Assembly (NCBI RefSeq): GCF_034067285.1
Contig: NZ_CP139286.1
Location: 186,001-250,000 of the forward strand
Length of the DNA stretch: 64,000 nucleotides
Direction: 5' to 3'
DNA from: Acinetobacter pittii
GTDB taxonomy: Bacteria > Pseudomonadota > Gammaproteobacteria > Pseudomonadales > Moraxellaceae
In this document: positions 1-64,000 of the stretch, in pieces
Layout: each line of letters starts with the position of its first letter
How positions within the stretch are numbered: position 1 is the stretch's first letter
Notes under the pieces: model-generated
Told to the model about the DNA's origin: nothing
Databases searched by the model: none
The model's input: the letters and a program-made list of their open reading frames with translations, nothing else
Program-made: the position numbers and the translations under genes

Positions 1-2
1 GC

Positions 3-1211
3 CAGGAACTATATCATCAGGAATGTCTGGAAAGATTTGGGCCGTTTGAAACTCCGAAAAATGTGAGAGCAATTTGGTTCCATGCTGTTTCGGTTGGAGA
101 AACCAATGCTGCACAGCCTTTAATCGAGCATTATCTTAAACTTGGCCAGCCTGTATTAGTGACCAACACAACGAAAACAGGACAGGCACGTGCCAAATCA
201 TTATTTTTAAAAGCGCCTTATTTAGATTTATTTCAAGCAGTTTATTTGCCTGTTGACCAAAAACATCTTTTAAAACAATTTTTTGAGTTGTACCAGCCAA
301 AACTTTTAGCATTGGTTGAAACTGAGCTTTGGCCAAATTTAATTGATCAAGCCAAATTACAACAGGTTCCTTGTTTATTATTAAATGCGCGATTATCAGA
401 AAAATCAGCTAAAGGTTATAGCCGCGTTTCAGGTCTAACAGCAGGAATGCTGAAACAAATTGACTGGGTATTGGCACAAGATAATGCGACTCGCCAACGC
501 TATGTCGAGCTTGGCTTAGATCAACAAAAAAGTCAGGTAGTTGGAAATATTAAATTTGATATTCATGCACCCGAAGCTTTTATAAATCAGGCTGAGCAAT
601 TACAACAACAATGGTATTTGGGACAGCGTAAAGTCCTAACAATTGCCAGTACACATGCACCCGAAGAACAACAAATTCTAGAAGCGCTTGCACCCTATTT
701 AAAGTCAGATCCTGATTTAGTTTGTATTGTCGTACCTCGACATCCTGAACGTTTCGATGAAGTCTTTGAAATTTCCAAAAATTTAGATCTCGTCACTCAT
801 CGTAGAAGTATGAATCATAGTATTCATGCCAGTACACAGGTTTATCTGGCGGATAGCATGGGTGAGCTTTGGTTATGGTACGCCTTAAGTCAGGTGTGTT
901 TCGTGGGTGGATCGCTTAATGAACCGGGTGGTGGGCATAATATTTTAGAGCCTATGGTTTTAAATGTGCCGACAGTGATCGGGCCTCGTTACTTTAATTT
1001 CCAAACTATTGTTGATGAATTCATTGATGAAAATGGAGTGCTCATTGCCCAAGATGCTGAGCAAGTCGTAGCAATCTGGATGGCATGTTTAGCTGAACCT
1101 GATCAGACTCAACAAGTGGTTGAGCAGGCGCATAAAGTCTTGCAGCGTAACCAAGGTTCATTACAGAAACATATTGGTGTAATTAATCGGTATTTGGCCG
1201 AAAAATCATGA
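3..1211 (+). CDS. waaA: 3-deoxy-D-manno-octulosonic acid (Kdo) transferase, 5' end cut by window
   Basis: Transfers Kdo from CMP-Kdo to lipid A precursor at the inner membrane, a step of lipooligosaccharide core synthesis. The frame is open from the first bases of the window, so the gene starts upstream; the GTG at 63 is internal and not the true start. Visible family features are the HAVSVGE motif just after position 63, a nucleotide-sugar binding C-terminal half with VPRHPERF, and the GGSLNEPGGGHNILEP motif typical of Kdo transferases. About 403 codons are visible, so only the N-terminal membrane anchor region is missing. It overlaps rsmE by 4 bases (ATGA), indicating translational coupling. 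Confidence 0.93.
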   Translation, partial: QELYHQECLERFGPFETPKNVRAIWFHAVSVGETNAAQPLIEHYLKLGQPVLVTNTTKTGQARAKSLFLKAPYLDLFQAVYLPVDQKHLLKQFFELYQPKLLALVETELWPNLIDQAKLQQVPCLLLNARLSEKSAKGYSRVSGLTAGMLKQIDWVLAQDNATRQRYVELGLDQQKSQVVGNIKFDIHAPEAFINQAEQLQQQWYLGQRKVLTIASTHAPEEQQILEALAPYLKSDPDLVCIVVPRHPERFDEVFEISKNLDLVTHRRSMNHSIHASTQVYLADSMGELWLWYALSQVCFVGGSLNEPGGGHNILEPMVLNVPTVIGPRYFNFQTIVDEFIDENGVLIAQDAEQVVAIWMACLAEPDQTQQVVEQAHKVLQRNQGSLQKHIGVINRYLAEKS

Positions 1212-1915
1212 ATATCGTTTTGCTAGAACCTGAAGATGTTCAGTCAGAGTTGTGGTCAGTCCGCTCAAAGCGCCAATTACAGCATTTACGTGAACATCTT
1301 GATATTACGGTCGGCCAAAATTTAAAAGTTGGCATTCGTAATGGTGCTCGTTATATCACTGAAATTGTTTCGATTAATGAGCATGAAGTTTGTATACGTC
1401 CTATTAATGCAGAAGCTGTACCTGCAAAACTTCCGGTTCATTTAATCGTAGCTTTACCAAGGCCCAAAGTTTTACGCCGTCTAATTATGGACAGTGTGAC
1501 TCTAGGTGTTGAAAGAATTAGTTTGATTCATAGCTATCGCGTAGATAAAAGCTATTGGCAAACACCATTTTTACAACAACTCGATCACTATGTGACTTTA
1601 GGTCTTGAGCAGGCAGGGGATACGATTGTTCCTGAAATTCAGATGTATAAACGCTTTAAACCTTTTGTTGAAGATGTTTTGCCAAGCTTAATTTCAAAGG
1701 AAAGCCCCGCTTATGTGGCTCATCCTTATGCCGAGCAAAGTATGCCATTCAATATTCCACATGCGTGTAGCGTAATCGTGGGACCTGAAGGCGGCTTTAT
1801 TCCTTATGAAGTTGATTTGCTCACAAAAAACGGCTGCCAAGCTGTGAGCTTAGGCAACCGTATTTTAAGAACTGAAACGTCTATTTCTTATATTTTAGGT
1901 CGTCTCTTTAGTTGA
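1208..1915 (+). CDS. rsmE: 16S rRNA (uracil(1498)-N(3))-methyltransferase RsmE
   Basis: SAM-dependent SPOUT-fold enzyme that methylates N3 of U1498 of 16S rRNA in the assembled 30S subunit. The 235-residue length is usual. An N-terminal PUA-like domain (about 1-70) is followed by the SPOUT domain, with VGPEGGF near residue 192 and LGNRILRTETS near residue 218 forming the trefoil-knot SAM site. It is the second gene after waaA with overlapping stop and start codons, a pairing of lipopolysaccharide and ribosome maintenance genes that is probably only an operon of convenience. Its last 21 bases overlap the end of the convergent MscS gene. Confidence 0.95.
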   Translation: MNIVLLEPEDVQSELWSVRSKRQLQHLREHLDITVGQNLKVGIRNGARYITEIVSINEHEVCIRPINAEAVPAKLPVHLIVALPRPKVLRRLIMDSVTLGVERISLIHSYRVDKSYWQTPFLQQLDHYVTLGLEQAGDTIVPEIQMYKRFKPFVEDVLPSLISKESPAYVAHPYAEQSMPFNIPHACSVIVGPEGGFIPYEVDLLTKNGCQAVSLGNRILRTETSISYILGRLFS

Positions 1916-2875
1916 TGTTTCTGGGGTTAAAAGTGGCTGGTTGGCAGCCATTTTTAATTCCTGAATTGGGTAAGGAATATTAATATCGTTGTCATTGAAA
2001 GCTTGTTTTACTTGAGCTTGAATTGTACTGATAGATGACGACATATCTGTTTCAGTGGTATCAACCCACCAACGTACAGTCAGGTTAACCGAGAAATCTG
2101 CCAAAGCTGTAACGTTAACCGAGAAAGCCGGTTGACTGAGTACATTTCGGTCATTATTAAGAATATCTAAAATGATCTGCTTGGCTTTTTGTTCGTCGTC
2201 ATCATATCCAATTCCGACTACAAACTCGCAGCGTCGTTGTTGATAAGCTGTATTTACAGTTAATGCACTCGTATAAACAGTGGCATTTGGAATAACGATA
2301 CGGCGTCCATCTGGTGAGCGTAAGAATGTTGCACGAATTTGAATATCTTCAACAGTTCCTTCAAGTGAATTCACCACGATTGAATCGCCGATACGGAATG
2401 GTTCACTTAATAAAATCAAAATACCTGAGAGCAGGTTTTGAAAAATATCTTTAAATGCGAAACCAATTGCAACCGAACCAATCCCAAGTGCACTCATGAG
2501 TTGTCCCGGCGTAAACCCTGGAATCATGATAACGAGTGCAATTAAAAATCCAAAAAATAAAATTGTTGTACTACCGACACGGTTTAAAACAAGAACCAGA
2601 TTTTGGCGCGTGTAAGAGCGATTTTCTAAGGTTTTACGAACAAAGAATTTAAATAATTTGGTGAGTAGCCAAAAAATAACAAAGACGATAATCGCAATAC
2701 AAATATAAGGCACACGCTCCCAGAAGCTATCCACGATTTTATCAATAGTGGTATAGGCATCATGATACTTTTCAGTATGGGCTAAAACCGTTTGAGTGGT
2801 TTTAGTACCTGCTTCTTGCAAAAGTTCGCCTGTATTTTTTGCAACATCCGTTAAGGAGTTTTGTTCATCAGCCAC
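1895..2875 (-). CDS. Small-conductance mechanosensitive channel, MscS family
   Basis: Inner-membrane channel that opens on membrane tension and releases solutes during hypo-osmotic shock. The 326 residues contain a soluble N-terminal stretch of about 45 residues, three predicted membrane segments (about 52-75, 95-118 and 122-145), the Gly/Ala-rich pore helix region (GQLMSALGIGSVAIGFAFKD) and the MscS beta domain with FRIGDSIVV. The C-terminal alpha/beta domain ends with a short Gln/Thr-rich tail. It is one module longer at the N-terminus than E. coli MscS, closer to YnaI-like small channels in style. Convergent with rsmE, with a 21-base coding overlap at the 3' ends. Confidence 0.9.
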   Translation of the reverse strand: MADEQNSLTDVAKNTGELLQEAGTKTTQTVLAHTEKYHDAYTTIDKIVDSFWERVPYICIAIIVFVIFWLLTKLFKFFVRKTLENRSYTRQNLVLVLNRVGSTTILFFGFLIALVIMIPGFTPGQLMSALGIGSVAIGFAFKDIFQNLLSGILILLSEPFRIGDSIVVNSLEGTVEDIQIRATFLRSPDGRRIVIPNATVYTSALTVNTAYQQRRCEFVVGIGYDDDEQKAKQIILDILNNDRNVLSQPAFSVNVTALADFSVNLTVRWWVDTTETDMSSSISTIQAQVKQAFNDNDINIPYPIQELKMAANQPLLTPETSTKETT

Positions 2876-2987
2876 GACAAGTCTCTATTTAAAAAATGAT
2901 GAAAGCGATGATCGGCTTTCATTATAGTAGGAGATAAAATGTGCGCCTACTATAATGAGTTCATCTAAATAATAAAGTGTTTTTTAA

Positions 2988-3563
2988 TTAAAAGTATTCC
3001 GTTCCTTTTTGTAAGATTTGTGACGGAGTTTCTATAGTATCGGTACCAGAGAAGTAGTAAAAAAAGCCTGCGGTAGAAATAAGGCTAATTAAAATAGCCA
3101 ATAAAATAAACCAAGCCATAAGTTTTTCTATAAATGTAGATGGTCGAGCTGGACCATATTCGTTGGGACCCGCTGTACCTGATGCAAGCAGTAAATAAAT
3201 CATAAAAAAGAACTGAACAACTGGAATGAATAATAGCAAACCCATCCAGCCACTTTTATTTAGATCGTGCAAACGTCGAACAACGAGAACAATATTTAAG
3301 TAAATCAGAAATATCCAAAAAGCCCAGACGATCAAGGCACTAACACCAGAAAGAGAGCTATAAAACTCAAAATTAAATAGATTGCTTGAAAGCTGAAAAC
3401 TTCCAAGAAATGAAGCCAAAATGAAATAGCCCACGAGAGTGACTAAATAAATCAGCCCATAACCACCTAAATAGCTCATGCGATTAAAGCGCCCATGAAT
3501 TGAAAACGGACTATCTTTTAAAGGGAGTTGCGGTGGGCGTGAAGAGCTAGTTTGGGCAAACAT
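2988..3563 (-). CDS. DUF805 family membrane protein
   Basis: Uncharacterised inner-membrane protein of the DUF805 family. The 191 residues begin with a Pro-rich cytosolic segment followed by the characteristic FSIHGRFNRMSYLGGY start of the domain, then four hydrophobic segments (about 33-53, 78-98, 108-128 and 148-170). The conserved VVRRLHDLNKSGWMGLL motif typical of DUF805 lies between the second and third segments, and the GPNEYGPARPS signature follows the third. No function is established for the family. It is separately transcribed from the MscS gene across a 112-base gap. Confidence 0.88.
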   Translation of the reverse strand: MFAQTSSSRPPQLPLKDSPFSIHGRFNRMSYLGGYGLIYLVTLVGYFILASFLGSFQLSSNLFNFEFYSSLSGVSALIVWAFWIFLIYLNIVLVVRRLHDLNKSGWMGLLLFIPVVQFFFMIYLLLASGTAGPNEYGPARPSTFIEKLMAWFILLAILISLISTAGFFYYFSGTDTIETPSQILQKGTEYF

Positions 3564-3735
3564 ATTATTTTATTCCTGGGTTGCATATGAGAGACAAAAT
3601 AATCTTTGTTGATGATCAAAACCATCAAATCTTGAAAAAATTATAAAAGTAAAAGCTATAGACAAATGTTTTAAATCAACTTAATTTTATAAAAATGTTC
3701 ATAATTTCGTATGCTTGAGTAAGTGGTTAATATAT

Positions 3736-3745
3736 GACCAAAGTC
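3736..3745. promoter_or_regulatory. Candidate CrbR operator upstream of acs
   Basis: The decamer GACCAAAGTC also occurs upstream of DUF485-actP (14706-14715), and as GACTAAAGTC upstream of the gene at 9976-10743. Here it lies about 113 bases before the acs start and 27 bases before a possible -10 box (CATACT). That spacing suits an activator bound just upstream of RNA polymerase. Assigning it to CrbR is inference from the shared acetate-gene context. Confidence 0.5.
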
Positions 3746-3857
3746 GCATTGTCTAGGCTTTGAAACAGTCATCATACTGAAAAGGCATACAAATAAGATC
3801 CAGTAAAATAATAGCCACAATCTCGAGATGGGATGCACAAGATCAAGGAAGTTGCGT

Positions 3858-5807
3858 ATGAATGAGATCTATCCAGTACCAGAGGAATTTAAAAAGACAG
3901 CTCGTACTGTTGAAGCAGACTACTTTAAACGTTATCAACACTCTATCGAGAACCCAGATGAATTCTGGGCAGAGCAAGCTAAAATTGTCGATTGGATAAA
4001 GCCATTTACCCAAGTTAAAAATACGAGTTTTGACAAAGACAATTTCAAAATTGAATGGTTTGCTGATGGTGAGTTGAACGTATCAGCAAACTGCCTAGAC
4101 AGGCATCTTAAAGAACATCCACATAAACCTGCAATTATTTGGGAAGGTGACCATCCTTCTCGTCATAAAATCGTTTCTTATAAAGAATTACACGACGAAG
4201 TCTGCCGCTTTGCTAACGTTTTGAAGAAATATGGCATTGGTAAGGGTGACCGCGTTGTACTGTATATGCCGATGGTCACTGAGGCTGCAATTGCCATGTT
4301 AGCCTGTGCCCGTATTGGTGCTGTTCACTGTGTCGTGTTTGGCGGGTTCTCGCCAGACTCTTTAGCAAGTCGGATTGAGGACAGCCAAGCTAAATTGGTG
4401 ATTACTGCAGACTCAAGTCTACGTGCCGGTAAACTCTTACCACTTAAAGAAAACGTCGATTTGGCTTTAGCATTGCCGGGCACAGAGTGCGTTGAAAATG
4501 TAGTTGTGGTTTACCGTAATGCCAACCCGATCGAAATGAAGCCGGGTCGTGATTTGTGGTATCACCTTATTATTATGGAGGTTGATGCAAACTGTCCTCC
4601 AGAACCGATGAAGGCAGAAGACCCATTATTCATTCTTTATACATCAGGTTCGACTGGTAAACCTAAAGGTGTCTTGCATACGACTGGTGGTTATTTAGTT
4701 TATGTAGCCAGTACCTTTAAAGAAGTCTTCGATTTAAAACAAGATGATGTGTACTGGTGTACAGCCGATGTAGGCTGGATTACAGGCCACAGTTATCTCA
4801 TTTATGGACCACTAGCAAATGGTACCACGACCTTAATGTTTGAAGGTGTGCCTCAATATCCAACGTGGGCACGTCTTGGTCACGTAGTTGATAAACACAA
4901 AGTCTCGATTTTATATACAGCGCCAACCGCAATTCGCGCAATGATGCGAGAAGGTGATTCGTTTGTACGTGAAAGTAACCGTAGCAGCTTACGTTTACTC
5001 GGTTCAGTGGGTGAACCTATTAACCCTGAGGCTTGGAACTGGTATTACAACGTAGTTGGCGAGGGCCGCTGCCCGATTGTTGATACATGGTGGCAAACCG
5101 AAACAGGCGGTATTTTGATTGCGCCATTACCAGGTGCAACAGCCCTAAAACCGGGTTCTGCAACACGTCCTTTATTTGGAATTCAACCTGCCATTGTCGA
5201 TGGTGAGGGTAATGAACTAGAAGGTGCGGTTGAAGGTAATCTGGTGATTAAAGATTCATGGCCGGGCCAGATGCGTACCATTTGGGGTGATCCGGACCGC
5301 TTTATTGAAGCGTATTTCTCGACCTTTAAAAATACTTATTTTACGGGTGATGGTGCTCGCCGTGATGAAGATGGTTATTACTGGATCACAGGTCGTGTTG
5401 ACGATGTCTTAAACGTTTCGGGACATCGTTTAGGTACGGCTGAAATTGAAAGTGCTTTGGTATCACATGAAGCCGTGGCCGAAGCTGCGGTAGTAGGGAT
5501 GCCACATGATATTAAAGGGCAGGGTATTTGTACTTTTGTGACTTTGCAAGCAGGCGTTCCAGAGTCGGAAGAACTACGTAAAGAGTTAATTAGCTGGGTC
5601 CGTAAAGTGCTTGGGCCAGTAGCTTCACCTGACGCATTACACTGGGCACCAGCATTACCTAAAACGCGTTCGGGTAAAATTATGCGCCGTATTTTAAGAA
5701 AAATTGCAGCGAATGAATTAGATAGTTTAGGTGATACTTCTACCTTGGCTGAACCTGCTGTGGTAGATCAGTTAATCGCCACGGTTTATCCCGATAGACA
5801 AAAATAA
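3858..5807 (+). CDS. acs: Acetyl-CoA synthetase (AMP-forming)
   Basis: Activates acetate to acetyl-CoA through acetyl-AMP in the cytosol, the high-affinity route of acetate scavenging. The 649-residue product has the adenylate-forming motif [11 protein letters not shown], the TWWQTETGG active-site region, the [20 protein letters not shown] hinge and TRSGKIMRR near the C-terminus, whose lysine is the acetylation-controlled catalytic residue in this family. I place the start at the ATG at 3858 because AAGGAAG lies 7-8 bases upstream and [11 protein letters not shown] matches the family N-terminus; an in-frame ATG at 3828 has no ribosome site. A GACCAAAGTC element in the upstream region is shared with actP, suggesting common control by CrbS/CrbR encoded nearby. 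Confidence 0.96.
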
Positions 5808-5816
5808 CGTTTTAAT

Positions 5817-5843
5817 AAAAAAGCCCCGATAGGGGCTTTTTTA
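5817..5843. terminator. Bidirectional terminator, acs / isochorismatase gene
   Basis: A hairpin with the stem AAGCCCC/GGGGCTT and a four-base loop, flanked by A and T tracts, serves both convergent genes. Confidence 0.88.
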
Positions 5844-5854
5844 TTGGGCTTTAT

Positions 5855-6397
5855 TTAAGACTTTCCTAAAAAGTCAGCAGTATTTTGTACATTTGCAAAT
5901 GTACTCAGCGCAGTTAAAAAAGCGGTTTGTACGTCTTCAGCTTTTACAGTTTTTCCGTCATGGCTTAAATCGCGAGTTGCGGTTGCATCTGCAATTAAGA
6001 TCGGTTGATAGCCAAGTTCTTTGGCTGCACGTGTACCTGAATCAATACACATGTGTGTCATCATGCCTGTAATAACGAGTTGCTCAATTTGATGTGTTTT
6101 TAAAAGTTCATTTAAATTGGTTTCTAAAAAACTGTTTGGATAATGCTTTGTCACGATCAATGACTCATCATGAGTACTAAGTTCAGGATGAAGTAAAACA
6201 CCGTCAGTATTTTCTTGAAAGAAACTCGCTTGTGGTGGGTTAATATGTTGTACATAAATGATGGGCAAGTTTTTCTCGCTAAAATATTGTTCAAGTTGTT
6301 TTATTTTTTCTAGCGCTTGCTCTGGCCCAACCAATTCCATTTTGCCATTTTTAAAATAATCATTTTGTACATCGATAACTAATAATGCTTGTTTCAT
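5855..6397 (-). CDS. Cysteine hydrolase, isochorismatase family
   Basis: Small cytosolic hydrolase of the isochorismatase-like fold, substrate unknown. The 180 residues show the catalytic Asp in LLVIDVQNDY (about residue 9), the cis-peptide/nucleophile region GMMTHMCIDSGTRAA with the catalytic Cys near residue 117, and the conserved DATATRDLSHDG loop. It resembles the YcaC/nicotinamidase-like hydrolases that are annotated only by fold. It is divergent from an Lrp-type regulator 105 bases away, which is its most likely controller. Adjacent neighbours do not reveal a pathway. Confidence 0.88.
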   Translation of the reverse strand: MKQALLVIDVQNDYFKNGKMELVGPEQALEKIKQLEQYFSEKNLPIIYVQHINPPQASFFQENTDGVLLHPELSTHDESLIVTKHYPNSFLETNLNELLKTHQIEQLVITGMMTHMCIDSGTRAAKELGYQPILIADATATRDLSHDGKTVKAEDVQTAFLTALSTFANVQNTADFLGKS

Positions 6398-6502
6398 GAG
6401 ATTACTCTTGTTGATATGAGATACAACAAGATTATTCTCTGCCAGTAAAATCGGCTATAGTCAGATGAAAGCATTACCGCTCGTTTTCTTTCGCCATGAA
6501 AA

Positions 6503-6916
6503 ATGAATATTGAATTAGACCCGATTGATCTAAAAATTATTGCATTGCTTAAACAAGATTCCCGCCTTACAAATAAAGAAATTGGGCAACGCGTGCACCG
6601 GACAGGGCAAGCGGTGGGTGCTCGAATTGCTCAGTTGATGGATGCTGGGGTCATTAAAAATTACACGATTGCCGTGCAGTATTCCCATAAACAATTTATT
6701 CATTTGCATTTAAATGAACAACGCGCATTTGAAGAAATTGAAAATCTGGTCAAGCAATATGAACAAATCGATGAATGTTTTAAAGTCATGGGCAATGCTT
6801 GCTATATGATCGTAAGCCATTTTGAACACACAGCATTAAATGAGTTTATAGAGAAACTTTCCAAATGGTGCCGTTACTCAGTTGAAACTGTGATTCGAGA
6901 AGTTGAGAAATCTTAA
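6503..6916 (+). CDS. Lrp/AsnC family transcriptional regulator
   Basis: DNA-binding regulator of the leucine-responsive family. The first 60 residues form the AsnC-type helix-turn-helix (LDPIDLKIIALLKQDSRLTN followed by KEIGQRVHRTGQAVGARIAQL) and the rest is a short RAM/ligand-binding domain. At 137 residues it is slightly shorter than Lrp. The gene is divergent from the isochorismatase-family hydrolase at 5855-6397, so autoregulation and control of that hydrolase are the simplest roles. No effector can be deduced. Confidence 0.85.
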   Translation: MNIELDPIDLKIIALLKQDSRLTNKEIGQRVHRTGQAVGARIAQLMDAGVIKNYTIAVQYSHKQFIHLHLNEQRAFEEIENLVKQYEQIDECFKVMGNACYMIVSHFEHTALNEFIEKLSKWCRYSVETVIREVEKS

Positions 6917-6920
6917 AAAA

Positions 6921-6960
6921 ATAAAGGCTCCAAGCCGAGTCTTGGAGCCAATAAATTCTT
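6921..6960 (-). terminator. Terminator-like hairpin between the Lrp gene and sfnG
   Basis: Nine-base perfect stem GGCTCCAAG/CTTGGAGCC. The T-rich tract follows it on the minus strand, so it fits best as the end of the sfnG transcript, with possible use in both directions. Confidence 0.65.
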
Positions 6961-7010
6961 TATTTTTAATTTATTGTTTTTATTATCTTGCGCTGTTTTA
7001 ACTGGGGTTT

Positions 7011-8123
7011 TTAGGCTGATTTAGCTTGAATTTCTACCTCCTTTTCCTGTTGAAGCTCTAACTGGCGAACGAGTGGTAGAACCTTTTCTCCAAAATATTC
7101 CACCTCTTCAATAAAATGTAAGAATCCTGAAAGAATCAAATCAACGCCTACATTTTTAAGGGCCACAATACGCTCTGCAATTTGCTGTGGTGTACCAATT
7201 AAATTGGTTTTAAATCCATCGTTATATTGCACTAAATCTTCAAAACTTGATTTTGCCCAGTTACCTTGTTGTTCTGGGGAAGCCGCACCTGCTTCCCGAG
7301 TTGCATCGCCAAACGCATTGACTGCTTCAGTGTTGGCTTTATCAATAATTTCGTGAAGTACTGCTTTTGCTTCTTCTTCGGTATCTCTGGCAATAATGAA
7401 AGCGTTTACCCCAATTTTGACATGATGATTATTGGCTTTTGCTTTGGTGCGAATGTCTTCAACTTGTTTTTGAATTTCTTCGACAGTATTACCATTAGTA
7501 AAATACCAATCAGATACACGAGACGCCATGTCACGTGCAGCACGTGAGCTACCGCCTTGAAAAACTTCAATATAAGGCTTTTGCAGAGGTTTTGGTTTAA
7601 GTGTGTAGTTTTGGAACTGATAGTATTTACCATCGAAACTGTAGTTATCTGTGGTCCAGATTCCTTTTAGTGTACGAATGAATTCTTCAGAGCGAACATA
7701 ACGTTCGTCATGCTCAGGCCACTCTTCTCCAATAGCATCAAACTCACCTCTGAACCAGCCACTCACCACATTAATGGCAATGCGGCCTTCGGTTAGATAA
7801 TCAATCGTTGCAAGTTGTTTGGCTGCAAGTGCCGGTTTCCAAGGGCCGGGCAGAATCGCCGCAATGACTTTAAGTTTTTCAGTTTTTGCCAGTAATGCAT
7901 GACTGAAACTTACAGATTCATGTTGGTTTTCTGCCCCGTACCCTGCCGTAAAACGAATTTGGGTGAGCGCATATTCAAAACCATTGTTTTCGGCAGCCTG
8001 TGCAAGTCGAACATTGTAGTCATAACTCCAGTCTGTACGCTGTTCGATGTTGCTCACCACAAGGCCACCGCTTACGTTTGGTACCCAATAAGCAAATTTA
8101 ATTGGTTGTTGTAATTGCGTCAT
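7011..8123 (-). CDS. sfnG: FMNH2-dependent dimethyl sulfone monooxygenase
   Basis: Luciferase-like flavin-dependent monooxygenase that cleaves dimethyl sulfone to methanesulfinate when sulfate is scarce. The 370 residues carry the family's FAYWVPNVSGGLVVS start, the ILPGPWKPALAAKQLATIDYL segment, NVVSGWFRGEF and EVFQGGSSRAARDMA, which bind flavin and phosphate in bacterial luciferase-like TIM barrels. It lies downstream of an NADH:FMN reductase gene (44-base gap), the partner that supplies reduced FMN, so both form a two-component system and probable operon. Assignment over other sulfonate monooxygenases (SsuD, MsuD) rests on overall resemblance. Confidence 0.85.
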   Translation of the reverse strand: MTQLQQPIKFAYWVPNVSGGLVVSNIEQRTDWSYDYNVRLAQAAENNGFEYALTQIRFTAGYGAENQHESVSFSHALLAKTEKLKVIAAILPGPWKPALAAKQLATIDYLTEGRIAINVVSGWFRGEFDAIGEEWPEHDERYVRSEEFIRTLKGIWTTDNYSFDGKYYQFQNYTLKPKPLQKPYIEVFQGGSSRAARDMASRVSDWYFTNGNTVEEIQKQVEDIRTKAKANNHHVKIGVNAFIIARDTEEEAKAVLHEIIDKANTEAVNAFGDATREAGAASPEQQGNWAKSSFEDLVQYNDGFKTNLIGTPQQIAERIVALKNVGVDLILSGFLHFIEEVEYFGEKVLPLVRQLELQQEKEVEIQAKSA

Positions 8124-8167
8124 GGTTCGCTCTCCCCATTCGTTCTTTTTATTTAGCTCTGTTGCGC

Positions 8168-8905
8168 TTAGGCAACATGCGTTAATGATTTGCCAGATTT
8201 GTGATGCAAACGAGACTCTGCCGCATCAAGATCTGGTACAGCCGCTGAAGGTAATACTTCTTCTTGTTCAATTTGCTTGTTAATACCAAGCTCTTGATTT
8301 GCCTGCTGTGATTTAGGTTTAACCACCTCAGCACGTTTACCTTTTGCCGGTGCCCATTCTAAAATTGGCAATGCACGTGCTACCGCTAAGGTAATACGAT
8401 CTGATAATTGCTCGCTTTTCACCGTATATTCAGGAGTAAAGTCACGATCGGTCGCATATACACCAATCGGTAAAGTTTGTGCTTGGAAGAAACTAAATAA
8501 CGGTCGAAGTTGATGCTCGAGTACCAGCGCATGACGATCACTACCGCCTGATGCCGCTAAAAGCACAGGTACATCAACCAATGCAGTTTGTTCAACAAAA
8601 TCGAAGAAATGTTTGAAAAGACCTGTAAAAGAGGCACGATAAACAGGTGTACCTACAATTAAAGCATCTGCTGCTTCAACTGCTGCAAGATCATCTTGTA
8701 CGCGCTGTGGAAGTTGGTTGCGATAAAATGCACCTCCTAATAAAGGTCCAATTTCGCTTAATTTAATGAAGTGAACTTTAATATCGATTGCTTCGGATAA
8801 CTCATCAAGAATGGCTTGAACCAGACTTTCCGTTTTAGATGGGGTATTTAAGCCACCAGAAACGGCAACAATATTTAAAGGTTTTGGTGATGTGATACCA
8901 GTCAT
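8168..8905 (-). CDS. msuE: NADH-dependent FMN reductase, MsuE-like
   Basis: Flavodoxin-fold reductase that supplies FMNH2 to the sulfone monooxygenase encoded immediately downstream. The first ~180 residues carry the NADPH-dependent FMN reductase domain: NIVAVSGGLNTPSKTESLV for phosphate binding, VGTPVYRASFTGLFKHFFD and LLAASGGSDRHALVLEHQL. At 245 residues it is about 60 residues longer than typical MsuE/SsuE; the extra C-terminal tail is rich in Lys, Gln and Glu, and looks disordered. The start ATG at 8905 is preceded by AGGAACC. The 376-base spacer upstream shows AT-rich DNA and no clear sigma-54 promoter. Confidence 0.85.
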   Translation of the reverse strand: MTGITSPKPLNIVAVSGGLNTPSKTESLVQAILDELSEAIDIKVHFIKLSEIGPLLGGAFYRNQLPQRVQDDLAAVEAADALIVGTPVYRASFTGLFKHFFDFVEQTALVDVPVLLAASGGSDRHALVLEHQLRPLFSFFQAQTLPIGVYATDRDFTPEYTVKSEQLSDRITLAVARALPILEWAPAKGKRAEVVKPKSQQANQELGINKQIEQEEVLPSAAVPDLDAAESRLHHKSGKSLTHVA

Positions 8906-9281
8906 AATTTGGTTCCTAAGCCTAAAACAAGAGATTAGACTTATTAATCAACAACGACGGTAAACTGTAAAATAACGAAATTGGTCAACCTTATCAGTTT
9001 TAAATATAAAAGATAAATAGTGGATTTTTATACTTTATTTTTATATTAACCTATTGTTTTTATTTTATATAATTATAGGTGATATATTTTTTATAATAAA
9101 AAGGAAGCTTATATAAAAAACAGATTAATTTTGATTAAAAGTTAAAAAACATCTGAAAATCTTGGCTAAGTTCTACATTTATCAACATTTTGCATAAAAA
9201 TGGATAAGATGAACGTATCTTTCATCTAAATAGTAGGGTTACAATAGGCCATACTTATGCTCAAGATTACTTTAATCGCTT

Positions 9282-9932
9282 ATGAATATTTTAATCGTTG
9301 ATGATCATCCTTTGTTTCGTCATGCTTTAATTCAAGCAGTACGTTATAGCCTGCCACAGGCACAAATTCATGAAACAGCCTCGGTTGATGAGTTTTATGA
9401 GCGTTTGGAAAATGGGGCAGAACCTGATCTAGTATTACTCGATTTAAATTTACCGGGTGCTTCAGGCTTTTCGGCTCTGGTTTATGTAAGAGCACAGTAT
9501 CCATCTATTCCGATTATTGTTGTTTCTGCACATGAAGAAACTTCAATCATTCAGCGTGCAATTGCACATGGTGCGATGGGTTATATTCCTAAGTCGGCTC
9601 ATCCAAGTCATATTGGCGAAGCGATTCGTCAAGTCTTAGAAGGTGATATCTGGTTACCACCTAACTTGCCATCTAATCTTAACCTTGACCCAAGAGCAGC
9701 AGATGAAACTGCTTTAGCTGAACGTATTCAATCTCTAACACCTCAGCAATTCCGTGTTTTGATGATGGTTGCGGAAGGTTTGTTAAATAAGCAGATTGCA
9801 TACGAGCTTGATGTTTCAGAAGCAACGATTAAAGCCCACGTAACGGCTATCTTTAGGAAACTAGGTGTGCAAAACCGTACACAAGCCGTATTGGCCATTA
9901 GCGCACTCAATATTGAAGATAAGAAAATCTAA
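9282..9932 (+). CDS. LuxR/FixJ-type response regulator, CrbR-like acetate regulator
   Basis: Two-component response regulator. Residues 1-120 form the receiver domain with the acidic pair D7/D8, the phosphoacceptor Asp at about residue 54 (VLLDLNLPG) and the conserved Lys in GYIPKSAHP. Residues 145-210 form the LuxR-type helix-turn-helix (LTPQQFRVLMMVAEGLLNKQ and VSEATIKAHVTAIFRKLGV). Proteins of this type pair with transporter-kinases as CrbS-CrbR in Vibrio and Pseudomonas (also ErdR, AgmR) to activate acs; the CrbS homologue here is encoded at 11132-14629. The pairing is inferred from family knowledge and proximity. A rho-independent terminator follows directly. Confidence 0.85.
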   Translation: MNILIVDDHPLFRHALIQAVRYSLPQAQIHETASVDEFYERLENGAEPDLVLLDLNLPGASGFSALVYVRAQYPSIPIIVVSAHEETSIIQRAIAHGAMGYIPKSAHPSHIGEAIRQVLEGDIWLPPNLPSNLNLDPRAADETALAERIQSLTPQQFRVLMMVAEGLLNKQIAYELDVSEATIKAHVTAIFRKLGVQNRTQAVLAISALNIEDKKI

Positions 9933-9936
9933 AAAG

Positions 9937-9964
9937 AAAAAAGACCTCGATTGAGGTCTTTTTT
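9937..9964. terminator. Bidirectional terminator after the crbR-like gene
   Basis: The stem AAAAGACCTC/GAGGTCTTTT with loop GATT is flanked by A and T runs, serving the two convergent genes. Confidence 0.88.
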
Positions 9965-9975
9965 GTAGGTATCAC

Positions 9976-10743
9976 TTAAGCAAGGCAATCTTGCTTAGGT
10001 GTTAGGCTGTCGCAGTACAAAGGGTTAAGTGCACATTGCAAATCATCAATTTGTTCTTGAGTCACATAGCCTTTCATTTTTAAATATTCAGCCACGCGGT
10101 CATCACGTAAGCTTAGGAAGGCTGCATCATAAACACCTAAATCAACAAACAGAGCAGCTGTTTCTAGGCTATTGAAACGATCCAAGAAAATATCATTGCC
10201 ATACATCAAGAAGATATGGTCAAGTTTTGCTTTTTCATCAACATGTAGTCGTTCAGCAAGTTGATCGGGGTGCGTTTTAATAAAGAGTAAGTCAGATAAT
10301 TCATCAAATTGCGTCATATCTAACTGATTCTCTCCGAGTTTGACATGGCCAAGCCAAGCTTTGAAAACCAAAACCGCACCGCCACGGAGTAGCATGCTCC
10401 AGATTTGATGACGTGTGTCATGGTCAAGATTTTCACTTTCAGCGCTAAGAACTTTTAAGAAGTTTTCTTCTTGTTGTGCCAATTTATCAAACAAGCCTAG
10501 TCCTTGCGGATGATAAGCCGCAGGTGCAAATACATCAAAATTTAGGTCGTGGAATACATTGAGTGCGAGGGGGACAGCAGACTGATAAATTGTATTTAAT
10601 GCTTTGATATGTGCTTCATTGAGTTTGCTGTGAGGGAAAATACTTTGCCAATCTAGTTCAGGAAGTAAAGCATTGGCACTGTATTGACGATAAAACTGTT
10701 GAGACGAAAGTTGGCCTTGTGGGCTGTTATCAGAAATATTCAT
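9976..10743 (-). CDS. Conserved hypothetical protein, possible acetate-regulon member
   Basis: I do not recognise this family. The roughly 255-residue product is soluble, without signal peptide or membrane segments, predicted mostly helical, with a Trp- and His-containing middle (LLRGGAVLVFKAWLGHVKLG) and a C-terminus with two Cys residues (LNPLYCDS and DCLA). I choose the ATG at 10743, which has AAAGGACA 6-10 bases upstream; an in-frame ATG six codons earlier has no ribosome site. It lies between the crbR-like gene and crbS, and a GACTAAAGTC palindrome, a variant of the element upstream of acs and actP, sits about 130 bases before the start. That makes a role linked to acetate or two-carbon metabolism plausible but unproven. 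Confidence 0.7.
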   Translation of the reverse strand: MNISDNSPQGQLSSQQFYRQYSANALLPELDWQSIFPHSKLNEAHIKALNTIYQSAVPLALNVFHDLNFDVFAPAAYHPQGLGLFDKLAQQEENFLKVLSAESENLDHDTRHQIWSMLLRGGAVLVFKAWLGHVKLGENQLDMTQFDELSDLLFIKTHPDQLAERLHVDEKAKLDHIFLMYGNDIFLDRFNSLETAALFVDLGVYDAAFLSLRDDRVAEYLKMKGYVTQEQIDDLQCALNPLYCDSLTPKQDCLA

Positions 10744-10869
10744 GGCAATTGTCCTTTGCATTAATTCGTGAGCAGGGGTGCTTTATATAGAAATGGGCTA
10801 TAAAAAATAGCGGTACATAGAATAAATTGGTTTTGAATATTTATGTGTCATCAAGAATGCAAGTAGAAT

Positions 10870-10883
10870 ACGACTAAAGTCGT
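10870..10883. promoter_or_regulatory. Candidate CrbR operator, most symmetric copy
   Basis: The perfect inverted repeat ACGACT-AA-AGTCGT contains GACTAAAGTC, the variant of the decamer upstream of acs and actP. On the minus strand it is 28 bases ahead of TAAATA, a possible -10 box for the gene at 9976-10743. The surrounding spacer (10744-11131, 388 bases) holds no other feature apart from the crbS terminator near its far end. Confidence 0.5.
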
Positions 10884-11089
10884 ATATGGTTGTTTTTATC
10901 TAATTATAATTTTAAAAAACAGTAAGTTATGAAATTGTAACTAAGTATACAAGTGTTCACTTACAAAAAAGGTGGGCTTTGCCATAGAAAAAGAGCTATT
11001 GGAAAGTTTAGCCAATTATTTAATAAGCAAAAGTAGACTTTTTGAGCAGTTCTGCCTATTGGCTTAAATTAGACCTATAATTTTTGCCA

Positions 11090-11125
11090 AAAATCTCTCC
11101 CAAACTTATTAAGGCGTTGGGAGAG
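11090..11125 (-). terminator. Terminator of crbS
   Basis: Nine-base stem CTCTCCCAA/TTGGGAGAG followed on the minus strand by ATTTTT. Confidence 0.75.
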
Positions 11126-11131
11126 AAAAAA

Positions 11132-14100
11132 TTAATCTGTTTCACTGGCAATTTTAAGACCCGATAGCCATGCTCTTAAAGAAGCCGGTTTAAGCGGTTT
11201 TTTAAGTAAAACGATATTCAGTTCTTTCAATTGTTGAGGTAACTCTGGATGGGAGTCTGCTGTAATCAGAGCAACCGGAACATCATGTTGACGATTTTGC
11301 AAAATAAAATCGACACCGAGTTGGTTGTTATTTAAATGCTGATCGATAAGCCAGACTTGAATATTCTCTTTTTGAATAATCTCAAATGCTTGTTCGGGTT
11401 CAGTGGCTTTAAAAACCTCGTAGCCCCATCGACCTAATAAGCTACTCATGCCCTCAAGAATTGTTTCATCATTGTCTAAACATAAAATTCGATAGGCTTT
11501 AGTTTTTAAAGGCACTGCTTGTACGGTTGGAGTGGCCACTTTTGGAGCTTCTACCACTGGAACCTCAATCATAAAGCAAGAGCCTTTATCGAGTTGTGAG
11601 TAGACATGAACCGGATAATTCAACAAACCAGTCATACGCTGCACAATAGCAAGTCCCAAACCTAAGCCTTGCTCACCCCAAGGTGATAAATGCCCACAGC
11701 GTTCGAATTCTTGAAATAGTTTAATACGTTGCTCTTCGGCAATTCCGGGGCCTGTATCCCAGACACCAATTCGAATATGACCAGGTTTTTGAGCAGAACG
11801 TAATACACCAACAATCACTCGGCCTTTGGCTGTATAGCGCAAAGCATTACTTACAAAGTTTTGAATAATGCGTCGAATCCACTGTGGATCTGTATCAATC
11901 CAGAACGATACATCATGAACTTTTAATGAAATATTTCGCTGTGCAGCAATCGATTTGAACTGGAGTTCAAGATCGCTTAATAAATCGTGTAAAGGATAAG
12001 GTTGTCTTTTTGGTTGTATGGTGCCGCCTTCCAAACGTGCAATATCGAGTAGGGCAGAGAGCATACTTTCTGCGCCATACAGAGCACGGTCAAGCTGCTG
12101 CAAAGTTTGCCGATCTTCTTCAGTTGCGATGCTTTGTTCAAGAACCGTACTAAAGAGACGGGCAGCATGCATAGGTTGTAATAAGTCATGACTGGCCGCT
12201 GCAATAAAGCGACTTTTCGACATATTGGCCATATCGGCTTGTTCGCGTGCAAGCTGTTGCTCGCTTAAGGCATCGGCAAGTTGTTGGGTTCGATCTTTTA
12301 CGCGTGCTTCAAGTATTGCCTCATTCGCACGGAAAGCAGTAATGTCAGCAAATGTTGTAACGAAGCCTCCACCTGAAATAGGATTACCACGCATTTGAAT
12401 AACGCGTCCATCTTTACGGATACGTTCAAATTCATGCGCACTTCCGACTTTCATCCAGTGTAAGCGTTTACGAACATGTTCTTCGACTGAACCGGGGCCA
12501 CATTCGCCGCGTTCAGCGTTATAACGAATCAGATCGGCAATTGGACAACCCACATAGACTAAATCTTTAGGGTAGCCAAACAGTTTTAAATATTGGTTAT
12601 TCCAAGCCACCAAACACATATTTTTATCGACCACACTTACCCCTTGGGTCATGTGGTCAATCATGGTCATCAGCAGGTTTTGATTAAACCGTTGCCATTG
12701 TGAGGCTTGGTCTAAAATATTGGCGACTTGGCCTAATGCCAAACCATTGTTAATCATGGCTGTCGTCAGCAACGTACGTGCAGAAGCAGCCCCGATAATG
12801 CCTGCAAGATATTGTTCGGTGAATCGCCACCACATGCCATTGGCAATACTATTTGGATTGAGTGTGAGATGATTTTGCTCACAAAAGTTCTCAAACGCTT
12901 GTGTTGTGGGTTGCTCTCCTGTAATTCTTTTAGCAAGGGCGAACAGATCACCTACTTTTAAACGTGCAGCATCGTGTGGTAAATAGGTCAAATCGGTAGA
13001 CGTATGCGGTGATGGCAAAGGCTTAGTTTCATAATAGAAAAAGCTTTCTGCCTGTATTTGTTCTGCCACACTTGGGCGGTAAAGTTTAGAAATCCAGATA
13101 TATAAAACAATATTTAAACCAAGTGACCAGATTACGCCGTGTGTAAGCGGAGCAAATGATTCAAAACCAAAAAGTGACTCTGGACGTAACGCATTAATTC
13201 CAAAAGGCCCAAAAAGTAAAATACTTTGAGCTGTGTCCTGATAGATCTCTGGCAAGCTACGTAAAATCGTTGGAAACAGTAATGTGTAACTCCACATTAA
13301 GAATCCAACAATAAGACCAGCGTAAACACCTTGGCGACTTCCGCCTCGCCAATACAAACCGCCAATGAGAGCAGGTGCAAACTGGGCAACCGCACTAAAT
13401 GCTAATAAACCGAATACTGAAAGTTGATTAATATCATTAAAGAAATGGAAGAATAAAAAGCCAAGAAGCATTACTGCGACAATACTAATACGACGGCTAA
13501 ATTTAAGAACTTTCGGTAAGTGTTTATCGTGTCGTGAAAGTAATTTGAACCGCCACAGGGCAGGCATAATCAAGTCGTTACTGAGCATGATAGACAAGGC
13601 AACAGATGAAACCAGTAACATGCCGGTGGATGCAGAGAACCCGCCTAAAAAGGCCAATAGGGCTAACCATTCTTGGTTATAACTCAATGGTAATGAGAGT
13701 ACTGCAACATCGGGCACTGTTAAGAATTTTGGCGCTGCATGTAAAGCCCAGCTTGCAATCGGGATAATAGCTAGAATCGTTAAAATGAGATAAGCCGCAA
13801 ACCATTTACGTGCACCGCGAATATGCTTCTCATCGCGTAATTCAACAACAGCTACATGGAACTGACGGGGTAAACAGATAATCGCTAGTCCTGCCAATAA
13901 TGTCTGAATCCAAAAAGTTTCAGGGACCCCAAATAATTGAACTTCCTGAAAGGTTTGGTTTACGTCGGCTGTAACTTGAACTAAGTTCGCGGGTGCTTCA
14001 AAAATAAAAAATAAAGCGACACAAATTAGCGCGAATAATTTTACAAAAGATTCAAAAGCGACAGCTAACATGAGGCCGCCATGCTGTTCGGTGTTTGCAA

Positions 14101-14629
14101 TTTGCCTTGTACCAAAAATCATGGCTAAGATTGCAAGGACACTGGTTAAAAGTAAAACGCTATTGGTGGTCGTATGAATATGAGCATTCTGCTCCAATAT
14201 GACTGATGTACTTAAAGCAATTGCGCGTAACTGGAGAGCAAGGTAGGGAATAATCGCAATGACCGCCAAGATCGTAACCAATGAAGCCAAGACACCGCTT
14301 TTGCCATAACGTGCAGCAACAAAGTCAGCAATTGATGAAATCGCGTGATGCTGACGCACTCGGCCTAAGCGTCGCCAAATGTCATAACCAAACCAGACAA
14401 ATAATAGTGGTCCTAAATAAATCGGTAAGAAAATAACACCTTCTCGGACGGCAGCCCCAGTTGCGCCATAAAAAGTCCAAGATGAACAGTAAACACCTAA
14501 GGTTAAGCTGAACAAGAACATGCGGCCACGTGTACTTAGGCGACTGGCATGCTTTTCGCCAAAAAAAGCACAAATGAATAAGAGTGCTATATAAAGAGTG
14601 AGTACCCCAATAATCAGCCAGCTGTTCAT
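11132..14629 (-). CDS. crbS: Transporter-coupled hybrid sensor histidine kinase, CrbS/MxtR type
   Basis: A 1165-residue fusion of a transporter to a kinase. Residues about 1-500 form an SLC5/sodium:solute symporter domain with some 13 membrane segments. A STAC-like linker and a PAS domain (about 645-760, MTQGVSVVDKNMCLVAWNN) follow. The HisKA domain has the phosphoacceptor in AAASHDLLQPMHAARLF, and the HATPase region has NFVSNALRYTAKG, DTGPGI and GLGLGLAI. A C-terminal receiver domain carries its Asp in WLIDQHLNN. CrbS of Vibrio and MxtR of Pseudomonas have this plan and drive the acetate switch through a LuxR-type partner. It is divergent from DUF485-actP, whose shared spacer holds a GACCAAAGTC element. 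Confidence 0.92.
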   Translation of the reverse strand: MNSWLIIGVLTLYIALLFICAFFGEKHASRLSTRGRMFLFSLTLGVYCSSWTFYGATGAAVREGVIFLPIYLGPLLFVWFGYDIWRRLGRVRQHHAISSIADFVAARYGKSGVLASLVTILAVIAIIPYLALQLRAIALSTSVILEQNAHIHTTTNSVLLLTSVLAILAMIFGTRQIANTEQHGGLMLAVAFESFVKLFALICVALFFIFEAPANLVQVTADVNQTFQEVQLFGVPETFWIQTLLAGLAIICLPRQFHVAVVELRDEKHIRGARKWFAAYLILTILAIIPIASWALHAAPKFLTVPDVAVLSLPLSYNQEWLALLAFLGGFSASTGMLLVSSVALSIMLSNDLIMPALWRFKLLSRHDKHLPKVLKFSRRISIVAVMLLGFLFFHFFNDINQLSVFGLLAFSAVAQFAPALIGGLYWRGGSRQGVYAGLIVGFLMWSYTLLFPTILRSLPEIYQDTAQSILLFGPFGINALRPESLFGFESFAPLTHGVIWSLGLNIVLYIWISKLYRPSVAEQIQAESFFYYETKPLPSPHTSTDLTYLPHDAARLKVGDLFALAKRITGEQPTTQAFENFCEQNHLTLNPNSIANGMWWRFTEQYLAGIIGAASARTLLTTAMINNGLALGQVANILDQASQWQRFNQNLLMTMIDHMTQGVSVVDKNMCLVAWNNQYLKLFGYPKDLVYVGCPIADLIRYNAERGECGPGSVEEHVRKRLHWMKVGSAHEFERIRKDGRVIQMRGNPISGGGFVTTFADITAFRANEAILEARVKDRTQQLADALSEQQLAREQADMANMSKSRFIAAASHDLLQPMHAARLFSTVLEQSIATEEDRQTLQQLDRALYGAESMLSALLDIARLEGGTIQPKRQPYPLHDLLSDLELQFKSIAAQRNISLKVHDVSFWIDTDPQWIRRIIQNFVSNALRYTAKGRVIVGVLRSAQKPGHIRIGVWDTGPGIAEEQRIKLFQEFERCGHLSPWGEQGLGLGLAIVQRMTGLLNYPVHVYSQLDKGSCFMIEVPVVEAPKVATPTVQAVPLKTKAYRILCLDNDETILEGMSSLLGRWGYEVFKATEPEQAFEIIQKENIQVWLIDQHLNNNQLGVDFILQNRQHDVPVALITADSHPELPQQLKELNIVLLKKPLKPASLRAWLSGLKIASETD

Positions 14630-14705
14630 ATGACCTACATGATTAAAACCTTGTGCCTATCATACCCCAAGCAGAAACAAAGCTATAAATTGATTAAATT
14701 TTAAC

Positions 14706-14715
14706 GACCAAAGTC
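14706..14715. promoter_or_regulatory. Candidate CrbR operator in the crbS/actP divergent spacer
   Basis: GACCAAAGTC, identical to the decamer upstream of acs, ends 27 bases before TAATTT, a possible -10 box for DUF485-actP. It lies about 100 bases before the DUF485 start codon and could also influence crbS transcribed the other way. Confidence 0.5.
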
Positions 14716-14811
14716 TAAGTTACGAATTACACGTAATTTTGCTAATTTGAATAATGAGAAACTACTATTAAAAAAGTGGCCAAGGTTGGGCACAGGGCAA
14801 GGAGTTTGGTT

Positions 14812-15144
14812 ATGGATCAAAGCCAAGTAGAAAAGATTCTACACAATCCAAAGTTTCAGAAAATGGTCAAGAAAAAAAGTGCATTAAGCTGGACGCTCAC
14901 AATCATTATGTTAGTGCTTTATGTGGGCTTTATGCTACTTGTTGGCTACAACAAAGAATTTTTGATGAGTTCATTTAGTGGTGGTGTAACGACATGGGGT
15001 ATTCCACTAGGCTTAGGAATTATCGTTTTATCTTTCCTACTGTGTGGCGTGTATTCCTATATTGCAAACAATACCCTTGACCAGTTGAGTGAAGAAGCGT
15101 TGAAGGAAGTTGAAGCCATCACGCATGAGAAAGGATTACACTAA
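14812..15144 (+). CDS. DUF485 membrane protein, ActP partner (YjcH-like)
   Basis: Small inner-membrane protein of 110 residues found almost always directly upstream of acetate permease genes, like YjcH in E. coli. The cytosolic N-terminus has the family motif around [20 protein letters not shown], followed by two membrane segments (about 24-46 and 60-82) and a charged C-terminus. The ATG at 14812 has AAGGAG eight bases upstream. The stop codon is one base from the actP start, so translation is coupled. Its exact role in acetate transport is unknown. Confidence 0.9.
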
Positions 15145-15145
15145 T

Positions 15146-16861
15146 ATGAAATGGAATTCATTAAAAGCGAAAGCCTTATTGGCAGCAGCATCGCTATATT
15201 CAACTGTTGCTATGGCAAGCCCGGACTTAGGTGAAGCTGAGCAACAAGCCACTAACTGGCATGCCATCATTATGTTTGTCATCTTTGTTGGTTTCACTTT
15301 GTTTATTACCAAGTGGGCGGCAAAACAAACCCAATCAGCACAAGATTTCTATACCGCAGGGGGCGGAATCAGCGGTTTCCAGAACGGATTGGCAATTGCC
15401 GGTGACTATATGTCAGCTGCATCTTTCCTCGGTATTTCCGCGATGGTTTTTAGTTCGGGTTTTGATGGCTTACTTTATTCTCTTGGGTTTATGGTAGGTT
15501 GGCCAATCGTTTTATTCTTGGTTGCAGAGCGTTTACGTAACCTCGGTAAATACAATCTTTCAGATGTAGTGTCATTCCGTCTTGAAGAAAAACCGGTCCG
15601 TACCTTAGCTGCCTTAAGCTCGCTTGTTGTTGTGGCATTTTACTTGATTGCTCAAATGGTAGGCGCGGGCCAGCTCATCAAATTACTATTTGGTTTGAAC
15701 TACAACATTGCTGTTGTCATCGTTGGTCTATTAATGATGGCATATGTGATCTTTGGTGGCATGTTGGCAACGACATGGGTACAGATCATTAAAGCGGTTA
15801 TGTTGCTTAGTGGTGCGACTTTCATGGCATTCATGGTGATGAAAGCGGTTGGTTTCAGCTTCAGCAACATGTTCACTCAATCAATTGAAGTATTCAGTAA
15901 AGTTCACAGCGTAAGCTTTGAAGAAGCTGCAAAAATTATGGGTCCGGGTAAACTTGCCGCAAACCCGATTGATGCATTGTCTCTTGGCTTAGCACTCATG
16001 TTTGGTACAGCGGGTCTTCCACATATTCTTATGCGTTTCTTCACTGTAAAAGACGCAAAAGAAGCGCGTAAATCGGTTGTTGTTGCGACAGGTTTCATTG
16101 GTTACTTCTATCTTTTAACTTTCATTATTGGTTTCGGTGCGATCCTTTTCGTATCAAACAACCCACAGTTCCTTGATGTTGCGAAAATGGCAGTATCAGG
16201 CAAGCTTGAGCTTGTTGGTGGTAATAACATGGCAGCCGTGCATTTAAGTGACGCTTTAGGAGGTGACTTATTCATGGGCTTCATTTCAGCAGTAGCGTTC
16301 GCAACAATTCTTGCTGTTGTTGCTGGCTTAACACTTTCAGGTGCATCTGCAATCTCACACGACTTATACGCTAACGTATTCAAAAAAGGTCAAACGACTC
16401 CAGCTTCAGAACTGCGTATGTCAAAAATTGCGACACTTGGTTTAGCAATCTTTGCCATGATTTTGGGTATCTTGTTTGAAAAACAAAACGTCGCTTTCAT
16501 GGTGGGCTTAGCATTCTCTGTGGCATGTTGTGCGAACTTCCCGATCCTTGTTCTTTCAATGTTCTGGAAAGGTTTAACCACTCGTGGTGCGGTAATTGGT
16601 GGTGTAGTTGGTCTTGTAACAGCAGTGGTACTTATTATTCTGTCTAAAGCAGTTTGGGTAGATACCTTAAAAATCTCTGATACACCAATCAACCCGTTCA
16701 ACGGCCCTGCATTATTTGCGATGCCATTATCATTCCTGTGCTGTTGGTTCTTCTCGGTGACTGATAACTCTGCACGTGCTAAAAAAGAGCGTGCTGCATT
16801 CGATGCCCAATATGTTCGTTCAATGACAGGTATCGGTGCTTCTGGTGCGTCAGACCACTAA
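15146..16861 (+). CDS. actP: Cation/acetate symporter ActP
   Basis: Inner-membrane SLC5-family symporter for acetate and other short monocarboxylates. The 571 residues begin with a cleavable-looking leader ([16 protein letters not shown]) and contain about 13 membrane segments with the signature [20 protein letters not shown] and [11 protein letters not shown], plus [15 protein letters not shown]. The start at ATG 15146 is one base after the DUF485 stop and has AAGGA in the correct position. It works with Acs (3858-5807) to take up and activate acetate, and lies next to the CrbS kinase gene. A strong terminator follows at 16889. Confidence 0.95.
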
Positions 16862-16888
16862 ACTCAATATTGAGTAAATATCTCATTA

Positions 16889-16911
16889 AAAGCCCTTAGG
16901 GGCTTTTTTTG
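16889..16911 (+). terminator. Terminator of the DUF485-actP operon
   Basis: The stem AAGCCC(T)/(A)GGGGCTT is followed by seven T residues. Confidence 0.85.
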
Positions 16912-17028
16912 TTTATCTTATATACTGAGATGAAAGAGCTTTTTAATAAAGAACAACTTGTTTATCCTATTTTTTGTACAGTATGATTTTCTATAATTCA
17001 AAATATAACGAAAAAGGAAAATAATTAA

Positions 17029-17721
17029 ATGCGCTCTATTATCGAGTTCTGGGCGAGCTTTCGATTGCTACCTTCTGCGTGGCTGTTGCTGGTTCAGTTT
17101 GTTTTATTGATCTTAGCTATGCTGACTTTTAACGATGCCTCTTATAGAACTCTCACTTGGGCGTTAGGAGTACTTGCCTTACTCATTATTGCCAAAGTGA
17201 TTCGCCAAACCCCAATGTTTACTTTTCTGGGTCTAAGCTTTGTCAGTGGAGCGATTATATCTTCGGTCTTTATTTTATTGGGCTATAGCAATTTAGCGAT
17301 CCAGATATTTGCTCATAGTTGTGAAGCCTTAGCTTATTTTTCAGCAGCGTATGGTTTATTTCGTTATATGTTTGCTGATCGATATTTAACAAGGGATGAA
17401 TTATTTGCAGCCGCCGCAGTTTTTACTCTGCTTGCTTGGGGCTTTGCATTCCTCTACAACATTTGTCAGTTATTAATTCCAGCTAGCTTCCAAAATCCAA
17501 ATAATGCTCATCATTTACAGACGTGGTTAGATCTACTCTTCCTGAGTTTTAGCTTACAGTCAGCAACAGGCTTATCTGATTTAATGCCGCTTAGTCCGCC
17601 AGCACGTGTTTTAGCGATGCTACAAATGTTTTGCGGCGTGATGTATCTCGCTTTGATTGTTACACGTTTGATTGCTCTACAGTATATTGCTCATCCGCCA
17701 AGGAGAAATACCGACAAATAA
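17029..17721 (+). CDS. Ion-channel-like membrane protein with an altered selectivity filter
   Basis: A 230-residue protein with five or six hydrophobic segments. Its C-terminal part (about 165-220) aligns by eye with bacterial two-transmembrane potassium channels: a pore-helix region FLSFSLQS, a filter position, then SDLMPLSPPARVLAMLQ and the inner helix ending LALIVTRLIAL, much like the GD-x-x-P-x-x-x-x-AR and YLA-V-RL pattern of that family. The filter reads ATGLSD where channels have TVGYGD or TLGYGD, so the second Gly and the Tyr are missing. Potassium selectivity is therefore doubtful. It stands alone between actP and the BCCT transporter. Confidence 0.6.
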   Translation: MRSIIEFWASFRLLPSAWLLLVQFVLLILAMLTFNDASYRTLTWALGVLALLIIAKVIRQTPMFTFLGLSFVSGAIISSVFILLGYSNLAIQIFAHSCEALAYFSAAYGLFRYMFADRYLTRDELFAAAAVFTLLAWGFAFLYNICQLLIPASFQNPNNAHHLQTWLDLLFLSFSLQSATGLSDLMPLSPPARVLAMLQMFCGVMYLALIVTRLIALQYIAHPPRRNTDK

Positions 17722-17888
17722 AGAAGAGGGTGTTTCAATTTGTTTACACCTTTGTAACTGCAATATTATTTAAGTTTATTTAGAGTATTATCGGCTTTCT
17801 CTATTGAAAGATTTAACTTTGTTCATTCCGTGAATATCTCTATTGGCTTAGTGCCTGTCACTTTTCATTAAAATAACATGGAGGAGTT

Positions 17889-19856
17889 ATGCCTTCCAAA
17901 CAACCAGGTTGGTTCGCAAACGTTAATCCTAACGTATTTTTTGGTACGGTCATTATCATTGCCTTATTTTTAGCAGTTGTGGTGATCGCCCCGAGTTCCT
18001 TTGAACTTTTAACGCAGCAATTAAAACAATGGATCACCGATTCATTTAGCTGGTTTTATGTTTTATCTGTTGCCTTCTTTCTCATTTTATTGATTTATAT
18101 CGCCTGCTCATCAATAGGCCGGATTAAGTTAGGGCCTGACCACAGCCAGCCTGAATATAATAATGGGTCTTGGTTCGCCATGCTGTTTACAGCAGGGATG
18201 GGAATCGGTCTAATGTTCTTCGGGGTTGCCGAACCCGTCATGCATTATGTTAATCCACCGAGTGGGGACGCCCAGACTATTGATGCAGCTCAGCAAGCAC
18301 TCAGAGTAACCTTCTTCCACTGGGGCTTACATGCATGGGCAATTTATGCAGTAGTCGGATTGGCATTGGCTTATTTTGCTTATCGACATAATTTACCTTT
18401 AAAGACCCGTTCTGCACTCTATCCGCTCATTGGTAAAAAGATTTATGGACCATGGGGCGACAGCATCGATATATTCGCGACCATTGGTACGGTATTTGGT
18501 GTAGCGACTTCTCTCGGGTTCGGTGTAACTCAGATTAACTCTGGTTTACATTATTTGTTCGGTGTTGAGCAAAGCACCCATATTCAAGTTTTACTCATTA
18601 TTTTTGTGAGTATCTTAGCTTCCTTGTCTGTATTCCTAGGTCTTGATAAAGGGGTTAAACGCTTATCAGAGCTAAACTTAGTCTTAGCCTTAATTTTATT
18701 AGCATTCGTTTTTATTGCTGGTCCAAGTATCTATTTACTCCAAACCACTATTCAAAACACTGGGCAATATATCTCTAATCTTTTTACCATGACATTCAAT
18801 TTATATGCTTATCAGCCAAATGGATGGATTGGTGGTTGGACAATTTTGTACTGGGCTTGGTGGATTTCATGGTCACCATTCGTGGGAATGTTTATCGCAC
18901 GTGTTTCACGTGGTCGTACTATTCGAGAGTTTATTGTGGGAGTTCTGCTCATCCCGACAGGTTTTACGATTATCTGGATGGGCTTTTTAGGAAATGCTGC
19001 GTTATTTAGTATTATTCATGAGCATCAAACTACTCTCATTCAGGCTGTTCAGCAAGATTCCTCAGTTGCACTATTTGAGTTTTTAGGTCACTTGCCATGG
19101 TCAGGTGTCATGAATATTTTGGCTACTATTTTAGTCGTTTTATTCTTTGTAACTTCTGCTGACTCGGGAGCATTGGTCACCGATTATCTAACAGCAAAAA
19201 CTGAAAACTCACCTACTTGGCAGCGTTTGTTCTGGACGGTGCTGATGGCTGTACTTGCCATTATCTTATTGCTAGTCGGTGGTTTAGCCGCGTTACAGTC
19301 TTCAATTATTATGAGTGCATTGCCGTTTACTGTGGTCATGCTTTTAATGAGTTGGGGATTGATAAAAGCATTGCATCTTGATGTCACCAAAATGACAGCC
19401 ATTCAGGAAGCACGCATTACTCCACGTGCTATTCATAATCCACGAAGCTGGCAACAGCGTCTCGGATTAATCATGCACTATCCTCATAGTGAAGAAGAAG
19501 TAAGAGAATATATTGAAAAGCAAGTAAGTCGTGCGTTTGAAAATATTAAACATGAATTTAGACGCCGTCACTTAGAAGTTTCAATTACTCAACTTGAAGA
19601 TGGAATGCAACTTCGGGTCGATCACCATCATGAAATTAATTTTATTTATAAAGTTGTTTCACGTGAAACAGTGCCGCCAAGTTTTTTAATTGGACGTACT
19701 GAAGCTGAAGATGGGCAATATTTCCAAGCTGAGGTCTTTTTAAGAGAAGGCGGGCAAAACTATGACGTAATGGATTGGACTCAAGAAGATTTAATTCAAG
19801 ACATTATTGATCAATATGAACGTCATTTATATTTCTTAAATATTGTACGAAGTTAA
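17889..19856 (+). CDS. BCCT family choline/betaine-type transporter, BetT-like
   Basis: Secondary transporter of quaternary ammonium compounds in the inner membrane. The 655 residues contain twelve membrane segments, the sodium/substrate region FTAGMGIGLMFFGVAEP and the BCCT signature WAWWISWSPFVGMFIARVSRGRTIREF. A long cytosolic C-terminal domain from about residue 500 to the end, as in the choline transporter BetT, is typical of osmotically regulated members and sets it apart from short carnitine carriers. The start has GGAGG six bases upstream. No bet genes lie next to it, so choline is the best but not certain substrate. Confidence 0.88.
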   Translation: MPSKQPGWFANVNPNVFFGTVIIIALFLAVVVIAPSSFELLTQQLKQWITDSFSWFYVLSVAFFLILLIYIACSSIGRIKLGPDHSQPEYNNGSWFAMLFTAGMGIGLMFFGVAEPVMHYVNPPSGDAQTIDAAQQALRVTFFHWGLHAWAIYAVVGLALAYFAYRHNLPLKTRSALYPLIGKKIYGPWGDSIDIFATIGTVFGVATSLGFGVTQINSGLHYLFGVEQSTHIQVLLIIFVSILASLSVFLGLDKGVKRLSELNLVLALILLAFVFIAGPSIYLLQTTIQNTGQYISNLFTMTFNLYAYQPNGWIGGWTILYWAWWISWSPFVGMFIARVSRGRTIREFIVGVLLIPTGFTIIWMGFLGNAALFSIIHEHQTTLIQAVQQDSSVALFEFLGHLPWSGVMNILATILVVLFFVTSADSGALVTDYLTAKTENSPTWQRLFWTVLMAVLAIILLLVGGLAALQSSIIMSALPFTVVMLLMSWGLIKALHLDVTKMTAIQEARITPRAIHNPRSWQQRLGLIMHYPHSEEEVREYIEKQVSRAFENIKHEFRRRHLEVSITQLEDGMQLRVDHHHEINFIYKVVSRETVPPSFLIGRTEAEDGQYFQAEVFLREGGQNYDVMDWTQEDLIQDIIDQYERHLYFLNIVRS

Positions 19857-19867
19857 TATTTAGCTGT

Positions 19868-19898
19868 AAAAAAAGGACTCAAATGAGTCCTTTTTTTT
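19868..19898. terminator. Bidirectional terminator, BCCT gene / omp33-36
   Basis: The stem AAAGGACTC/GAGTCCTTT with loop AAAT is flanked by A and T runs between two convergent genes. Confidence 0.88.
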
Positions 19899-19918
19899 AA
19901 TTCGATTTCTAATTTAAA

Positions 19919-20821
19919 TTAGAAGCGAACTTTAGCATTTAAGCCGATAGTTTGTGTATCGTAGCTAGACTTTTTAACGTCAGCTTTCATGTACGATGCA
20001 CCAACTGCTACAGCTGGAGTAATGAAGTAGTTTACGTTACCACCCCAAGCTTGACGGAATTCACCAAGGTCATTGCCTTTGATGTCAGCTACGCCATCGT
20101 TACCAATGAAAGATGCGCCAACACTTAACTTAGGAGTTAAGTAAAGGTCAGTTTTTAAACCGTATTGGTTTTCTTGACCGAAAGCACCAGCAGCTTCAAA
20201 ACCAATTGCCATGTTAGTTCCATCGATCGGACCTACATATTTAGCACGAGCTGTAACAGCATCTTGGTCGTCTTGGATCGCAGCAGTTTGGTTCACAGCA
20301 GAGTAGATACCGTTGCTGATGATGCCAAAGTTGTCTAAAGCGAATTGGTTAGCAACGCTTGTATAACCAACAGTCATCAAGAAGTTAGGTAACAACATAG
20401 CACCAACTTCTAATGCATAGCGGTCACCGTTGTCATCACGAGAGATAGCGTTTTTACCATCAACATCAGTGTGGTTATAAGTTGCGCTAGCGTATACAGG
20501 AAGGTAAGGAGTAGGAACGTAAGCCTCACCTTTAACACCGTATGTACCAACGTGGTAGTTTAAACCGTTGCTTTGGTCATACTGTTGGTAGCTATAACCT
20601 AAAGATACGCTAGAAGCTTGGTTCAAGAAAGCTGCTTCAGCTAAAGGACCTTTAGCGGTATCAACATTTTTTAAATAGAATGTACCAGCAACGTCACCAG
20701 TGAAGTTTTTATCATTTGCAGTTGTGTCAACGTATTCAGATTGACCTTGAACTTCAAATTGATAAGCATGAGCACCGGTCATGGCTAATAATACAGCAGT
20801 GGCTAAACCAAGTTTTTTCAT
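19919..20821 (-). CDS. Outer-membrane porin Omp33-36
   Basis: Outer-membrane beta-barrel that acts as a water and small-solute channel in Acinetobacter; its loss is associated with carbapenem resistance and reduced virulence in A. baumannii. The 300-residue precursor has a signal peptide ending in TGAHA, followed by YQFEVQGQSEYVD and alternating barrel strands, ending in the aromatic residue required by the BAM machinery (NAKVRF). I choose the ATG at 20821, with GGAA ten bases upstream, over an ATG seven codons earlier. The strong resemblance to the known protein is also the best species marker in the window. Confidence 0.95.
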   Translation of the reverse strand: MKKLGLATAVLLAMTGAHAYQFEVQGQSEYVDTTANDKNFTGDVAGTFYLKNVDTAKGPLAEAAFLNQASSVSLGYSYQQYDQSNGLNYHVGTYGVKGEAYVPTPYLPVYASATYNHTDVDGKNAISRDDNGDRYALEVGAMLLPNFLMTVGYTSVANQFALDNFGIISNGIYSAVNQTAAIQDDQDAVTARAKYVGPIDGTNMAIGFEAAGAFGQENQYGLKTDLYLTPKLSVGASFIGNDGVADIKGNDLGEFRQAWGGNVNYFITPAVAVGASYMKADVKKSSYDTQTIGLNAKVRF

Positions 20822-21339
20822 AATCATTTCCAGCATTAACAAGAGATAAAGCTGGGGTCATTGTATTGTAACAATTTATGAAGTCAATAATGTAGGAAAG
20901 GTAATGTTAAAGATATTTGACACTTATGTTAAAATTGGTGAAAAACTAATCAAATGAAAAATGAATTGTCAACCTGATAAAAAAATGAACATTTACAATA
21001 AGCTAATAATTATATTTCATTATGAATTAAGAAGTAAATATTAAAAAGATATTACAATTACAATTGGAAAAACTGATTATATTGATCGGTTTTAACATTA
21101 ATAAAAGTATCGCTTTGTTTACAAAGTGAGTAAAAAATAGCCATTTTATTATCTAATTTGTTTTATTTTGAGGAATAGTTAACAATATTTAGATTAGTTT
21201 AGCTAAAAAATTTAACTATTCTTAATTATTATATAAGTGAATAAAGTAAAAGAAATCTCTATTTTAAGTCAAAAAAACGATTAAAGTTTTAATTCTGATT
21301 AATTTAATCAACTTTACAAAAGTAGAGATAAATCACATA
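20822..21339. other. AT-rich spacer upstream of omp33-36
   Basis: Roughly 520 bases of very AT-rich DNA with no convincing ORF. It must hold the omp33-36 promoter, but no single -35/-10 pair stands out. A long 5' untranslated region or additional regulation is possible. Confidence 0.5.
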
Positions 21340-21458
21340 ATTCAATGGCAAAGTTCACTGCCTAACGTTTTTAGGATTTAAAGTGCTTGCCCAGATACGA
21401 TGTGTATACCGCATCAGATTTTACGAGCTCAGCTTTCCCCAAGGTTGAGCTTTTTTTT
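21340..21458 (+). ncRNA. Candidate small RNA with its own terminator
   Basis: A clear rho-independent terminator (21426-21458; stem AGCTCA/TGAGCT extended by GCTT/AAGG, then eight T residues) stands in an intergenic region where no ORF precedes it. Just upstream is a small hairpin CCTAA/TTAGG at 21361-21375 and a stretch less AT-rich than its surroundings. A terminator without a gene is the usual mark of a small RNA; the 5' end given here is a guess. Confidence 0.45.
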
Positions 21459-21530
21459 ATCTATAAGAAAATCTAAAAATTCTAATAAAAATTATGTGAA
21501 ATTTATTTTAAAACATTTGGTCAAAAAGAA

Positions 21531-21574
21531 CCCAGCTTAAAGAAGCTGGGCAATGGATGCTGGGAGAAGCATCC
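21531..21574 (+). promoter_or_regulatory. Tandem hairpins in the leader of a small ORF
   Basis: Two perfect stem-loops follow each other: CCCAGCTT/AAGCTGGG (21531-21550) and GGATGCT/AGCATCC (21555-21574). They are placed directly before an AGAGGA ribosome binding site and ATG. No T tract follows, so they are leader structures rather than a terminator. Confidence 0.5.
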
Positions 21575-21590
21575 AAGAGGACAAGTGAAT

Positions 21591-21770
21591 ATGTTTGATT
21601 ATCATCACCAAAACAGTTTAATCTGTAAAATGGAGTTTTTTTATAAAAATTATTTGATTTTCCGATTTAGTTTATTAATTAAGCTTACGGCATGTAGGGC
21701 TCTTATAATTATTAAGAAGAGTAAAGATCAGTTTATTGATGAAATTTTAGTTATTAAAATGCTAGGATAA
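21591..21770 (+). CDS. Putative 59-residue small protein
   Basis: I do not recognise it. Support comes from an AGAGGA ribosome site nine bases before the ATG at 21591 and from two hairpins just upstream. The product (starting MFDYHHQNSL) has a hydrophobic aromatic middle (about residues 18-35) that could enter a membrane and a charged C-terminus. The ORF could also be chance in AT-rich DNA. It ends 61 bases before the diguanylate cyclase gene and may be cotranscribed with it. Confidence 0.35.
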   Translation: MFDYHHQNSLICKMEFFYKNYLIFRFSLLIKLTACRALIIIKKSKDQFIDEILVIKMLG

Positions 21771-21831
21771 ATTTAAGCCTAATTTATATCGCATTAAAAA
21801 TGGCAGGGCATTTACGGAGTATCAGCTAGAA

Positions 21832-23541
21832 ATGGCAGGATTACGTTCAGAACATATTAGTAATCGACTGTTCCTTTTCATGCTGGTTATTATTTTGTCC
21901 TTATTATTCATGGCAATACCTCTTATTGTGGGAAGCTATCAGGATTATATAAAAACTAGACAAGCCTTAGCTGAAATAAAAAGTTTAAGAGCAGTAGCAG
22001 ATATTGCTTATAAAATTTCTAAGGAGCGTGCTCCTGCTAACAAAATGATGTCGAGTACTCCTGAGGATTTATTAAAGAATCAACAAGAATTAAGAAAATT
22101 TCGTTTAATTGTCGATGAGCAAATTGATTCAAGTATTCTTATTTTAAAACAAGCGGGTTATGTTTCATTAGCTAATGAGTTGCAAACCAGTTTAAAGGAA
22201 AATATTAGACAAGCGAGAGCTGTCGTTGATTATTATGGTGAAACTCCCTATGCAGCAAGGACTTCCGTTCAAATGGATAATGCTATTTTAGGGATGTTTG
22301 GCGCATGGGATCATTGTAGGGAAATCCTGCAAAAATTGATGTTGCAGCTAAAAAGTAAAGACAGCCGTATTTCTAATTATTTTACGCTTATTATTGTGCT
22401 GACTGATATGCGTGATCAAGCTGGACGCATGGCCTCTAACATTATTGCTCCCGTTAGTTTTAATGAAGAGATTCCAAGTAATAACAGGGCACGTTCTCTA
22501 CAAACTCAGCATCAAGCTAGATATTTATGGATTTTGGTTGATACTTTGCAGCCTGAACAGGCAAAAACTCCAGAATATCGTCGATTATATTCACAAGTAA
22601 AAACGGAATTTATAGACAAAGGTATTCCAATTGTAGAAAAGCTATTGGAAGAGAGCCAAAAGGGCGAGCCGTATTTTCTAAATGGTACACAGTTAACCGA
22701 AGCAATCGTAGGTAAATTTACTACGGTCGTTGATTTACAAAGTTATATTCTCAATGAAAGTGTGGTGATTGCAAATCAAGAAAATGCGATTGCTCGAAAT
22801 GATTTCTTTTTAACTTTATTTATTTCTTTAATTTCTTTGGCTACAGCATTACTTACTCTGATATATGCCCAAAGACGTGTATTTTCCCCTTTAATTAAAG
22901 CGAGAACTTTAATTTTAGATTTATCTCATAGTTCTGATCATTGTACAGATGACATGAATGTCACCACAAAAGGTGAATTTTTTTCTTTGTTTGAAGCGAT
23001 AGATCGATTGCAGCGTATGTTACAACAACGAGATGCTTTTGAGTTTCAATTAAAGAATATCGCGAATACGGACCCCCTCACTGGTGTGTCTAACCGTTTG
23101 GCTCTATCTGAATATTTAAAAATTGTTGAAAGTTATCCTCAAAAATTTACCCAGACCTGTTTGATGATTATCGATATAGACCGTTTTAAACAGGTGAATG
23201 ACCAATATGGACATATTGTGGGTGACCGTGTCATTGTCAGTATTGCTGAGCAATTAAAACAAAATATTCGAAGTTCAGATTTAATTGTACGTTATGGGGG
23301 AGATGAATTTTTAATACTGTTAGAGCAGGTGCAATTTGTAGATGCCCGTCTTTTAGCAGAGAAAATTCGAATGGCGATTTCTTTAGAAGAGATTGATTTA
23401 TCTGGATCAGAAGAAAAATTGCATGTGTCTGTCAGTATTGGTTTTGCGATAGGAGCGATGAGTTGGATTGAGCTTTTAGAAAAGGCTGACAACTCACTCT
23501 TAAAAGCTAAAGCCAGAGGGCGAAATGCAGTTGAGGGGTAA
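21832..23541 (+). CDS. Membrane-bound diguanylate cyclase with GGDEF domain
   Basis: Makes cyclic di-GMP from two GTP in response to an unknown signal. The 569 residues show a first membrane segment (about 12-33), a large helical periplasmic region of about 290 residues, a second segment (about 325-345), a short HAMP-like linker and a C-terminal GGDEF domain. The domain begins TDPLTGVSNR, has the metal site in DIDRFKQVNDQYGH and the active loop RYGGDEF intact, so activity is expected. An RxxD inhibitory site is not evident four residues before the motif (sequence there is RSSDLIVRYGGDEF, with RSSD eight residues upstream). There is no EAL domain. Confidence 0.92.
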   Translation: MAGLRSEHISNRLFLFMLVIILSLLFMAIPLIVGSYQDYIKTRQALAEIKSLRAVADIAYKISKERAPANKMMSSTPEDLLKNQQELRKFRLIVDEQIDSSILILKQAGYVSLANELQTSLKENIRQARAVVDYYGETPYAARTSVQMDNAILGMFGAWDHCREILQKLMLQLKSKDSRISNYFTLIIVLTDMRDQAGRMASNIIAPVSFNEEIPSNNRARSLQTQHQARYLWILVDTLQPEQAKTPEYRRLYSQVKTEFIDKGIPIVEKLLEESQKGEPYFLNGTQLTEAIVGKFTTVVDLQSYILNESVVIANQENAIARNDFFLTLFISLISLATALLTLIYAQRRVFSPLIKARTLILDLSHSSDHCTDDMNVTTKGEFFSLFEAIDRLQRMLQQRDAFEFQLKNIANTDPLTGVSNRLALSEYLKIVESYPQKFTQTCLMIIDIDRFKQVNDQYGHIVGDRVIVSIAEQLKQNIRSSDLIVRYGGDEFLILLEQVQFVDARLLAEKIRMAISLEEIDLSGSEEKLHVSVSIGFAIGAMSWIELLEKADNSLLKAKARGRNAVEG

Positions 23542-23575
23542 AAAAAGCCGGAAATGATTTCCGGCTTTTTATTTT
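23540..23575. terminator. Bidirectional terminator, cyclase gene / uvrA
   Basis: The stem AAAGCCGGAAA/TTTCCGGCTTT is flanked by A and T runs between two convergent genes. Confidence 0.88.
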
Positions 23576-26408
23576 ATTGCTTCAACATCGGTTTTAAGAA
23601 ACGTCCCGTATGGGAAATCTCAACCTCAGCGACTTGTTCAGGTGTGCCTTCGGCAATGATCATACCGCCACCAGAACCACCTTCAGGGCCTAAATCCACA
23701 ACCCAGTCGGCTGTTTTAATCACATCAAGGTTATGTTCAATCACCACAATGGTATTACCCTTGTTACGTAGCTCATGCAAAATGTCGAGTAACTTGGCAA
23801 TATCATGGAAATGCAGACCTGTTGTTGGTTCATCCAAGATATATAAAGTTTTACCCGTATCTCGTTTTGCTAATTCACGTGCAAGTTTCACACGTTGCGC
23901 TTCACCACCAGAGAGCGTGGTAGCAGCTTGACCTAAACGGATGTAGCCTAAACCTACCTGAGTTAAGGTTTCTAAGCGGCGATGAATCACTGGAATTGCA
24001 CTAAAGAACTCCGCAGCATCTTCAACAGTCATTTCTAAAACATCAGAAATGTTTTTGCCTTTATAGCCAACTTCAAGTGTTTCACGGTTATAACGTTTGC
24101 CATGACACGCGTCGCAAGGTACATACATGTCTGGTAAGAAGTGCATTGCGACTTTAATCATACCGTCGCCTTCACACGCTTCACAGCGTCCGCCTTTTAC
24201 GTTAAACGAGAAACGGCCTGCACTATAACCACGAGCTTTTGCTTCTGGTGTTTGTGCAAATAATTCACGAATTGGCGTAAATAACCCTGTATAGGTCGCT
24301 GGGTTTGAACGTGGTGTGCGTCCAATTGGGCTTTGGTCAATATCGACAACTTTATCTAGATGTTGAAGACCATCAATCGAGTCAAACTTCTCGGCCGTTA
24401 ATGTCGTTGCACCGTTAAGCTGTGTCGCAGCCAATGGAAGTAATGTGCGGTTAATTAACGTCGATTTACCTGAACCTGAAACCCCGGTTACGCAGGTCAT
24501 AATGCCAAGCGGAATCGTTAAATCAACATTTTTTAAGTTGTGACCACTTGCCCCAGAGAGTTTGATAAGCTCATCTGGACGTGGGGATTGAGTACGTTTT
24601 TTGGGTACTTCAATTTTGAGTTTGCCCGAAAGATATTGACCTGTAAGTGAATCAGCATGTTTAGCCAATTCATCATAAGTCCCTTCAGCAATAATCACAC
24701 CGCCATGTACACCAGCACCCGGACCGATATCAATAATATGGTCAGCCGCACGGATTGCATCTTCATCGTGTTCCACGACCAATACCGTATTACCTAAATC
24801 ACGTAAGCGAATTAGCGTTTGTAATAAACGATCATTATCGCGTTGATGTAGACCAATTGATGGTTCATCAAGCACATACATTACGCCCATTAAACCTGCA
24901 CCAATTTGTGAGGCTAAACGAATACGCTGTGCTTCACCGCCCGATAAGGTTTCGGCAGAGCGAGCTAGACTTAAATAGTTCAGACCCACACTCACTAAGA
25001 AGTGTAGACGTTCACGAATCTCTTTAAAGATTTTATCTGCGATTTCGCCTTTAGCACCTTCAAGGTTTAAACCTTGATAGTAGCTTTCAGCATCACCAAT
25101 CGACATGCGAGTAATATCAGCAATCGTTTTATCTTTCACACGAACGTTGCGTGAAATTTCATTGAGACGTGAACCATCACATGCATCACACGCTGCATTA
25201 GAGAGATATTGAGCTAAATCATCACGTACATAGTTACTTTCAGTTTCACGATAACGGCGTTCAAGGTGAGGCAAGATTCCCTCAAACGGTTGTACGCGAG
25301 TATGTTTACGGCCACGTTCGTCGATATAGCTTAAATCGACTTTTTCTTTGCCCGTACCTTGTAAGAATTTCTTTTGAGTATCTTTATCTAGCTGGTTCCA
25401 AGGCGTATCAAGTTTTAAACCAAAATGATCGGCAACTTTTTGCAGCATCGAATAATAATATGGGCGCTGACGATCCCAACCACGGATAGCACCTTCACTA
25501 ATTGCAAGATCTGGATTTGGAATGAGCTTTTCAGAACTAAAATGACTGCGTGTACCTAAACCATCACAAACAGGGCAGGCACCGAACGGGTTGTTAAATG
25601 AAAACAAACGTGGCTCAAGCTCTGCGACAGCGCGATCACATTCTGGACATGAGTGCTTTGCAGAAAAAACGCGATCAGGATGTTCACCATTCATCCATGA
25701 TAAAACAGCAATATCTCCACCTAAACGCAGTGCAGTTTCAAATGATTCTGCAATACGGTTCCCTAAGTCTTCACGCACTTTAAAGCGGTCAACTAGAACT
25801 TCGATGGTGTGTTTTTTCTTTTTATCGAGTTCTGGTGGCGTATCAATATCAATGATTTCACCATCTACACGAGCACGAACAAAACCTTGACCTTGTAACT
25901 GCTCGAACAGGTTACTGTATTCACCTTTACGCTCACGAACGACAGGAGCAAGCAACATGAGTGCTGTGCCTTCCTCAAGGTTTTTTACTGCATCGACCAT
26001 TTCAGAAACAGTTTGCGCAACCATTGGCAAGTCGTGTTCAGGGCAGTAAGGCGTGCCGACACGTGCGTAAAGTAAACGCAAATAGTCATAAATTTCGGTA
26101 ATCGTACCGACGGTTGAACGTGGGTTGTGACTGGTAGATTTTTGCTCAATCGCAATCGCTGGTGATAAACCTTCAATCGAGTCGACTTCAGGCTTTTCCA
26201 TTTGCGATAAAAACTGACGGGCATACGCTGAAAGCGATTCGACGTAACGGCGTTGTCCTTCGGCATACAGGGTATCGAAGGCTAGAGAAGATTTTCCTGA
26301 ACCTGATAACCCCGTAATTACCACAAATTTGTCGCGTGGAATATCGAGAGACACATTTTTTAAATTATGGGTACGTGCGCCTCGAATACGGATATGACTT
26401 TGGCTCAT
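23574..26408 (-). CDS. uvrA: Excinuclease ABC subunit UvrA
   Basis: ATPase that scans DNA for bulky damage and loads UvrB in nucleotide excision repair. The 944 residues include two ABC-type nucleotide-binding modules with Walker A motifs ([13 protein letters not shown] near 32 and [14 protein letters not shown] near 645), two signature LSGGEAQR sequences, and zinc-binding cysteine pairs including CPECD/CPVCDG and [19 protein letters not shown] choose the ATG at 26408 ([16 protein letters not shown]), which fits the family start; an ATG four codons upstream is also in frame. No clear LexA-type box is seen upstream, as expected for Acinetobacter, which lacks a classical LexA. Confidence 0.97.
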
Positions 26409-26668
26409 AAAACATCTCAATTATATATTGATGAAAATTTAGGTGTTGTTTGATCAGCCGCAGGGAAGTGTGACTAGTAGTAAACAACAGACCTTATATA
26501 TGATAACGATTTAAAATTGTTCAAGTGGTACAAAATGATTTAATGCGACAAATTGTGACGGTTAAACGACAATCGACAAAATTTGTTTAAATAAGCAGGT
26601 TGTATTTTTAACATTCCTTAGTTCAGATTTCTACTCTAGACAAATTTTAACCAGCAACATAACTTTAC

Positions 26669-26683
26669 TAGACGACTGGTCTA
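26669..26683. promoter_or_regulatory. Candidate TetR-family operator
   Basis: The inverted repeat TAGAC-GACTG-GTCTA lies 22 bases before the start of the TetR gene, in the position of an autorepression site. The half-site TAGAC/GTCTA resembles those bound by NemR-like TetR proteins, from memory. Confidence 0.55.
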
Positions 26684-26704
26684 ATAGTTGTTTATGATGG
26701 GTGC

Positions 26705-27307
26705 ATGAAACGATTAAATAAAAGTGAAACCACGCGACAACATATTTTAGATACCAGCTTTGAGCTGGTACTACATAAAGGTTTTGTTGGTGTCGGTTTG
26801 CAAGAGATCTTAAAGGCTTGTGACGTACCTAAGGGTTCGTTTTATCACTACTTTGCTTCGAAAGAGGCATTTGGCTGTGCATTGTTAGAACAATACATGG
26901 CTGATTATAAAGTTCGTGTGGAACAACTTTGGCAGCACAGCGAGCGAAGCGCCCATGCCCGATTAATGGCATTGTGGCAGGCGTGGATTGATGACCCGGT
27001 AAATGGCAGTTGGGCTGAAAATTGTTTGATTGTGAAGTTGGCAGCTGAAGTGTCCGATTTGTCGGAAGATATGCGCCAGATTCTCAATGAAGGCGTGCAC
27101 AAATTAACGCAACGTTTAGCTTTACTGCTTAAAGAAGGGCAACAAGAAGGTTCAATTCCAAAACATATTGAGCCTTTAAAAACTGCGCAAGTCATGTACC
27201 AGTTATGGTTAGGTGCTGCTTTACTCACAAAATTGTCGCAAGACAAAGCACATCTCCATCTAGCCCTAGAAACTACTCAACAACTCATAAAACCGATAGA
27301 GGAATAA
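26705..27307 (+). CDS. TetR/AcrR family transcriptional regulator
   Basis: Repressor with an N-terminal TetR helix-turn-helix (about residues 8-55; TRQHILDTSFELVLHKGFVG and ACDVPKGSFYHYFASKEAF) and a C-terminal ligand domain. The ENCLIVKLAAEVSDLSEDMR segment contains a Cys of the type used for electrophile sensing in NemR and AcuR-like regulators. It is the first gene of a pair: its stop lies 3 bases before the start of the reductase at 27311. An inverted repeat upstream suggests it represses its own operon and is relieved by an electrophile or quinone; the effector is inferred only. Confidence 0.87.
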   Translation: MKRLNKSETTRQHILDTSFELVLHKGFVGVGLQEILKACDVPKGSFYHYFASKEAFGCALLEQYMADYKVRVEQLWQHSERSAHARLMALWQAWIDDPVNGSWAENCLIVKLAAEVSDLSEDMRQILNEGVHKLTQRLALLLKEGQQEGSIPKHIEPLKTAQVMYQLWLGAALLTKLSQDKAHLHLALETTQQLIKPIEE

Positions 27308-27310
27308 AGC

Positions 27311-28288
27311 ATGCGAAGTATTATCCATCGTAATTTTGGCGAACCTGTAGACGTTTTAGAGCAGGCGGATATGCCAAAGCCAGAACCAAAAGCAGGCGAA
27401 GTGCGTATTAAAACTATTATGTCTCCAATTCATAATCATGATGTATGGACAGTCCGCGGAAGCTATGGCTATAAGCCGACTTTACCTGCGATTGGCGGTA
27501 GTGAAGCGGTTGGTATTGTAGATGCGTTGGGCGAAGGCGTAGAACATATACAGGTAGGTCAACGTATTGCAGTAGCAGCTGTGCATGGCAGTTGGGCTGA
27601 GTACTTTATTGCACCTGCTCAAGGACTTATTCCACTTAATAATGAAATTGATGACGAAACAGCAGCACAGCTCATTGGTATGCCAATTAGTGCCCTGATG
27701 CTTTTAGATTTTGTTAACGTTCAACCAGGTCAATGGCTCATTCAAAACACGGCGAACGGTGCAGTCGGTAAAACAGTTGCGATGATTGCACAGGCACGTG
27801 GTTTATCTGTGATTAATCTGGTTCGTCGTACGGATGCAATTGCAGAAATGCAGGCATTAGGCATTCAACATGTTGTTGCGACCGATCAACCTAACTGGAA
27901 AGAACAAGTTAAACAGATTCACGGTGACCAACCTCTGATTGCTGGTGTAGATTCGATTGGTGGAACCGCAAGTGGTGAAATGCTGCACTTACTCAGTGAA
28001 AATAGCTTGCTCGTTTCGTTTGGTAGTATGACAGGTGAAACCATGCAGATTTCATCGGGTGATCTAATTTTCAAACAAGCGACAGTAAAAGGATTCTGGG
28101 CGAGTGTGGTGAATAAAGAAATGCCAGCTGCTCGTAAAAAAGAACTAATTGTTGAGCTATTAACATTAGCGACTCAGAAAAAATTAATCCTTCCTGTAGA
28201 AGGTGTATTTAGTTTTGATGAGATTAAAACTGCCGCTCAAAGCGCAACGCAAGGTGCTCGACAAGGCAAAGTGTTGTTAAAGCCGTAA
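27311..28288 (+). CDS. Zinc-free medium-chain quinone/enoyl oxidoreductase
   Basis: NADPH-dependent reductase of the medium-chain dehydrogenase superfamily, quinone oxidoreductase or trans-2-enoyl reductase type. The 325 residues have the GroES-like N-terminal domain (SPIHNHDVWTVRGSYGYKP, then GSEAVGIVDALGEGV), a Rossmann part beginning LIQNTANGAVGKTVAMIAQARG and no structural-zinc cysteine cluster. Cotranscription with the TetR regulator just upstream suggests induction by its substrate, for example a reactive carbonyl or quinone. The exact substrate cannot be read from sequence. Confidence 0.83.
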   Translation: MRSIIHRNFGEPVDVLEQADMPKPEPKAGEVRIKTIMSPIHNHDVWTVRGSYGYKPTLPAIGGSEAVGIVDALGEGVEHIQVGQRIAVAAVHGSWAEYFIAPAQGLIPLNNEIDDETAAQLIGMPISALMLLDFVNVQPGQWLIQNTANGAVGKTVAMIAQARGLSVINLVRRTDAIAEMQALGIQHVVATDQPNWKEQVKQIHGDQPLIAGVDSIGGTASGEMLHLLSENSLLVSFGSMTGETMQISSGDLIFKQATVKGFWASVVNKEMPAARKKELIVELLTLATQKKLILPVEGVFSFDEIKTAAQSATQGARQGKVLLKP

Positions 28289-28294
28289 AACACT

Positions 28295-28324
28295 AAAAGA
28301 TCAGTCGAGAGACTGATCTTTTTT
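28295..28324 (+). terminator. Terminator of the TetR-oxidoreductase operon
   Basis: The stem AAGATCAGTC/GACTGATCTT with a GAGA tetraloop is followed by a T run. Confidence 0.85.
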
Positions 28325-28353
28325 CATATCTTTAAAATAAAAAGGAAAATTGT

Positions 28354-28707
28354 ATGATCGGACAAATTTTAATTGCACTTATCGCAATATTACATGTCTA
28401 TATTTTAGTATTAGAGATGTTTTTGTGGGACAAACCTTATGGCATGAAAGCCTTTGGAAATAATGCCGAAAAAGCAAAACTCACTAAAGTAATGGCACAA
28501 AACCAAGGTCTTTATAATGGCTTTTTAGCAGCAGGTTTATTCTGGTCTTTATTGGCAGATGCATCATTTGCGACATCTATTGCCAATTTCTTTTTAGGGT
28601 GCGTACTGATTGCAGGTATTTATGGCGGACTCACTGCCAGTAAAAAGATTATTTATATTCAGGCAGTTCCTGCATTAATTGCTTTAGTCGCTGTTAATTT
28701 TTTATGA
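28354..28707 (+). CDS. DUF1304 family membrane protein
   Basis: Small inner-membrane protein of unknown function. The 117 residues have four hydrophobic segments and the family's features: LHVYILVLEMFLWDKPYG near the start and NQGLYNGFLAAGLFW in the middle. AAAGGAAAA precedes the ATG. It is located after the TetR-oxidoreductase pair but separated from it by a terminator, so it has its own promoter. Confidence 0.85.
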   Translation: MIGQILIALIAILHVYILVLEMFLWDKPYGMKAFGNNAEKAKLTKVMAQNQGLYNGFLAAGLFWSLLADASFATSIANFFLGCVLIAGIYGGLTASKKIIYIQAVPALIALVAVNFL

Positions 28708-28785
28708 TGAACTGAAATCTAGGTAATACTTTTAATTTCACGACGGAGCTTTAATCCGTGAGATTAGATACTATCAGCTAATTCT

Positions 28786-28908
28786 GTTACTTTTGTTTTG
28801 GCAAAAGTAACCAAAACCATTGTCATCTGCAAAACCTGTTGTTTTGCATCATCTATCCACTCTCTTGCAAAAACATTCATTTATAATCATAGGCAGGTTG
28901 CAGATGAC
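28786..28908. repeat. Structured intergenic element with nested inverted repeats
   Basis: The spacer 28708-28997 holds GTTACTTTTG/CAAAAGTAAC (10-base stem, six-base loop, 28786-28811), then a longer inverted repeat whose arms are GTCATCTGCAAAACCTG (28822-28838) and CAGGTTGCAGATGAC (28894-28908), differing by two inserted A residues. A small hairpin CAAAA/TTTTG is nested in it. This looks like a palindromic repeat element; whether other copies exist cannot be seen here. Confidence 0.45.
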
Positions 28909-28997
28909 GTTTAGCACAAGCAGATTGTGGTTTAAGTATCTTTAGTCAAACTGCACGATATTGAAGTTTATAGTTAAGCGTTGGATCTAGATTAAAT

Positions 28998-29339
28998 ATG
29001 TGGGCGTTATTTTTAAAATGTATGTTGGGGGCTGGGGTTGTCCTCATCATTTCAATTTTATCGAAAAGTAAGGCATTTTATATTGCAGGCTTGGTCCCGC
29101 TTTTTCCTACATTCGCTTTGATTGCCCACGTGATTGTTTACCAGCAAAAAGGGGCGGAGGCGTTACAAAAAACGGCTCTGTTTGGTCTATGGTCACTTAT
29201 TCCCTATGCCATTTATTTAGTTGCTGTTTATGTGCTGGCAACGCGTATGTCGATGTGGTCGTGTCTAGGAGTGGCAACTCTATGTTGGGTGGCCGCTGCG
29301 GCAGGTTTGATTTACGGCTGGCAGTGGTTTCAAAGTTAA
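28998..29339 (+). CDS. GlpM family membrane protein
   Basis: Small membrane protein resembling GlpM of Pseudomonas, a protein linked in that genus to glycerol metabolism and alginate production. The 113 residues form four hydrophobic segments (about 5-25, 30-50, 60-82 and 88-110), with the family-like SILSKSKAFYIAGLVPLFPTFALIAH stretch near the start. No glp genes lie nearby, so the function here is open. A hairpin with the stem TGACCATTTA/TAAATGGTCA (29349-29374) follows the stop. Confidence 0.7.
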   Translation: MWALFLKCMLGAGVVLIISILSKSKAFYIAGLVPLFPTFALIAHVIVYQQKGAEALQKTALFGLWSLIPYAIYLVAVYVLATRMSMWSCLGVATLCWVAAAAGLIYGWQWFQS

Positions 29340-29348
29340 ATTTAAGAC

Positions 29349-29374
29349 TGACCATTTAACGAAGTAAATGGTCA
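29349..29374. terminator. Possible terminator between the GlpM-like gene and tenA
   Basis: A 10-base perfect stem TGACCATTTA/TAAATGGTCA lies between two convergent genes, but lacks a good T tract. Confidence 0.5.
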
Positions 29375-29389
29375 GAGCCTTATCTTGAT

Positions 29390-30064
29390 TTAGATCTGGT
29401 CCAAACCTAACCATTGTCTTTGGTGGTAGGCGCTATCCCAAAATAACCATTCAAGTTTTGCACCCATGGTGTAAGCGGCATGCATTTTTTCTAAAGTGTC
29501 GGCATCACAACGTGCTGCAACTTTATCTACTGTCGCAATCACATTACGAACCGCTGTATGGAACTCTTCCCCAGCGTAAGTATCAATCCATGCTTGGTAA
29601 GGGTTGTTAGGAATTGATTTATTCACAATATCTTTACCCACTTCGGCATAAATCCAGAAGCAAGGTAACAATGCTGCAAGTACGACAGGGTAGCTCTCAG
29701 ACCAAGCAGTTGCGGTCAAAAATGAAGTGTAATGATGGCCTGCCAAGGTCAACGGCGTATTTTTAAATTCTTCTTTGGTGACACCAAAATTTTTCATAAA
29801 GTCATCATGCAAGCTGCGTTCAACCACAATTGCAATTTTAGCGGCATCTGAAAATTGCATGATATCGTCAGCATCAAAAGCCTTTGCTGCTGCCACAGCA
29901 AGAACGCGACCATAAGCCACTAAGTATTGGGCATCCTGAATCACATAATGACAAAAAGCTTCTTTATCTAAAGTACCGTTAGCAAGTTCTTGATTAAAAG
30001 GCAGGTCGAGAATTTTTTGGTATAAATTTAAATTACGTTGCCAGAGTTCTTGAGAAAAAAGCAT
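29390..30064 (-). CDS. tenA: Thiaminase II / aminopyrimidine aminohydrolase TenA
   Basis: Salvages the pyrimidine half of degraded thiamine by hydrolysing aminomethyl-pyrimidine to hydroxymethyl-pyrimidine. The 224 residues show the all-helical TenA fold with FCHYVIQDAQYLVAYGR, the catalytic YAGEEF segment (DTYAGEEFHTAVRNV, with the active-site Glu in its second half) and WLFWDSAYHQRQW at the end. The ATG at 30064 with GGAA upstream is preferred over one four codons earlier. No TPP riboswitch motif is visible upstream, and no other thi gene is adjacent. Confidence 0.9.
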   Translation of the reverse strand: MLFSQELWQRNLNLYQKILDLPFNQELANGTLDKEAFCHYVIQDAQYLVAYGRVLAVAAAKAFDADDIMQFSDAAKIAIVVERSLHDDFMKNFGVTKEEFKNTPLTLAGHHYTSFLTATAWSESYPVVLAALLPCFWIYAEVGKDIVNKSIPNNPYQAWIDTYAGEEFHTAVRNVIATVDKVAARCDADTLEKMHAAYTMGAKLEWLFWDSAYHQRQWLGLDQI

Positions 30065-30325
30065 AAAACATTCCATTTAAAATAAGACAGCTAAACCGGA
30101 TTTTAAATCAATTTTAAAATACAAAAATAATAATGATAGATATATCGCAAGAAAATATTTAATGCGATTAATGAGTTAATTAAATATTATAAATTTCTTT
30201 ATTAAACAGACAGATAAAGGAAATTGAATAACGGCACAAAACATCATCGTTTTGTGGTTAATTATCGATATAATAGCCGCGGTTTTTAAGAAAGATTAAA
30301 TTTATTCTTGGTATAGGTCTGATCC

Positions 30326-31408
30326 ATGAAGCATTTCCGATTTTCGATATTTTTTACGGTGGTGTGTTTAGCACTATCCGCGTATTGGGGTTTTACCCAC
30401 GGACCTGAAGCGGGCGTGTCTACCATGCTTAAAGCTTTAACAATTACAGCAATTTTAGCTGTAATGGAGGTCTCTTTATCTTTTGACAACGCTGTCGTAA
30501 ATGCATCGGTTCTACGTAATTGGGACCCGTTCTGGAAAATGATCTTTTTAACGGTAGGTATTTTAATCGCCGTTTTTGGTATGCGTTTAGTTTTCCCTGT
30601 TGTAATTGTTGCAGTGACTGCAGATATGGGTGTTATTGAAGTGGCTAAATTGGCACTCAATGATCCGAAAACTTACTCTGATCGTTTAATGGCACACCAT
30701 GCTGAAATTTCAGCTTTTGGTGGAACATTCCTATTACTGGTGTTCTTAAACTTCTTTTTTGATGACGAAAAAGAAACCCATTGGTTTAGATGGCTTGAAT
30801 CTAAACTTGCAAGCTTGGCAAGCGTACCGGCAATGTCTGTATTTCTGGCTTTGATTGCCTTAATCGTGATGGCTGCTTATGTGGATGAAGTTCACCGCTT
30901 AGCTGTGGTCATGGCAGGTATTTGGGGCATTGTGGTTTATATTGGCGTTGAAGTACTTAGTCATTTGTTAGGTGGTGAACCTGAAATTGATGAAAATGGT
31001 AATGCTGTATTACAAGATGGATCAGGTGCTGCTTCTGGTGTGGTGAAAGCAGGTTTAGGTGGTTTCTTATATCTTGAAGTATTAGATGCATCATTCAGTT
31101 TTGATGGCGTAATCGGTGCATTTGCGATTACCAGCGACGTTGTCGTGATTATGCTCGGTCTTGCAATCGGTGCTATTTTTGTCCGTTCAATGACAGTTTA
31201 CCTTGTAGAAAAAGGCACACTAGATGCCTATGTGTTCTTGGAACATGGCGCGCATTATGCAATTGGTGCTTTAGCATTCATTATGATTGCAAGTGGTACT
31301 GGCGTACATGTACCTGAAGTTGTCACAGGTTTAATTGGTGTAGCGTTCATTGTTTGGGCTGTTATTGCTTCAATTCAATATTCAAAGCGCGAGCAACAGT
31401 CGCCTTAA
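30326..31408 (+). CDS. DUF475 family integral membrane protein (TerC-like)
   Basis: A 360-residue polytopic inner-membrane protein of the DUF475 family, distantly related to TerC. There are about nine hydrophobic segments, and intramembrane acidic motifs repeat: MEVSLSFDNAVVNASVL near residue 50 and LEVLDASFSFDGVIGAFAI near residue 255. These are similar to the Asp-containing motifs in TerC that are thought to bind metal. Manganese or other metal export is a reasonable guess but not established for DUF475. The gene stands alone with a terminator after it. Confidence 0.85.
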   Translation: MKHFRFSIFFTVVCLALSAYWGFTHGPEAGVSTMLKALTITAILAVMEVSLSFDNAVVNASVLRNWDPFWKMIFLTVGILIAVFGMRLVFPVVIVAVTADMGVIEVAKLALNDPKTYSDRLMAHHAEISAFGGTFLLLVFLNFFFDDEKETHWFRWLESKLASLASVPAMSVFLALIALIVMAAYVDEVHRLAVVMAGIWGIVVYIGVEVLSHLLGGEPEIDENGNAVLQDGSGAASGVVKAGLGGFLYLEVLDASFSFDGVIGAFAITSDVVVIMLGLAIGAIFVRSMTVYLVEKGTLDAYVFLEHGAHYAIGALAFIMIASGTGVHVPEVVTGLIGVAFIVWAVIASIQYSKREQQSP

Positions 31409-31433
31409 GCTAATTTTCAGCAAACTTCGATAG

Positions 31434-31465
31434 AATAAAGAGGCTAAATGCCTCTTTATTTTTTT
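31434..31465 (+). terminator. Terminator of the DUF475 gene
   Basis: The stem AATAAAGAGGC/GCCTCTTTATT is followed by seven T residues. Confidence 0.85.
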
Positions 31466-31554
31466 AAGCCCAAATCGTTATTTTAAATAAGGTGTCCCGT
31501 ATTTTTAGAAACGAATCGGCTTATAATTTACCTAGTTTGATAACGTGTATTGAT

Positions 31555-32919
31555 ATGATGAATGCTTTGGAACGTCGCTCAACTTTTGCCTTAAGTAGTA
31601 TTTTCGCGCTACGCATGTTGGGCTTGTTCATGATTATTCCTGTCTTTTCTGTAGTTGGACAGTCATATCAATATGCGACTCCAGTACTCATTGGTTTGGC
31701 TGTAGGTGTCTACGGCTTAAGTCAGGCGATTTTACAAATTCCATTTAGCTTACTGGCAGACCGTTTTAGCCGTAAACCATTGGTGGTATTTGGGTTGTTA
31801 CTCTTTGCAGTTGGTGGTGCAATTGCGGGGTTATCTGACACGATTTATGGCGTGATTATTGGCCGTGCTATCGCTGGCGCGGGTGCAGTTTCGGCAGTCG
31901 TGATGGCGCTTTTAGCCGATGTGACGCGTGAAGAACAGCGTACTAAAGCGATGGCTGCAATGGGCATGAGTATTGGCCTGTCTTTTGTAGTGGCGTTTAG
32001 TCTTGGGCCTTGGCTCACAAGCCTTGTCGGTATTTCTGGTTTGTTCTTTGTGACGACCATTATGGGCTTAATCGCGATTTTGATGTTATTGCTCGTACCT
32101 AAAGTAACTCGTCATCATCGTAATTATCAGCAAGGCTACATGGCACAGCTTAAACAAGTCATTCAAATGGGTGATTTAAACCGTTTACACGTTTCGGTTT
32201 TTGCATTGCATTTATTGCTGACCGCCATGTTTATTTATGTGCCGTCACAGCTTATCGAGTTTGCGCACATTCCTTTGGCTAGCCACGGTTTGGTGTATTT
32301 GCCACTTTTGGTTATTAGTCTATTTTTTGCATTTCCTAGCATTATCATCGCTGAAAAATATCGCAAAATGCGCGGCATTTTCTTAACAGCTATTACAGGC
32401 ATTATTGCAGGTTTACTATTACTGATATTTGGTTATCAGTCCAAATATGTCTTGCTTGCAGGCTTAGGTATTTTCTTTATTGCCTTTAATGTCATGGAGG
32501 CTTTATTACCTTCTTGGCTGTCGAAGTCTGCTCCAATCCAGTCAAAAGCCACGGCTATGGGTGTAAATGCCAGTAGCCAATTTTTAGGCGCTTTTTTCGG
32601 TGGCACACTAGGTGGTCAATTATTGATGTTACATAATACTGCGATTGGATGGAGTGTCTTGGCAGGGATTGCTATAATATGGTTGCTAATTAGTTTTGGT
32701 TTAGCTCAGCCGCGGTATTTGTCATCGATTGTGTTGCCATTGCCGCAAGTGCAACAGGTGAATGAGTGGACCACACAGCTATTGGCAATTCGTGGTATCG
32801 AAGAAGTTGTGGTGATGCCTGACCAGCAAGTTGCTTATATTAAAGTCGATAAACAGTCTCTAGATGATGCTGCGCGACGTGATTTAACGCAGTTGTTCGG
32901 TAAAGAGGTAGCCATTTAA
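31555..32919 (+). CDS. yajR: Major facilitator transporter, YajR-like
   Basis: Twelve-segment proton-coupled efflux-type transporter. From the ATG at 31555 it has 454 residues, the length of E. coli YajR, and it matches it by eye throughout: ERRSTFALSSIFALRMLGLFM at the start, ADRFSRKPLVV (motif A), FNVMEALLPSWLSK, and AMGVNASSQFLGAFFGG. The last ~55 residues (VQQVNEWTTQLLAIRGIEEV onward) form the small ferredoxin-like YAM domain that sets YajR apart. An upstream GTG at 31492 is also in frame but unlikely. Substrate unknown. It lies 51 bases before ssb. Confidence 0.88.
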   Translation: MMNALERRSTFALSSIFALRMLGLFMIIPVFSVVGQSYQYATPVLIGLAVGVYGLSQAILQIPFSLLADRFSRKPLVVFGLLLFAVGGAIAGLSDTIYGVIIGRAIAGAGAVSAVVMALLADVTREEQRTKAMAAMGMSIGLSFVVAFSLGPWLTSLVGISGLFFVTTIMGLIAILMLLLVPKVTRHHRNYQQGYMAQLKQVIQMGDLNRLHVSVFALHLLLTAMFIYVPSQLIEFAHIPLASHGLVYLPLLVISLFFAFPSIIIAEKYRKMRGIFLTAITGIIAGLLLLIFGYQSKYVLLAGLGIFFIAFNVMEALLPSWLSKSAPIQSKATAMGVNASSQFLGAFFGGTLGGQLLMLHNTAIGWSVLAGIAIIWLLISFGLAQPRYLSSIVLPLPQVQQVNEWTTQLLAIRGIEEVVVMPDQQVAYIKVDKQSLDDAARRDLTQLFGKEVAI

Positions 32920-32970
32920 GCATAACTCTTATAAAGTAAAACATAGAAATGTATAGGATGAAGACAGCTA

Positions 32971-33561
32971 ATGCGTGGTGTAAATAAGGTTATTTTGGTT
33001 GGTACTTTGGGTCGTGATCCTGAAACAAAAACTTTTCCAAATGGGGGCTCGTTGACCCAATTTTCAATCGCGACAAGTGAAGCTTGGACTGATAAAAATA
33101 CCGGTGAACGTAAAGAACAAACAGAATGGCACCGTATTGTTTTGCATAACCGTTTAGGGGAAATTGCTCAGCAGTTCTTACGTAAAGGTTCTAAGGTTTA
33201 TATTGAAGGTTCATTACGTACGCGTCAGTGGACAGACCAAAATGGCCAAGAGCGTTATACAACAGAAATTCGTGGCGACCAGATGCAAATGTTAGATGCT
33301 CGTCAACAAGGTGAACAAGGTTTTGCTGGTGGTAATGATTTTAATCAGCCACGTTTTAACGCACCTCAACAAGGTGGTAATGGTTATCAAAACAATAACA
33401 ACCAAGGTGGCGGTTACGGCCAAAACAATGGCGGTGGTTATGGTGGCCAAGGTGGTTTTGGTAATGGTGGAAGTAACCCTCAAGCGGGTGGTTTTGCGCC
33501 TAAAGCTCCGCAACAACCAGCTTCTGCACCAGCTGATTTAGACGACGATTTACCGTTCTAA
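32971..33561 (+). CDS. ssb: Single-stranded DNA-binding protein
   Basis: Protects single-stranded DNA and recruits repair and replication proteins. Residues 1-110 form the OB fold ([40 protein letters not shown] and [21 protein letters not shown]). A long Gly/Asn/Gln-rich flexible linker follows (about 112-180) and the acidic tip DLDDDLPF, which binds partner proteins, ends the protein. At 196 residues it is a standard proteobacterial SSB. The low-complexity linker explains the repetitive DNA at about 33350-33480. Confidence 0.97.
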
Positions 33562-33571
33562 TCAAAGTTGC

Positions 33572-33600
33572 AAAAAAGGCGAGTTTATCTCGCCTTTTTT
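33572..33600. terminator. Bidirectional terminator, ssb / azlD
   Basis: The stem AAAAAGGCGAG/CTCGCCTTTTT is flanked by A and T runs. Confidence 0.88.
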
Positions 33601-33601
33601 A

Positions 33602-33925
33602 TTACTCAATTCCAAGCAAACGTATAAGTGCCGTGCCGGCAGCTGCCAAGCAAATCACCAATAAAAGTGGTACTTTTTTCCAAACTAAGAACAGTGCTAG
33701 GGCCACCCCAAATATTCGTGCGAAACCCGCGAAATGTTGACCTTCAAAAAATGTCGTCGTCACAGCAATCGCACAGAGCAAGACCGTTGCGCCGTTTGAG
33801 AGTAAAACTTGGTATTTTTCAGAAAACGAAAACTTGGCACCCAAGTGAAAACCAGCAAAGCGAATGCCATAGGTTCCAAGTGCTAACAAGCCTATACCCA
33901 AAATAATGAGTAATTGTTGATTCAT
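33602..33925 (-). CDS. azlD: AzlD family branched-chain amino acid export subunit
   Basis: Small subunit of the AzlCD (YgaZH-type) exporter of branched-chain amino acids and their analogues. The 107 residues hold three to four hydrophobic segments and the family feature LGTYGIRFAGFHLG near the start. Its start codon overlaps the azlC stop by four bases (ATGA), so the two are translated together. Confidence 0.87.
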   Translation of the reverse strand: MNQQLLIILGIGLLALGTYGIRFAGFHLGAKFSFSEKYQVLLSNGATVLLCAIAVTTTFFEGQHFAGFARIFGVALALFLVWKKVPLLLVICLAAAGTALIRLLGIE

Positions 33926-34590
33926 TTCTTTCTACCCCATATCAAGCCAAAAAGTGAAATCAGAATTGGAAGTCCCGAGGCCAAAAAGGGCGTGGTGATC
34001 AGCGCTAAAGTTGATCCAGCAAATGCAGCTTTTCGAGTAGATTTATTCTTTAAAGCAGAAAAAGTAAGTGCAATTAGAATGGAAGGGAAAATGGCATCTA
34101 AACCAAAAGTTTTCGGGTCTGGAATAGCGCTTCCAATAAAATAACCTGCTGTTACACCGAGAGGCCAACTGAACATGATGCCTATTCCACATAGCCAGTA
34201 AGCAGCCTTTTTCATTTCGAAATCGGGCTGTGCCATGCCAAACAAAACGCTTTCGTCGTTCATGATGTGAGACCCAAAATATTGAGAATATTTGCCTCGA
34301 ATCAGTTCATTGACCGCAATACCAAAAGGTAAATGCCTTAAATTGACGAGTAGTCCTGCAATCGCAGCAGCAATTGGGCTACCACCTACAGCCAAGAATC
34401 CAATAAAAATAAATTCAGCAGTTCCTGCGAGCACAAACACGGATAGGCAAAGCGGAATCCAGAGTGCTAAGCCATAACTTGCGGCGAGTGAACCTAAAGA
34501 CATGCCAACGACACTCGTCGCTAGACACACAAAGAAAATCGAGCGAGTCGTGTCTTTACTGAGTTTTTTAATGAGAGCATATGTAGTCAT
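33922..34590 (-). CDS. azlC: AzlC family branched-chain amino acid exporter subunit
   Basis: Large membrane subunit of an AzlCD-type exporter, with about six hydrophobic segments and the family features LCLSVFVLAGTAEFIFIGFL and LVNLRHLPFGIAVNEL, near the middle. The start is uncertain: an open frame extends to 34647, but a TATAAT-like element overlaps the next ATG (34617), so I place the start at the ATG at 34590, giving 222 residues. It is divergent from an XRE-cupin regulator gene, the usual partner of azlCD, and shares with it a spacer containing two copies of AACGAACGAT. Confidence 0.83.
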   Translation of the reverse strand: MTTYALIKKLSKDTTRSIFFVCLATSVVGMSLGSLAASYGLALWIPLCLSVFVLAGTAEFIFIGFLAVGGSPIAAAIAGLLVNLRHLPFGIAVNELIRGKYSQYFGSHIMNDESVLFGMAQPDFEMKKAAYWLCGIGIMFSWPLGVTAGYFIGSAIPDPKTFGLDAIFPSILIALTFSALKNKSTRKAAFAGSTLALITTPFLASGLPILISLFGLIWGRKK

Positions 34591-34600
34591 GGCATGATAT

Positions 34601-34657
34601 AACGAACGATTTTCCATTATAATGAATAAGTCTGATTGTTTTGTCAAAACGAACGAT
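34601..34657. promoter_or_regulatory. Paired direct repeats in the azlC/regulator spacer
   Basis: AACGAACGAT occurs at 34601-34610 and again at 34648-34657, the second extended into the palindrome AACGATCGTT. On the minus strand, a TTGACA -35 box and an AT-rich -10 region lie between the copies, so a protein bound at both would cover the azlC promoter. The XRE-cupin protein encoded next door is the natural candidate. Confidence 0.5.
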
Positions 34658-34685
34658 CGTTTTTTTTATAGAACGGATAGAATGA

Positions 34686-35234
34686 ATGTCTCAGCCCATT
34701 GAAATTATTGCCAAAGGTTTAACACGTGAACGTCAAAGAGCAGGGCTTTCATTGGCAGAGGTTGCTCGCCGTGCAGGTGTTGCCAAATCGACTCTTTCAC
34801 AATTAGAAGCGGGCCAAGGTAACCCAAGCATTGAAACCTTATGGGCACTTTGTGTTGCGTTAAATATTCCATTTGCACGTTTGATGGAAGAACCGAGCAA
34901 TCAGGTACAAGTCATTCGCTGTGGCGATGGTCCAACAGTGAGCTCAGAGATTGCCAACTACAAAGCAATTTTGTTAGCGACTTGTCCGCCGCATGCGCGC
35001 CGTGATGTTTATTTACTGATTGTGGAGCCGGGTGAAGATCGACTTTCAGAACCACATCCAGTTGGTTCTGTAGAACATATTATTGTGGTCGAAGGGCGAG
35101 CTTTGGTGGGTTTAATTGATGAGGCGGTTGAGCTGGGGGTTGGAGACTATATTTGTTATCCAGCCGATCAAAAGCATATATTTAGAGCGTTGCAAACAGG
35201 CACAAAAGCGTTGTTAATCTCTGAACAGAACTAA
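34686..35234 (+). CDS. XRE-family regulator with C-terminal cupin domain
   Basis: Transcriptional regulator of 182 residues. An N-terminal lambda-repressor-like helix-turn-helix (about 8-62; RQRAGLSLAEVARRAGVAKS followed by TLSQLEAGQGNPSIETLWAL) is joined to a cupin ligand domain (about 105-178; PHPVGSVEHIIVVEGRALVG). Regulators of this build often sit divergent from the amino acid exporter genes they control, as here with azlCD. The ligand is probably an amino acid, by inference. Confidence 0.87.
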   Translation: MSQPIEIIAKGLTRERQRAGLSLAEVARRAGVAKSTLSQLEAGQGNPSIETLWALCVALNIPFARLMEEPSNQVQVIRCGDGPTVSSEIANYKAILLATCPPHARRDVYLLIVEPGEDRLSEPHPVGSVEHIIVVEGRALVGLIDEAVELGVGDYICYPADQKHIFRALQTGTKALLISEQN

Positions 35235-35321
35235 AGCTTTTCAAGCTGATTAAAATAAAAACAAAAAGCCATTTAGCAGTATCCGCTACAAAAAGGGCCA
35301 ATTTTGCGTATAAATTTTGCA

Positions 35322-35357
35322 ATTGGCTCTCTCTTTTATTCCAAAAATGGCTCTCGT
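35322..35357. promoter_or_regulatory. Candidate GabR operator upstream of gabP
   Basis: ATTGGCTCTCTC (35322-35333) and AATGGCTCTCGT (35346-35357) form a direct repeat with a 24-base pitch. The same pair with the same pitch lies between gabR and gabT at 38545-38580. It is about 185 bases before the gabP start, within a 305-base spacer (35235-35539) with nothing else recognisable. MocR/GabR proteins bind direct repeats as dimers. Confidence 0.65.
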
Positions 35358-35539
35358 TTCTTGAGTGCCGAAACGACAAATTAAAGCCATTGGAAGTATG
35401 CATACGGAAGCGCCGGATAAGCTCAGTGAATTTTCTTTTTTAGGAATTGGGCAGAACGGCTAAATTTTTAGGGGATATTTTTTGGCTTCGGAGGTTTTCC
35501 GAGACTAGCCGATATCCTCCATATATTAAGGAAAATGAT

Positions 35540-36982
35540 ATGGCAGCTCATCAAAATGGTTCTGAAGCCAATCACTCCCAAAGTTTAAAACATGGACTTA
35601 AATCACGCCACCTCACCATGATCTCGATTGCTGGGGTTATTGGCGGTTCTCTGTTTGTTGGCTCAGGCAGTATTATCTACAACACTGGCCCTGTGGTATT
35701 TCTAACCTATGCATTAGGTGGTTTACTCGTTTGGTTCATCATGCGTATGTTAGGCGAGATGGCCGTTTTAAATCCTGATAGTGGCTCTTTTTCAACCTAT
35801 GCGGATCGTGCAATTGGTCGTTGGGCAGGGTTTTCAATTGGCTGGTTGTACTGGTGTACTTTGGCAATGCTCATGGGGTGGGAAGCTTATGTTGCAGGTA
35901 AAATTCTAAACAACTGGTTCCCGTTTATACCGATCTGGGCCTATATGGTCGTGGTGATTGGTGCACTTGTTGTCGTTAATTTACAAAACGTGAAAAACTA
36001 TGGCGAGTTTGAGTTCTGGTTTGCGCTCATTAAAGTCATCGCGATTGTTATTTTCCTTGTGATTGGTAGTTTAGCCATCATGCATTTATGGCCTTGGGGC
36101 AATCCGGCTGCTTCTGGTATTAGTAACCTAACTTCTCAAGGCTTTATGCCTAATGGTGGTTCATCCGTTATTACCGCCTTGCTTGGGGTTATGTTCGCCT
36201 ATATTGGCGCTGAAATTGTCACTGTAGCGGCAGCAGAATCGGCAAATCCATCTAAAGAAATTCGTAAAGCATCGAACTCGGTGGTTTGGCGAATTATTTT
36301 ATTCTATGTCGGCTCAATGTTCGTTGCGGTATGTCTCATTCCTCACAACAATGAACTTTTGAAAGATTCAACTTGGGGTACTTATAGTGTGACTCTGTCT
36401 GCTCTGGGCATTCCGGGTGCGCGCCATATCGTTAACTTTGTGGTTTTAACATCGGTATGTAGTTGCTTTAACTCAGCACTTTACACATGTTCACGTATGT
36501 TGTTCTCTTTAGCTAAACGTGGTGATGCACCGAAAAGTTTTGGTTCTGTAAACAGTAAAAGCAGCCCTTGGGTTGGGGTGATTGTGTCATGCTTCTTCTC
36601 AGTGATTGCAGTAATTTTAACTGCAACCGAGAGTATGAATGTTTATGACTTTTTCATGCTAACGACTGGTGCAGCAACACTGTATGTATACCTGACCATT
36701 GCATATTCTCAGCTTCGTATGCGTAAGAAACTTGAAGCGGAAGGCGTAAAAATTGACTTTAAAATGTGGATGTTCCCTTATCTAACATACGTGGTGATCT
36801 TTGCAATTATTGGTGCAATTCTTACCATGTTAATTGAAGGCACCTACTTTAAAGAAGTGATTTACACTACAGCATTGTTCGGCATTATTGTGTTCTTCGG
36901 GTTGTTGTCTGAAAAATTGGGGTGGGGTAAAGATCGTAGAGCGACTCATTTAACTCACAGCCATGAAGAAAAGTTAGTTTAA
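35540..36982 (+). CDS. gabP: GABA permease, APC amino acid transporter family
   Basis: Proton-coupled inner-membrane permease, probably for 4-aminobutyrate. The 480-residue product has twelve membrane segments and the amino acid permease hallmark KSRHLTMISIAGVIGGSLFVGSG at the start, with GALIVVNL-like and PYLTYV segments later. I choose the ATG at 35540, preceded by AAGGAAAA, rather than an in-frame GTG at 35447. The GABA assignment rests on the adjacent gabR-gabT-gabD genes and the shared upstream repeat. Confidence 0.88.
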   Translation: MAAHQNGSEANHSQSLKHGLKSRHLTMISIAGVIGGSLFVGSGSIIYNTGPVVFLTYALGGLLVWFIMRMLGEMAVLNPDSGSFSTYADRAIGRWAGFSIGWLYWCTLAMLMGWEAYVAGKILNNWFPFIPIWAYMVVVIGALVVVNLQNVKNYGEFEFWFALIKVIAIVIFLVIGSLAIMHLWPWGNPAASGISNLTSQGFMPNGGSSVITALLGVMFAYIGAEIVTVAAAESANPSKEIRKASNSVVWRIILFYVGSMFVAVCLIPHNNELLKDSTWGTYSVTLSALGIPGARHIVNFVVLTSVCSCFNSALYTCSRMLFSLAKRGDAPKSFGSVNSKSSPWVGVIVSCFFSVIAVILTATESMNVYDFFMLTTGAATLYVYLTIAYSQLRMRKKLEAEGVKIDFKMWMFPYLTYVVIFAIIGAILTMLIEGTYFKEVIYTTALFGIIVFFGLLSEKLGWGKDRRATHLTHSHEEKLV

Positions 36983-36992
36983 ATTTTTAAAT

Positions 36993-37024
36993 AAAAAAAG
37001 AGCCTCACAGTGAGGCTCTTTTTG
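36993..37024. terminator. Bidirectional terminator, gabP / gabR
   Basis: The stem AAAGAGCCTCA/TGAGGCTCTTT with loop CAG is flanked by A and T runs. Confidence 0.88.
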
Positions 37025-37045
37025 TTTATTAATATGGAAAAATCT

Positions 37046-38590
37046 TTAATTCAGCGTAGGTACACCTGCTTCACGTAAGCATTGGAGCAAGACGCCAAAA
37101 GCCATCACCATATCTTTTTCATTTACGCATGCAAAGCCCATGAGCAATCCACGTTCGGCATGTGCATGCGACTGCATGTAGTACTGAGACAGTGGACGAA
37201 CTTTAACACCACGTTCAAGCGCAGTCGCCGCAATCGCGACATCATCGCAAGCGTTTGGCAGTTTTAAAACCAGATGTAACCCCGCGGCTTCATCATATTC
37301 ATGAATAAATTCGGGCCCAAGATAACGCTGAATAAGGCTCACTAAGTAGTCACGGCGTTTGCCATAAAGTAGGCGCATACGGCGAATATGGGCTTCATAA
37401 TGGCCTTCACGAATAAATTCAGCGAGGGCTTTTTGCTCAAGCAAATGGCCCCCACGATAAAGCTCGGCTGCAACAATACGTAGTGGTGAAAAAAGTGGTT
37501 TAGGTACGACTAAATAACCAATTCTTAAAGATGGATAAATGGTTTTACTAAATGTGCCCATGTACAGCACAGGCGCATCATTTTCTAAACCTTGTAAAGA
37601 TGGATAAGGCTGACCTGAGAAACGGAACTCACTGTCATAGTCATCTTCGACAATCCAGCTATTGTGCTGACGTGCGATTTGAATCAATTGTCTGCGACGA
37701 TCAAGACTTAAATGTGAGCCAAGCGGATATTGATGTGAAGGTGTGACAAAAATGAGTTTAGGCGGTACTGCCGGATTTTCTTCAGGAATAATGCCTTCAG
37801 CGTCGACAGGCATCGGCTGAATATCAAGACCATTAATACGTAACGTATTACGCATTCCCCAATAAGCGGGATCTTCAATCCAGATTTTATCTCCCATATC
37901 GCTAAGGGCACGAGAGACTAAGTCGATCGCTTGGTGGATACCTTCGGTAATAATAATCTGATCCGCATCGCACTGAACTGAACGTGCAACGCGTAAGTAA
38001 TCTGCCAACGCACTTCGAAGTTCAATACATCCACCTGCATTGCTGTAAATAAGGCGGTTAATATCTGGTTCACGGCTTAAGCGTGCTTGAATGCGGCTAA
38101 AAATATGATGCGGAAACTCAGTCACATCGGGTGCTCCCGGCACAAAAGCTCCCCATTGGTGTGGTGAAGCTGCAGCATAGCCCAATAAGTTGGAACCACG
38201 CTGTGATAGGGCATAAGAGCTTTGAGCTTTCGGACTTGAAACCACTTTTTTCTTATTTTGTGTATTTAAAAAACTCTCTGGTAGTTTTTCGGCAACCCAA
38301 GTGCCATGACCCGTACGAGCTTCTAAGTAGCCTTCCGCCTGTAGTTGTTCATAGGCAGTAAGCACTGTATTTCTTGAAACATGAATTTCACTGGCTAAGT
38401 CGCGTGACGCAGGTAGACGAGTCTTGGGCTGGATAACTCCATCAATAATGGCACCACGCAGGCAACGGAAAAGGCGTTGATGTAGTTTCCCTTCAGTGTC
38501 CTGTTGGAGTCGTTGCAGCAAATGATCTCCAAGTAAACTACGCAATTGGCTCTCTCCTACAGTTAAAAAGTGGCTCTCGTCAGTTGGCAC
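37046..38590 (-). CDS. gabR: MocR-family PLP-dependent regulator GabR
   Basis: Transcriptional activator of GABA use: a GntR-type winged helix (about residues 30-100; LPASRDLASEIHVSRNTVLT) fused to a type I aminotransferase-like domain. In that domain the PLP lysine is in YMGTFSKTIYPSLRIGYLV, with EDDYDSEFR nearby. Family members sense GABA as a PLP adduct. The frame opens at a GTG at 38590 without a ribosome site; a TTG at 38545, with AGGAGA upstream, gives 499 residues and would leave the proposed operator untranslated, so the true start is uncertain. Divergent from gabT-gabD. Confidence 0.9.
   Translation of the reverse strand: MPTDESHFLTVGESQLRSLLGDHLLQRLQQDTEGKLHQRLFRCLRGAIIDGVIQPKTRLPASRDLASEIHVSRNTVLTAYEQLQAEGYLEARTGHGTWVAEKLPESFLNTQNKKKVVSSPKAQSSYALSQRGSNLLGYAAASPHQWGAFVPGAPDVTEFPHHIFSRIQARLSREPDINRLIYSNAGGCIELRSALADYLRVARSVQCDADQIIITEGIHQAIDLVSRALSDMGDKIWIEDPAYWGMRNTLRINGLDIQPMPVDAEGIIPEENPAVPPKLIFVTPSHQYPLGSHLSLDRRRQLIQIARQHNSWIVEDDYDSEFRFSGQPYPSLQGLENDAPVLYMGTFSKTIYPSLRIGYLVVPKPLFSPLRIVAAELYRGGHLLEQKALAEFIREGHYEAHIRRMRLLYGKRRDYLVSLIQRYLGPEFIHEYDEAAGLHLVLKLPNACDDVAIAATALERGVKVRPLSQYYMQSHAHAERGLLMGFACVNEKDMVMAFGVLLQCLREAGVPTLN
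38545..38580. promoter_or_regulatory. Candidate GabR operator between gabR and gabT
   Basis: ATTGGCTCTCTC (38545-38556) and AGTGGCTCTCGT (38569-38580) repeat with the same 24-base pitch as the pair upstream of gabP. It is about 122 bases before the gabT start and overlaps the 5' end of the gabR frame, which fits control of gabTD together with autoregulation. Confidence 0.65.
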
Positions 38591-38701
38591 CAGACGAGCG
38601 AAATTACATGCATAGGCAGTCGTTGTAAAGCACCCTGAAAATTAAGCACAGGATGCAAAAAACCAAAGCTGCAACTGATGATGAAAATATGAGGGAATCA
38701 A

Positions 38702-39994
38702 ATGGATAATCAACATTCTGCACTTAACGCACGTAAACAGCAAGCAACTCCACGTGGTGTAGGCGTGATGTGTCAGTGGTATGCGGAAAAAGCTGAAAAT
38801 GCCACGATTTGGGACAAGGAAGGCAACCAATTTATCGATTTTGCTGGTGGTATCGCGGTTTTAAATACCGGCCATCGCCACCCTAAAGTGATTGCAGCGG
38901 TGACTGAACAACTCACTAAATTTACGCATACTGCCTATCAAGTAACACCTTATGAAAGCTATGTAGCTTTAGCTGAGCGTATTAATGAGCGCGCACCAAT
39001 TGCTGGTCCTGCCAAGTCAGCTTTTTTCACAACTGGTGCAGAAGCAGTTGAAAATGCGGTGAAGATTGCTCGTTGTTATACAGGTCGTCACGGCATTATC
39101 ACTTTTGGTAACGGTTTCCACGGTCGTTCATTCATGACTATGGCAATGACGGGTAAAACAGCGCCTTACAAACGTGATTTCGGTGTAATGCCAGCGGGGG
39201 TATTCCACGCACGTTACCCTGTACCTGCTAAAGGTATTTCAGTAGACGCGGCAATTGAAAGCGTTGAAGATATTTTCAGTGAAGATATTGCACCACATGA
39301 TGTTGCAGCAATTGTACTTGAGCCAGTACAAGGTGAGGGCGGTTTTAATGTTGTGCCAGCTGAATTCTTAAAACGTTTACGCTCAATTTGCGACAAGCAC
39401 GGTATTTTACTTGTCGCTGACGAAGTGCAATCAGGTTTTGCCCGTACTGGTAAATTGTTTGCAATGAACTATTACGAGACTAAAGCAGACCTCATCACGA
39501 TGGCGAAAAGCTTGGGCGGCGGTTTCCCAATTTCAGGTGTTGTTGGCCGTGCAGAAGTAATGGATGCACCAAACCCAGGTGGACTAGGTGGTACTTACGC
39601 AGGTAGCCCGATTGCGGTTGCAGCTGCACACGCGGTAATTGATGCAATTGAAGAAGAAAACCTATGCGACCGTGCAAATGAATTAGGTGCTGAGTTGGTT
39701 GTTGCACTTAAAGATATTCAACAAGCAACAGGTGACGTAGTAACTGATATTCGTGCATTGGGTTCAATGGTTGCGGTAGAGCTTGAAACAGCTGAACAAG
39801 CAAAAGTTGTACAAAACTATGCAATGGAAAACGGGTTGTTACTTCTTACTTGTGGTAAATACGGTAATGTAATTCGTTTCTTATATCCATTAACCATTCC
39901 TGCTGAGCAATTCCGTCAAGGTCTTGATATCTTGAAACAAGGTTTTGCGACACTAAAAGCAGGTAGTGCAAAAGCAATGGAGCAATCTGCATGA
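38702..39994 (+). CDS. gabT: 4-aminobutyrate aminotransferase
   Basis: PLP enzyme that moves the amino group of GABA to 2-oxoglutarate, giving succinate semialdehyde and glutamate. The 430 residues show class III aminotransferase motifs: FAGGIAVLNTGHRHPKVIAA, FFTTGAEAVENAVKIAR, EPVQGEGGFNVVPAEFL, LLVADEVQSGFARTGKLFA, and the PLP lysine in ITMAKSLGGGFPISGVVG. It overlaps gabD by four bases, forming a coupled two-gene operon, and is divergent from gabR. Confidence 0.95.
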   Translation: MDNQHSALNARKQQATPRGVGVMCQWYAEKAENATIWDKEGNQFIDFAGGIAVLNTGHRHPKVIAAVTEQLTKFTHTAYQVTPYESYVALAERINERAPIAGPAKSAFFTTGAEAVENAVKIARCYTGRHGIITFGNGFHGRSFMTMAMTGKTAPYKRDFGVMPAGVFHARYPVPAKGISVDAAIESVEDIFSEDIAPHDVAAIVLEPVQGEGGFNVVPAEFLKRLRSICDKHGILLVADEVQSGFARTGKLFAMNYYETKADLITMAKSLGGGFPISGVVGRAEVMDAPNPGGLGGTYAGSPIAVAAAHAVIDAIEEENLCDRANELGAELVVALKDIQQATGDVVTDIRALGSMVAVELETAEQAKVVQNYAMENGLLLLTCGKYGNVIRFLYPLTIPAEQFRQGLDILKQGFATLKAGSAKAMEQSA

Positions 39995-41439
39995 TTCAAA
40001 ATAATTTGCAGTATTTATTAAAACATCCTGATATCTCATTAGAAGCACCTGCATCAAATGACTATGTCGAGGTAAATGATGCTGCTACGGGTGAAACTTT
40101 GGCATGGGTAAAAACCTATGACCGTGCAGGGGTTGAAGCCGCAATTAATCGCTCAGCAAAAGCGCAAGCTGCTTGGAAAAAGCAAACTGCCTTGGCTCGC
40201 GCTGATGTGCTATTGGCATGGTACAACCTCATGCTTGAGCACAAAGAAAATCTGGCTCAAATTTTAACAGCTGAGCAAGGTAAACCATTGGCAGAAGCAC
40301 GTGGTGAAATTGGTTATGCAGCATCATTTATTCGTTGGTTTGCCGAGCAAGCACGCCGTATTGATGGTGAAGTCTTAACACCTACGTTGCCAAATCAACG
40401 TTTGCTCGTGATTAAACAAGCGATTGGGGTAACTGCGGCAATTACGCCGTGGAACTTCCCAGCTGCCATGATTACACGTAAAGCAGGTCCAGCGATTGCG
40501 GCGGGTTGTTCAATGTTGGTTAAACCAGCAGAGCAAACACCGTTAACTGCTTATGCGCTTGAAGTATTGGCTTTACAAGCGGGTTTACCAGCGGATGTTT
40601 TAATTAACATTAGTGGTGATGCGGTTGAAGTTGGAAAGACCCTATGCGAAAGCGATATTGTTCGTAAGCTCAGCTTTACAGGTTCAACTCAAGTTGGCCG
40701 TATCTTGATGCAACAATGTGCGCCAACCATTAAAAAGCTTTCACTTGAACTTGGTGGTAATGCACCAGTTGTGGTATTTGACGATGCCAATCTTGAACAA
40801 GCTGTTCAGGGCATTATGGCAAGTAAATATCGTAACAGCGGTCAAACCTGTGTTTGCGCTAACCGTATTTATGTTCAAGATGGTATTTACGATGCATTGG
40901 CAGAGCGTCTGGTTGAAGCTGTATCTAAACTTAAAGTTGGCGATGGCCGTCAAGAAGGTTCAACTCAAGGGCCTTTAATTGATGAAGATGCGATTGCGAA
41001 AGTTCAGTCTCATATTGCAGATGCAACCGAGAAAGGCGCAACAGTTCGTATTGGTGGTCAACGCTCGGCACTTGGTGGCACATTCTTTGAGCCAACAGTT
41101 TTAACTGGCGTAACTCAAGACATGAAAGTGTCTAAAGAAGAAACTTTTGGTCCGCTTGCACCACTATTCCGCTTTAAAACTGAAGATGAAGCAGTGGCAA
41201 TGGCGAACGATACCGAATTTGGTTTAGCTGCTTATTTATTTACTCAAAGCACAGCTCGTCAATGGCGAGTCGGTGAGGCACTTGAGTACGGTATGGTCGG
41301 CATTAACACGGGCGCGATTTCAAATGAAGTTGCTCCGTTTGGTGGCGTAAAACAGTCAGGTCTAGGCCGTGAAGGTTCAAAATTCGGCATCGAAGAATAT
41401 GTCGAAATGAAATACCTCTGCGTAGACTTATCTGAGTAA
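39991..41439 (+). CDS. gabD: Succinate-semialdehyde dehydrogenase
   Basis: Oxidises succinate semialdehyde to succinate with NAD(P)+, completing GABA entry into the citric acid cycle. The 482 residues have the aldehyde dehydrogenase signatures: AITPWNFPAAMITRKAGPA, FTGSTQVGRIL for cofactor binding, LSLELGGNAPVVV with the general-base Glu and YRNSGQTCVCANRI with the catalytic Cys. It is the second gene of the gabTD operon. Confidence 0.95.
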   Translation: MIQNNLQYLLKHPDISLEAPASNDYVEVNDAATGETLAWVKTYDRAGVEAAINRSAKAQAAWKKQTALARADVLLAWYNLMLEHKENLAQILTAEQGKPLAEARGEIGYAASFIRWFAEQARRIDGEVLTPTLPNQRLLVIKQAIGVTAAITPWNFPAAMITRKAGPAIAAGCSMLVKPAEQTPLTAYALEVLALQAGLPADVLINISGDAVEVGKTLCESDIVRKLSFTGSTQVGRILMQQCAPTIKKLSLELGGNAPVVVFDDANLEQAVQGIMASKYRNSGQTCVCANRIYVQDGIYDALAERLVEAVSKLKVGDGRQEGSTQGPLIDEDAIAKVQSHIADATEKGATVRIGGQRSALGGTFFEPTVLTGVTQDMKVSKEETFGPLAPLFRFKTEDEAVAMANDTEFGLAAYLFTQSTARQWRVGEALEYGMVGINTGAISNEVAPFGGVKQSGLGREGSKFGIEEYVEMKYLCVDLSE

Positions 41440-41504
41440 GGAACCAAACGAGTTCGTTTTGTTCTGAACGAAAACATGCAGTTATGCTGTATGTGATGTG
41501 TCAC

Positions 41505-41540
41505 AAAAAACCGGTCATGCCCATTCATGGCCGGTTTTTT
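41505..41540. terminator. Bidirectional terminator, gabD / LysR gene
   Basis: The stem AAAAACCGGTCATG/CATGGCCGGTTTTT, with one mismatch and a short loop, lies between convergent genes. Confidence 0.88.
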
Positions 41541-41542
41541 AT

Positions 41543-42517
41543 TTAAGTCGGCAGGTATCCTTCATGGCTTTCAGGTAAACGCCTAAGCTCATCAATCAAT
41601 GTTTCAATGAGTTTTTCGACCACAAGGCGTTGGCCTTTTCTGGATACATAAACCAGTTGTAGCATGCCAATATTCGACTTCCAGTCAGGAAGAATATGAA
41701 CCAGTGTGCCTTTACGAATTTCAGATTCGACAGTTAAAAAGGGAAGATCGGCAATGCCTAAACCATCCATCACGGCATAGTAAACGCCTGCCAAATCATT
41801 ACTTTTGATTCGTGGTTGATAAGGTATATCAACTGATTCACCGTTACGAATATTGCATAAATGCCAAATGTAATTTTGCTTTTGAGTCCCTAAGCTAATA
41901 CTTGGAAATTCCTGTAATTCGGAATAATGCTCGATGGTGCGACCTTGCAGTAATTCAGGCGAAGCCACCAGACAATGGTCAGTTTTAATCACATCGCGAA
42001 CAATTAAATTTGAATCTTCATTCGGTTCGAAATTGGTACGAATGGCGAGGTCGATATCATCATGCAATATATCTACCCGACGGCTCGTCAGCTCAAGCGA
42101 TATTTCAACTTTAGGGTAGGTTTTTAGAAACTGATTTAAAATTTTTCTAATTTGAAAATGCATCATTAAAGGTGGGCAGCTTACTTTTATTACTCCTTGC
42201 GGTTCACTTTTTTGTTTTAACAAAACGTTTTCTGCACATTCAACTTGAGCAATAACTTTGCAGCATTCCTCATAAAATTCTTGACCTAAATCGGTCACTT
42301 TAAAATGGCGGGTAGTTCTTTGAATGAGGCTCACATTAAATTTATTTTCAAGATCAATAATACGTCGGCTGAGCTTAGATTTACTAATATTTTCAGCTTC
42401 ACCGGCCGCACTAAAGCCGCCGTGTTTTACGACTAAATAGAAATAATAAAAATCATCAAAAGAGCTTATCAATGTCAGATCAATCCATTTAAATTTAAGA
42501 TTAGAGCGCTTAGGCAC
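41543..42517 (-). CDS. LysR family transcriptional regulator
   Basis: LysR regulator of about 324 residues with the N-terminal helix-turn-helix (FYYFYLVVKHGGFSAAGEAE and NISKSKLSRRIIDLENKFNV) and a type 2 periplasmic-binding-like effector domain. The GTG at 42517 is the longest start; a later one is possible because the helix-turn-helix begins unusually far from the N-terminus (about residue 25). It follows the isochorismatase-family gene by 20 bases on the same strand. It probably controls that gene and the divergent pirin, a common arrangement. Confidence 0.85.
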   Translation of the reverse strand: MPKRSNLKFKWIDLTLISSFDDFYYFYLVVKHGGFSAAGEAENISKSKLSRRIIDLENKFNVSLIQRTTRHFKVTDLGQEFYEECCKVIAQVECAENVLLKQKSEPQGVIKVSCPPLMMHFQIRKILNQFLKTYPKVEISLELTSRRVDILHDDIDLAIRTNFEPNEDSNLIVRDVIKTDHCLVASPELLQGRTIEHYSELQEFPSISLGTQKQNYIWHLCNIRNGESVDIPYQPRIKSNDLAGVYYAVMDGLGIADLPFLTVESEIRKGTLVHILPDWKSNIGMLQLVYVSRKGQRLVVEKLIETLIDELRRLPESHEGYLPT

Positions 42518-42537
42518 TCTAATCTTAACAATTCAGC

Positions 42538-43164
42538 TTATTTTTGCGATGTATTAAAACTATAGCTGGTCATCAGGTTACGGTAATCAGGAATATGATT
42601 TGAGAAGAGTGCACCGAGACCTTCCACATCATTACGCCAGTCACGGTGTAACTCACATGCCATACCAAACCAAGTCATCAGCTGAGCGCCTGCTTTTGAC
42701 ATACGGTCCCAAGCAGCATCACGGGTTAATTCATTGAAAGTACCAGAAGCATCAGTAATCACAAACACTTCAAAACCTTCTGCGAGAGCAGATAAAGCGG
42801 GGAATGCCACACAAACCTCAGTGACCACACCAGCAATAATCAGTTGTTTTTTACCTGTCGCTTTGACCGCTTTTACAAAGTCTTCATTGTCCCATGCATT
42901 GATTTGACCAGGACGTGGAATAAAAGGTGCATCTGGGAAAAGTTCTTTTAATTCCGGAACTAAAGGACCATTTGGACCGTTTTCAAAACTGGTAGTGAGA
43001 ATAGTCGGTAAATTGAAATATTTCGCCGCATCTGCAAGCGCTAATACGTTGTTTTTAAATTTATCTGGGTCGATATCTCGAACTAAAGAAAGTAAACCTG
43101 CTTGGTGGTCAACTAAAAGAACCGCAGCATTATCCTTGTCTAAGCGCACGTAATCTTGAGCCAT
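42538..43164 (-). CDS. Isochorismatase-family hydrolase, YcaC-like
   Basis: Cysteine hydrolase of 208 residues resembling YcaC of E. coli, an octameric enzyme of unknown substrate. Visible features are the catalytic Asp in VLLVDHQAGLL (about residue 19), the Lys region, and the nucleophile in IAGVVTEVCVAFPALSA (Cys near 118). GAGGAAA precedes the ATG. It is divergent from a pirin gene and upstream of a LysR gene; the trio recurs in proteobacteria and may respond to quinones or aromatic compounds, though this is inference. Confidence 0.88.
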   Translation of the reverse strand: MAQDYVRLDKDNAAVLLVDHQAGLLSLVRDIDPDKFKNNVLALADAAKYFNLPTILTTSFENGPNGPLVPELKELFPDAPFIPRPGQINAWDNEDFVKAVKATGKKQLIIAGVVTEVCVAFPALSALAEGFEVFVITDASGTFNELTRDAAWDRMSKAGAQLMTWFGMACELHRDWRNDVEGLGALFSNHIPDYRNLMTSYSFNTSQK

Positions 43165-43442
43165 TTTTTATTTCCTCGTGTTATCAAAATGAATAATCAA
43201 AAATTATTTGAGTAGGTCGTCATTGCCTAAAATTATGCTAGTTGAGTTTTATGTTGTGTTTAAGTCTAAAAAATAGGATTAAGAATTTTAAAAATAGGAC
43301 GATCACTAAGAGACTTTCTGAAAAATTGAGATTGTCTCATATATGAAATAATGTGTTGCTAATCCTGATCTATAACCTGCAATTATTGAGGCGTAAAATC
43401 AATCTCAGTTCAAGAAAATCCTACATATATAGGAGAGATCAG

Positions 43443-44315
43443 ATGAAGAAATTTCTTGGTGCATATCAAAATAACCACATGCATTGGGTGGGTGATGGTT
43501 TCCCTGTATATAACCTGTTCTCTTATGACCGTTTAGGCCAAACCCTAAGCCCATTTTTGTTACTCGATTATGCAGCGCCTTATAACTTCTCACCAACGAC
43601 CGAACAGCAAGGTGTAGGTTCGCATCCTCACCGTGGCTTTGAAACAGTGACAATCGCCTATCAAGGTGAAGTGACTCATAAAGACTCAAGCGGTGGCGGT
43701 GGAACCATTAAAACTGGTGATGTGCAATGGATGACTGCGGGTGCAGGCGTGTTGCATGAAGAGTTCCATTCTCCTGAATTTGCAGACCATGGTGGTCTTT
43801 TTGAAATGGTGCAATTGTGGGTCAATTTACCTGCTCATTCAAAAATGACGCCTGGAAAATACCAAGCAATAGAAGCGAAAGATATTCCAGACATTGCACT
43901 AGACGAGCACGGTAGTCATTTGCGTGTGATTGCTGGTGAATATGCAGATGCAAAAGGTGCAGCAACGACATTTAGTCCATTAAATGTATGGGATGGTAAA
44001 TTGGCTAAAGGCCAAAAACATACCCTTTATGTACCTGAAGGTCACACTACGCTTGTTGTAATATTAGATGGCGCAGTTGTGGTCAATGATGCAAATCGCC
44101 TTGAAGGTAAAACCGTTGCGATTTTGTCTCGTGAGGGTGTTGAGTTTAGTTTGAATGCAGAAGAAGACACTAAATTCTTAGTGTTAACTGGCCAACCACT
44201 CAATGAACCAATCGAAGGTTATGGTCCATTCGTAATGAATACCAAAGCTGAGATTATGGAAGCGATTAATGATTTTAATCGTGGAAAATTCGGTTCAATT
44301 ATGCAAGAAGCATAA
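43443..44315 (+). CDS. Pirin family protein
   Basis: Bicupin protein of 290 residues related to pirin and YhhW; some members are quercetin 2,3-dioxygenases. The N-terminal cupin has the metal-binding set around GVGSHPHRGFETVTIAYQGE and GDVQWMTAGAGVLHEEFHS, so the His/Glu metal ligands look intact. I choose the ATG at 43443, preceded by TAGGAGA, since the upstream 30 codons of open frame do not match the family. Divergent from the YcaC-like hydrolase gene, from which it is 278 bases away. Confidence 0.9.
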   Translation: MKKFLGAYQNNHMHWVGDGFPVYNLFSYDRLGQTLSPFLLLDYAAPYNFSPTTEQQGVGSHPHRGFETVTIAYQGEVTHKDSSGGGGTIKTGDVQWMTAGAGVLHEEFHSPEFADHGGLFEMVQLWVNLPAHSKMTPGKYQAIEAKDIPDIALDEHGSHLRVIAGEYADAKGAATTFSPLNVWDGKLAKGQKHTLYVPEGHTTLVVILDGAVVVNDANRLEGKTVAILSREGVEFSLNAEEDTKFLVLTGQPLNEPIEGYGPFVMNTKAEIMEAINDFNRGKFGSIMQEA

Positions 44316-44716
44316 ATTGCTAAATGGCATTTAATTAAGCTCTAAAAGCAAAGTAATAAAAAGCCCGCTATCAAGTATGAATAGCGGGCTTTTTCGCTGT
44401 AAAGTTTCTATTTTTATGATGGTTTGCATTGTTGTTTCGGCATTGTTTTGTGTGATTTGCTTCTCATTATTATGAGTTAATAATATATTAAAAAAAGATG
44501 CTTGTAAAACAAATGATATAAATATAGTTAAATTATCTTATTTTATTTAAAAGATTTTTTTTAAATTTTTAAAAAATATAAGATCTTATAGAGTTCTCTG
44601 GTTTTGTAAAAAAATATAAAAAATGAGACGAGTGAAGAGTTAAATATTTTCTATATAAATTGATGCAAAAAATAAAAATCTGGTAGTTTTTAATACGGTG
44701 TTTTTTTAGGGTATGA
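44316..44716. other. AT-rich spacer with a pirin terminator
   Basis: A strong hairpin (AAGCCCGCTAT/ATAGCGGGCTT, 44358-44394) ends the pirin transcript. The remaining 320 bases are very AT-rich, with nothing coding recognised; they hold the promoter for the FAD protein gene. Confidence 0.6.
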
Positions 44717-46054
44717 GTGATAATCAAAAAAATTCTCGAAAAATGGGACATCATTTTGAATATCGCAATTATTGGCAGTGGAATGGCAGGGCTTGCGGCA
44801 GCAAGAATTCTGAAAGATGCAGGGCATACGATCACGATATTTGAAGCACTTCCTGGCCGGGGAATGGATAGCCATAGCATTGAGTTCGATGGTGGAATTA
44901 TTGATGCACCGCTACGTGTGATGAATCCTCACTTATGGAAAAATACACTTAGCCTTGCGGCTCATTTAGGCATTAAAACCTTCCCTGTTCGTACTTATAT
45001 GTCTTGTAGCTGGTTATTCGAAGATCGTACGGAAACATGGTTAACGACTTCTCGTAGCCGTATTGGTAATTTCCCGATTATTAATAACCGTAAAGGCATC
45101 CAGCAATATGGCTGGCGTCTTGTGAAAGGGATGTTGCAATTAAAAACTGCGATTCACCAGTTTTTCAAATCTAAAAATCAAGATATTACCCTCGCTGAAT
45201 TTATTAATCAGAACGATATTGAAGAAGTATTCTGGCATGGTGTGGTTATGCCAGTGCTTTATACAATTTGTACGTGTAATCCAAAAACGATTGGCGATTG
45301 GCCTGCAAAAAACTTACTTGAGTTTTTACGTCACTTAACTGATGGCGACATGTTGTTGCGCATGAAAGGTGGCACACCAGCATTTGTAGATAGCTTGATT
45401 AAAGACATCGATATCCATAGCGGATCGGCAATTAAGAAAGTTGAACTACAAGGCGAAAAAGTACTGGTTGAAAACAGCCAAGGTGAACAGAACTTATTTG
45501 ATCGAGTGATTGTTGCAACGCCAACATCTAAAATCGATGAGTTTTTAAATCCTGAACAGTTTGCAGAAGATATGAACTTGCTTAAGCAATTCCGCTTTGA
45601 ACAAGGCGATCTTGTGATTCATACCGATGCGACAGTCATGCCACCACGCCGTAAAGACTGGTCAGTGTTGAGCTACATGATGGACCGTAAGTTTACACGT
45701 CAGCAATTCACGGTATGGATGAATGCGGTCGAGCCAACACTTGTGGGTAAAAATCCTGTATTCCAAACTTGGCGTCCAGTGGTTGATATTGACCCTAAAA
45801 AAGTGATTTCAAAAGTGACTTTAACGCGTGCAGTTGTAGACTCGCAAACGGTTGCTTTAAACAAAGAATTGCAACAACGTCATTTAGACCCAAGCCGTAA
45901 AGTATTTTACTGTGGTTCATGGTCGTGCGATGGCTTGCCAATTTTAGAGTCAGCAGTCACTTCTGCAATGCATATTGCTGAAATTTTAGGTGCACCTTTA
46001 CCATTTGTAGGCTTAAAACCTAAGGTAGAAGTTGCCCCAGAACTCGGCTACTAA
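44717..46054 (+). CDS. FAD/NAD(P)-binding amine-oxidase-like protein
   Basis: Flavoprotein with an N-terminal Rossmann motif (IAIIGSGMAGLAAARILKDA, ending in FEA) and a C-terminal FAD segment (FYCGSWSCDGLPILESAVTSA), of the amine oxidase/protoporphyrinogen oxidase type. At about 430-445 residues it is the usual size. The start is unclear. A GTG at 44717 follows AGGG closely, a TTG at 44756 lies two codons before the Rossmann motif, and an ATG at 44713 is in another frame (see findings). It begins a likely operon with the methyltransferase and GFA genes; that context hints at small-molecule or fatty-acid modification, but nothing specific. Confidence 0.78.
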   Translation: MIIKKILEKWDIILNIAIIGSGMAGLAAARILKDAGHTITIFEALPGRGMDSHSIEFDGGIIDAPLRVMNPHLWKNTLSLAAHLGIKTFPVRTYMSCSWLFEDRTETWLTTSRSRIGNFPIINNRKGIQQYGWRLVKGMLQLKTAIHQFFKSKNQDITLAEFINQNDIEEVFWHGVVMPVLYTICTCNPKTIGDWPAKNLLEFLRHLTDGDMLLRMKGGTPAFVDSLIKDIDIHSGSAIKKVELQGEKVLVENSQGEQNLFDRVIVATPTSKIDEFLNPEQFAEDMNLLKQFRFEQGDLVIHTDATVMPPRRKDWSVLSYMMDRKFTRQQFTVWMNAVEPTLVGKNPVFQTWRPVVDIDPKKVISKVTLTRAVVDSQTVALNKELQQRHLDPSRKVFYCGSWSCDGLPILESAVTSAMHIAEILGAPLPFVGLKPKVEVAPELGY

Positions 46055-46058
46055 AATT

Positions 46059-46886
46059 GTGAAAATAAAAGTTCGAGCAGCTCTCTCTCGACTCATTCCC
46101 CATAAATATGCAATTGATGCATCAAACTTGGGAGATGATGGGGAGCTTGCTTGGACAAATTTGGGTTTTTGGAAAAATACCCAAAGCTACCGTGAAGCTT
46201 GTCGCCAATTGGCTGACCATTTGGCACAAGCTGTCAATTTAAATTCAAAAGATCATCTCTTAGATTTAGGCTGCGGACAGGGTGCAAGTTTGTTGCACTG
46301 GTTACAGCACTATCAGCCTAAAAGCCTCAGCGCAGTTGACTTACAAGCCCCATGCGTTCATAAAATTCAAAATCTTATTCCCGAAATAAGTCAGATTTTC
46401 TGCGGTTCATTTTTAAATTTAAAACAATTTGAATTTAAACAAGGCTTCGATGTAGTGCTCTGTATCGATGCGGCTTATCACAGCAATTTAAATTCATTTC
46501 TAGATTCGGTCACATCAGTTTTAAATTCAAAAGGTCGATTAGGTTTTCATTACTTAATGCGTGCCGACTCATGTCAAAACATGACTGCCCTACAAGAACA
46601 AAAGCATCGGTATTTACTCAAAGCAGCAGACGTTATTTGGGAAGCTTTACCAAACGAGAAAATGCTAAGAACTACCTTGGAACAACAAGGTTTCGTCGAT
46701 ATTCAAATTGAAGATTTATCCGAGCAAGTATTACTCGGTTTTTCACAATATATTCAAAATCAGCAACGACAAAATCAAAGCCGAGGGTTGGCAAATTTTA
46801 AAATTCAAATGACTGCAAAGTTATGCCAACAACTCTACCAAAATGGATATGTACGTTATATTCAAATTACAGCAATAAAAAAATAG
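46059..46886 (+). CDS. SAM-dependent methyltransferase
   Basis: Class I methyltransferase of about 275 residues with motif I in LLDLGCGQGASLLHWLQHY, the acidic residue of motif II in LSAVDLQAP, and VVLCIDAAYH as motif IV. The open frame begins at 46032, but the first reasonable start is the GTG at 46059, four bases after the upstream stop. Resemblance is to small-molecule methyltransferases with a cyclopropane-synthase-like YHSN segment. Cotranscribed with the flavoprotein gene, suggesting that they act on the same product. Confidence 0.8.
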   Translation: MKIKVRAALSRLIPHKYAIDASNLGDDGELAWTNLGFWKNTQSYREACRQLADHLAQAVNLNSKDHLLDLGCGQGASLLHWLQHYQPKSLSAVDLQAPCVHKIQNLIPEISQIFCGSFLNLKQFEFKQGFDVVLCIDAAYHSNLNSFLDSVTSVLNSKGRLGFHYLMRADSCQNMTALQEQKHRYLLKAADVIWEALPNEKMLRTTLEQQGFVDIQIEDLSEQVLLGFSQYIQNQQRQNQSRGLANFKIQMTAKLCQQLYQNGYVRYIQITAIKK

Positions 46887-46894
46887 GATGAGCC

Positions 46895-47320
46895 ATGTCA
46901 GCCAAATATCAAGGATCGTGTTTATGTGGAGCGGTGAGCTACCAAAGTGAAGCGGAGCCACGTTATAGCTTTAATTGCCACTGTCGGGATTGTCAGAAGG
47001 CCACAGGTTCAGCCTATGCACCCATCGCTTTTTTTCACCAATCTGAATTGAAAGTAAGTGGCGAGCTTAAATATTTTGAGTCTTTAGGATCTTCTGGCCG
47101 ACCTATTAAACGAGCTTTTTGCCCGACTTGTGGTTCCCAGCTTTTTGGCTTACCTGAAATTGCTCCTGAAATGATTTCAATACGTGCAGGTACTTTGGAT
47201 GACCCTAGTCTTTATCAGCCTAGAGCAGAGGTGTTTGTGAGCCAAGCCTATGCTTGGGATACCCTGAATCCACAGCTTAAACACTTTGAAAAAATGATAG
47301 AGAAGAGAAAAGAAGGATAG
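46895..47320 (+). CDS. GFA (glutathione-dependent formaldehyde-activating-like) protein
   Basis: Small zinc protein of 141 residues with the GFA/CENP-V fold. Three cysteine groups bind metal: GSCLCGAVSY, NCHCRDCQKATGS and FCPTCGSQLFGLP. Family members were first linked to formaldehyde-glutathione condensation, though most have unknown roles. AGGATG precedes the start and the gene is 8 bases after the methyltransferase, so it is the last gene of that operon. Directly after its stop begins the Rsm-like RNA locus. Confidence 0.88.
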   Translation: MSAKYQGSCLCGAVSYQSEAEPRYSFNCHCRDCQKATGSAYAPIAFFHQSELKVSGELKYFESLGSSGRPIKRAFCPTCGSQLFGLPEIAPEMISIRAGTLDDPSLYQPRAEVFVSQAYAWDTLNPQLKHFEKMIEKRKEG

Positions 47321-47337
47321 AGGTCGTCTGACAAGCT

Positions 47338-47355
47338 CGTAAGCCTTTTCTTACA
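47338..47355 (+). promoter_or_regulatory. GacA-box-like upstream activating sequence
   Basis: CGTAAG-CCTTTT-CTTACA matches the GacA consensus TGTAAG-N6-CTTACA in 11 of 12 defined bases with the correct six-base spacer. Its centre is about 65 bases upstream of the predicted start of the following small RNA, the kind of distance seen in rsm promoters. Confidence 0.75.
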
Positions 47356-47411
47356 GACATTCGGGAAAATGACTTCTTTCTATGACCCTACAAATTACCT
47401 ATGATGAACTC

Positions 47412-47539
47412 ATCAGGAACAGGAAGTTCCGAAACGTAAAACAACAATAATAAGTTTAAGCATCAGGACGTGAGGTATTACAGGAAGTGTACCTAGTAAC
47501 GAAATACGGAAAAAGCCCAACAGGATGTTGGGCTTTTTT
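47412..47539 (+). ncRNA. Candidate CsrA/RsmA-binding small RNA (RsmX/Y/Z type)
   Basis: A possible -10 box TATGAT (47400-47405) predicts a start near 47412. The ~128-nt product holds five AGGA motifs and one ACGGA. Hairpin 1 (47416-47430) is GGAAC/GTTCC with loop AGGAA. Another AGGA at 47465-47468 sits between short arms. Hairpin 3 (47474-47493) has the stem GGTA..AC/GT..TACC with loop AGGAA. The terminator (47512-47539) has a 10-base stem AAAGCCCAAC/GTTGGGCTTT, with loop AGGAT and six T residues. Repeated GGA in loops, a GacA box and ~125 nt length are the features of RNAs that sequester CsrA/RsmA. Confidence 0.75.
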
Positions 47540-47548
47540 CATTTTGTA

Positions 47549-47926
47549 TTAATAAACTTGTTTTCCACCCAATACTGCACAATCAACAGGTGTATTCCAT
47601 TTCACCGCAGTACCTGTAAGTACGGGACGAACAATACGCCATGGCCAGAAGCCAAATCTTTGGCTTTGGTGATAATTAATCACTACATCTGCACCGTATT
47701 TACGAGCAATGATCGCTAATTTAGGTTTTACTTCTTCAAACCCCCCATAAGTTCCTTTTGCGGCTTTAATACGTTTAATAGATTTATAGTGCTCTGCTGA
47801 AGGAGTACCCTCAATTAAGCAAATAGGTGGGTTTGCAATAGTTTGTATTTGAGAAGCTGTATCTTGAGCAAATGCAGTTAAAGGTAAAGCTAGAAATAAA
47901 GTAGGTAAAATAAAACGGAGTCTCAT
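47549..47926 (-). CDS. Hypothetical secreted protein
   Basis: A 125-residue protein with a clear signal peptide (MRLRFILPTLFLALPLTAFA, cleavage before QDT). The mature part has about 105 residues with two Cys residues (PPICL and DCAV) that could form a disulfide and a segment GTYGGFEEVKPKLAIIARKYGAD. That segment vaguely recalls small envelope proteins of the heavy-metal-binding YbjQ or DUF4156 type, which is not a firm match. It is convergent with the candidate small RNA, whose terminator also has a T tract on the minus strand. The region upstream (47927-48193) is AT-rich and empty. Confidence 0.7.
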   Translation of the reverse strand: MRLRFILPTLFLALPLTAFAQDTASQIQTIANPPICLIEGTPSAEHYKSIKRIKAAKGTYGGFEEVKPKLAIIARKYGADVVINYHQSQRFGFWPWRIVRPVLTGTAVKWNTPVDCAVLGGKQVY

Positions 47927-48193
47927 ATTTTTCCTTGTTAGTATCTTAATGAATTAAAGTTTATAAATAGGTCTTATTAATAGGTCCCTATTTGGTGGCG
48001 CATTATAATCTTATATTTTTAATATTTCTTATTTTAATATTATATTTTTTAATAAATTAGAGGGACTATATTTAGTTTTTAAAATAATAATTTTTTTAGA
48101 AATTTATTTTTAACTTCATATTTATAATAAATTTTTAGGTAAGTATGTTTCTTCAAAACATGATGGATAGACTATGCCTAAAATTATAGACAA

Positions 48194-48229
48194 CAAAAAA
48201 CCCCATAAATCAAATATTCATGAGGTTTA
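48194..48229 (-). terminator. Terminator of tRNA-Thr
   Basis: On the minus strand the arms AAACCTCAT and ATGGGGTTT pair with one mismatch and are followed by a T run. Confidence 0.6.
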
Positions 48230-48233
48230 ATGA

Positions 48234-48309
<76 letters not shown>

Positions 48310-48401
48310 GATGTGGTGAGAATTTTACAGTTTCTTAAAAAAATTACAAGCCAAAAAATGAGCAGTTAGATGTTTTCTCATATCTGATCATGGCAAACAG
48401 T

Positions 48402-49316
48402 TTAAAGAATGGGATAGGAAGGAATAAGTCGCTGTTCACGTGCTAAGTCAATGAAAGCACGTAGTGCAGCACTCGGATGTTTTCCTTGAGGGTAATATAA
48501 ACATAGACCTGCATAGTGAGGTGTCCACTCTTCCAAAACACGTATGAGTCGACCTTGTTCGATGAGCGGAGCTACAAACCAATGTCCTGTGTAAGCTAAG
48601 CCAATACCAGATAAAGCACTATCAATGGCTAGCATATAGGTATCAATTGTAAGATGTCCTGAAACATCGACCGTTAAAGATTCATTGTTTTGAGTAAATT
48701 CCCATTTATAAATTTTACCGCTAGGTAATCGTAGGCGAATACATTCATGCTTTAACAAATCAGAAGGTATGTGGGGTATACCATGTGTATTTAGATACGC
48801 TGGTGTTGCAACTACTGCCATGCTTTGCTTAGGGCCTATTTCAATGGCAACCATATCTTGTGGAACGGTACTCGCGAAACGTATACCAGCATCAAAACCT
48901 TCTTTCACAATATCAATGAATTCTCCGTCAGAAACGAGATCAACTCGTACATCCGGATAGCGACGGATATATTCAATGATTACAGAATGCAGAATTTGCC
49001 GAGACATACCTTCTTCTGCATTGATTCTTAATGTTCCTGAGGGAGTGGCACGACGGTCTAATGTCTCTTGAACAGCAAGATCAATTTGTTCCAAGGCTGG
49101 GGTAATACGATTTAAAAACTGTAGTCCTGCTTCGGTCAGTGAAACACTACGGGTTGTACGATTAAATAAGCGTATCCCTAAATGATGTTCTAGCTGAGCA
49201 ATATTTCGGCTGAGTGCTGAAGATGACATATCGAGTTCAACTGCTGCTGACCGAAAATTACGGTGGTTGGCAAGCGCAATTACCGCTTTTAGATCCGTTA
49301 GGCTAGTGTTATTCAT
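48402..49316 (-). CDS. LysR family transcriptional regulator
   Basis: LysR regulator of 304 residues. The helix-turn-helix (about 5-62; ALANHRNFRSAAVELDMSSS and ALSRNIAQLEHHLGIRLFNR) is followed by an effector domain of the CrgA-like class (TPSGTLRINAEEGMSRQIL). It is divergent from an NTF2-like/short-chain dehydrogenase operon 101 bases away and probably controls it. The spacer carries the palindrome TTGTAG-GG-CTACAA. Confidence 0.88.
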   Translation of the reverse strand: MNNTSLTDLKAVIALANHRNFRSAAVELDMSSSALSRNIAQLEHHLGIRLFNRTTRSVSLTEAGLQFLNRITPALEQIDLAVQETLDRRATPSGTLRINAEEGMSRQILHSVIIEYIRRYPDVRVDLVSDGEFIDIVKEGFDAGIRFASTVPQDMVAIEIGPKQSMAVVATPAYLNTHGIPHIPSDLLKHECIRLRLPSGKIYKWEFTQNNESLTVDVSGHLTIDTYMLAIDSALSGIGLAYTGHWFVAPLIEQGRLIRVLEEWTPHYAGLCLYYPQGKHPSAALRAFIDLAREQRLIPSYPIL

Positions 49317-49370
49317 TGTCCCGATTTCTGCATTAATTCATCCCATATTATCCCTCTTATAACAAGAATC

Positions 49371-49384
49371 TTGTAGGGCTACAA
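49371..49384. promoter_or_regulatory. Candidate LysR operator palindrome
   Basis: The perfect inverted repeat TTGTAG-GG-CTACAA overlaps a second one, ACAAG-AAT-CTTGT (49362-49374), in the 101-base spacer between the LysR gene and its divergent operon. Confidence 0.5.
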
Positions 49385-49417
49385 TCGAAAGCATCAATTT
49401 ACATAAGGCTTAGATAT

Positions 49418-49750
49418 ATGGCTCACCAAATTTTATTGCCATCAATCATTCAACATTATTTTGAATCAGATCGGCAGACGGCAGAAGCAGTAGTTACTTG
49501 TTTTACAGAGCATGGTGTCGTGCGCGATGAAGGACACGAATATATAGGTCATAAGGCCATCTTAGGCTGGAAACAGCAAGCTTCGACTCAATATGAATAT
49601 TATGCTGAACCACTGAGTATAGAGATGCAGAACGGAAAGTATGTGGTTTTGGCACGTGTAGAAGGTAACTTCCCCGGTAGTCCGATCAATTTACATTATG
49701 CCTTCCAGTTAACCGATGAAAAAATTGAAATATTGGAGATTACCGTATGA
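49418..49750 (+). CDS. NTF2-like (SnoaL-type) small protein
   Basis: A 110-residue protein of the nuclear transport factor 2-like fold: an N-terminal helix pair ([20 protein letters not shown]), a buried-pocket strand ([20 protein letters not shown]) and closing beta strands ending in [16 protein letters not shown]. Members are small isomerases, hydrolases or dehydratases or have only binding roles. It overlaps the following dehydrogenase gene by four bases, so the two probably act on the same compound. Confidence 0.8.
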
Positions 49751-50529
49751 ATTTTCCTTTACAACTCTTAGGAAAAAAGGCGTTAGTAACAGGTGGCAGT
49801 AAAGGAACAGGAGCCGCTGTTGTAAGAGCATTACATGAGGTGGGGGCGGAGGTCATGACCGCTGCTCGTCATCCTGTACAGGATTTACCACAAAATGTGC
49901 ATTTTATTGAAGCTGATTTAACTAAAGCTAAAGGATGCAGCGAGGTAGTGCAGGCTGTGCAGAAACACTGGGGGAAAATTGATATTGTTGTACACGTTTT
50001 AGGTGGTTCATCTGCTCCGGCAGGCGGGTTTGCTGTATTGGGTGATGAAGAATGGGAGAGAGAAATTAATTTAAATTTAATGCCTGCCATTCGTCTGGAT
50101 CGGGCATTGGTACCTCTGATGTTAGAGCAAGGTTCCGGTGTCATTATTCATGTAACTTCCATTCAGAGAGAACTGCCTTTACCAGAATCAACGACTGCAT
50201 ATGCAGCAGCAAAAGCGGCGTTATCTACATATAGTAAAAGTTTATCTAAAGAGATTTCTCCAAAGGGAATACGTGTTGTTCGCGTTGCGCCGGGATGGAT
50301 TGAAACCGAAGCTGCTGTGGCTTTGGCAGAGCGTCTTGCACTCGAAGCAGAAACAAATTATGAAGGTGGGAAGCAAATCATTATGAATGCTTTGGGGGGG
50401 ATTCCGTTAGGGCGCCCCAATAAACCGGAAGAGGTGGCAGATTTAATTACTTATTTGGTCTCTGAACGGGCTTCAGCGATTACGGGTACTGAGTTTGTGA
50501 TTGATGGCGGAACAGTGCCGACTGTGTGA
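49747..50529 (+). CDS. Short-chain dehydrogenase/reductase
   Basis: Classical SDR oxidoreductase of 260 residues. The NAD(P) motif [15 protein letters not shown] is near residue 16, [11 protein letters not shown] replaces the usual NNAG, the catalytic Ser is in [20 protein letters not shown] and the YxxxK motif is YAAAKAAL, with C-terminal [16 protein letters not shown]. Substrate unknown. Cotranscribed with the NTF2-like gene and divergent from LysR, forming a small inducible unit. Confidence 0.88.
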
Positions 50530-50539
50530 AATATAAAGA

Positions 50540-50575
50540 TGCGTGCTATCTGCTTTTAGGAAGACAGCACGCTGT
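50540..50575 (+). terminator. Terminator after the SDR gene
   Basis: The arms GCGTGCT-TCT and AGA-AGCACGC pair around a short loop and are followed by a T-rich tract. Confidence 0.7.
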
Positions 50576-50580
50576 TTGTT

Positions 50581-50910
50581 TTATTGAGTTTTCAACCCAT
50601 AGATAAACGAATCAACACGTTCGCCACTATTTAAAGTGACTTGCACAGGGACTCTTTCATAGCCTTCACCTTCAAAGTCATCGAGTAATTTCCAGTTTGC
50701 GTCTAAATGCTCTGAGCTAAAAACAAAACCTTGCACTTGATTGCTACTATCATCAAGTACAATTCCCGGATAGCCTAAATCTGCTCCCCAACCTTCATTA
50801 CGCAAGCTTCCGTTTACCCAACCTTCTGACCATTGTCCGCCAATATTTTCAAGTATATGTGCATTAGGACGACCCGGGCCTAAAGTGCCATAAACAAATA
50901 AACTCGACAT
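50581..50910 (-). CDS. Gamma-glutamylcyclotransferase-like (AIG2) protein
   Basis: Small protein of 109 residues of the GGCT/AIG2 fold. The family start LFVYGTLGPGRPNAHIL, the GYPGIVLDDSS segment and the acid in LDDFEGEGYERVPVQV, typical of gamma-glutamyl cyclotransferases, are present. The ATG at 50910 with GGAAAA upstream is the true start; the open frame runs further only through the neighbouring transporter gene. It lies 23 bases after that transporter and may be its operon partner. True substrate unknown. Confidence 0.85.
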   Translation of the reverse strand: MSSLFVYGTLGPGRPNAHILENIGGQWSEGWVNGSLRNEGWGADLGYPGIVLDDSSNQVQGFVFSSEHLDANWKLLDDFEGEGYERVPVQVTLNSGERVDSFIYGLKTQ

Positions 50911-50933
50911 GTGATTTTCCTTTACCTTAAAAA

Positions 50934-52178
50934 TTAATGCGCTTTCGCGTGTGTGGTATAAACCGCTAAAAATATTCCAAATAATGAAAGTACGACGGTT
51001 AAAGCTACAATTGCATTCCATCCGCCGTGTAGCCAAAACCAACCGCCCGCTGAGCCGACAATACTTGAACCCATATAGTAAAAAAGTAAGTAGAGCGAAC
51101 TGGCGTGGGCTTTAGCTTGTTTACTTTCAGCACCTACAGAACTACTCGTAAGCGAGTGGGTAATAAAGAAACCCGTAGTAATAAATGCAATGCCAATAAT
51201 AATGCCGAAAAGAGAGGTGAGTAGGGTCATGAGGCTACCCACAATCATGAGGGCAAAGCCACTCATCATCATGGTTTTTTTACCGAAACGCTCGGCTAAG
51301 CTACCTGCCAATGATGAAGACACCATACCGAAGCTATACGACAAGAAAATAAGGCTAATTTGCGTCTGACTGAGTGAATAAGGCGTTCCACTTAAACGGA
51401 AAGTCGCGTAGTTAAACAAGGTCACAAATACACTAGTGAGCAAGAACCCAATGGCAAACAGACGTAATAGTTTTGTATTGGTTAAATGGGTACGCCACAT
51501 TTGCATGTGAAACCCTAAATTTAGCCCTTTTTTCTGTACAAAATTACGTGAGGCTGGCAGTAGATTGACGAAGGCGATTGAGCAAATAAAACAGATTGCT
51601 CCAAGTAAACCTAAAGCTGTGCGCCATGAAAAATACTCAATTAAAATACCCATGCCGACACGGCCCATCATGCCACCAAAAGCCGTACCTGCAATATATA
51701 AACCCATGGTTTTACCCAAGTGTTCAGGAGCAATTTCTTCGGCAATCCACGCCATAGTGACTGCGGGTACACCACCAAGCAGCAAACCTTCTAAAGCACG
51801 TGCCATCAATAAACTGTGCCAGTTCGGTGTAAGCATTGAGACAATATTTAAAATTGCGGCACATAACATGGATGTAAAGATCACGCCACGACGGCCAATC
51901 GCTTGTGAAAAGGCACTTGATAGCACAATTGAAATGGCTAAAAAGGCCGTTGTTAATGACAGGGCTAAAGAACTACTTGCAGGGCTAATTTGGAAACTTT
52001 GACTAAATGCAGGCAACAGCGGCTGTACACAGTAAATTAGTGAAAAGCTGGCAAAACCTACGAGGAATAAAGCAAATCCTGCATGCTTATAGGCTTTAGT
52101 GCCTTTGTGAATCCACTCGCGGGACAGAACAGAAGTCGTCTCAGTACTTAAGGTACTGGGTGTAGATGAAGAGCTCAT
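50934..52178 (-). CDS. Major facilitator transporter, YnfM-like
   Basis: Twelve-segment transporter of 414 residues with a cytosolic N-terminus of about 30 residues. It shows the YnfM/arabinose-efflux-like signature: LIYCVQPLLPAFSQSFQISP, SQAIGRRGVIFTSML (motif A) and RALEGLLLGGVPAVTMAWIAEE. E. coli YnfM is likewise divergent from a LysR regulator (YnfL), as here with the gene at 52319. Probably a drug or metabolite efflux carrier; substrate unknown. Confidence 0.85.
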   Translation of the reverse strand: MSSSSTPSTLSTETTSVLSREWIHKGTKAYKHAGFALFLVGFASFSLIYCVQPLLPAFSQSFQISPASSSLALSLTTAFLAISIVLSSAFSQAIGRRGVIFTSMLCAAILNIVSMLTPNWHSLLMARALEGLLLGGVPAVTMAWIAEEIAPEHLGKTMGLYIAGTAFGGMMGRVGMGILIEYFSWRTALGLLGAICFICSIAFVNLLPASRNFVQKKGLNLGFHMQMWRTHLTNTKLLRLFAIGFLLTSVFVTLFNYATFRLSGTPYSLSQTQISLIFLSYSFGMVSSSLAGSLAERFGKKTMMMSGFALMIVGSLMTLLTSLFGIIIGIAFITTGFFITHSLTSSSVGAESKQAKAHASSLYLLFYYMGSSIVGSAGGWFWLHGGWNAIVALTVVLSLFGIFLAVYTTHAKAH

Positions 52179-52318
52179 ATCATGACCATGACAGAAAGAA
52201 AGTGCAGCGCTTTGGGGGCATACTGCATCGAGAAAATTCGATGAATTAAAATTAGCAATTTGAAAGGTATTTTTCTAATATATTTAACAATAGGTCATGA
52301 TATGTTTTATATATAGCG

Positions 52319-53230
52319 ATGGAACTCAGGCATATACGCTACTTTTTAGCGGTAGCAGAAGAAAAAAACTTTACCAAAGCGGCGCATCGTTTAAACATGA
52401 GCCAGCCACCTTTAAGTATGCAAATAAGAGACTTAGAAGAAGAGCTGGGTGCAGATTTATTTATTCGATCTCCGCATGGGGTGGAGCTAACTGAAGCTGG
52501 GCTTGCCTTTTTAAATGCCATTCAGCCTGTACAGCAGCGTGTAGAAGATGCAGCGAACCTTGTTAAACAAGTGGCAAATGGCGAAGTCGGCCAACTACGT
52601 TTAGGCTTTACAGGGACTTCAATGTTGAACCCTTTAATTCCTAAATGCGTTCGCTATTTTCAGCAGCAATATCCGAAAGTGAATTTAAAGCTTGAAGAAG
52701 CCAATACTTTACTGCTCATCGATTTATTGCTTGAGGACCGTTTAGATGTGGCGATTATTCGCTCGCCACGCAACATTCCAGACAGTTTAATTATTCAAGA
52801 ATTATTGGCAGAGCCACTCATTGCTGCTTTGCCTTCCGAGTCTTTTCAACTCGACGATGCATCACCAGAAATTGATTTAACGGCACTACGAGAGCTTGAT
52901 TTTATTGTCTCGCCGCCTTCCATTAGCGCAGGGCTTTTTGATGCGATTAAACAAGCCTGCCATGAACGCGGTTTTGAACCAAAAATTGGACAAAACGCCC
53001 CACAAATTGTGTCGATTTTATCGTTAGTATCTGCAAACTTAGGGGTGTCTTTGGTTCCCGAGTCGACCAAACAATTGCAAATACAAGGCGTGGCTTATCG
53101 CTCTTTGAAGGCGCCTGTACCTACGGTAGGTTTAGGGCTTGCTTATAAAAAACACGCCCCTTCACAAATGGCGATTAACTTTGCCAGTGTGGTGCAAGTG
53201 GCTTGTCACCACGCAGAGGAATATCAATGA
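52319..53230 (+). CDS. LysR family regulator, divergent from the YnfM-like transporter
   Basis: LysR regulator of 303 residues: helix-turn-helix at about 1-58 (MELRHIRYFLAVAEEKNFTK, then AAHRLNMSQPPLSMQIRDLE) and an effector domain with GQLRLGFTGTSMLNPLIP and ILSLVSANLGVSLVPES. It is closest in type to BenM/CatM-like and YnfL-like activators. It shares a 140-base AT-rich spacer with the transporter gene it likely controls. Its last seven bases overlap the convergent DMT transporter gene. Confidence 0.88.
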   Translation: MELRHIRYFLAVAEEKNFTKAAHRLNMSQPPLSMQIRDLEEELGADLFIRSPHGVELTEAGLAFLNAIQPVQQRVEDAANLVKQVANGEVGQLRLGFTGTSMLNPLIPKCVRYFQQQYPKVNLKLEEANTLLLIDLLLEDRLDVAIIRSPRNIPDSLIIQELLAEPLIAALPSESFQLDDASPEIDLTALRELDFIVSPPSISAGLFDAIKQACHERGFEPKIGQNAPQIVSILSLVSANLGVSLVPESTKQLQIQGVAYRSLKAPVPTVGLGLAYKKHAPSQMAINFASVVQVACHHAEEYQ

Positions 53231-54123
53231 ATTGGCGAGCTTATTTTTGGCGCTTTGTTCATTAAAAAAATGCCTGCAATAATAAAAATCGCGCCATATA
53301 AAAACGATAAAGTCGGCTGTTCATGAATGAAAACCCATGCCATAAGCGCTGCGAAAATAGGTTCAGAAAGCTCGGTCACCTGTACTTTTGCGGCACTCAT
53401 ATAAGACAACGCTTTAGTGGTACAGAAAAAGCCGAGGATGGTCGGCAGCACAGCTAAACCAATCAAGCCTAAAACAATGTCACTATTAAAATTAATGCTG
53501 TGAAAATTTATTAAAAACGGAACAGCAAGATAAACACTGCCAAACAGCAATAAATACTTGGTTAGAAACAGCCCGCCGTTTAATTTGAACTTTTTCACTA
53601 AAACCGAAAATAGGCCATAGCCTGTGCCGGCAATAGAAGCATTGATCAGCATTAAAAGGCTATTTTCACCTTTCCATGAAATAATACTAATACCCGCGAC
53701 AGCCAATAATGTTCCAATAAGAGAATGAATGTAGATACTTTCTTTTAAAATAAACCGACCAAAAAATAGGGCAGAGATGGCAGCCGAAGCCATGAGTACC
53801 ACTACAACATTAGCTGCTGCACCGTGGTTGTAGGCAATGGTTTCGAAAAAGAATAGCGAGAAAATTCCTAAAAAAGCACATATGGCAATTTGAGTAAAAA
53901 CGCTGAGTTTACTTGGCGTGCTGCTAATGTATGCAATCTGTTGGCTAACAGGAACTTTAAATAAAAACACACTTAAAAAGAAAAAGGCGATGATGGTTTT
54001 TAAAAAGGCAATACCTTGTGGGCTTAAACCGCTGTGCATGAGTAATTTACTAATTACACCAATAGAGGCATTAAGTGCAGCCGCACAAAGTGCAAATAGG
54101 GTTCCAATAATTAAATTATTCAC
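53224..54123 (-). CDS. EamA/DMT family transporter
   Basis: Drug/metabolite transporter of 299 residues with ten hydrophobic segments in two EamA repeats (about 5-140 and 150-290), e.g. GISIISWKGENSLLML at the end of the first and VTELSEPIFAALMAWVFIHEQP in the second. Such proteins export amino acids, nucleosides or drugs; the substrate cannot be told. It is convergent with the LysR gene, overlapping by seven bases. Confidence 0.87.
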   Translation of the reverse strand: MNNLIIGTLFALCAAALNASIGVISKLLMHSGLSPQGIAFLKTIIAFFFLSVFLFKVPVSQQIAYISSTPSKLSVFTQIAICAFLGIFSLFFFETIAYNHGAAANVVVVLMASAAISALFFGRFILKESIYIHSLIGTLLAVAGISIISWKGENSLLMLINASIAGTGYGLFSVLVKKFKLNGGLFLTKYLLLFGSVYLAVPFLINFHSINFNSDIVLGLIGLAVLPTILGFFCTTKALSYMSAAKVQVTELSEPIFAALMAWVFIHEQPTLSFLYGAIFIIAGIFLMNKAPKISSPIH

Positions 54124-54352
54124 TCTTATAATTCTTCCTAAGTTTTACGCATGCAGTCTACAATATTTTTTGGATGAATATTCAGCTAAAATAACCGGTT
54201 AATACTTCATATTTATAAAGATTTATTCTGAATTAGTTTCATAAATTTTATTAAAAACTAAAAGTATTCTAATAGACTTTTGTTTCAGAGAATTGTGATT
54301 TATAGAGCTTACTCATATTATATAATTAGTTAATTATTAAAGAATTTTAAAA

Positions 54353-55096
54353 ATGATTAAATCGATTATTTCAGGTTGCGCGGTTCTCACACTTTCGGCG
54401 TTGGCGGTGACTCATGCAGAGTTTTCTTATGAACAAGAACTACAACAAAGCTGTAATAAAGTGAAGCAATACGCGAGCTTAGGTAAGAAAAACTACGACC
54501 AAAAACAATATAAAAAAGCGCTCGAAAATTTCCAAAACCAAGCCTCTTGGACTGCATTTTGTAAAGCTAATGCAGATGAAACTACAGTTAAATTTACCGA
54601 CCGTGATATTGAAGTTGCCAACAATAACGTGGGCTTAGCCTATGCCAAATTGGGTCAGCCACTTTGGGCAAGAGCATGGTTCATGCTTGATGAAAAATCA
54701 AAGTCGAGTCAGTTTAATCTTAAGCAATTACCAACACCTAAAGCCTCAAATGACTTGTCTGGTGAATATGTGCGTTACTCGGGTTTTGGCGAATGGGATC
54801 ACATCACGGTAAGCCGTAAGCAGGGCCAATATGCAATCAGTTATGCCGGTTTATATATGGGACTTAGAAGCTTGATCTACGGCCCAAATATGGGTGAGTT
54901 TGACACCAAAATGCCGATTAATAAAAAGCAAACGGTTTATAAAAATGAAGACTGCCGTATTCAGCTCGATTTTAAATCTAATGCGAAATTAGGAAATTAT
55001 ATTCAGGTCAAACAAAACGAGGGTAACTCGGGTTGTGGCTTTGGACATAACGTATATGCAGATGGCACGTATTTAAAAGTTGAGTCTGGGAAATAA
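54353..55096 (+). CDS. Hypothetical exported protein with a TPR-like region
   Basis: Not recognised. The 247 residues start with a signal peptide (about 22 residues ending THA), then a helical part with a TPR-like pattern (YASLGKKNYDQKQYKKALENF and NNNVGLAYAKLGQPLWARAW), and a C-terminal beta-rich part (about 135-247) with two Cys residues (NEDCRIQLDF and NSGCGFGHNV) that could form a disulfide. It is periplasmic by prediction and is followed 24 bases later by another exported protein, suggesting an operon. Confidence 0.7.
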   Translation: MIKSIISGCAVLTLSALAVTHAEFSYEQELQQSCNKVKQYASLGKKNYDQKQYKKALENFQNQASWTAFCKANADETTVKFTDRDIEVANNNVGLAYAKLGQPLWARAWFMLDEKSKSSQFNLKQLPTPKASNDLSGEYVRYSGFGEWDHITVSRKQGQYAISYAGLYMGLRSLIYGPNMGEFDTKMPINKKQTVYKNEDCRIQLDFKSNAKLGNYIQVKQNEGNSGCGFGHNVYADGTYLKVESGK

Positions 55097-55120
55097 GATT
55101 AAACATATAGGAACACAATA

Positions 55121-55513
55121 ATGAAAAATATATTTGCACCTCTACTGCTTGTTTCTACCGTTATTTTTTCTGCTCAGGTTTATGCAGAACCAACCAGCAT
55201 ATGCAAAGAGGTGAAATTCCAAAAATCCGATGAAGTATGGAGTGGACACTATTATTTAAATGGCGTGATGGAAGTGGGTTCGGAGCTTTTACTTCAACCA
55301 GACGGTAAGTTTCAATGGATGTTGGCTGTGGGTGCTTTAGACCAATATGCTGAAGGCACATGGTGGAAAAACGGAGACTGTATTGGTTTAAAACCAGAGG
55401 CTAAATTTAAAAAGGATTTAAGTATTTTCCCTGAAAGGCTGAATATTTCTGACAAATCTTTAGACGCGATCTGGGAAGGCGGACGCCAGCAAGGCACGTA
55501 TAGCAAAAATTAA
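55121..55513 (+). CDS. Hypothetical small exported protein
   Basis: Not recognised. The 130 residues include a signal peptide (about 22 residues ending QVYA) and a mature beta-rich domain with two Cys residues (SICKEV and NGDCIGL) and several Gly-Trp turns (DEVWSGHYYLNG, GTWWKNGDC, AIWEGGRQQG). It looks like a small beta barrel or lipocalin-like fold. Cotranscribed with the exported protein upstream; a strong terminator follows at 55517-55546. Confidence 0.68.
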   Translation: MKNIFAPLLLVSTVIFSAQVYAEPTSICKEVKFQKSDEVWSGHYYLNGVMEVGSELLLQPDGKFQWMLAVGALDQYAEGTWWKNGDCIGLKPEAKFKKDLSIFPERLNISDKSLDAIWEGGRQQGTYSKN

Positions 55514-55516
55514 ATT

Positions 55517-55546
55517 AAAAAGTCCGACACTGAGTCGGACTTTTTT
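55517..55546. terminator. Bidirectional terminator
   Basis: The stem AAAAGTCCGAC/GTCGGACTTTT is flanked by A and T runs between convergent genes. Confidence 0.87.
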
Positions 55547-55558
55547 ATAGCCTCGTTT

Positions 55559-56560
55559 TTAATGATTGACCGCTGCGAGTTGCTGAGCGTTATAGCGTGC
55601 GCCCATGTTTGGATATCTCGCAATAATCGCGTCGATTTCTGCCAAATCTGCTGCCGTTAAATGAAGGTCTACAGCACCCGCATTTTCCACAAGTCGCTCG
55701 ATTTTACGCGTACCCGGAATTGGAATAATGTCTTCACCTTGCGCCAAAATCCAAGCCAAAGCCAGTTGAGCCGCTGTTGCGTTTTTGCTTTGAGCAAACT
55801 CGCTAAATGCTTGCGCCAAGCTTTGGTTATTTTTCCAGTTATCACCTTGATAGCGTGGTAACTGGCGACGGAAATCGTTTTCGTCTAGGCTGCCCACATC
55901 AAGCGTATTGGTGATTAAACCACGCGATAGCGGTGAATACGGCACAAGGCTAATGCCTAACTCGCGTATGGTTTGCAAATGCGTTTGCTCAAACTCACGG
56001 GTAAGCAACGAATATTCATGTTGAACCGCTGCAATCGGGTGAATCGCATGCGCCTTACGAATAGTTTCTGCCGAAGCTTCACTAAGTCCTAAATAACGCA
56101 CTTTACCTTGTTTCACCAAGTCAGCCATTGCGCCAATCGTGTCTTCAACTGGAATGTTTGGATCTATGCGGTGTGCATAATACAAATCAATCACGTCTGT
56201 ATTTAAGCGTTTTAAACTGTTTTCGACCGCAACTTTAATCCACTCTGGAGAACCGTCGATATAAGACTCTAAAGAGTTTTGTGGGTTAAGGTTGTCTTCT
56301 TTATAGCGAAAGCCAAATTTGGTCGCCAAGAACACTTTGTCACGATGTTTTTCTAAAACTTTTGAGAGCAAAACTTCGTTTGCGCCGTTGCCGTACATGT
56401 CGGCAGTGTCCCAAAAGTTAATGCCGAGGTCTAATGCCTTTTCTAGAGTGGCAATGCTTTGTGTGTCATCTGAGGCACCATAGGCAAAGCTCATTCCCAT
56501 GCAACCTAAACCAAGTGCTGATACTTTTTCGCCTGTTTGTCCTAAAGTTCTATATTTCAT
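55559..56560 (-). CDS. Aldo/keto reductase
   Basis: NADPH-dependent reductase of 333 residues with the AKR TIM barrel. The catalytic tetrad is visible: Asp and Tyr in [14 protein letters not shown], Lys in VFLATKFGF and His in [21 protein letters not shown] and [12 protein letters not shown] are the cofactor-binding segments. It resembles the YajO/Tas-like group. It is downstream of an AraC regulator on the same strand (111-base gap), its probable controller; the substrate is likely an aldehyde. Confidence 0.9.
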
Positions 56561-56671
56561 TTTTCACACTCTTTTTGCAAAATCACTTGAGTAGAAAAAC
56601 TATAAAATGCTTTGGCTCAAACTGACGTATAACATTCAAACCAATAATTATAAAATTCAAACAATCTGTTT

Positions 56672-57574
56672 TTAGGCGATACAATCTTCGCGGAATTTTT
56701 TAGGCGAAAAACCCGTATTTTTCTTAAAGAAATTGGTGAAATATGCTGAATATTCAAAGCCTAAGCTATAGGCAATTTCGGAAATATTCCAACTGGTGTG
56801 TTGTAGCAGCGCTTTGGCTTCTTGCGTAATGCGCGAGCTAATATGCTCAGACGTGGTTTTGCCTGTGGCTTCTTTTACAGCTCGGTTTAAATGGTTCACA
56901 TGCACCGACAAGCCATAGGCATAGTCATTTGCAGTTTTGAGTTTAAGCTGAAAATGGGGTGAGTCGATCGGGAACTGGCGCTCTAATAATTCAAAGAATA
57001 AATGGCAAATCCGAACCGCAGCATTGCTATGTTTTTCAAACTGTTGAGTCGGTTGCATTTTCATGGCTTCATGCACAATCAGGTGCAAATAGTTTCTTAA
57101 AACGTTGTATTTATGAATGTAGTCTGAATTTATTTCATTCATCATTTTTTTGAAAATAAATGAAATTTCTTCAACTTGTTGATCGTTTAAAAAATACAGC
57201 GGGTCGCCGTCGACTTTAAATAGTGGAGAGTCTTTTAAAAAGCTTTGTCTTGATTCTTGGTTTACAAACTCTTCGGTAAATAGACAAAACCAGCCAGCCT
57301 GTTCGGGCGAATTAATTTCCCATGCATAGGGAACCATCGGGTTTGAAAACAGTAAAGCAGGGCGGTCTACTCGAATCCAGCGGTTGGCGTAGTGAAGGTC
57401 ACCTGTGCCTAAAACCAGTGAAATTTTATAATAATCGCGGCGGCTATAAGGCGTGAGAAACGAGCAGGCATCACGTTGGAACACGTTAAAATGTCCAAAC
57501 GAGGTCGATGGAACCGAGTAATCGCTATCTCTGGTTAAAGAAAAGCGGCGATAAAAATCATGTATGGTTTCCAT
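56672..57574 (-). CDS. AraC family transcriptional regulator
   Basis: Regulator of 300 residues with an N-terminal cupin-type ligand domain and a C-terminal double helix-turn-helix (about 195-295; YGLSVHVNHLNRAVKEATGK, WNISEIAYSLGFEYSAYFTN and FFKKNTGFSPKKFRE). I choose the ATG at 57574, with AGGC before it, over an earlier in-frame start at 57622. It probably activates the aldo/keto reductase gene downstream. Confidence 0.87.
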   Translation of the reverse strand: METIHDFYRRFSLTRDSDYSVPSTSFGHFNVFQRDACSFLTPYSRRDYYKISLVLGTGDLHYANRWIRVDRPALLFSNPMVPYAWEINSPEQAGWFCLFTEEFVNQESRQSFLKDSPLFKVDGDPLYFLNDQQVEEISFIFKKMMNEINSDYIHKYNVLRNYLHLIVHEAMKMQPTQQFEKHSNAAVRICHLFFELLERQFPIDSPHFQLKLKTANDYAYGLSVHVNHLNRAVKEATGKTTSEHISSRITQEAKALLQHTSWNISEIAYSLGFEYSAYFTNFFKKNTGFSPKKFREDCIA

Positions 57575-57904
57575 GTCTTTGCCTGCATGCGTTATCAATT
57601 TATTTAAAGTTATAAAATTCAAACTTTATTTACTGTAGCTTTTATTTATAACGCGATCAATCGGTTCATTTAAGCGGTTTGAAAATGAATGATAAATTAA
57701 TAATGAAATGACCAGACAAACTAAACTTTAAGAAAATATATTGTTAAATCACTATGCCAATGAAAAATAAAAATAATCTTTATAAATGAATAGCCAATAT
57801 CACATTGACACTCAAAAACACGCGGATTATCCTTTGCCTGCTGGCCACATTGCCAGTCGATTTTGACAGATCGATATAACACACAAGACATCAAAAAGTT
57901 CTCT

Positions 57905-58018
57905 TTTTGGTGGCGAACTCGTTCGTCCCCCTTCGTAGCGGTAGGGCGAGGGAGGGACGCCTTGTGCGTGCTGATTCTTGTGTGTCAGTCTGTCAACCTT
58001 CTCTCGTTCTGCCACCAT
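57905..58018 (+). ncRNA. C4-type antisense RNA candidate
   Basis: The outer stem GGTGGC (57909-57914)/GCCACC (58011-58016) extends by GAAC/GTTC. The inner stem CGTCCC (57924-57929)/GGGACG (57954-57959) encloses a GC-rich hairpin. The loops CTTGTGTGT (57977-57985) and CTGTCAA (57990-57996) are complementary to the paired sequences TTGACAG and ACACACAAG, which occur on both sides: 57863-57869 with 57879-57887, and 58022-58028 with 58049-58057. The second target copy overlaps the ribosome binding site of the ORF at 58068. This is the a'/b' and a1b1/a2b2 layout of C4 antisense RNAs of phages P1 and P7. Confidence 0.65.
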
Positions 58019-58067
58019 CATTTGACAGTGATCGGGTAGAACTCCTTTACACACAAGGAGTCCGCAC

Positions 58068-58160
58068 ATGCGTACTATTTCATCTCTCTCATTGACACCC
58101 TTCGCCAAAGTCTTTACGTCTATATCGCACTGGTCTTTAAAACGGTTTAACCGACTCTAG
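58068..58160 (+). CDS. 30-residue ORF controlled by the C4-like RNA
   Basis: Short ORF (starting MRTISSLSLTPFAK, ending SLKRFNRL) with an AAGGAG ribosome site eight bases before its ATG. The ribosome site overlaps one of the two target sequences of the C4-like RNA. In P1 the corresponding position is held by the small icd gene that precedes the antirepressor gene. The peptide is basic and Ser-rich. The 175-base spacer that follows contains inverted repeats but no further gene before the TetR gene. Confidence 0.5.
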   Translation: MRTISSLSLTPFAKVFTSISHWSLKRFNRL

Positions 58161-58335
58161 GTTTTAAGCCATAGGTCATTATGCCTAAAAAATCATAGCA
58201 ACAATAAAACCTGAGATAGGCGAGCACACCTTTTTTGTGTAACTTATCCATGCCTGTTTTTAGCGCTCAATTTAAGAGTGACGGCATGTCTATCTCATTT
58301 ACATACAACAAAAAAATATTTTAAACGGTATAAAA

Positions 58336-58884
58336 ATGCCAAATTTAGAAGCATCATTTAGAGCATTACGCGTGCTCCACGCGGCAAAAGATTTATTTAA
58401 TCAACATGGGTTTTACATCGGGGTCGATCGAATCGTTGAGGAAGCCAAAATTCCTAAAGCCACTTTTTATAACTACTTTCACTCCAAAGAAAGGCTTATT
58501 CAGATGAGCTTAACTTTTCAAACAGATGCATTAAAACATGAGGTGTTTTCTATCATTCATTCGTACCGTGAACTTATGGCCTTCGATAAACTTAAGAAAA
58601 TCTACTTTTTACATGCAAACTTAGAGGGATTTTATCGGTTGCCATTTAAAGCAATTTTTGAAATTGAAAAGCTTTATCCAACGGCCTATAAAATCGTGAC
58701 TGACTACCGAAACTGGTTTATTAAAGAAATTCATAAACTACTTTTAACTGTAAAGCCTGCCTCTACAGTTGAAGATGCGCACATGTTTTTATTTGTGATT
58801 GATGGCGCGATGGTTCAGCTTTTAGGGGCCAATAACACCGATGAAAGGGATGCATTACTTGAATACTTTTTAAGTCGGGTTTGA
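58336..58884 (+). CDS. TetR family transcriptional regulator
   Basis: A 182-residue TetR protein with the N-terminal helix-turn-helix (about 8-54; AAKDLFNQHGFYIGVDRIVE and AKIPKATFYNYFHSKERLIQ) and an uncharacterised ligand domain. It lacks a clear ribosome site. It sits downstream of the C4-like locus in the place an antirepressor or later gene would occupy, and a terminator (58891-58915) follows. No obvious target gene is beside it. Confidence 0.83.
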   Translation: MPNLEASFRALRVLHAAKDLFNQHGFYIGVDRIVEEAKIPKATFYNYFHSKERLIQMSLTFQTDALKHEVFSIIHSYRELMAFDKLKKIYFLHANLEGFYRLPFKAIFEIEKLYPTAYKIVTDYRNWFIKEIHKLLLTVKPASTVEDAHMFLFVIDGAMVQLLGANNTDERDALLEYFLSRV

Positions 58885-58890
58885 TGGGGA

Positions 58891-58915
58891 AAGGCCCGAC
58901 GGGAGTTGGGCTTTT
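58891..58915 (+). terminator. Terminator of the TetR gene
   Basis: The arms AAGGCCCGAC and GTTGGGCTTTT pair around GGGA, with one wobble and a mismatch. Confidence 0.65.
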
Positions 58916-59029
58916 GGAGAAAAGAAATTTTCTATATTAAAGATTGCGATACTCGTTTTTGCTAATGAATTGAATAAATGGTAAAACACAAAGAATGTTA
59001 ATCCCTATTTTTCAATAAAATTATTAAAG

Positions 59030-59950
59030 ATGAACACAAAAACTCCTTGTATTAGATCAAATAAATTAAGTGAACTAAATAATTGTAATGTATGGCTAAA
59101 AATGGAATCTTCACAACCAACGGGTTCCTTTAAGCAAAGAAGTATCGGTAATGCATGTGTGCAATATGCAAAAAAAGGTGCAAAAAAATTTATTAGTTCC
59201 TCTGGCGGGAATGCTGGGATTTCAGTTGCTTACATGGGAAATAAATTAAGTATCCCTGTAACAGTTTTTGTTCCTGAGACAACTTCAACACAAGCCATAA
59301 ATCTTATGCAGCAAGAAAATGCAGAGGTTATTGTTCATGGGAAATCTTGGGTCGAAGCTAATGATTTAGCTCTAACTTATGTAAATTCAGAAGCTGTATA
59401 CATTCATCCTTTTGATGACCAATATTTATGGGATGGAGTTGCTCATATTATTGAGGAAGTAATTTCAGATGGGGTGAGACCAGATGCTGTCATTTTATCT
59501 GTTGGTGGTGGAAGTTTACTCTCAGGAATTAGCCAAGGTTTAATTGAGAAATCACTTAACATTCCTATCTATGCCGTAGAATCAGAGGGAACAGCTTCTC
59601 TAAATGCTTCTATAAGAACTGGTCAACATGCGAAATTAGAGGAAGTAACTGGAATAGCAACTACACTCGCTGCTAAACAAGTATGTGAAAATGCTTTTAA
59701 AGTTTCTCAGACTGAACACATTATTAGTTTGACTGTTTCTGATGAAGAAGCTCTAGCGGCTTGTTTTAATTTTCTAGATGATCACAGAACCTTGGTTGAG
59801 CCAGCTTGTGGTGCGACTTTATCAACCTTATACACTAAAAAATTATCCTTTTCTCGAACTGATAATATTTTAGTTATTGTATGTGGTGGGGCAACGGTGA
59901 CGTTGGATCAGTTAATAAAATATTCAAATGATTTAGCATTAGAAATATGA
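59030..59950 (+). CDS. PLP-dependent L-serine/L-threonine dehydratase-like enzyme
   Basis: Fold-type II PLP enzyme of 306 residues, resembling single-domain serine dehydratases. Motifs are WLKMESSQPTGSFKQRS with the PLP lysine, FISSSGGNAGISVAYMG for substrate binding, AVILSVGGGSLLSGISQG for phosphate binding, and IVCGGATVTLDQL at the end. It lacks the ACT regulatory domain of IlvA. The reaction is probably deamination of serine or threonine to the 2-oxoacid. It lies alone in an AT-rich accessory stretch. Confidence 0.82.
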   Translation: MNTKTPCIRSNKLSELNNCNVWLKMESSQPTGSFKQRSIGNACVQYAKKGAKKFISSSGGNAGISVAYMGNKLSIPVTVFVPETTSTQAINLMQQENAEVIVHGKSWVEANDLALTYVNSEAVYIHPFDDQYLWDGVAHIIEEVISDGVRPDAVILSVGGGSLLSGISQGLIEKSLNIPIYAVESEGTASLNASIRTGQHAKLEEVTGIATTLAAKQVCENAFKVSQTEHIISLTVSDEEALAACFNFLDDHRTLVEPACGATLSTLYTKKLSFSRTDNILVIVCGGATVTLDQLIKYSNDLALEI

Positions 59951-60017
59951 AGTTCCCAATATATTAGAGTAGATGCAAAAACTTTTTACTCTTATTCGCT
60001 AATAAGGAAAGTTTCTA

Positions 60018-60374
60018 ATGAAGCATGAATTAATATTTATTTTCTCCATTATTTTTATACTTACAGGTTGTGGGAAGAAATATAAAATTACTCCTGAGGA
60101 TTTGCCTGTTGCTCATATTAATCAAGAATACCAACAAGTTATTAAGATTTCTGGTGGAAAAGTTGTCGATCAATATGCTGAATTAGAAACAAATATTCCC
60201 GAAGACCTAGGCATAACAGTTAAACCTATTGATGACTTGGATGGCTATAACGTCATACAAATAAAAGGTACTCCAAAATACAAAGGACAATACACCATCC
60301 ATATAAGAACTGATTTCTTTGGGGGAGGTGATGCTGAAATTGACAAGACATATAGCTTTATTGTCCAAGAATAA
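60018..60374 (+). CDS. Putative lipoprotein
   Basis: Not recognised. The 118 residues have a lipoprotein signal with the lipobox ILTGC (Cys at residue 18), then a mature domain of about 100 residues rich in beta strands. It ends GTPKYKGQYTIHIRTDFFGG, which recalls bacterial Ig-like or putative-Ig folds in which the motif G-x-P-x-x-x-G-x-Y recurs. Followed 44 bases later by a second lipoprotein gene. Confidence 0.68.
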   Translation: MKHELIFIFSIIFILTGCGKKYKITPEDLPVAHINQEYQQVIKISGGKVVDQYAELETNIPEDLGITVKPIDDLDGYNVIQIKGTPKYKGQYTIHIRTDFFGGGDAEIDKTYSFIVQE

Positions 60375-60418
60375 AAATTATCGCAGAGTCGGGAAATAGC
60401 AAAGTAGAGAATTTAGTA

Positions 60419-61300
60419 ATGACGGTAAAATTTAGACAATATTTCCTAATCTTTATTTTCGGATTATTACTTTCCGCTTGTCAGCCAACATCAGAACATA
60501 ATCAGAATTTGACTATTAATCAGCAAGCCTACACTTTGCATATGGGTGAACAAGGTATTCAAGATTTTTCAAAGTATAGTGATGACAACGTCGATAATCA
60601 TCCAGCTGGCGTTAGCTTTAGAGAACTTCAACTTTCCCCTCCTAACTTAGGAAAAATAACTATAGAGAATGGTTCTAACACTTTATCGATTGAGCATGTT
60701 TTCTCTGTTTTAGGAACTCAATATGATAAAAATGAAGGGATCCAAGTTTTAGATATTGATGCTGGCCTCACAAAGGAAGAATTTGCTACCTCAGAGCAGG
60801 TTTATCAAAGCTATGTAGCTTTAATGAAACGTATTAATCAGGCTGGTTGGAAAAACTATTTCTTTACAGATGCTCCGCGTATCGCTAAAGAAGATAATAT
60901 TAAGCATCTATCGAAAAGTCGTGATGTCATTGACCCGAGTTATATTTTTAGCTTTGAGGAGTGGAAAAATATAATAAACAACAGCCCGACAAAATCATTG
61001 GGTTATAGGTTGTATGCTAATGGGGTTATTTTAGATATCAGTTTAAAAAGAACAGCTAAGAATGAGCGGAATGAAGAACAATATATGCTTAGATTTAGCT
61101 TTCAGAGTGTTCGATACAATGAAAGAGACTCAATTTCTGACTCTGATAAAATGACATCTATTGAGTTTGAGCAAGCGTTTAAAAAGAGATTAATTGAAAA
61201 TAAAAAATATCGGGAAAAGGAAGAGAGAAAAGCTAAGGCTGAAGGTTATCATATCGATGAAGAATATACAGATCCTGATGTTTGGCCTTATGTTAAGTAA
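60419..61300 (+). CDS. Putative lipoprotein
   Basis: Not recognised. The 293 residues start with a lipoprotein signal (lipobox LLSAC, Cys near residue 21), followed by an acidic, mostly soluble mature protein with a Lys/Glu-rich helical C-terminus (about 255-293). YMLRFSFQSVRYNERDSIS and the preceding segment are beta-rich. Together with the lipoprotein gene upstream it forms a likely two-gene envelope operon of accessory character. Confidence 0.68.
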   Translation: MTVKFRQYFLIFIFGLLLSACQPTSEHNQNLTINQQAYTLHMGEQGIQDFSKYSDDNVDNHPAGVSFRELQLSPPNLGKITIENGSNTLSIEHVFSVLGTQYDKNEGIQVLDIDAGLTKEEFATSEQVYQSYVALMKRINQAGWKNYFFTDAPRIAKEDNIKHLSKSRDVIDPSYIFSFEEWKNIINNSPTKSLGYRLYANGVILDISLKRTAKNERNEEQYMLRFSFQSVRYNERDSISDSDKMTSIEFEQAFKKRLIENKKYREKEERKAKAEGYHIDEEYTDPDVWPYVK

Positions 61301-61367
61301 ATATTTTTAAAATAATAAAGAGGCTTAAGTTATTTAAATTTACGCCTTTTTTAAACCACTTATTTTT

Positions 61368-61586
61368 TTAACTTTCACTTAAAACCAACTTCTTAATCTT
61401 AACTGCTTTCTCGAAGTGATCTAGCTTATGCTCCATAATCCACCAATACGCTGCTTCCATGAGTAGCTCAGGGTTATCGTTCTTATTTTTAAAAAAAGCG
61501 TAAAAAGACAGACCCACACTGTCTCCCTTCTTTTTAATTTTTTCGTCGCATCCCTTAATAAAAATTTCTCTTAATTCATTTCTCAT
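61368..61586 (-). CDS. Small hypothetical cytosolic protein
   Basis: A 72-residue helical protein with ELREIFIKGCDEKIKKKGDS at the start and YWWIMEHKLDHFEKAVKIKK near the end, giving a mixed-charge surface. I believe it belongs to one of the small domains of unknown function seen in Acinetobacter and other proteobacteria, but cannot name it with certainty. It lies 27 bases after the HxlR gene on the same strand and may be cotranscribed. Confidence 0.6.
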   Translation of the reverse strand: MRNELREIFIKGCDEKIKKKGDSVGLSFYAFFKNKNDNPELLMEAAYWWIMEHKLDHFEKAVKIKKLVLSES

Positions 61587-61613
61587 ATTTAGTATCGCTT
61601 CAACTCTATAAAA

Positions 61614-61949
61614 CTAAGACGGCTTATTACGCTCGCCCCATTCGCACATCATATCTAATAAAGGAATTAAAGACTGTCCTCTTTCAGAAAGGCGATACTC
61701 AACTTTTGGCGGAATTTGAGGATATTCCTTACGAATAATCAGACCGTCTCTTTCCAATTCTTTAAGTGTATTGCTGAGTGTTCTAAACGAAATATTGCCA
61801 ATGCAGCGTTGCATCTCGTTAAAACGCATGACGGTTTTTCCATACAGCCAATACATAATAATCATTTTATATTTGCCATTAATTAAAGAAAGGGTGTACC
61901 CAAAACCCGTATCTTCTAATGGAGTATATGACGGAAGGCAGTCGTCCAT
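61614..61949 (-). CDS. HxlR family transcriptional regulator
   Basis: Winged-helix regulator of 111 residues. The MarR-like domain has the HxlR features FGYTLSLINGKYKMIIMYWL, IGNISFRTLSNTLKELERDG and YPQIPPKVEYRLSERGQSLI. A Cys near the N-terminus (MDDCLPS) matches the redox-active position in HxlR proteins that sense quinones or hypochlorite. It is divergent from a flavodoxin-fold reductase gene, and the spacer carries a TACTA/TAGTA inverted repeat. Confidence 0.87.
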   Translation of the reverse strand: MDDCLPSYTPLEDTGFGYTLSLINGKYKMIIMYWLYGKTVMRFNEMQRCIGNISFRTLSNTLKELERDGLIIRKEYPQIPPKVEYRLSERGQSLIPLLDMMCEWGERNKPS

Positions 61950-61960
61950 TTTTAAAATCC

Positions 61961-61982
61961 ATACTATCTTTTAGTATAGTAT
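61961..61982. promoter_or_regulatory. Candidate HxlR operator
   Basis: ATACTA-TCTTT-TAGTAT with a further AGTAT forms an inverted repeat, 12 bases before the HxlR start and about 83 bases before the divergent reductase start. HxlR-type proteins bind TACT-N-AGTA sites. Confidence 0.5.
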
Positions 61983-62064
61983 ATAACATAAATTACCGTA
62001 CTTATATTTAGGAAAGCACACTTCTATAATCGATTTATCTACTTTTCGATAGAGTGTTTTCATA

Positions 62065-62622
62065 ATGAAAAAGACATTAGTCATCGTTACCCATCCTCAC
62101 ATAGACCAGTCTGTTGTAAATAAAAGATGGATTGAGGAATTAGAAAAACACCCAGACCAATTTACGGTTCATCAAATTTATCAAGCCTACCCAGATGGCG
62201 TAATTGATGTTGCCAAAGAGCAAGCGCTTGTAGAGCAACACGAAAATTTAGTGTTTCAATTTCCCGTGTATTGGTTTAACTGCCCGCCGCTTTTGAAACA
62301 ATGGCTAGATGAAGTTTTAACGTATGGTTGGGCTTATGGTTCAACTGGCGACAAACTTAAAAATAAAAAGTTTATGTTGGCGGTGTCTGCTGGTGCTCAA
62401 GAAAAGGTTTATTCAGAAAGTGGCGAATATCAAATTTCTTTAGAGAAGGTTTTTATTCCATTTGAATTAACCGCTCTCTATGTCGGGGCAGTCTATCAAC
62501 CACTTCATGCATTTTATGGTTTAGATACTAATCCATCAGAAGATGACGATATTCCGACTCAACAAGACATAGAAAATAATGCGATTCAGTATGTTCAGAA
62601 GTTGTTGGCATTGTCTGAGTAG
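62065..62622 (+). CDS. NAD(P)H-dependent flavodoxin-fold oxidoreductase
   Basis: Flavodoxin-like quinone or nitro reductase of 185 residues, similar to KefF/MdaB-type proteins. It shows LVIVTHPHIDQSVVNKRW at the start, FQFPVYWFNCPPLLKQWLDE and LTYGWAYGSTGDKLKNKKF, which bind flavin. Divergent from an HxlR regulator that probably induces it under quinone or oxidative stress. The ATG at 62065 is preceded by GTGTTTT, without a strong ribosome site. Confidence 0.87.
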   Translation: MKKTLVIVTHPHIDQSVVNKRWIEELEKHPDQFTVHQIYQAYPDGVIDVAKEQALVEQHENLVFQFPVYWFNCPPLLKQWLDEVLTYGWAYGSTGDKLKNKKFMLAVSAGAQEKVYSESGEYQISLEKVFIPFELTALYVGAVYQPLHAFYGLDTNPSEDDDIPTQQDIENNAIQYVQKLLALSE

Positions 62623-62773
62623 GTGTAAAAAGGGGGAGGCCTAAGCGTGAGGTTTGGGTCTTTTCAAAGTCGAAAATAGTTTTGTTATCTTTCTGATTTT
62701 TTAATAAAAAGTTTGCAAAAATCAAATTTGTCTATAAGTTGAAAAATACAATAATACTTCTTTGGAAAAAATT

Positions 62774-63115
62774 ATGAATATCGCGCCTTTTCCATTTCAA
62801 ATTACAAACTGGGAAGAAATTGAAGTCACTGAATATAGCGGTGAAACAGGAAAAGCTTATTGGAAAACTCAATTTTTTGGTGAAGAAACAAATAAAATTA
62901 GAGTAAGACTTGTGGAGTACTCAGCCAATTATTTAGCAGACCATTGGTGTGAAAAAGGACATATCTTATTTTGCCTAGAAGGTGAACTAGAAAGTAGATT
63001 GAAGGATGGTCGAACATTTACTCTAACTTCGGGAATGAGTTATCAAGTCGGAGATAATTCGGAGCCGCATCAGTCTTTTAGCTTGAACGGTGCGAAGCTA
63101 CTTATCGTTGATTAA
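62774..63115 (+). CDS. Small cupin-fold protein (DHCW-type)
   Basis: Single-domain cupin of about 113 residues. The metal-binding region has ADHWCEKGHILFCLEGELES near residue 60, and the second half ends GMSYQVGDNSEPHQSFS. The set of His/Cys residues corresponds to cupins grouped by a DHCW-type motif. The ATG at 62774 with GGAA upstream is preferred over an in-frame start at 62762. Function unknown; the preceding oxidoreductase is 151 bases away, so it may be separately expressed. Confidence 0.78.
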   Translation: MNIAPFPFQITNWEEIEVTEYSGETGKAYWKTQFFGEETNKIRVRLVEYSANYLADHWCEKGHILFCLEGELESRLKDGRTFTLTSGMSYQVGDNSEPHQSFSLNGAKLLIVD

Positions 63116-63151
63116 ATTGACTTTATTTAAATTTATTAAAAAGAGGGTAAT

Positions 63152-63187
63152 AAAAAAGACCCAAATCAAAACGATTTAGGTCTTTTT
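63152..63187. terminator. Terminator between the cupin gene and tRNA-Ser
   Basis: The arms AAAAAGACC.AAATC and GATTT.GGTCTTTTT pair, with T runs on both strands, ending tRNA-Ser and the cupin gene. Confidence 0.8.
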
Positions 63188-63193
63188 GAATTC

Positions 63194-63283
63194 TGGCGGT
63201 GAGAGAGGGATTCGAACCCTCGATACGCGCAAACGTATACACACTTTCCAGGCGTGCTCCTTAAGCCACTCGGACACCTCACC
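63194..63283 (-). tRNA. tRNA-Ser (GGA)
   Basis: A 90-nt class II cloverleaf with encoded CCA. The acceptor arm starts GGTGAGG, the anticodon loop CTGGAAA gives anticodon GGA, a long variable arm (GTATACG/CGTATC-like) follows and the T loop is GTTCGAATC. It lies between the accessory stretch and kup; tRNA-Ser genes are common integration sites, though no integrase or att repeat is seen. Confidence 0.97.
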
Positions 63284-63377
63284 AAGGCGTGCGATAGTAA
63301 CCAAAAAAACGAGTTCTGCCAAGATTTAAGACGAGCATTACAGAAAAAAAATAATAGAGGTGATAAGATTGCGCTAA

Positions 63378-64000
<623 letters not shown>

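Follow-up and report, generated by a model that had tools for sequence, protein, structure and literature searches.

A multicopy family of candidate GacA-activated, CsrA-sequestering small RNAs in Acinetobacter chromosomes and plasmids

The RsmX/RsmY/RsmZ RNAs of Pseudomonas and the CsrB/CsrC RNAs of enterobacteria have a common anatomy: each is a stand-alone terminated RNA with GGA motifs in its loops and a GacA/UvrY-type box upstream, and there are several copies per genome. The Pseudomonas GacA box has the consensus TGTAAG-N6-CTTACA. The small RNA (sRNA) of Acinetobacter pittii considered here shares the terminated RNA, the GGA loops, the upstream box and the multicopy state with these systems, but it has no sequence-level membership in their families, and Acinetobacter copies are also found in tandem (locus L031) and on plasmids.

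The functional idea already exists for Acinetobacter (PMC numbers refer here to those parts of the papers that were available). A. baylyi ADP1 profits from the loss of gacA only when csrA is present, and in the model proposed by that study sequestering non-coding RNAs, none of them named, stand between GacA and CsrA (PMC12455638). A network figure for ADP1 shows a ‘CsrB-like small RNA’ binding CsrA (PMC12442408). Two RsmA-regulating sRNAs, with ends 119 and 139 nt apart, were predicted in ADP1 (PMC5568370, Table 2), and the same paper cites an earlier prediction of such sRNAs (its ref. 12). These belong to the same genus and have the same proposed function as the present RNA; the comparison is by description, they are predictions only, and plasmid copies in Acinetobacter go unmentioned in the available part of that paper. 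A review states that GacSA controls 674 genes in A. baumannii (PMC5295007), and on rich medium csrA is reported to be essential (PMC12802169). Among the best-ranked papers of the literature search none links the present sRNA family to CsrA, a result that does not prove the absence of such a link. The present analysis adds the family as such, together with its structure, box and spread. A study by Singh et al., reportedly in mBio in 2025, may overlap with this work.

The A. pittii locus

The window, i.e. the whole 64-kb stretch of A. pittii DNA that was analysed, contains a GFA-family gene (46895–47320) that precedes the sRNA on the same strand. R1, the covariance model of the sRNA family, matches the window copy with 140.6 bits at genome position C1:233408–233543, which corresponds to window positions 47408–47543. 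The elements of the locus are given below; counts of 55 refer to the family alignment A1, and Art5 is an A. baumannii transcript, both of which are described further on.

47338..47355, + strand: GacA-type upstream box CGTAAG-N6-CTTACA (sequence read directly)
47400..47405, + strand: -10 hexamer TATGAT (sequence read directly)
47412..47541, + strand: predicted sRNA of ~130 nt, with putative ends (R1 match and size of Art5)
47416..47430, + strand: hairpin 1, GGAAC-AGGAA-GTTCC (fold and covariation; GGA kept in 55/55 copies)
47461..47472, + strand: hairpin 2, weak, three pairs, loop CAGGAC (covariation; GGA kept in 54/55)
47474..47493, + strand: hairpin 3, loop region ACAGGAAGT (fold and covariation; GGA kept in 52/55)
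47508..47540, + strand: hairpin 4, the Rho-independent terminator with T-run, loop AGGAT (covariation; GGA kept in 52/55)

A first-pass annotation had described the box and the TATGAT hexamer, both of which are present, as well as a terminator with GGA in its loop, which is found as a hairpin plus T-run at 47508–47540. It had also reported six GGA motifs. All six are in place, but only four are conserved loop motifs (47422–47424, 47466–47468, 47483–47485 and 47523–47525); the GGA at 47416–47418 is part of the hairpin 1 stem, and the one at 47508–47510 is missing in most copies of A1. Three loops of the window copy read ACAGGA(A/T)GT, which is close to the site preferred by CsrA. There is no good -35 hexamer at the sRNA promoter, and a promoter scan gave zero sigma-70-type pairs. 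On the + strand of 47301–47560 the ATG reading frames reach 22 codons at most and, judged from sequence only, the 130-nt segment is non-coding and stand-alone, with its own terminator.

The GGA content of the segment is beyond what composition would give. Six or more GGA per 130 nt were found in 22 of 2000 dinucleotide shuffles and five AGGA in four of 2000, and 0.1% of random 130-mers from the window have six or more GGA. The fold has a z-score of -4.3, which by eye is mostly owed to the terminator.

An Rfam search with the window sRNA yielded no Csr/Rsm family at the gathering threshold: RsmY scored 18 bits, where 57 would be needed, and RsmX, PrrB_RsmZ, CsrB and CsrC gave no match at E values up to 10. 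Neither the other copies nor the other RNA classes described below gave a Csr/Rsm family. Membership in these Rfam families was rejected; thus the first-pass view that the RNA follows the RsmX/Y/Z and CsrB/C plan holds for the anatomy of the functional class and fails for family membership.

The A. baumannii counterpart of this RNA is very probably a transcript already known from RNA-seq. In strain AB5075, Art5, Art56, Art75 and Art77 form ‘Group 3’, which ranks second in size among the groups of homologous sRNAs; Art5 is a 130-nt RNA on the + strand (236876–237005), Art56 is on the - strand, and Art75 and Art77 are on the + strand (PMC5320573; Weiss, 2016). Art5 has the same size and strand as the window sRNA, which lies at ~233412 in its genome, and the order and strands of the four Group 3 members agree with those of A. 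pittii copies, a match drawn from coordinates, size and order and not from sequence. Each genome also has a C4-type RNA shortly downstream of the first copy: RF01695 here and art6, a C4-like member of Group 1, in AB5075 (PMC5320573). The C4 antisense RNA of the window is at 57934–58019 (+), with 52.1 bits. CsrA, CsrB, GacA and Rsm do not occur in the main text of PMC5320573. In an A. baumannii record aligned with the window, the block 47339–47559, from the box to just beyond the terminator, aligns at 91%, the 28 nt preceding it and the gene following it do not align, and the upstream genes align at 88.6%, with the order of GFA-family gene and sRNA kept.

Copies, promoter box and structure of the family

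R1 matches all 37 same-genus genomes searched and, weakly (E 9e-5 to 5e-3), five of the 21 genomes that were searched from other families. A second sample comprised 119 genomes of the same taxonomic family. Among those listed, 26 are of the same genus, and 23 of these match R1 at E 1e-4; one genome from another genus matches marginally and a further 75 have no match. The three same-genus genomes without a match at this threshold keep GacA, and therefore no joint loss of gacA and the RNA was observed. When 47330–47545 was compared with 58 genomes by BLASTN, many of the same-genus genomes had two or more strong matches among those listed. A pattern scan of named-species genomes returned 85 stretches, and 79 of the 80 listed are titled Acinetobacter; the exception is a copy with a perfect box on a 5.8-kb contig of a Pseudomonadaceae metagenome-assembled genome.

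The A. pittii genome has six strong R1 copies, at 233408 (+, the window copy), 2805849 (-), 3487521 (+), 3572636 (+), 3572892 (+) and 3574073 (+), and the next match has an E value of 0.008. A. baylyi DSM 14961 has eight matches at E <1e-5 and a ninth at E 0.0017. At locus L031 three sRNA copies are in tandem; a C4 match is found nearby, at L031:1283–1369. Four phage records also match, two of them at four places, but all are ‘Acinetobacter phage MD-2021a’, and nothing is concluded from them because bacterial DNA is suspected in these records.

Taken by itself, the box is weak evidence. It agrees with TGTAAG-N6-CTTACA at 11 of 12 positions and is the sole match at one mismatch or fewer in the window, where two mismatches or fewer give eight matches against 3.5 expected. 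Genome-wide, the degenerate box is not enriched at one mismatch or fewer (26 sites, against 37 for a reversed control pattern), which favours a chance occurrence. This is outweighed by the spacing: the box is convincing because its fixed distance to the RNA recurs in independent copies. With two mismatches or fewer to TGTA(A/C)G-N6-C(T/G)TACA as the measure, 54 of the 55 A1 copies have the box 49–53 nt before the aligned start (29 exact), and the remaining one, L041:4542, has a box with three mismatches. All six copies of the A. pittii genome have it at 52–53 nt, three of them exactly. Among the held-out chromosomal copies (19 of 31 matches, 12 weak ones of 27.9 bits or less being left out), 17 of 19 have it 52–53 nt before the model start, 10 exactly, although the counts are not fully independent because several held-out copies are mutually close relatives. 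As to the two misses, L112 is real and lacks the box, and L114:1725–1849 has too little upstream sequence fetched. Only ~0.1% of control positions, at three adjacent offsets, equal this measure. A GacA/UvrY-type upstream box at fixed spacing, as in the known functional class, is therefore found.

Whether GacA itself is the regulator deserves comment. The family box often reads TGTACG/CTTACA and is thus not strictly the Pseudomonas GacA box, and the GacA-type response-regulator model finds 18 matches in the A. pittii genome, so that a CsrA-binding sRNA controlled by some other regulator could be imagined. This is improbable in view of the 11/12 agreement of the window box with the GacA site and of the fact that each of the 37 same-genus genomes has a GacA homologue scoring at least 261 bits. 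The A. pittii homologue scores 267.8 bits, below the curated cut-off of 280, and the next-best match in the genome has 82.1. GacS, searched for with PF09984, is unconfirmed at 20.4 bits against a cut-off of 22.1.

The structure of the RNA was examined in A1, which consists of 55 distinct copies from 50 loci (BLAST hits of at least 61 query bases, identical stretches dropped). In the four-hairpin structure 93.4% of cells pair, compared with 37–51% for control structures slid by 1–3 columns; hairpin 2 is weak, with 75% of its cells paired. Fifteen pairs changed on both sides (shuffles 6.0 ± 1.2), as did 71 cells (19.0 in shuffles), and not one of the five covariation measures was reached by any shuffle, with the caveats that the structure was drawn from the same sequences and that the shuffles ignore relatedness. 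Several GGA motifs thus lie in hairpin loops, again as in the functional class. As the first-pass annotation had anticipated for an RNA of this kind, the GGA-in-loop positions and the box are conserved across Acinetobacter and the linkers drift.

It is this pattern of conservation that bears on whether the RNA might instead be a base-pairing sRNA of the Hfq type, with the GGA loops as kiss-complex or anti-Shine-Dalgarno seeds and not CsrA sites. AGGA resembles part of the Shine-Dalgarno sequence, so that pairing of the loops with CU-rich mRNA is conceivable; multicopy sRNA groups are also known in A. baumannii (PMC5320573). The strongly conserved unpaired blocks, however, are the four AGGA loops, whose GGA is kept in 55, 54, 52 and 52 of 55 copies, whereas mean linker conservation falls to 0.69. 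In addition, the study of the Hfq interactome of A. baumannii does not mention Art5, Art68, Art70, Art71, Art75 or Art77 in its main text, nor ABUWs005, 061, 074, 081 or 083; ABUWs076 occurs there once (PMC12802169). A base-pairing role is less probable still than a different regulator.

That the segment is a mere terminator or attenuator of the upstream same-strand GFA-family gene, with no separate RNA, can be dismissed with near certainty: the gene order kept in A. baumannii and a best weak Rfam match to Thr_leader would suit it, but the latter has 29.3 bits, far under the gathering score of 55, so that membership was rejected, the RNA has its own box and -10, and copies with box, hairpins and terminator adjoin unrelated genes on chromosomes and plasmids.

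The window RNA is best explained as a stand-alone GacA-activated, CsrA-sequestering sRNA, to which we assign a probability of about 0.9. Phosphorylated GacA would bind the box and activate a promoter that has a good -10 and no good -35. The 130-nt RNA is predicted from comparison and covariation to fold into four AGGA-loop hairpins, three of them as ACAGGA(A/U)GU, and paired AGGA sites would bind CsrA dimers and withdraw CsrA from mRNAs. A. pittii has one CsrA gene, and the first 57 residues of its product are nearly identical to the CsrA of PDB 1y00. The six copies, together with a second RNA class and the plasmid copies described below, may be additive on one CsrA pool. The first-pass interpretation of a GacA-controlled, CsrA-sequestering sRNA is supported, with GacA and CsrA as putative partners.

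Other box-bearing RNAs in the genome

Seven exact box sites are present in the A. pittii genome, and three of them precede R1 copies. A fourth, at 3238589, precedes on the minus strand an unrelated terminated RNA with nine GGA motifs (L118, C1:3238359–3238609). Of 25 same-genus genomes, 22 have a relative of L118, always as a single match; a box at 0–1 mismatch is present in all 20 loci examined of these 22 matches, and each has 6–9 GGA. The first-pass annotation had regarded the window sRNA as the missing RNA arm of the Gac/Csr system. It is not the one missing RNA, because the genome has six copies as well as this second GGA-rich, box-bearing class.

Two exact boxes, at 3312680 and 3313127, precede two further terminated segments (L119, C1:3312459–3313149, -) beside an open reading frame which, read by eye, we take to be recD. 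These segments are found, at least in part, in 23 of 24 same-genus genomes. Their GGA content is modest, with three each in the stretches inspected, and they are therefore not called CsrA sponges. The seventh exact box (1203051–1203068) is between open reading frames, and no terminated GGA-rich RNA was seen beside it; it is possibly another GacA target or a chance occurrence.

Relatives of the L118 and L119 RNAs in A. baumannii are detected transcripts, since the published Northern probes ABUWs074, ABUWs076 and ABUWs077 match them on the right strand with 4, 2 and 2 mismatches of 25 (PMC5320573), compared with 8–10 mismatches at a control locus. In evolved A. baylyi lines, repeated mutations were found in a predicted sRNA between recD and ACIAD0400, and csrA too was often mutated (PMC11426457). 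This sRNA may be the L119 locus.

Plasmid-borne copies

The spread on plasmids is the least expected feature of the family and the one that most merits testing. A search with a plasmid copy matches 422 of 72,556 PLSDB records, 368 of them over at least 80% of the query; the host genera are Acinetobacter (418), Klebsiella (two), Citrobacter (one) and Escherichia (one). The window copy as query gave 142 matches, all in Acinetobacter, and since at least three of these are chromosome-sized (3.66–4.09 Mb), PLSDB counts may include chromosomes. An even sample of 60 of the 422 matches has no record above 352 kb, and in 52 of them the match extends over 85% or more of the query. No annotated gene lies under the sRNA match in the first 40 of the 422 listed. 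Examples on small plasmids are L120 (5.7 kb), L121 (7.5 kb) and L122, which has two copies. In nine of 17 fetched records (16 from the plasmid collection and one from E. coli) a copy adjoins RelE/ParE-type toxin-antitoxin genes. The E. coli record, L135, is plasmid NZ_CP171639.1 of strain TC24 and carries a single copy, whose box is exact, next to a catalase gene and insertion sequences; it is the sole case among 5426 E. coli genomes.

The box is retained on plasmids: of the 18 plasmid-type hits tested, among them that in the E. coli record, 17 have it at 52–53 nt, eight of them exactly (18 of 34 matches tested, with 15 weak ones of 36.2 bits or less and the second L122 copy left out). The hit without it is a truncated one from Citrobacter that retains the terminator part alone. 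In a tree of 80 copies without support values (55 from A1, 17 from plasmids and eight of the 19 held-out copies), plasmid copies are placed at several positions, with chromosomal and draft-contig copies as neighbours.

The structural evidence is more varied. GGA is present in all four loops of 10 of the 17 aligned plasmid copies, and the other seven each lack one: the third loop in L125:2220 and L132–L134, the fourth in L125:1498 and L135, and the first in L131. In L125:1498–1626 and L135:5993–6127 the AGGAT of the terminator loop is replaced by ATCCT, as would result from an inversion of the hairpin, and that GGA is therefore gone. Covariation in the 17 copies is mixed: two-sided changes are seen in 23 cells (8.7 in shuffles) and in seven pairs (5.2 in shuffles, a count of seven being reached by 66 of 500), and further pair types number 13 against 16.3, which is below the shuffles and was reached by 499 of 500. 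Because seven of 17 copies have lost a GGA loop and the covariation is mixed, a role of the plasmid copies as CsrA sponges is considered likely and not more than that.

The known parallel is RsmQ, a plasmid-borne CsrA-family protein by which a plasmid acts on the host Csr/Rsm system (PMC9928087), as is proposed here. RsmQ is a protein, whereas Acinetobacter plasmids would carry a CsrA-binding RNA instead; the plasmid sRNAs, if working, complement the known plasmid-borne CsrA-like proteins. One plasmid-borne region, no. 29 on pAB2 of ATCC 17978, is reported to be expressed in planktonic cells but silent in biofilms (PMC5538643). On balance we lean towards the view that sponge RNAs for CsrA, under the control of the host's GacA, form part of the accessory cargo of Acinetobacter plasmids, frequently next to toxin-antitoxin genes, and that the plasmid complement would set the gain of the Gac/Csr system.

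Naming these RNAs makes the gap between GacA and CsrA in Acinetobacter testable, with the first class present in six copies and the second at one locus in this genome. If the reading of the plasmid copies is true, each plasmid would sense the host GacSA signal and add to the release of CsrA-repressed genes, and mobile elements would shift a global post-transcriptional switch by gene dosage.
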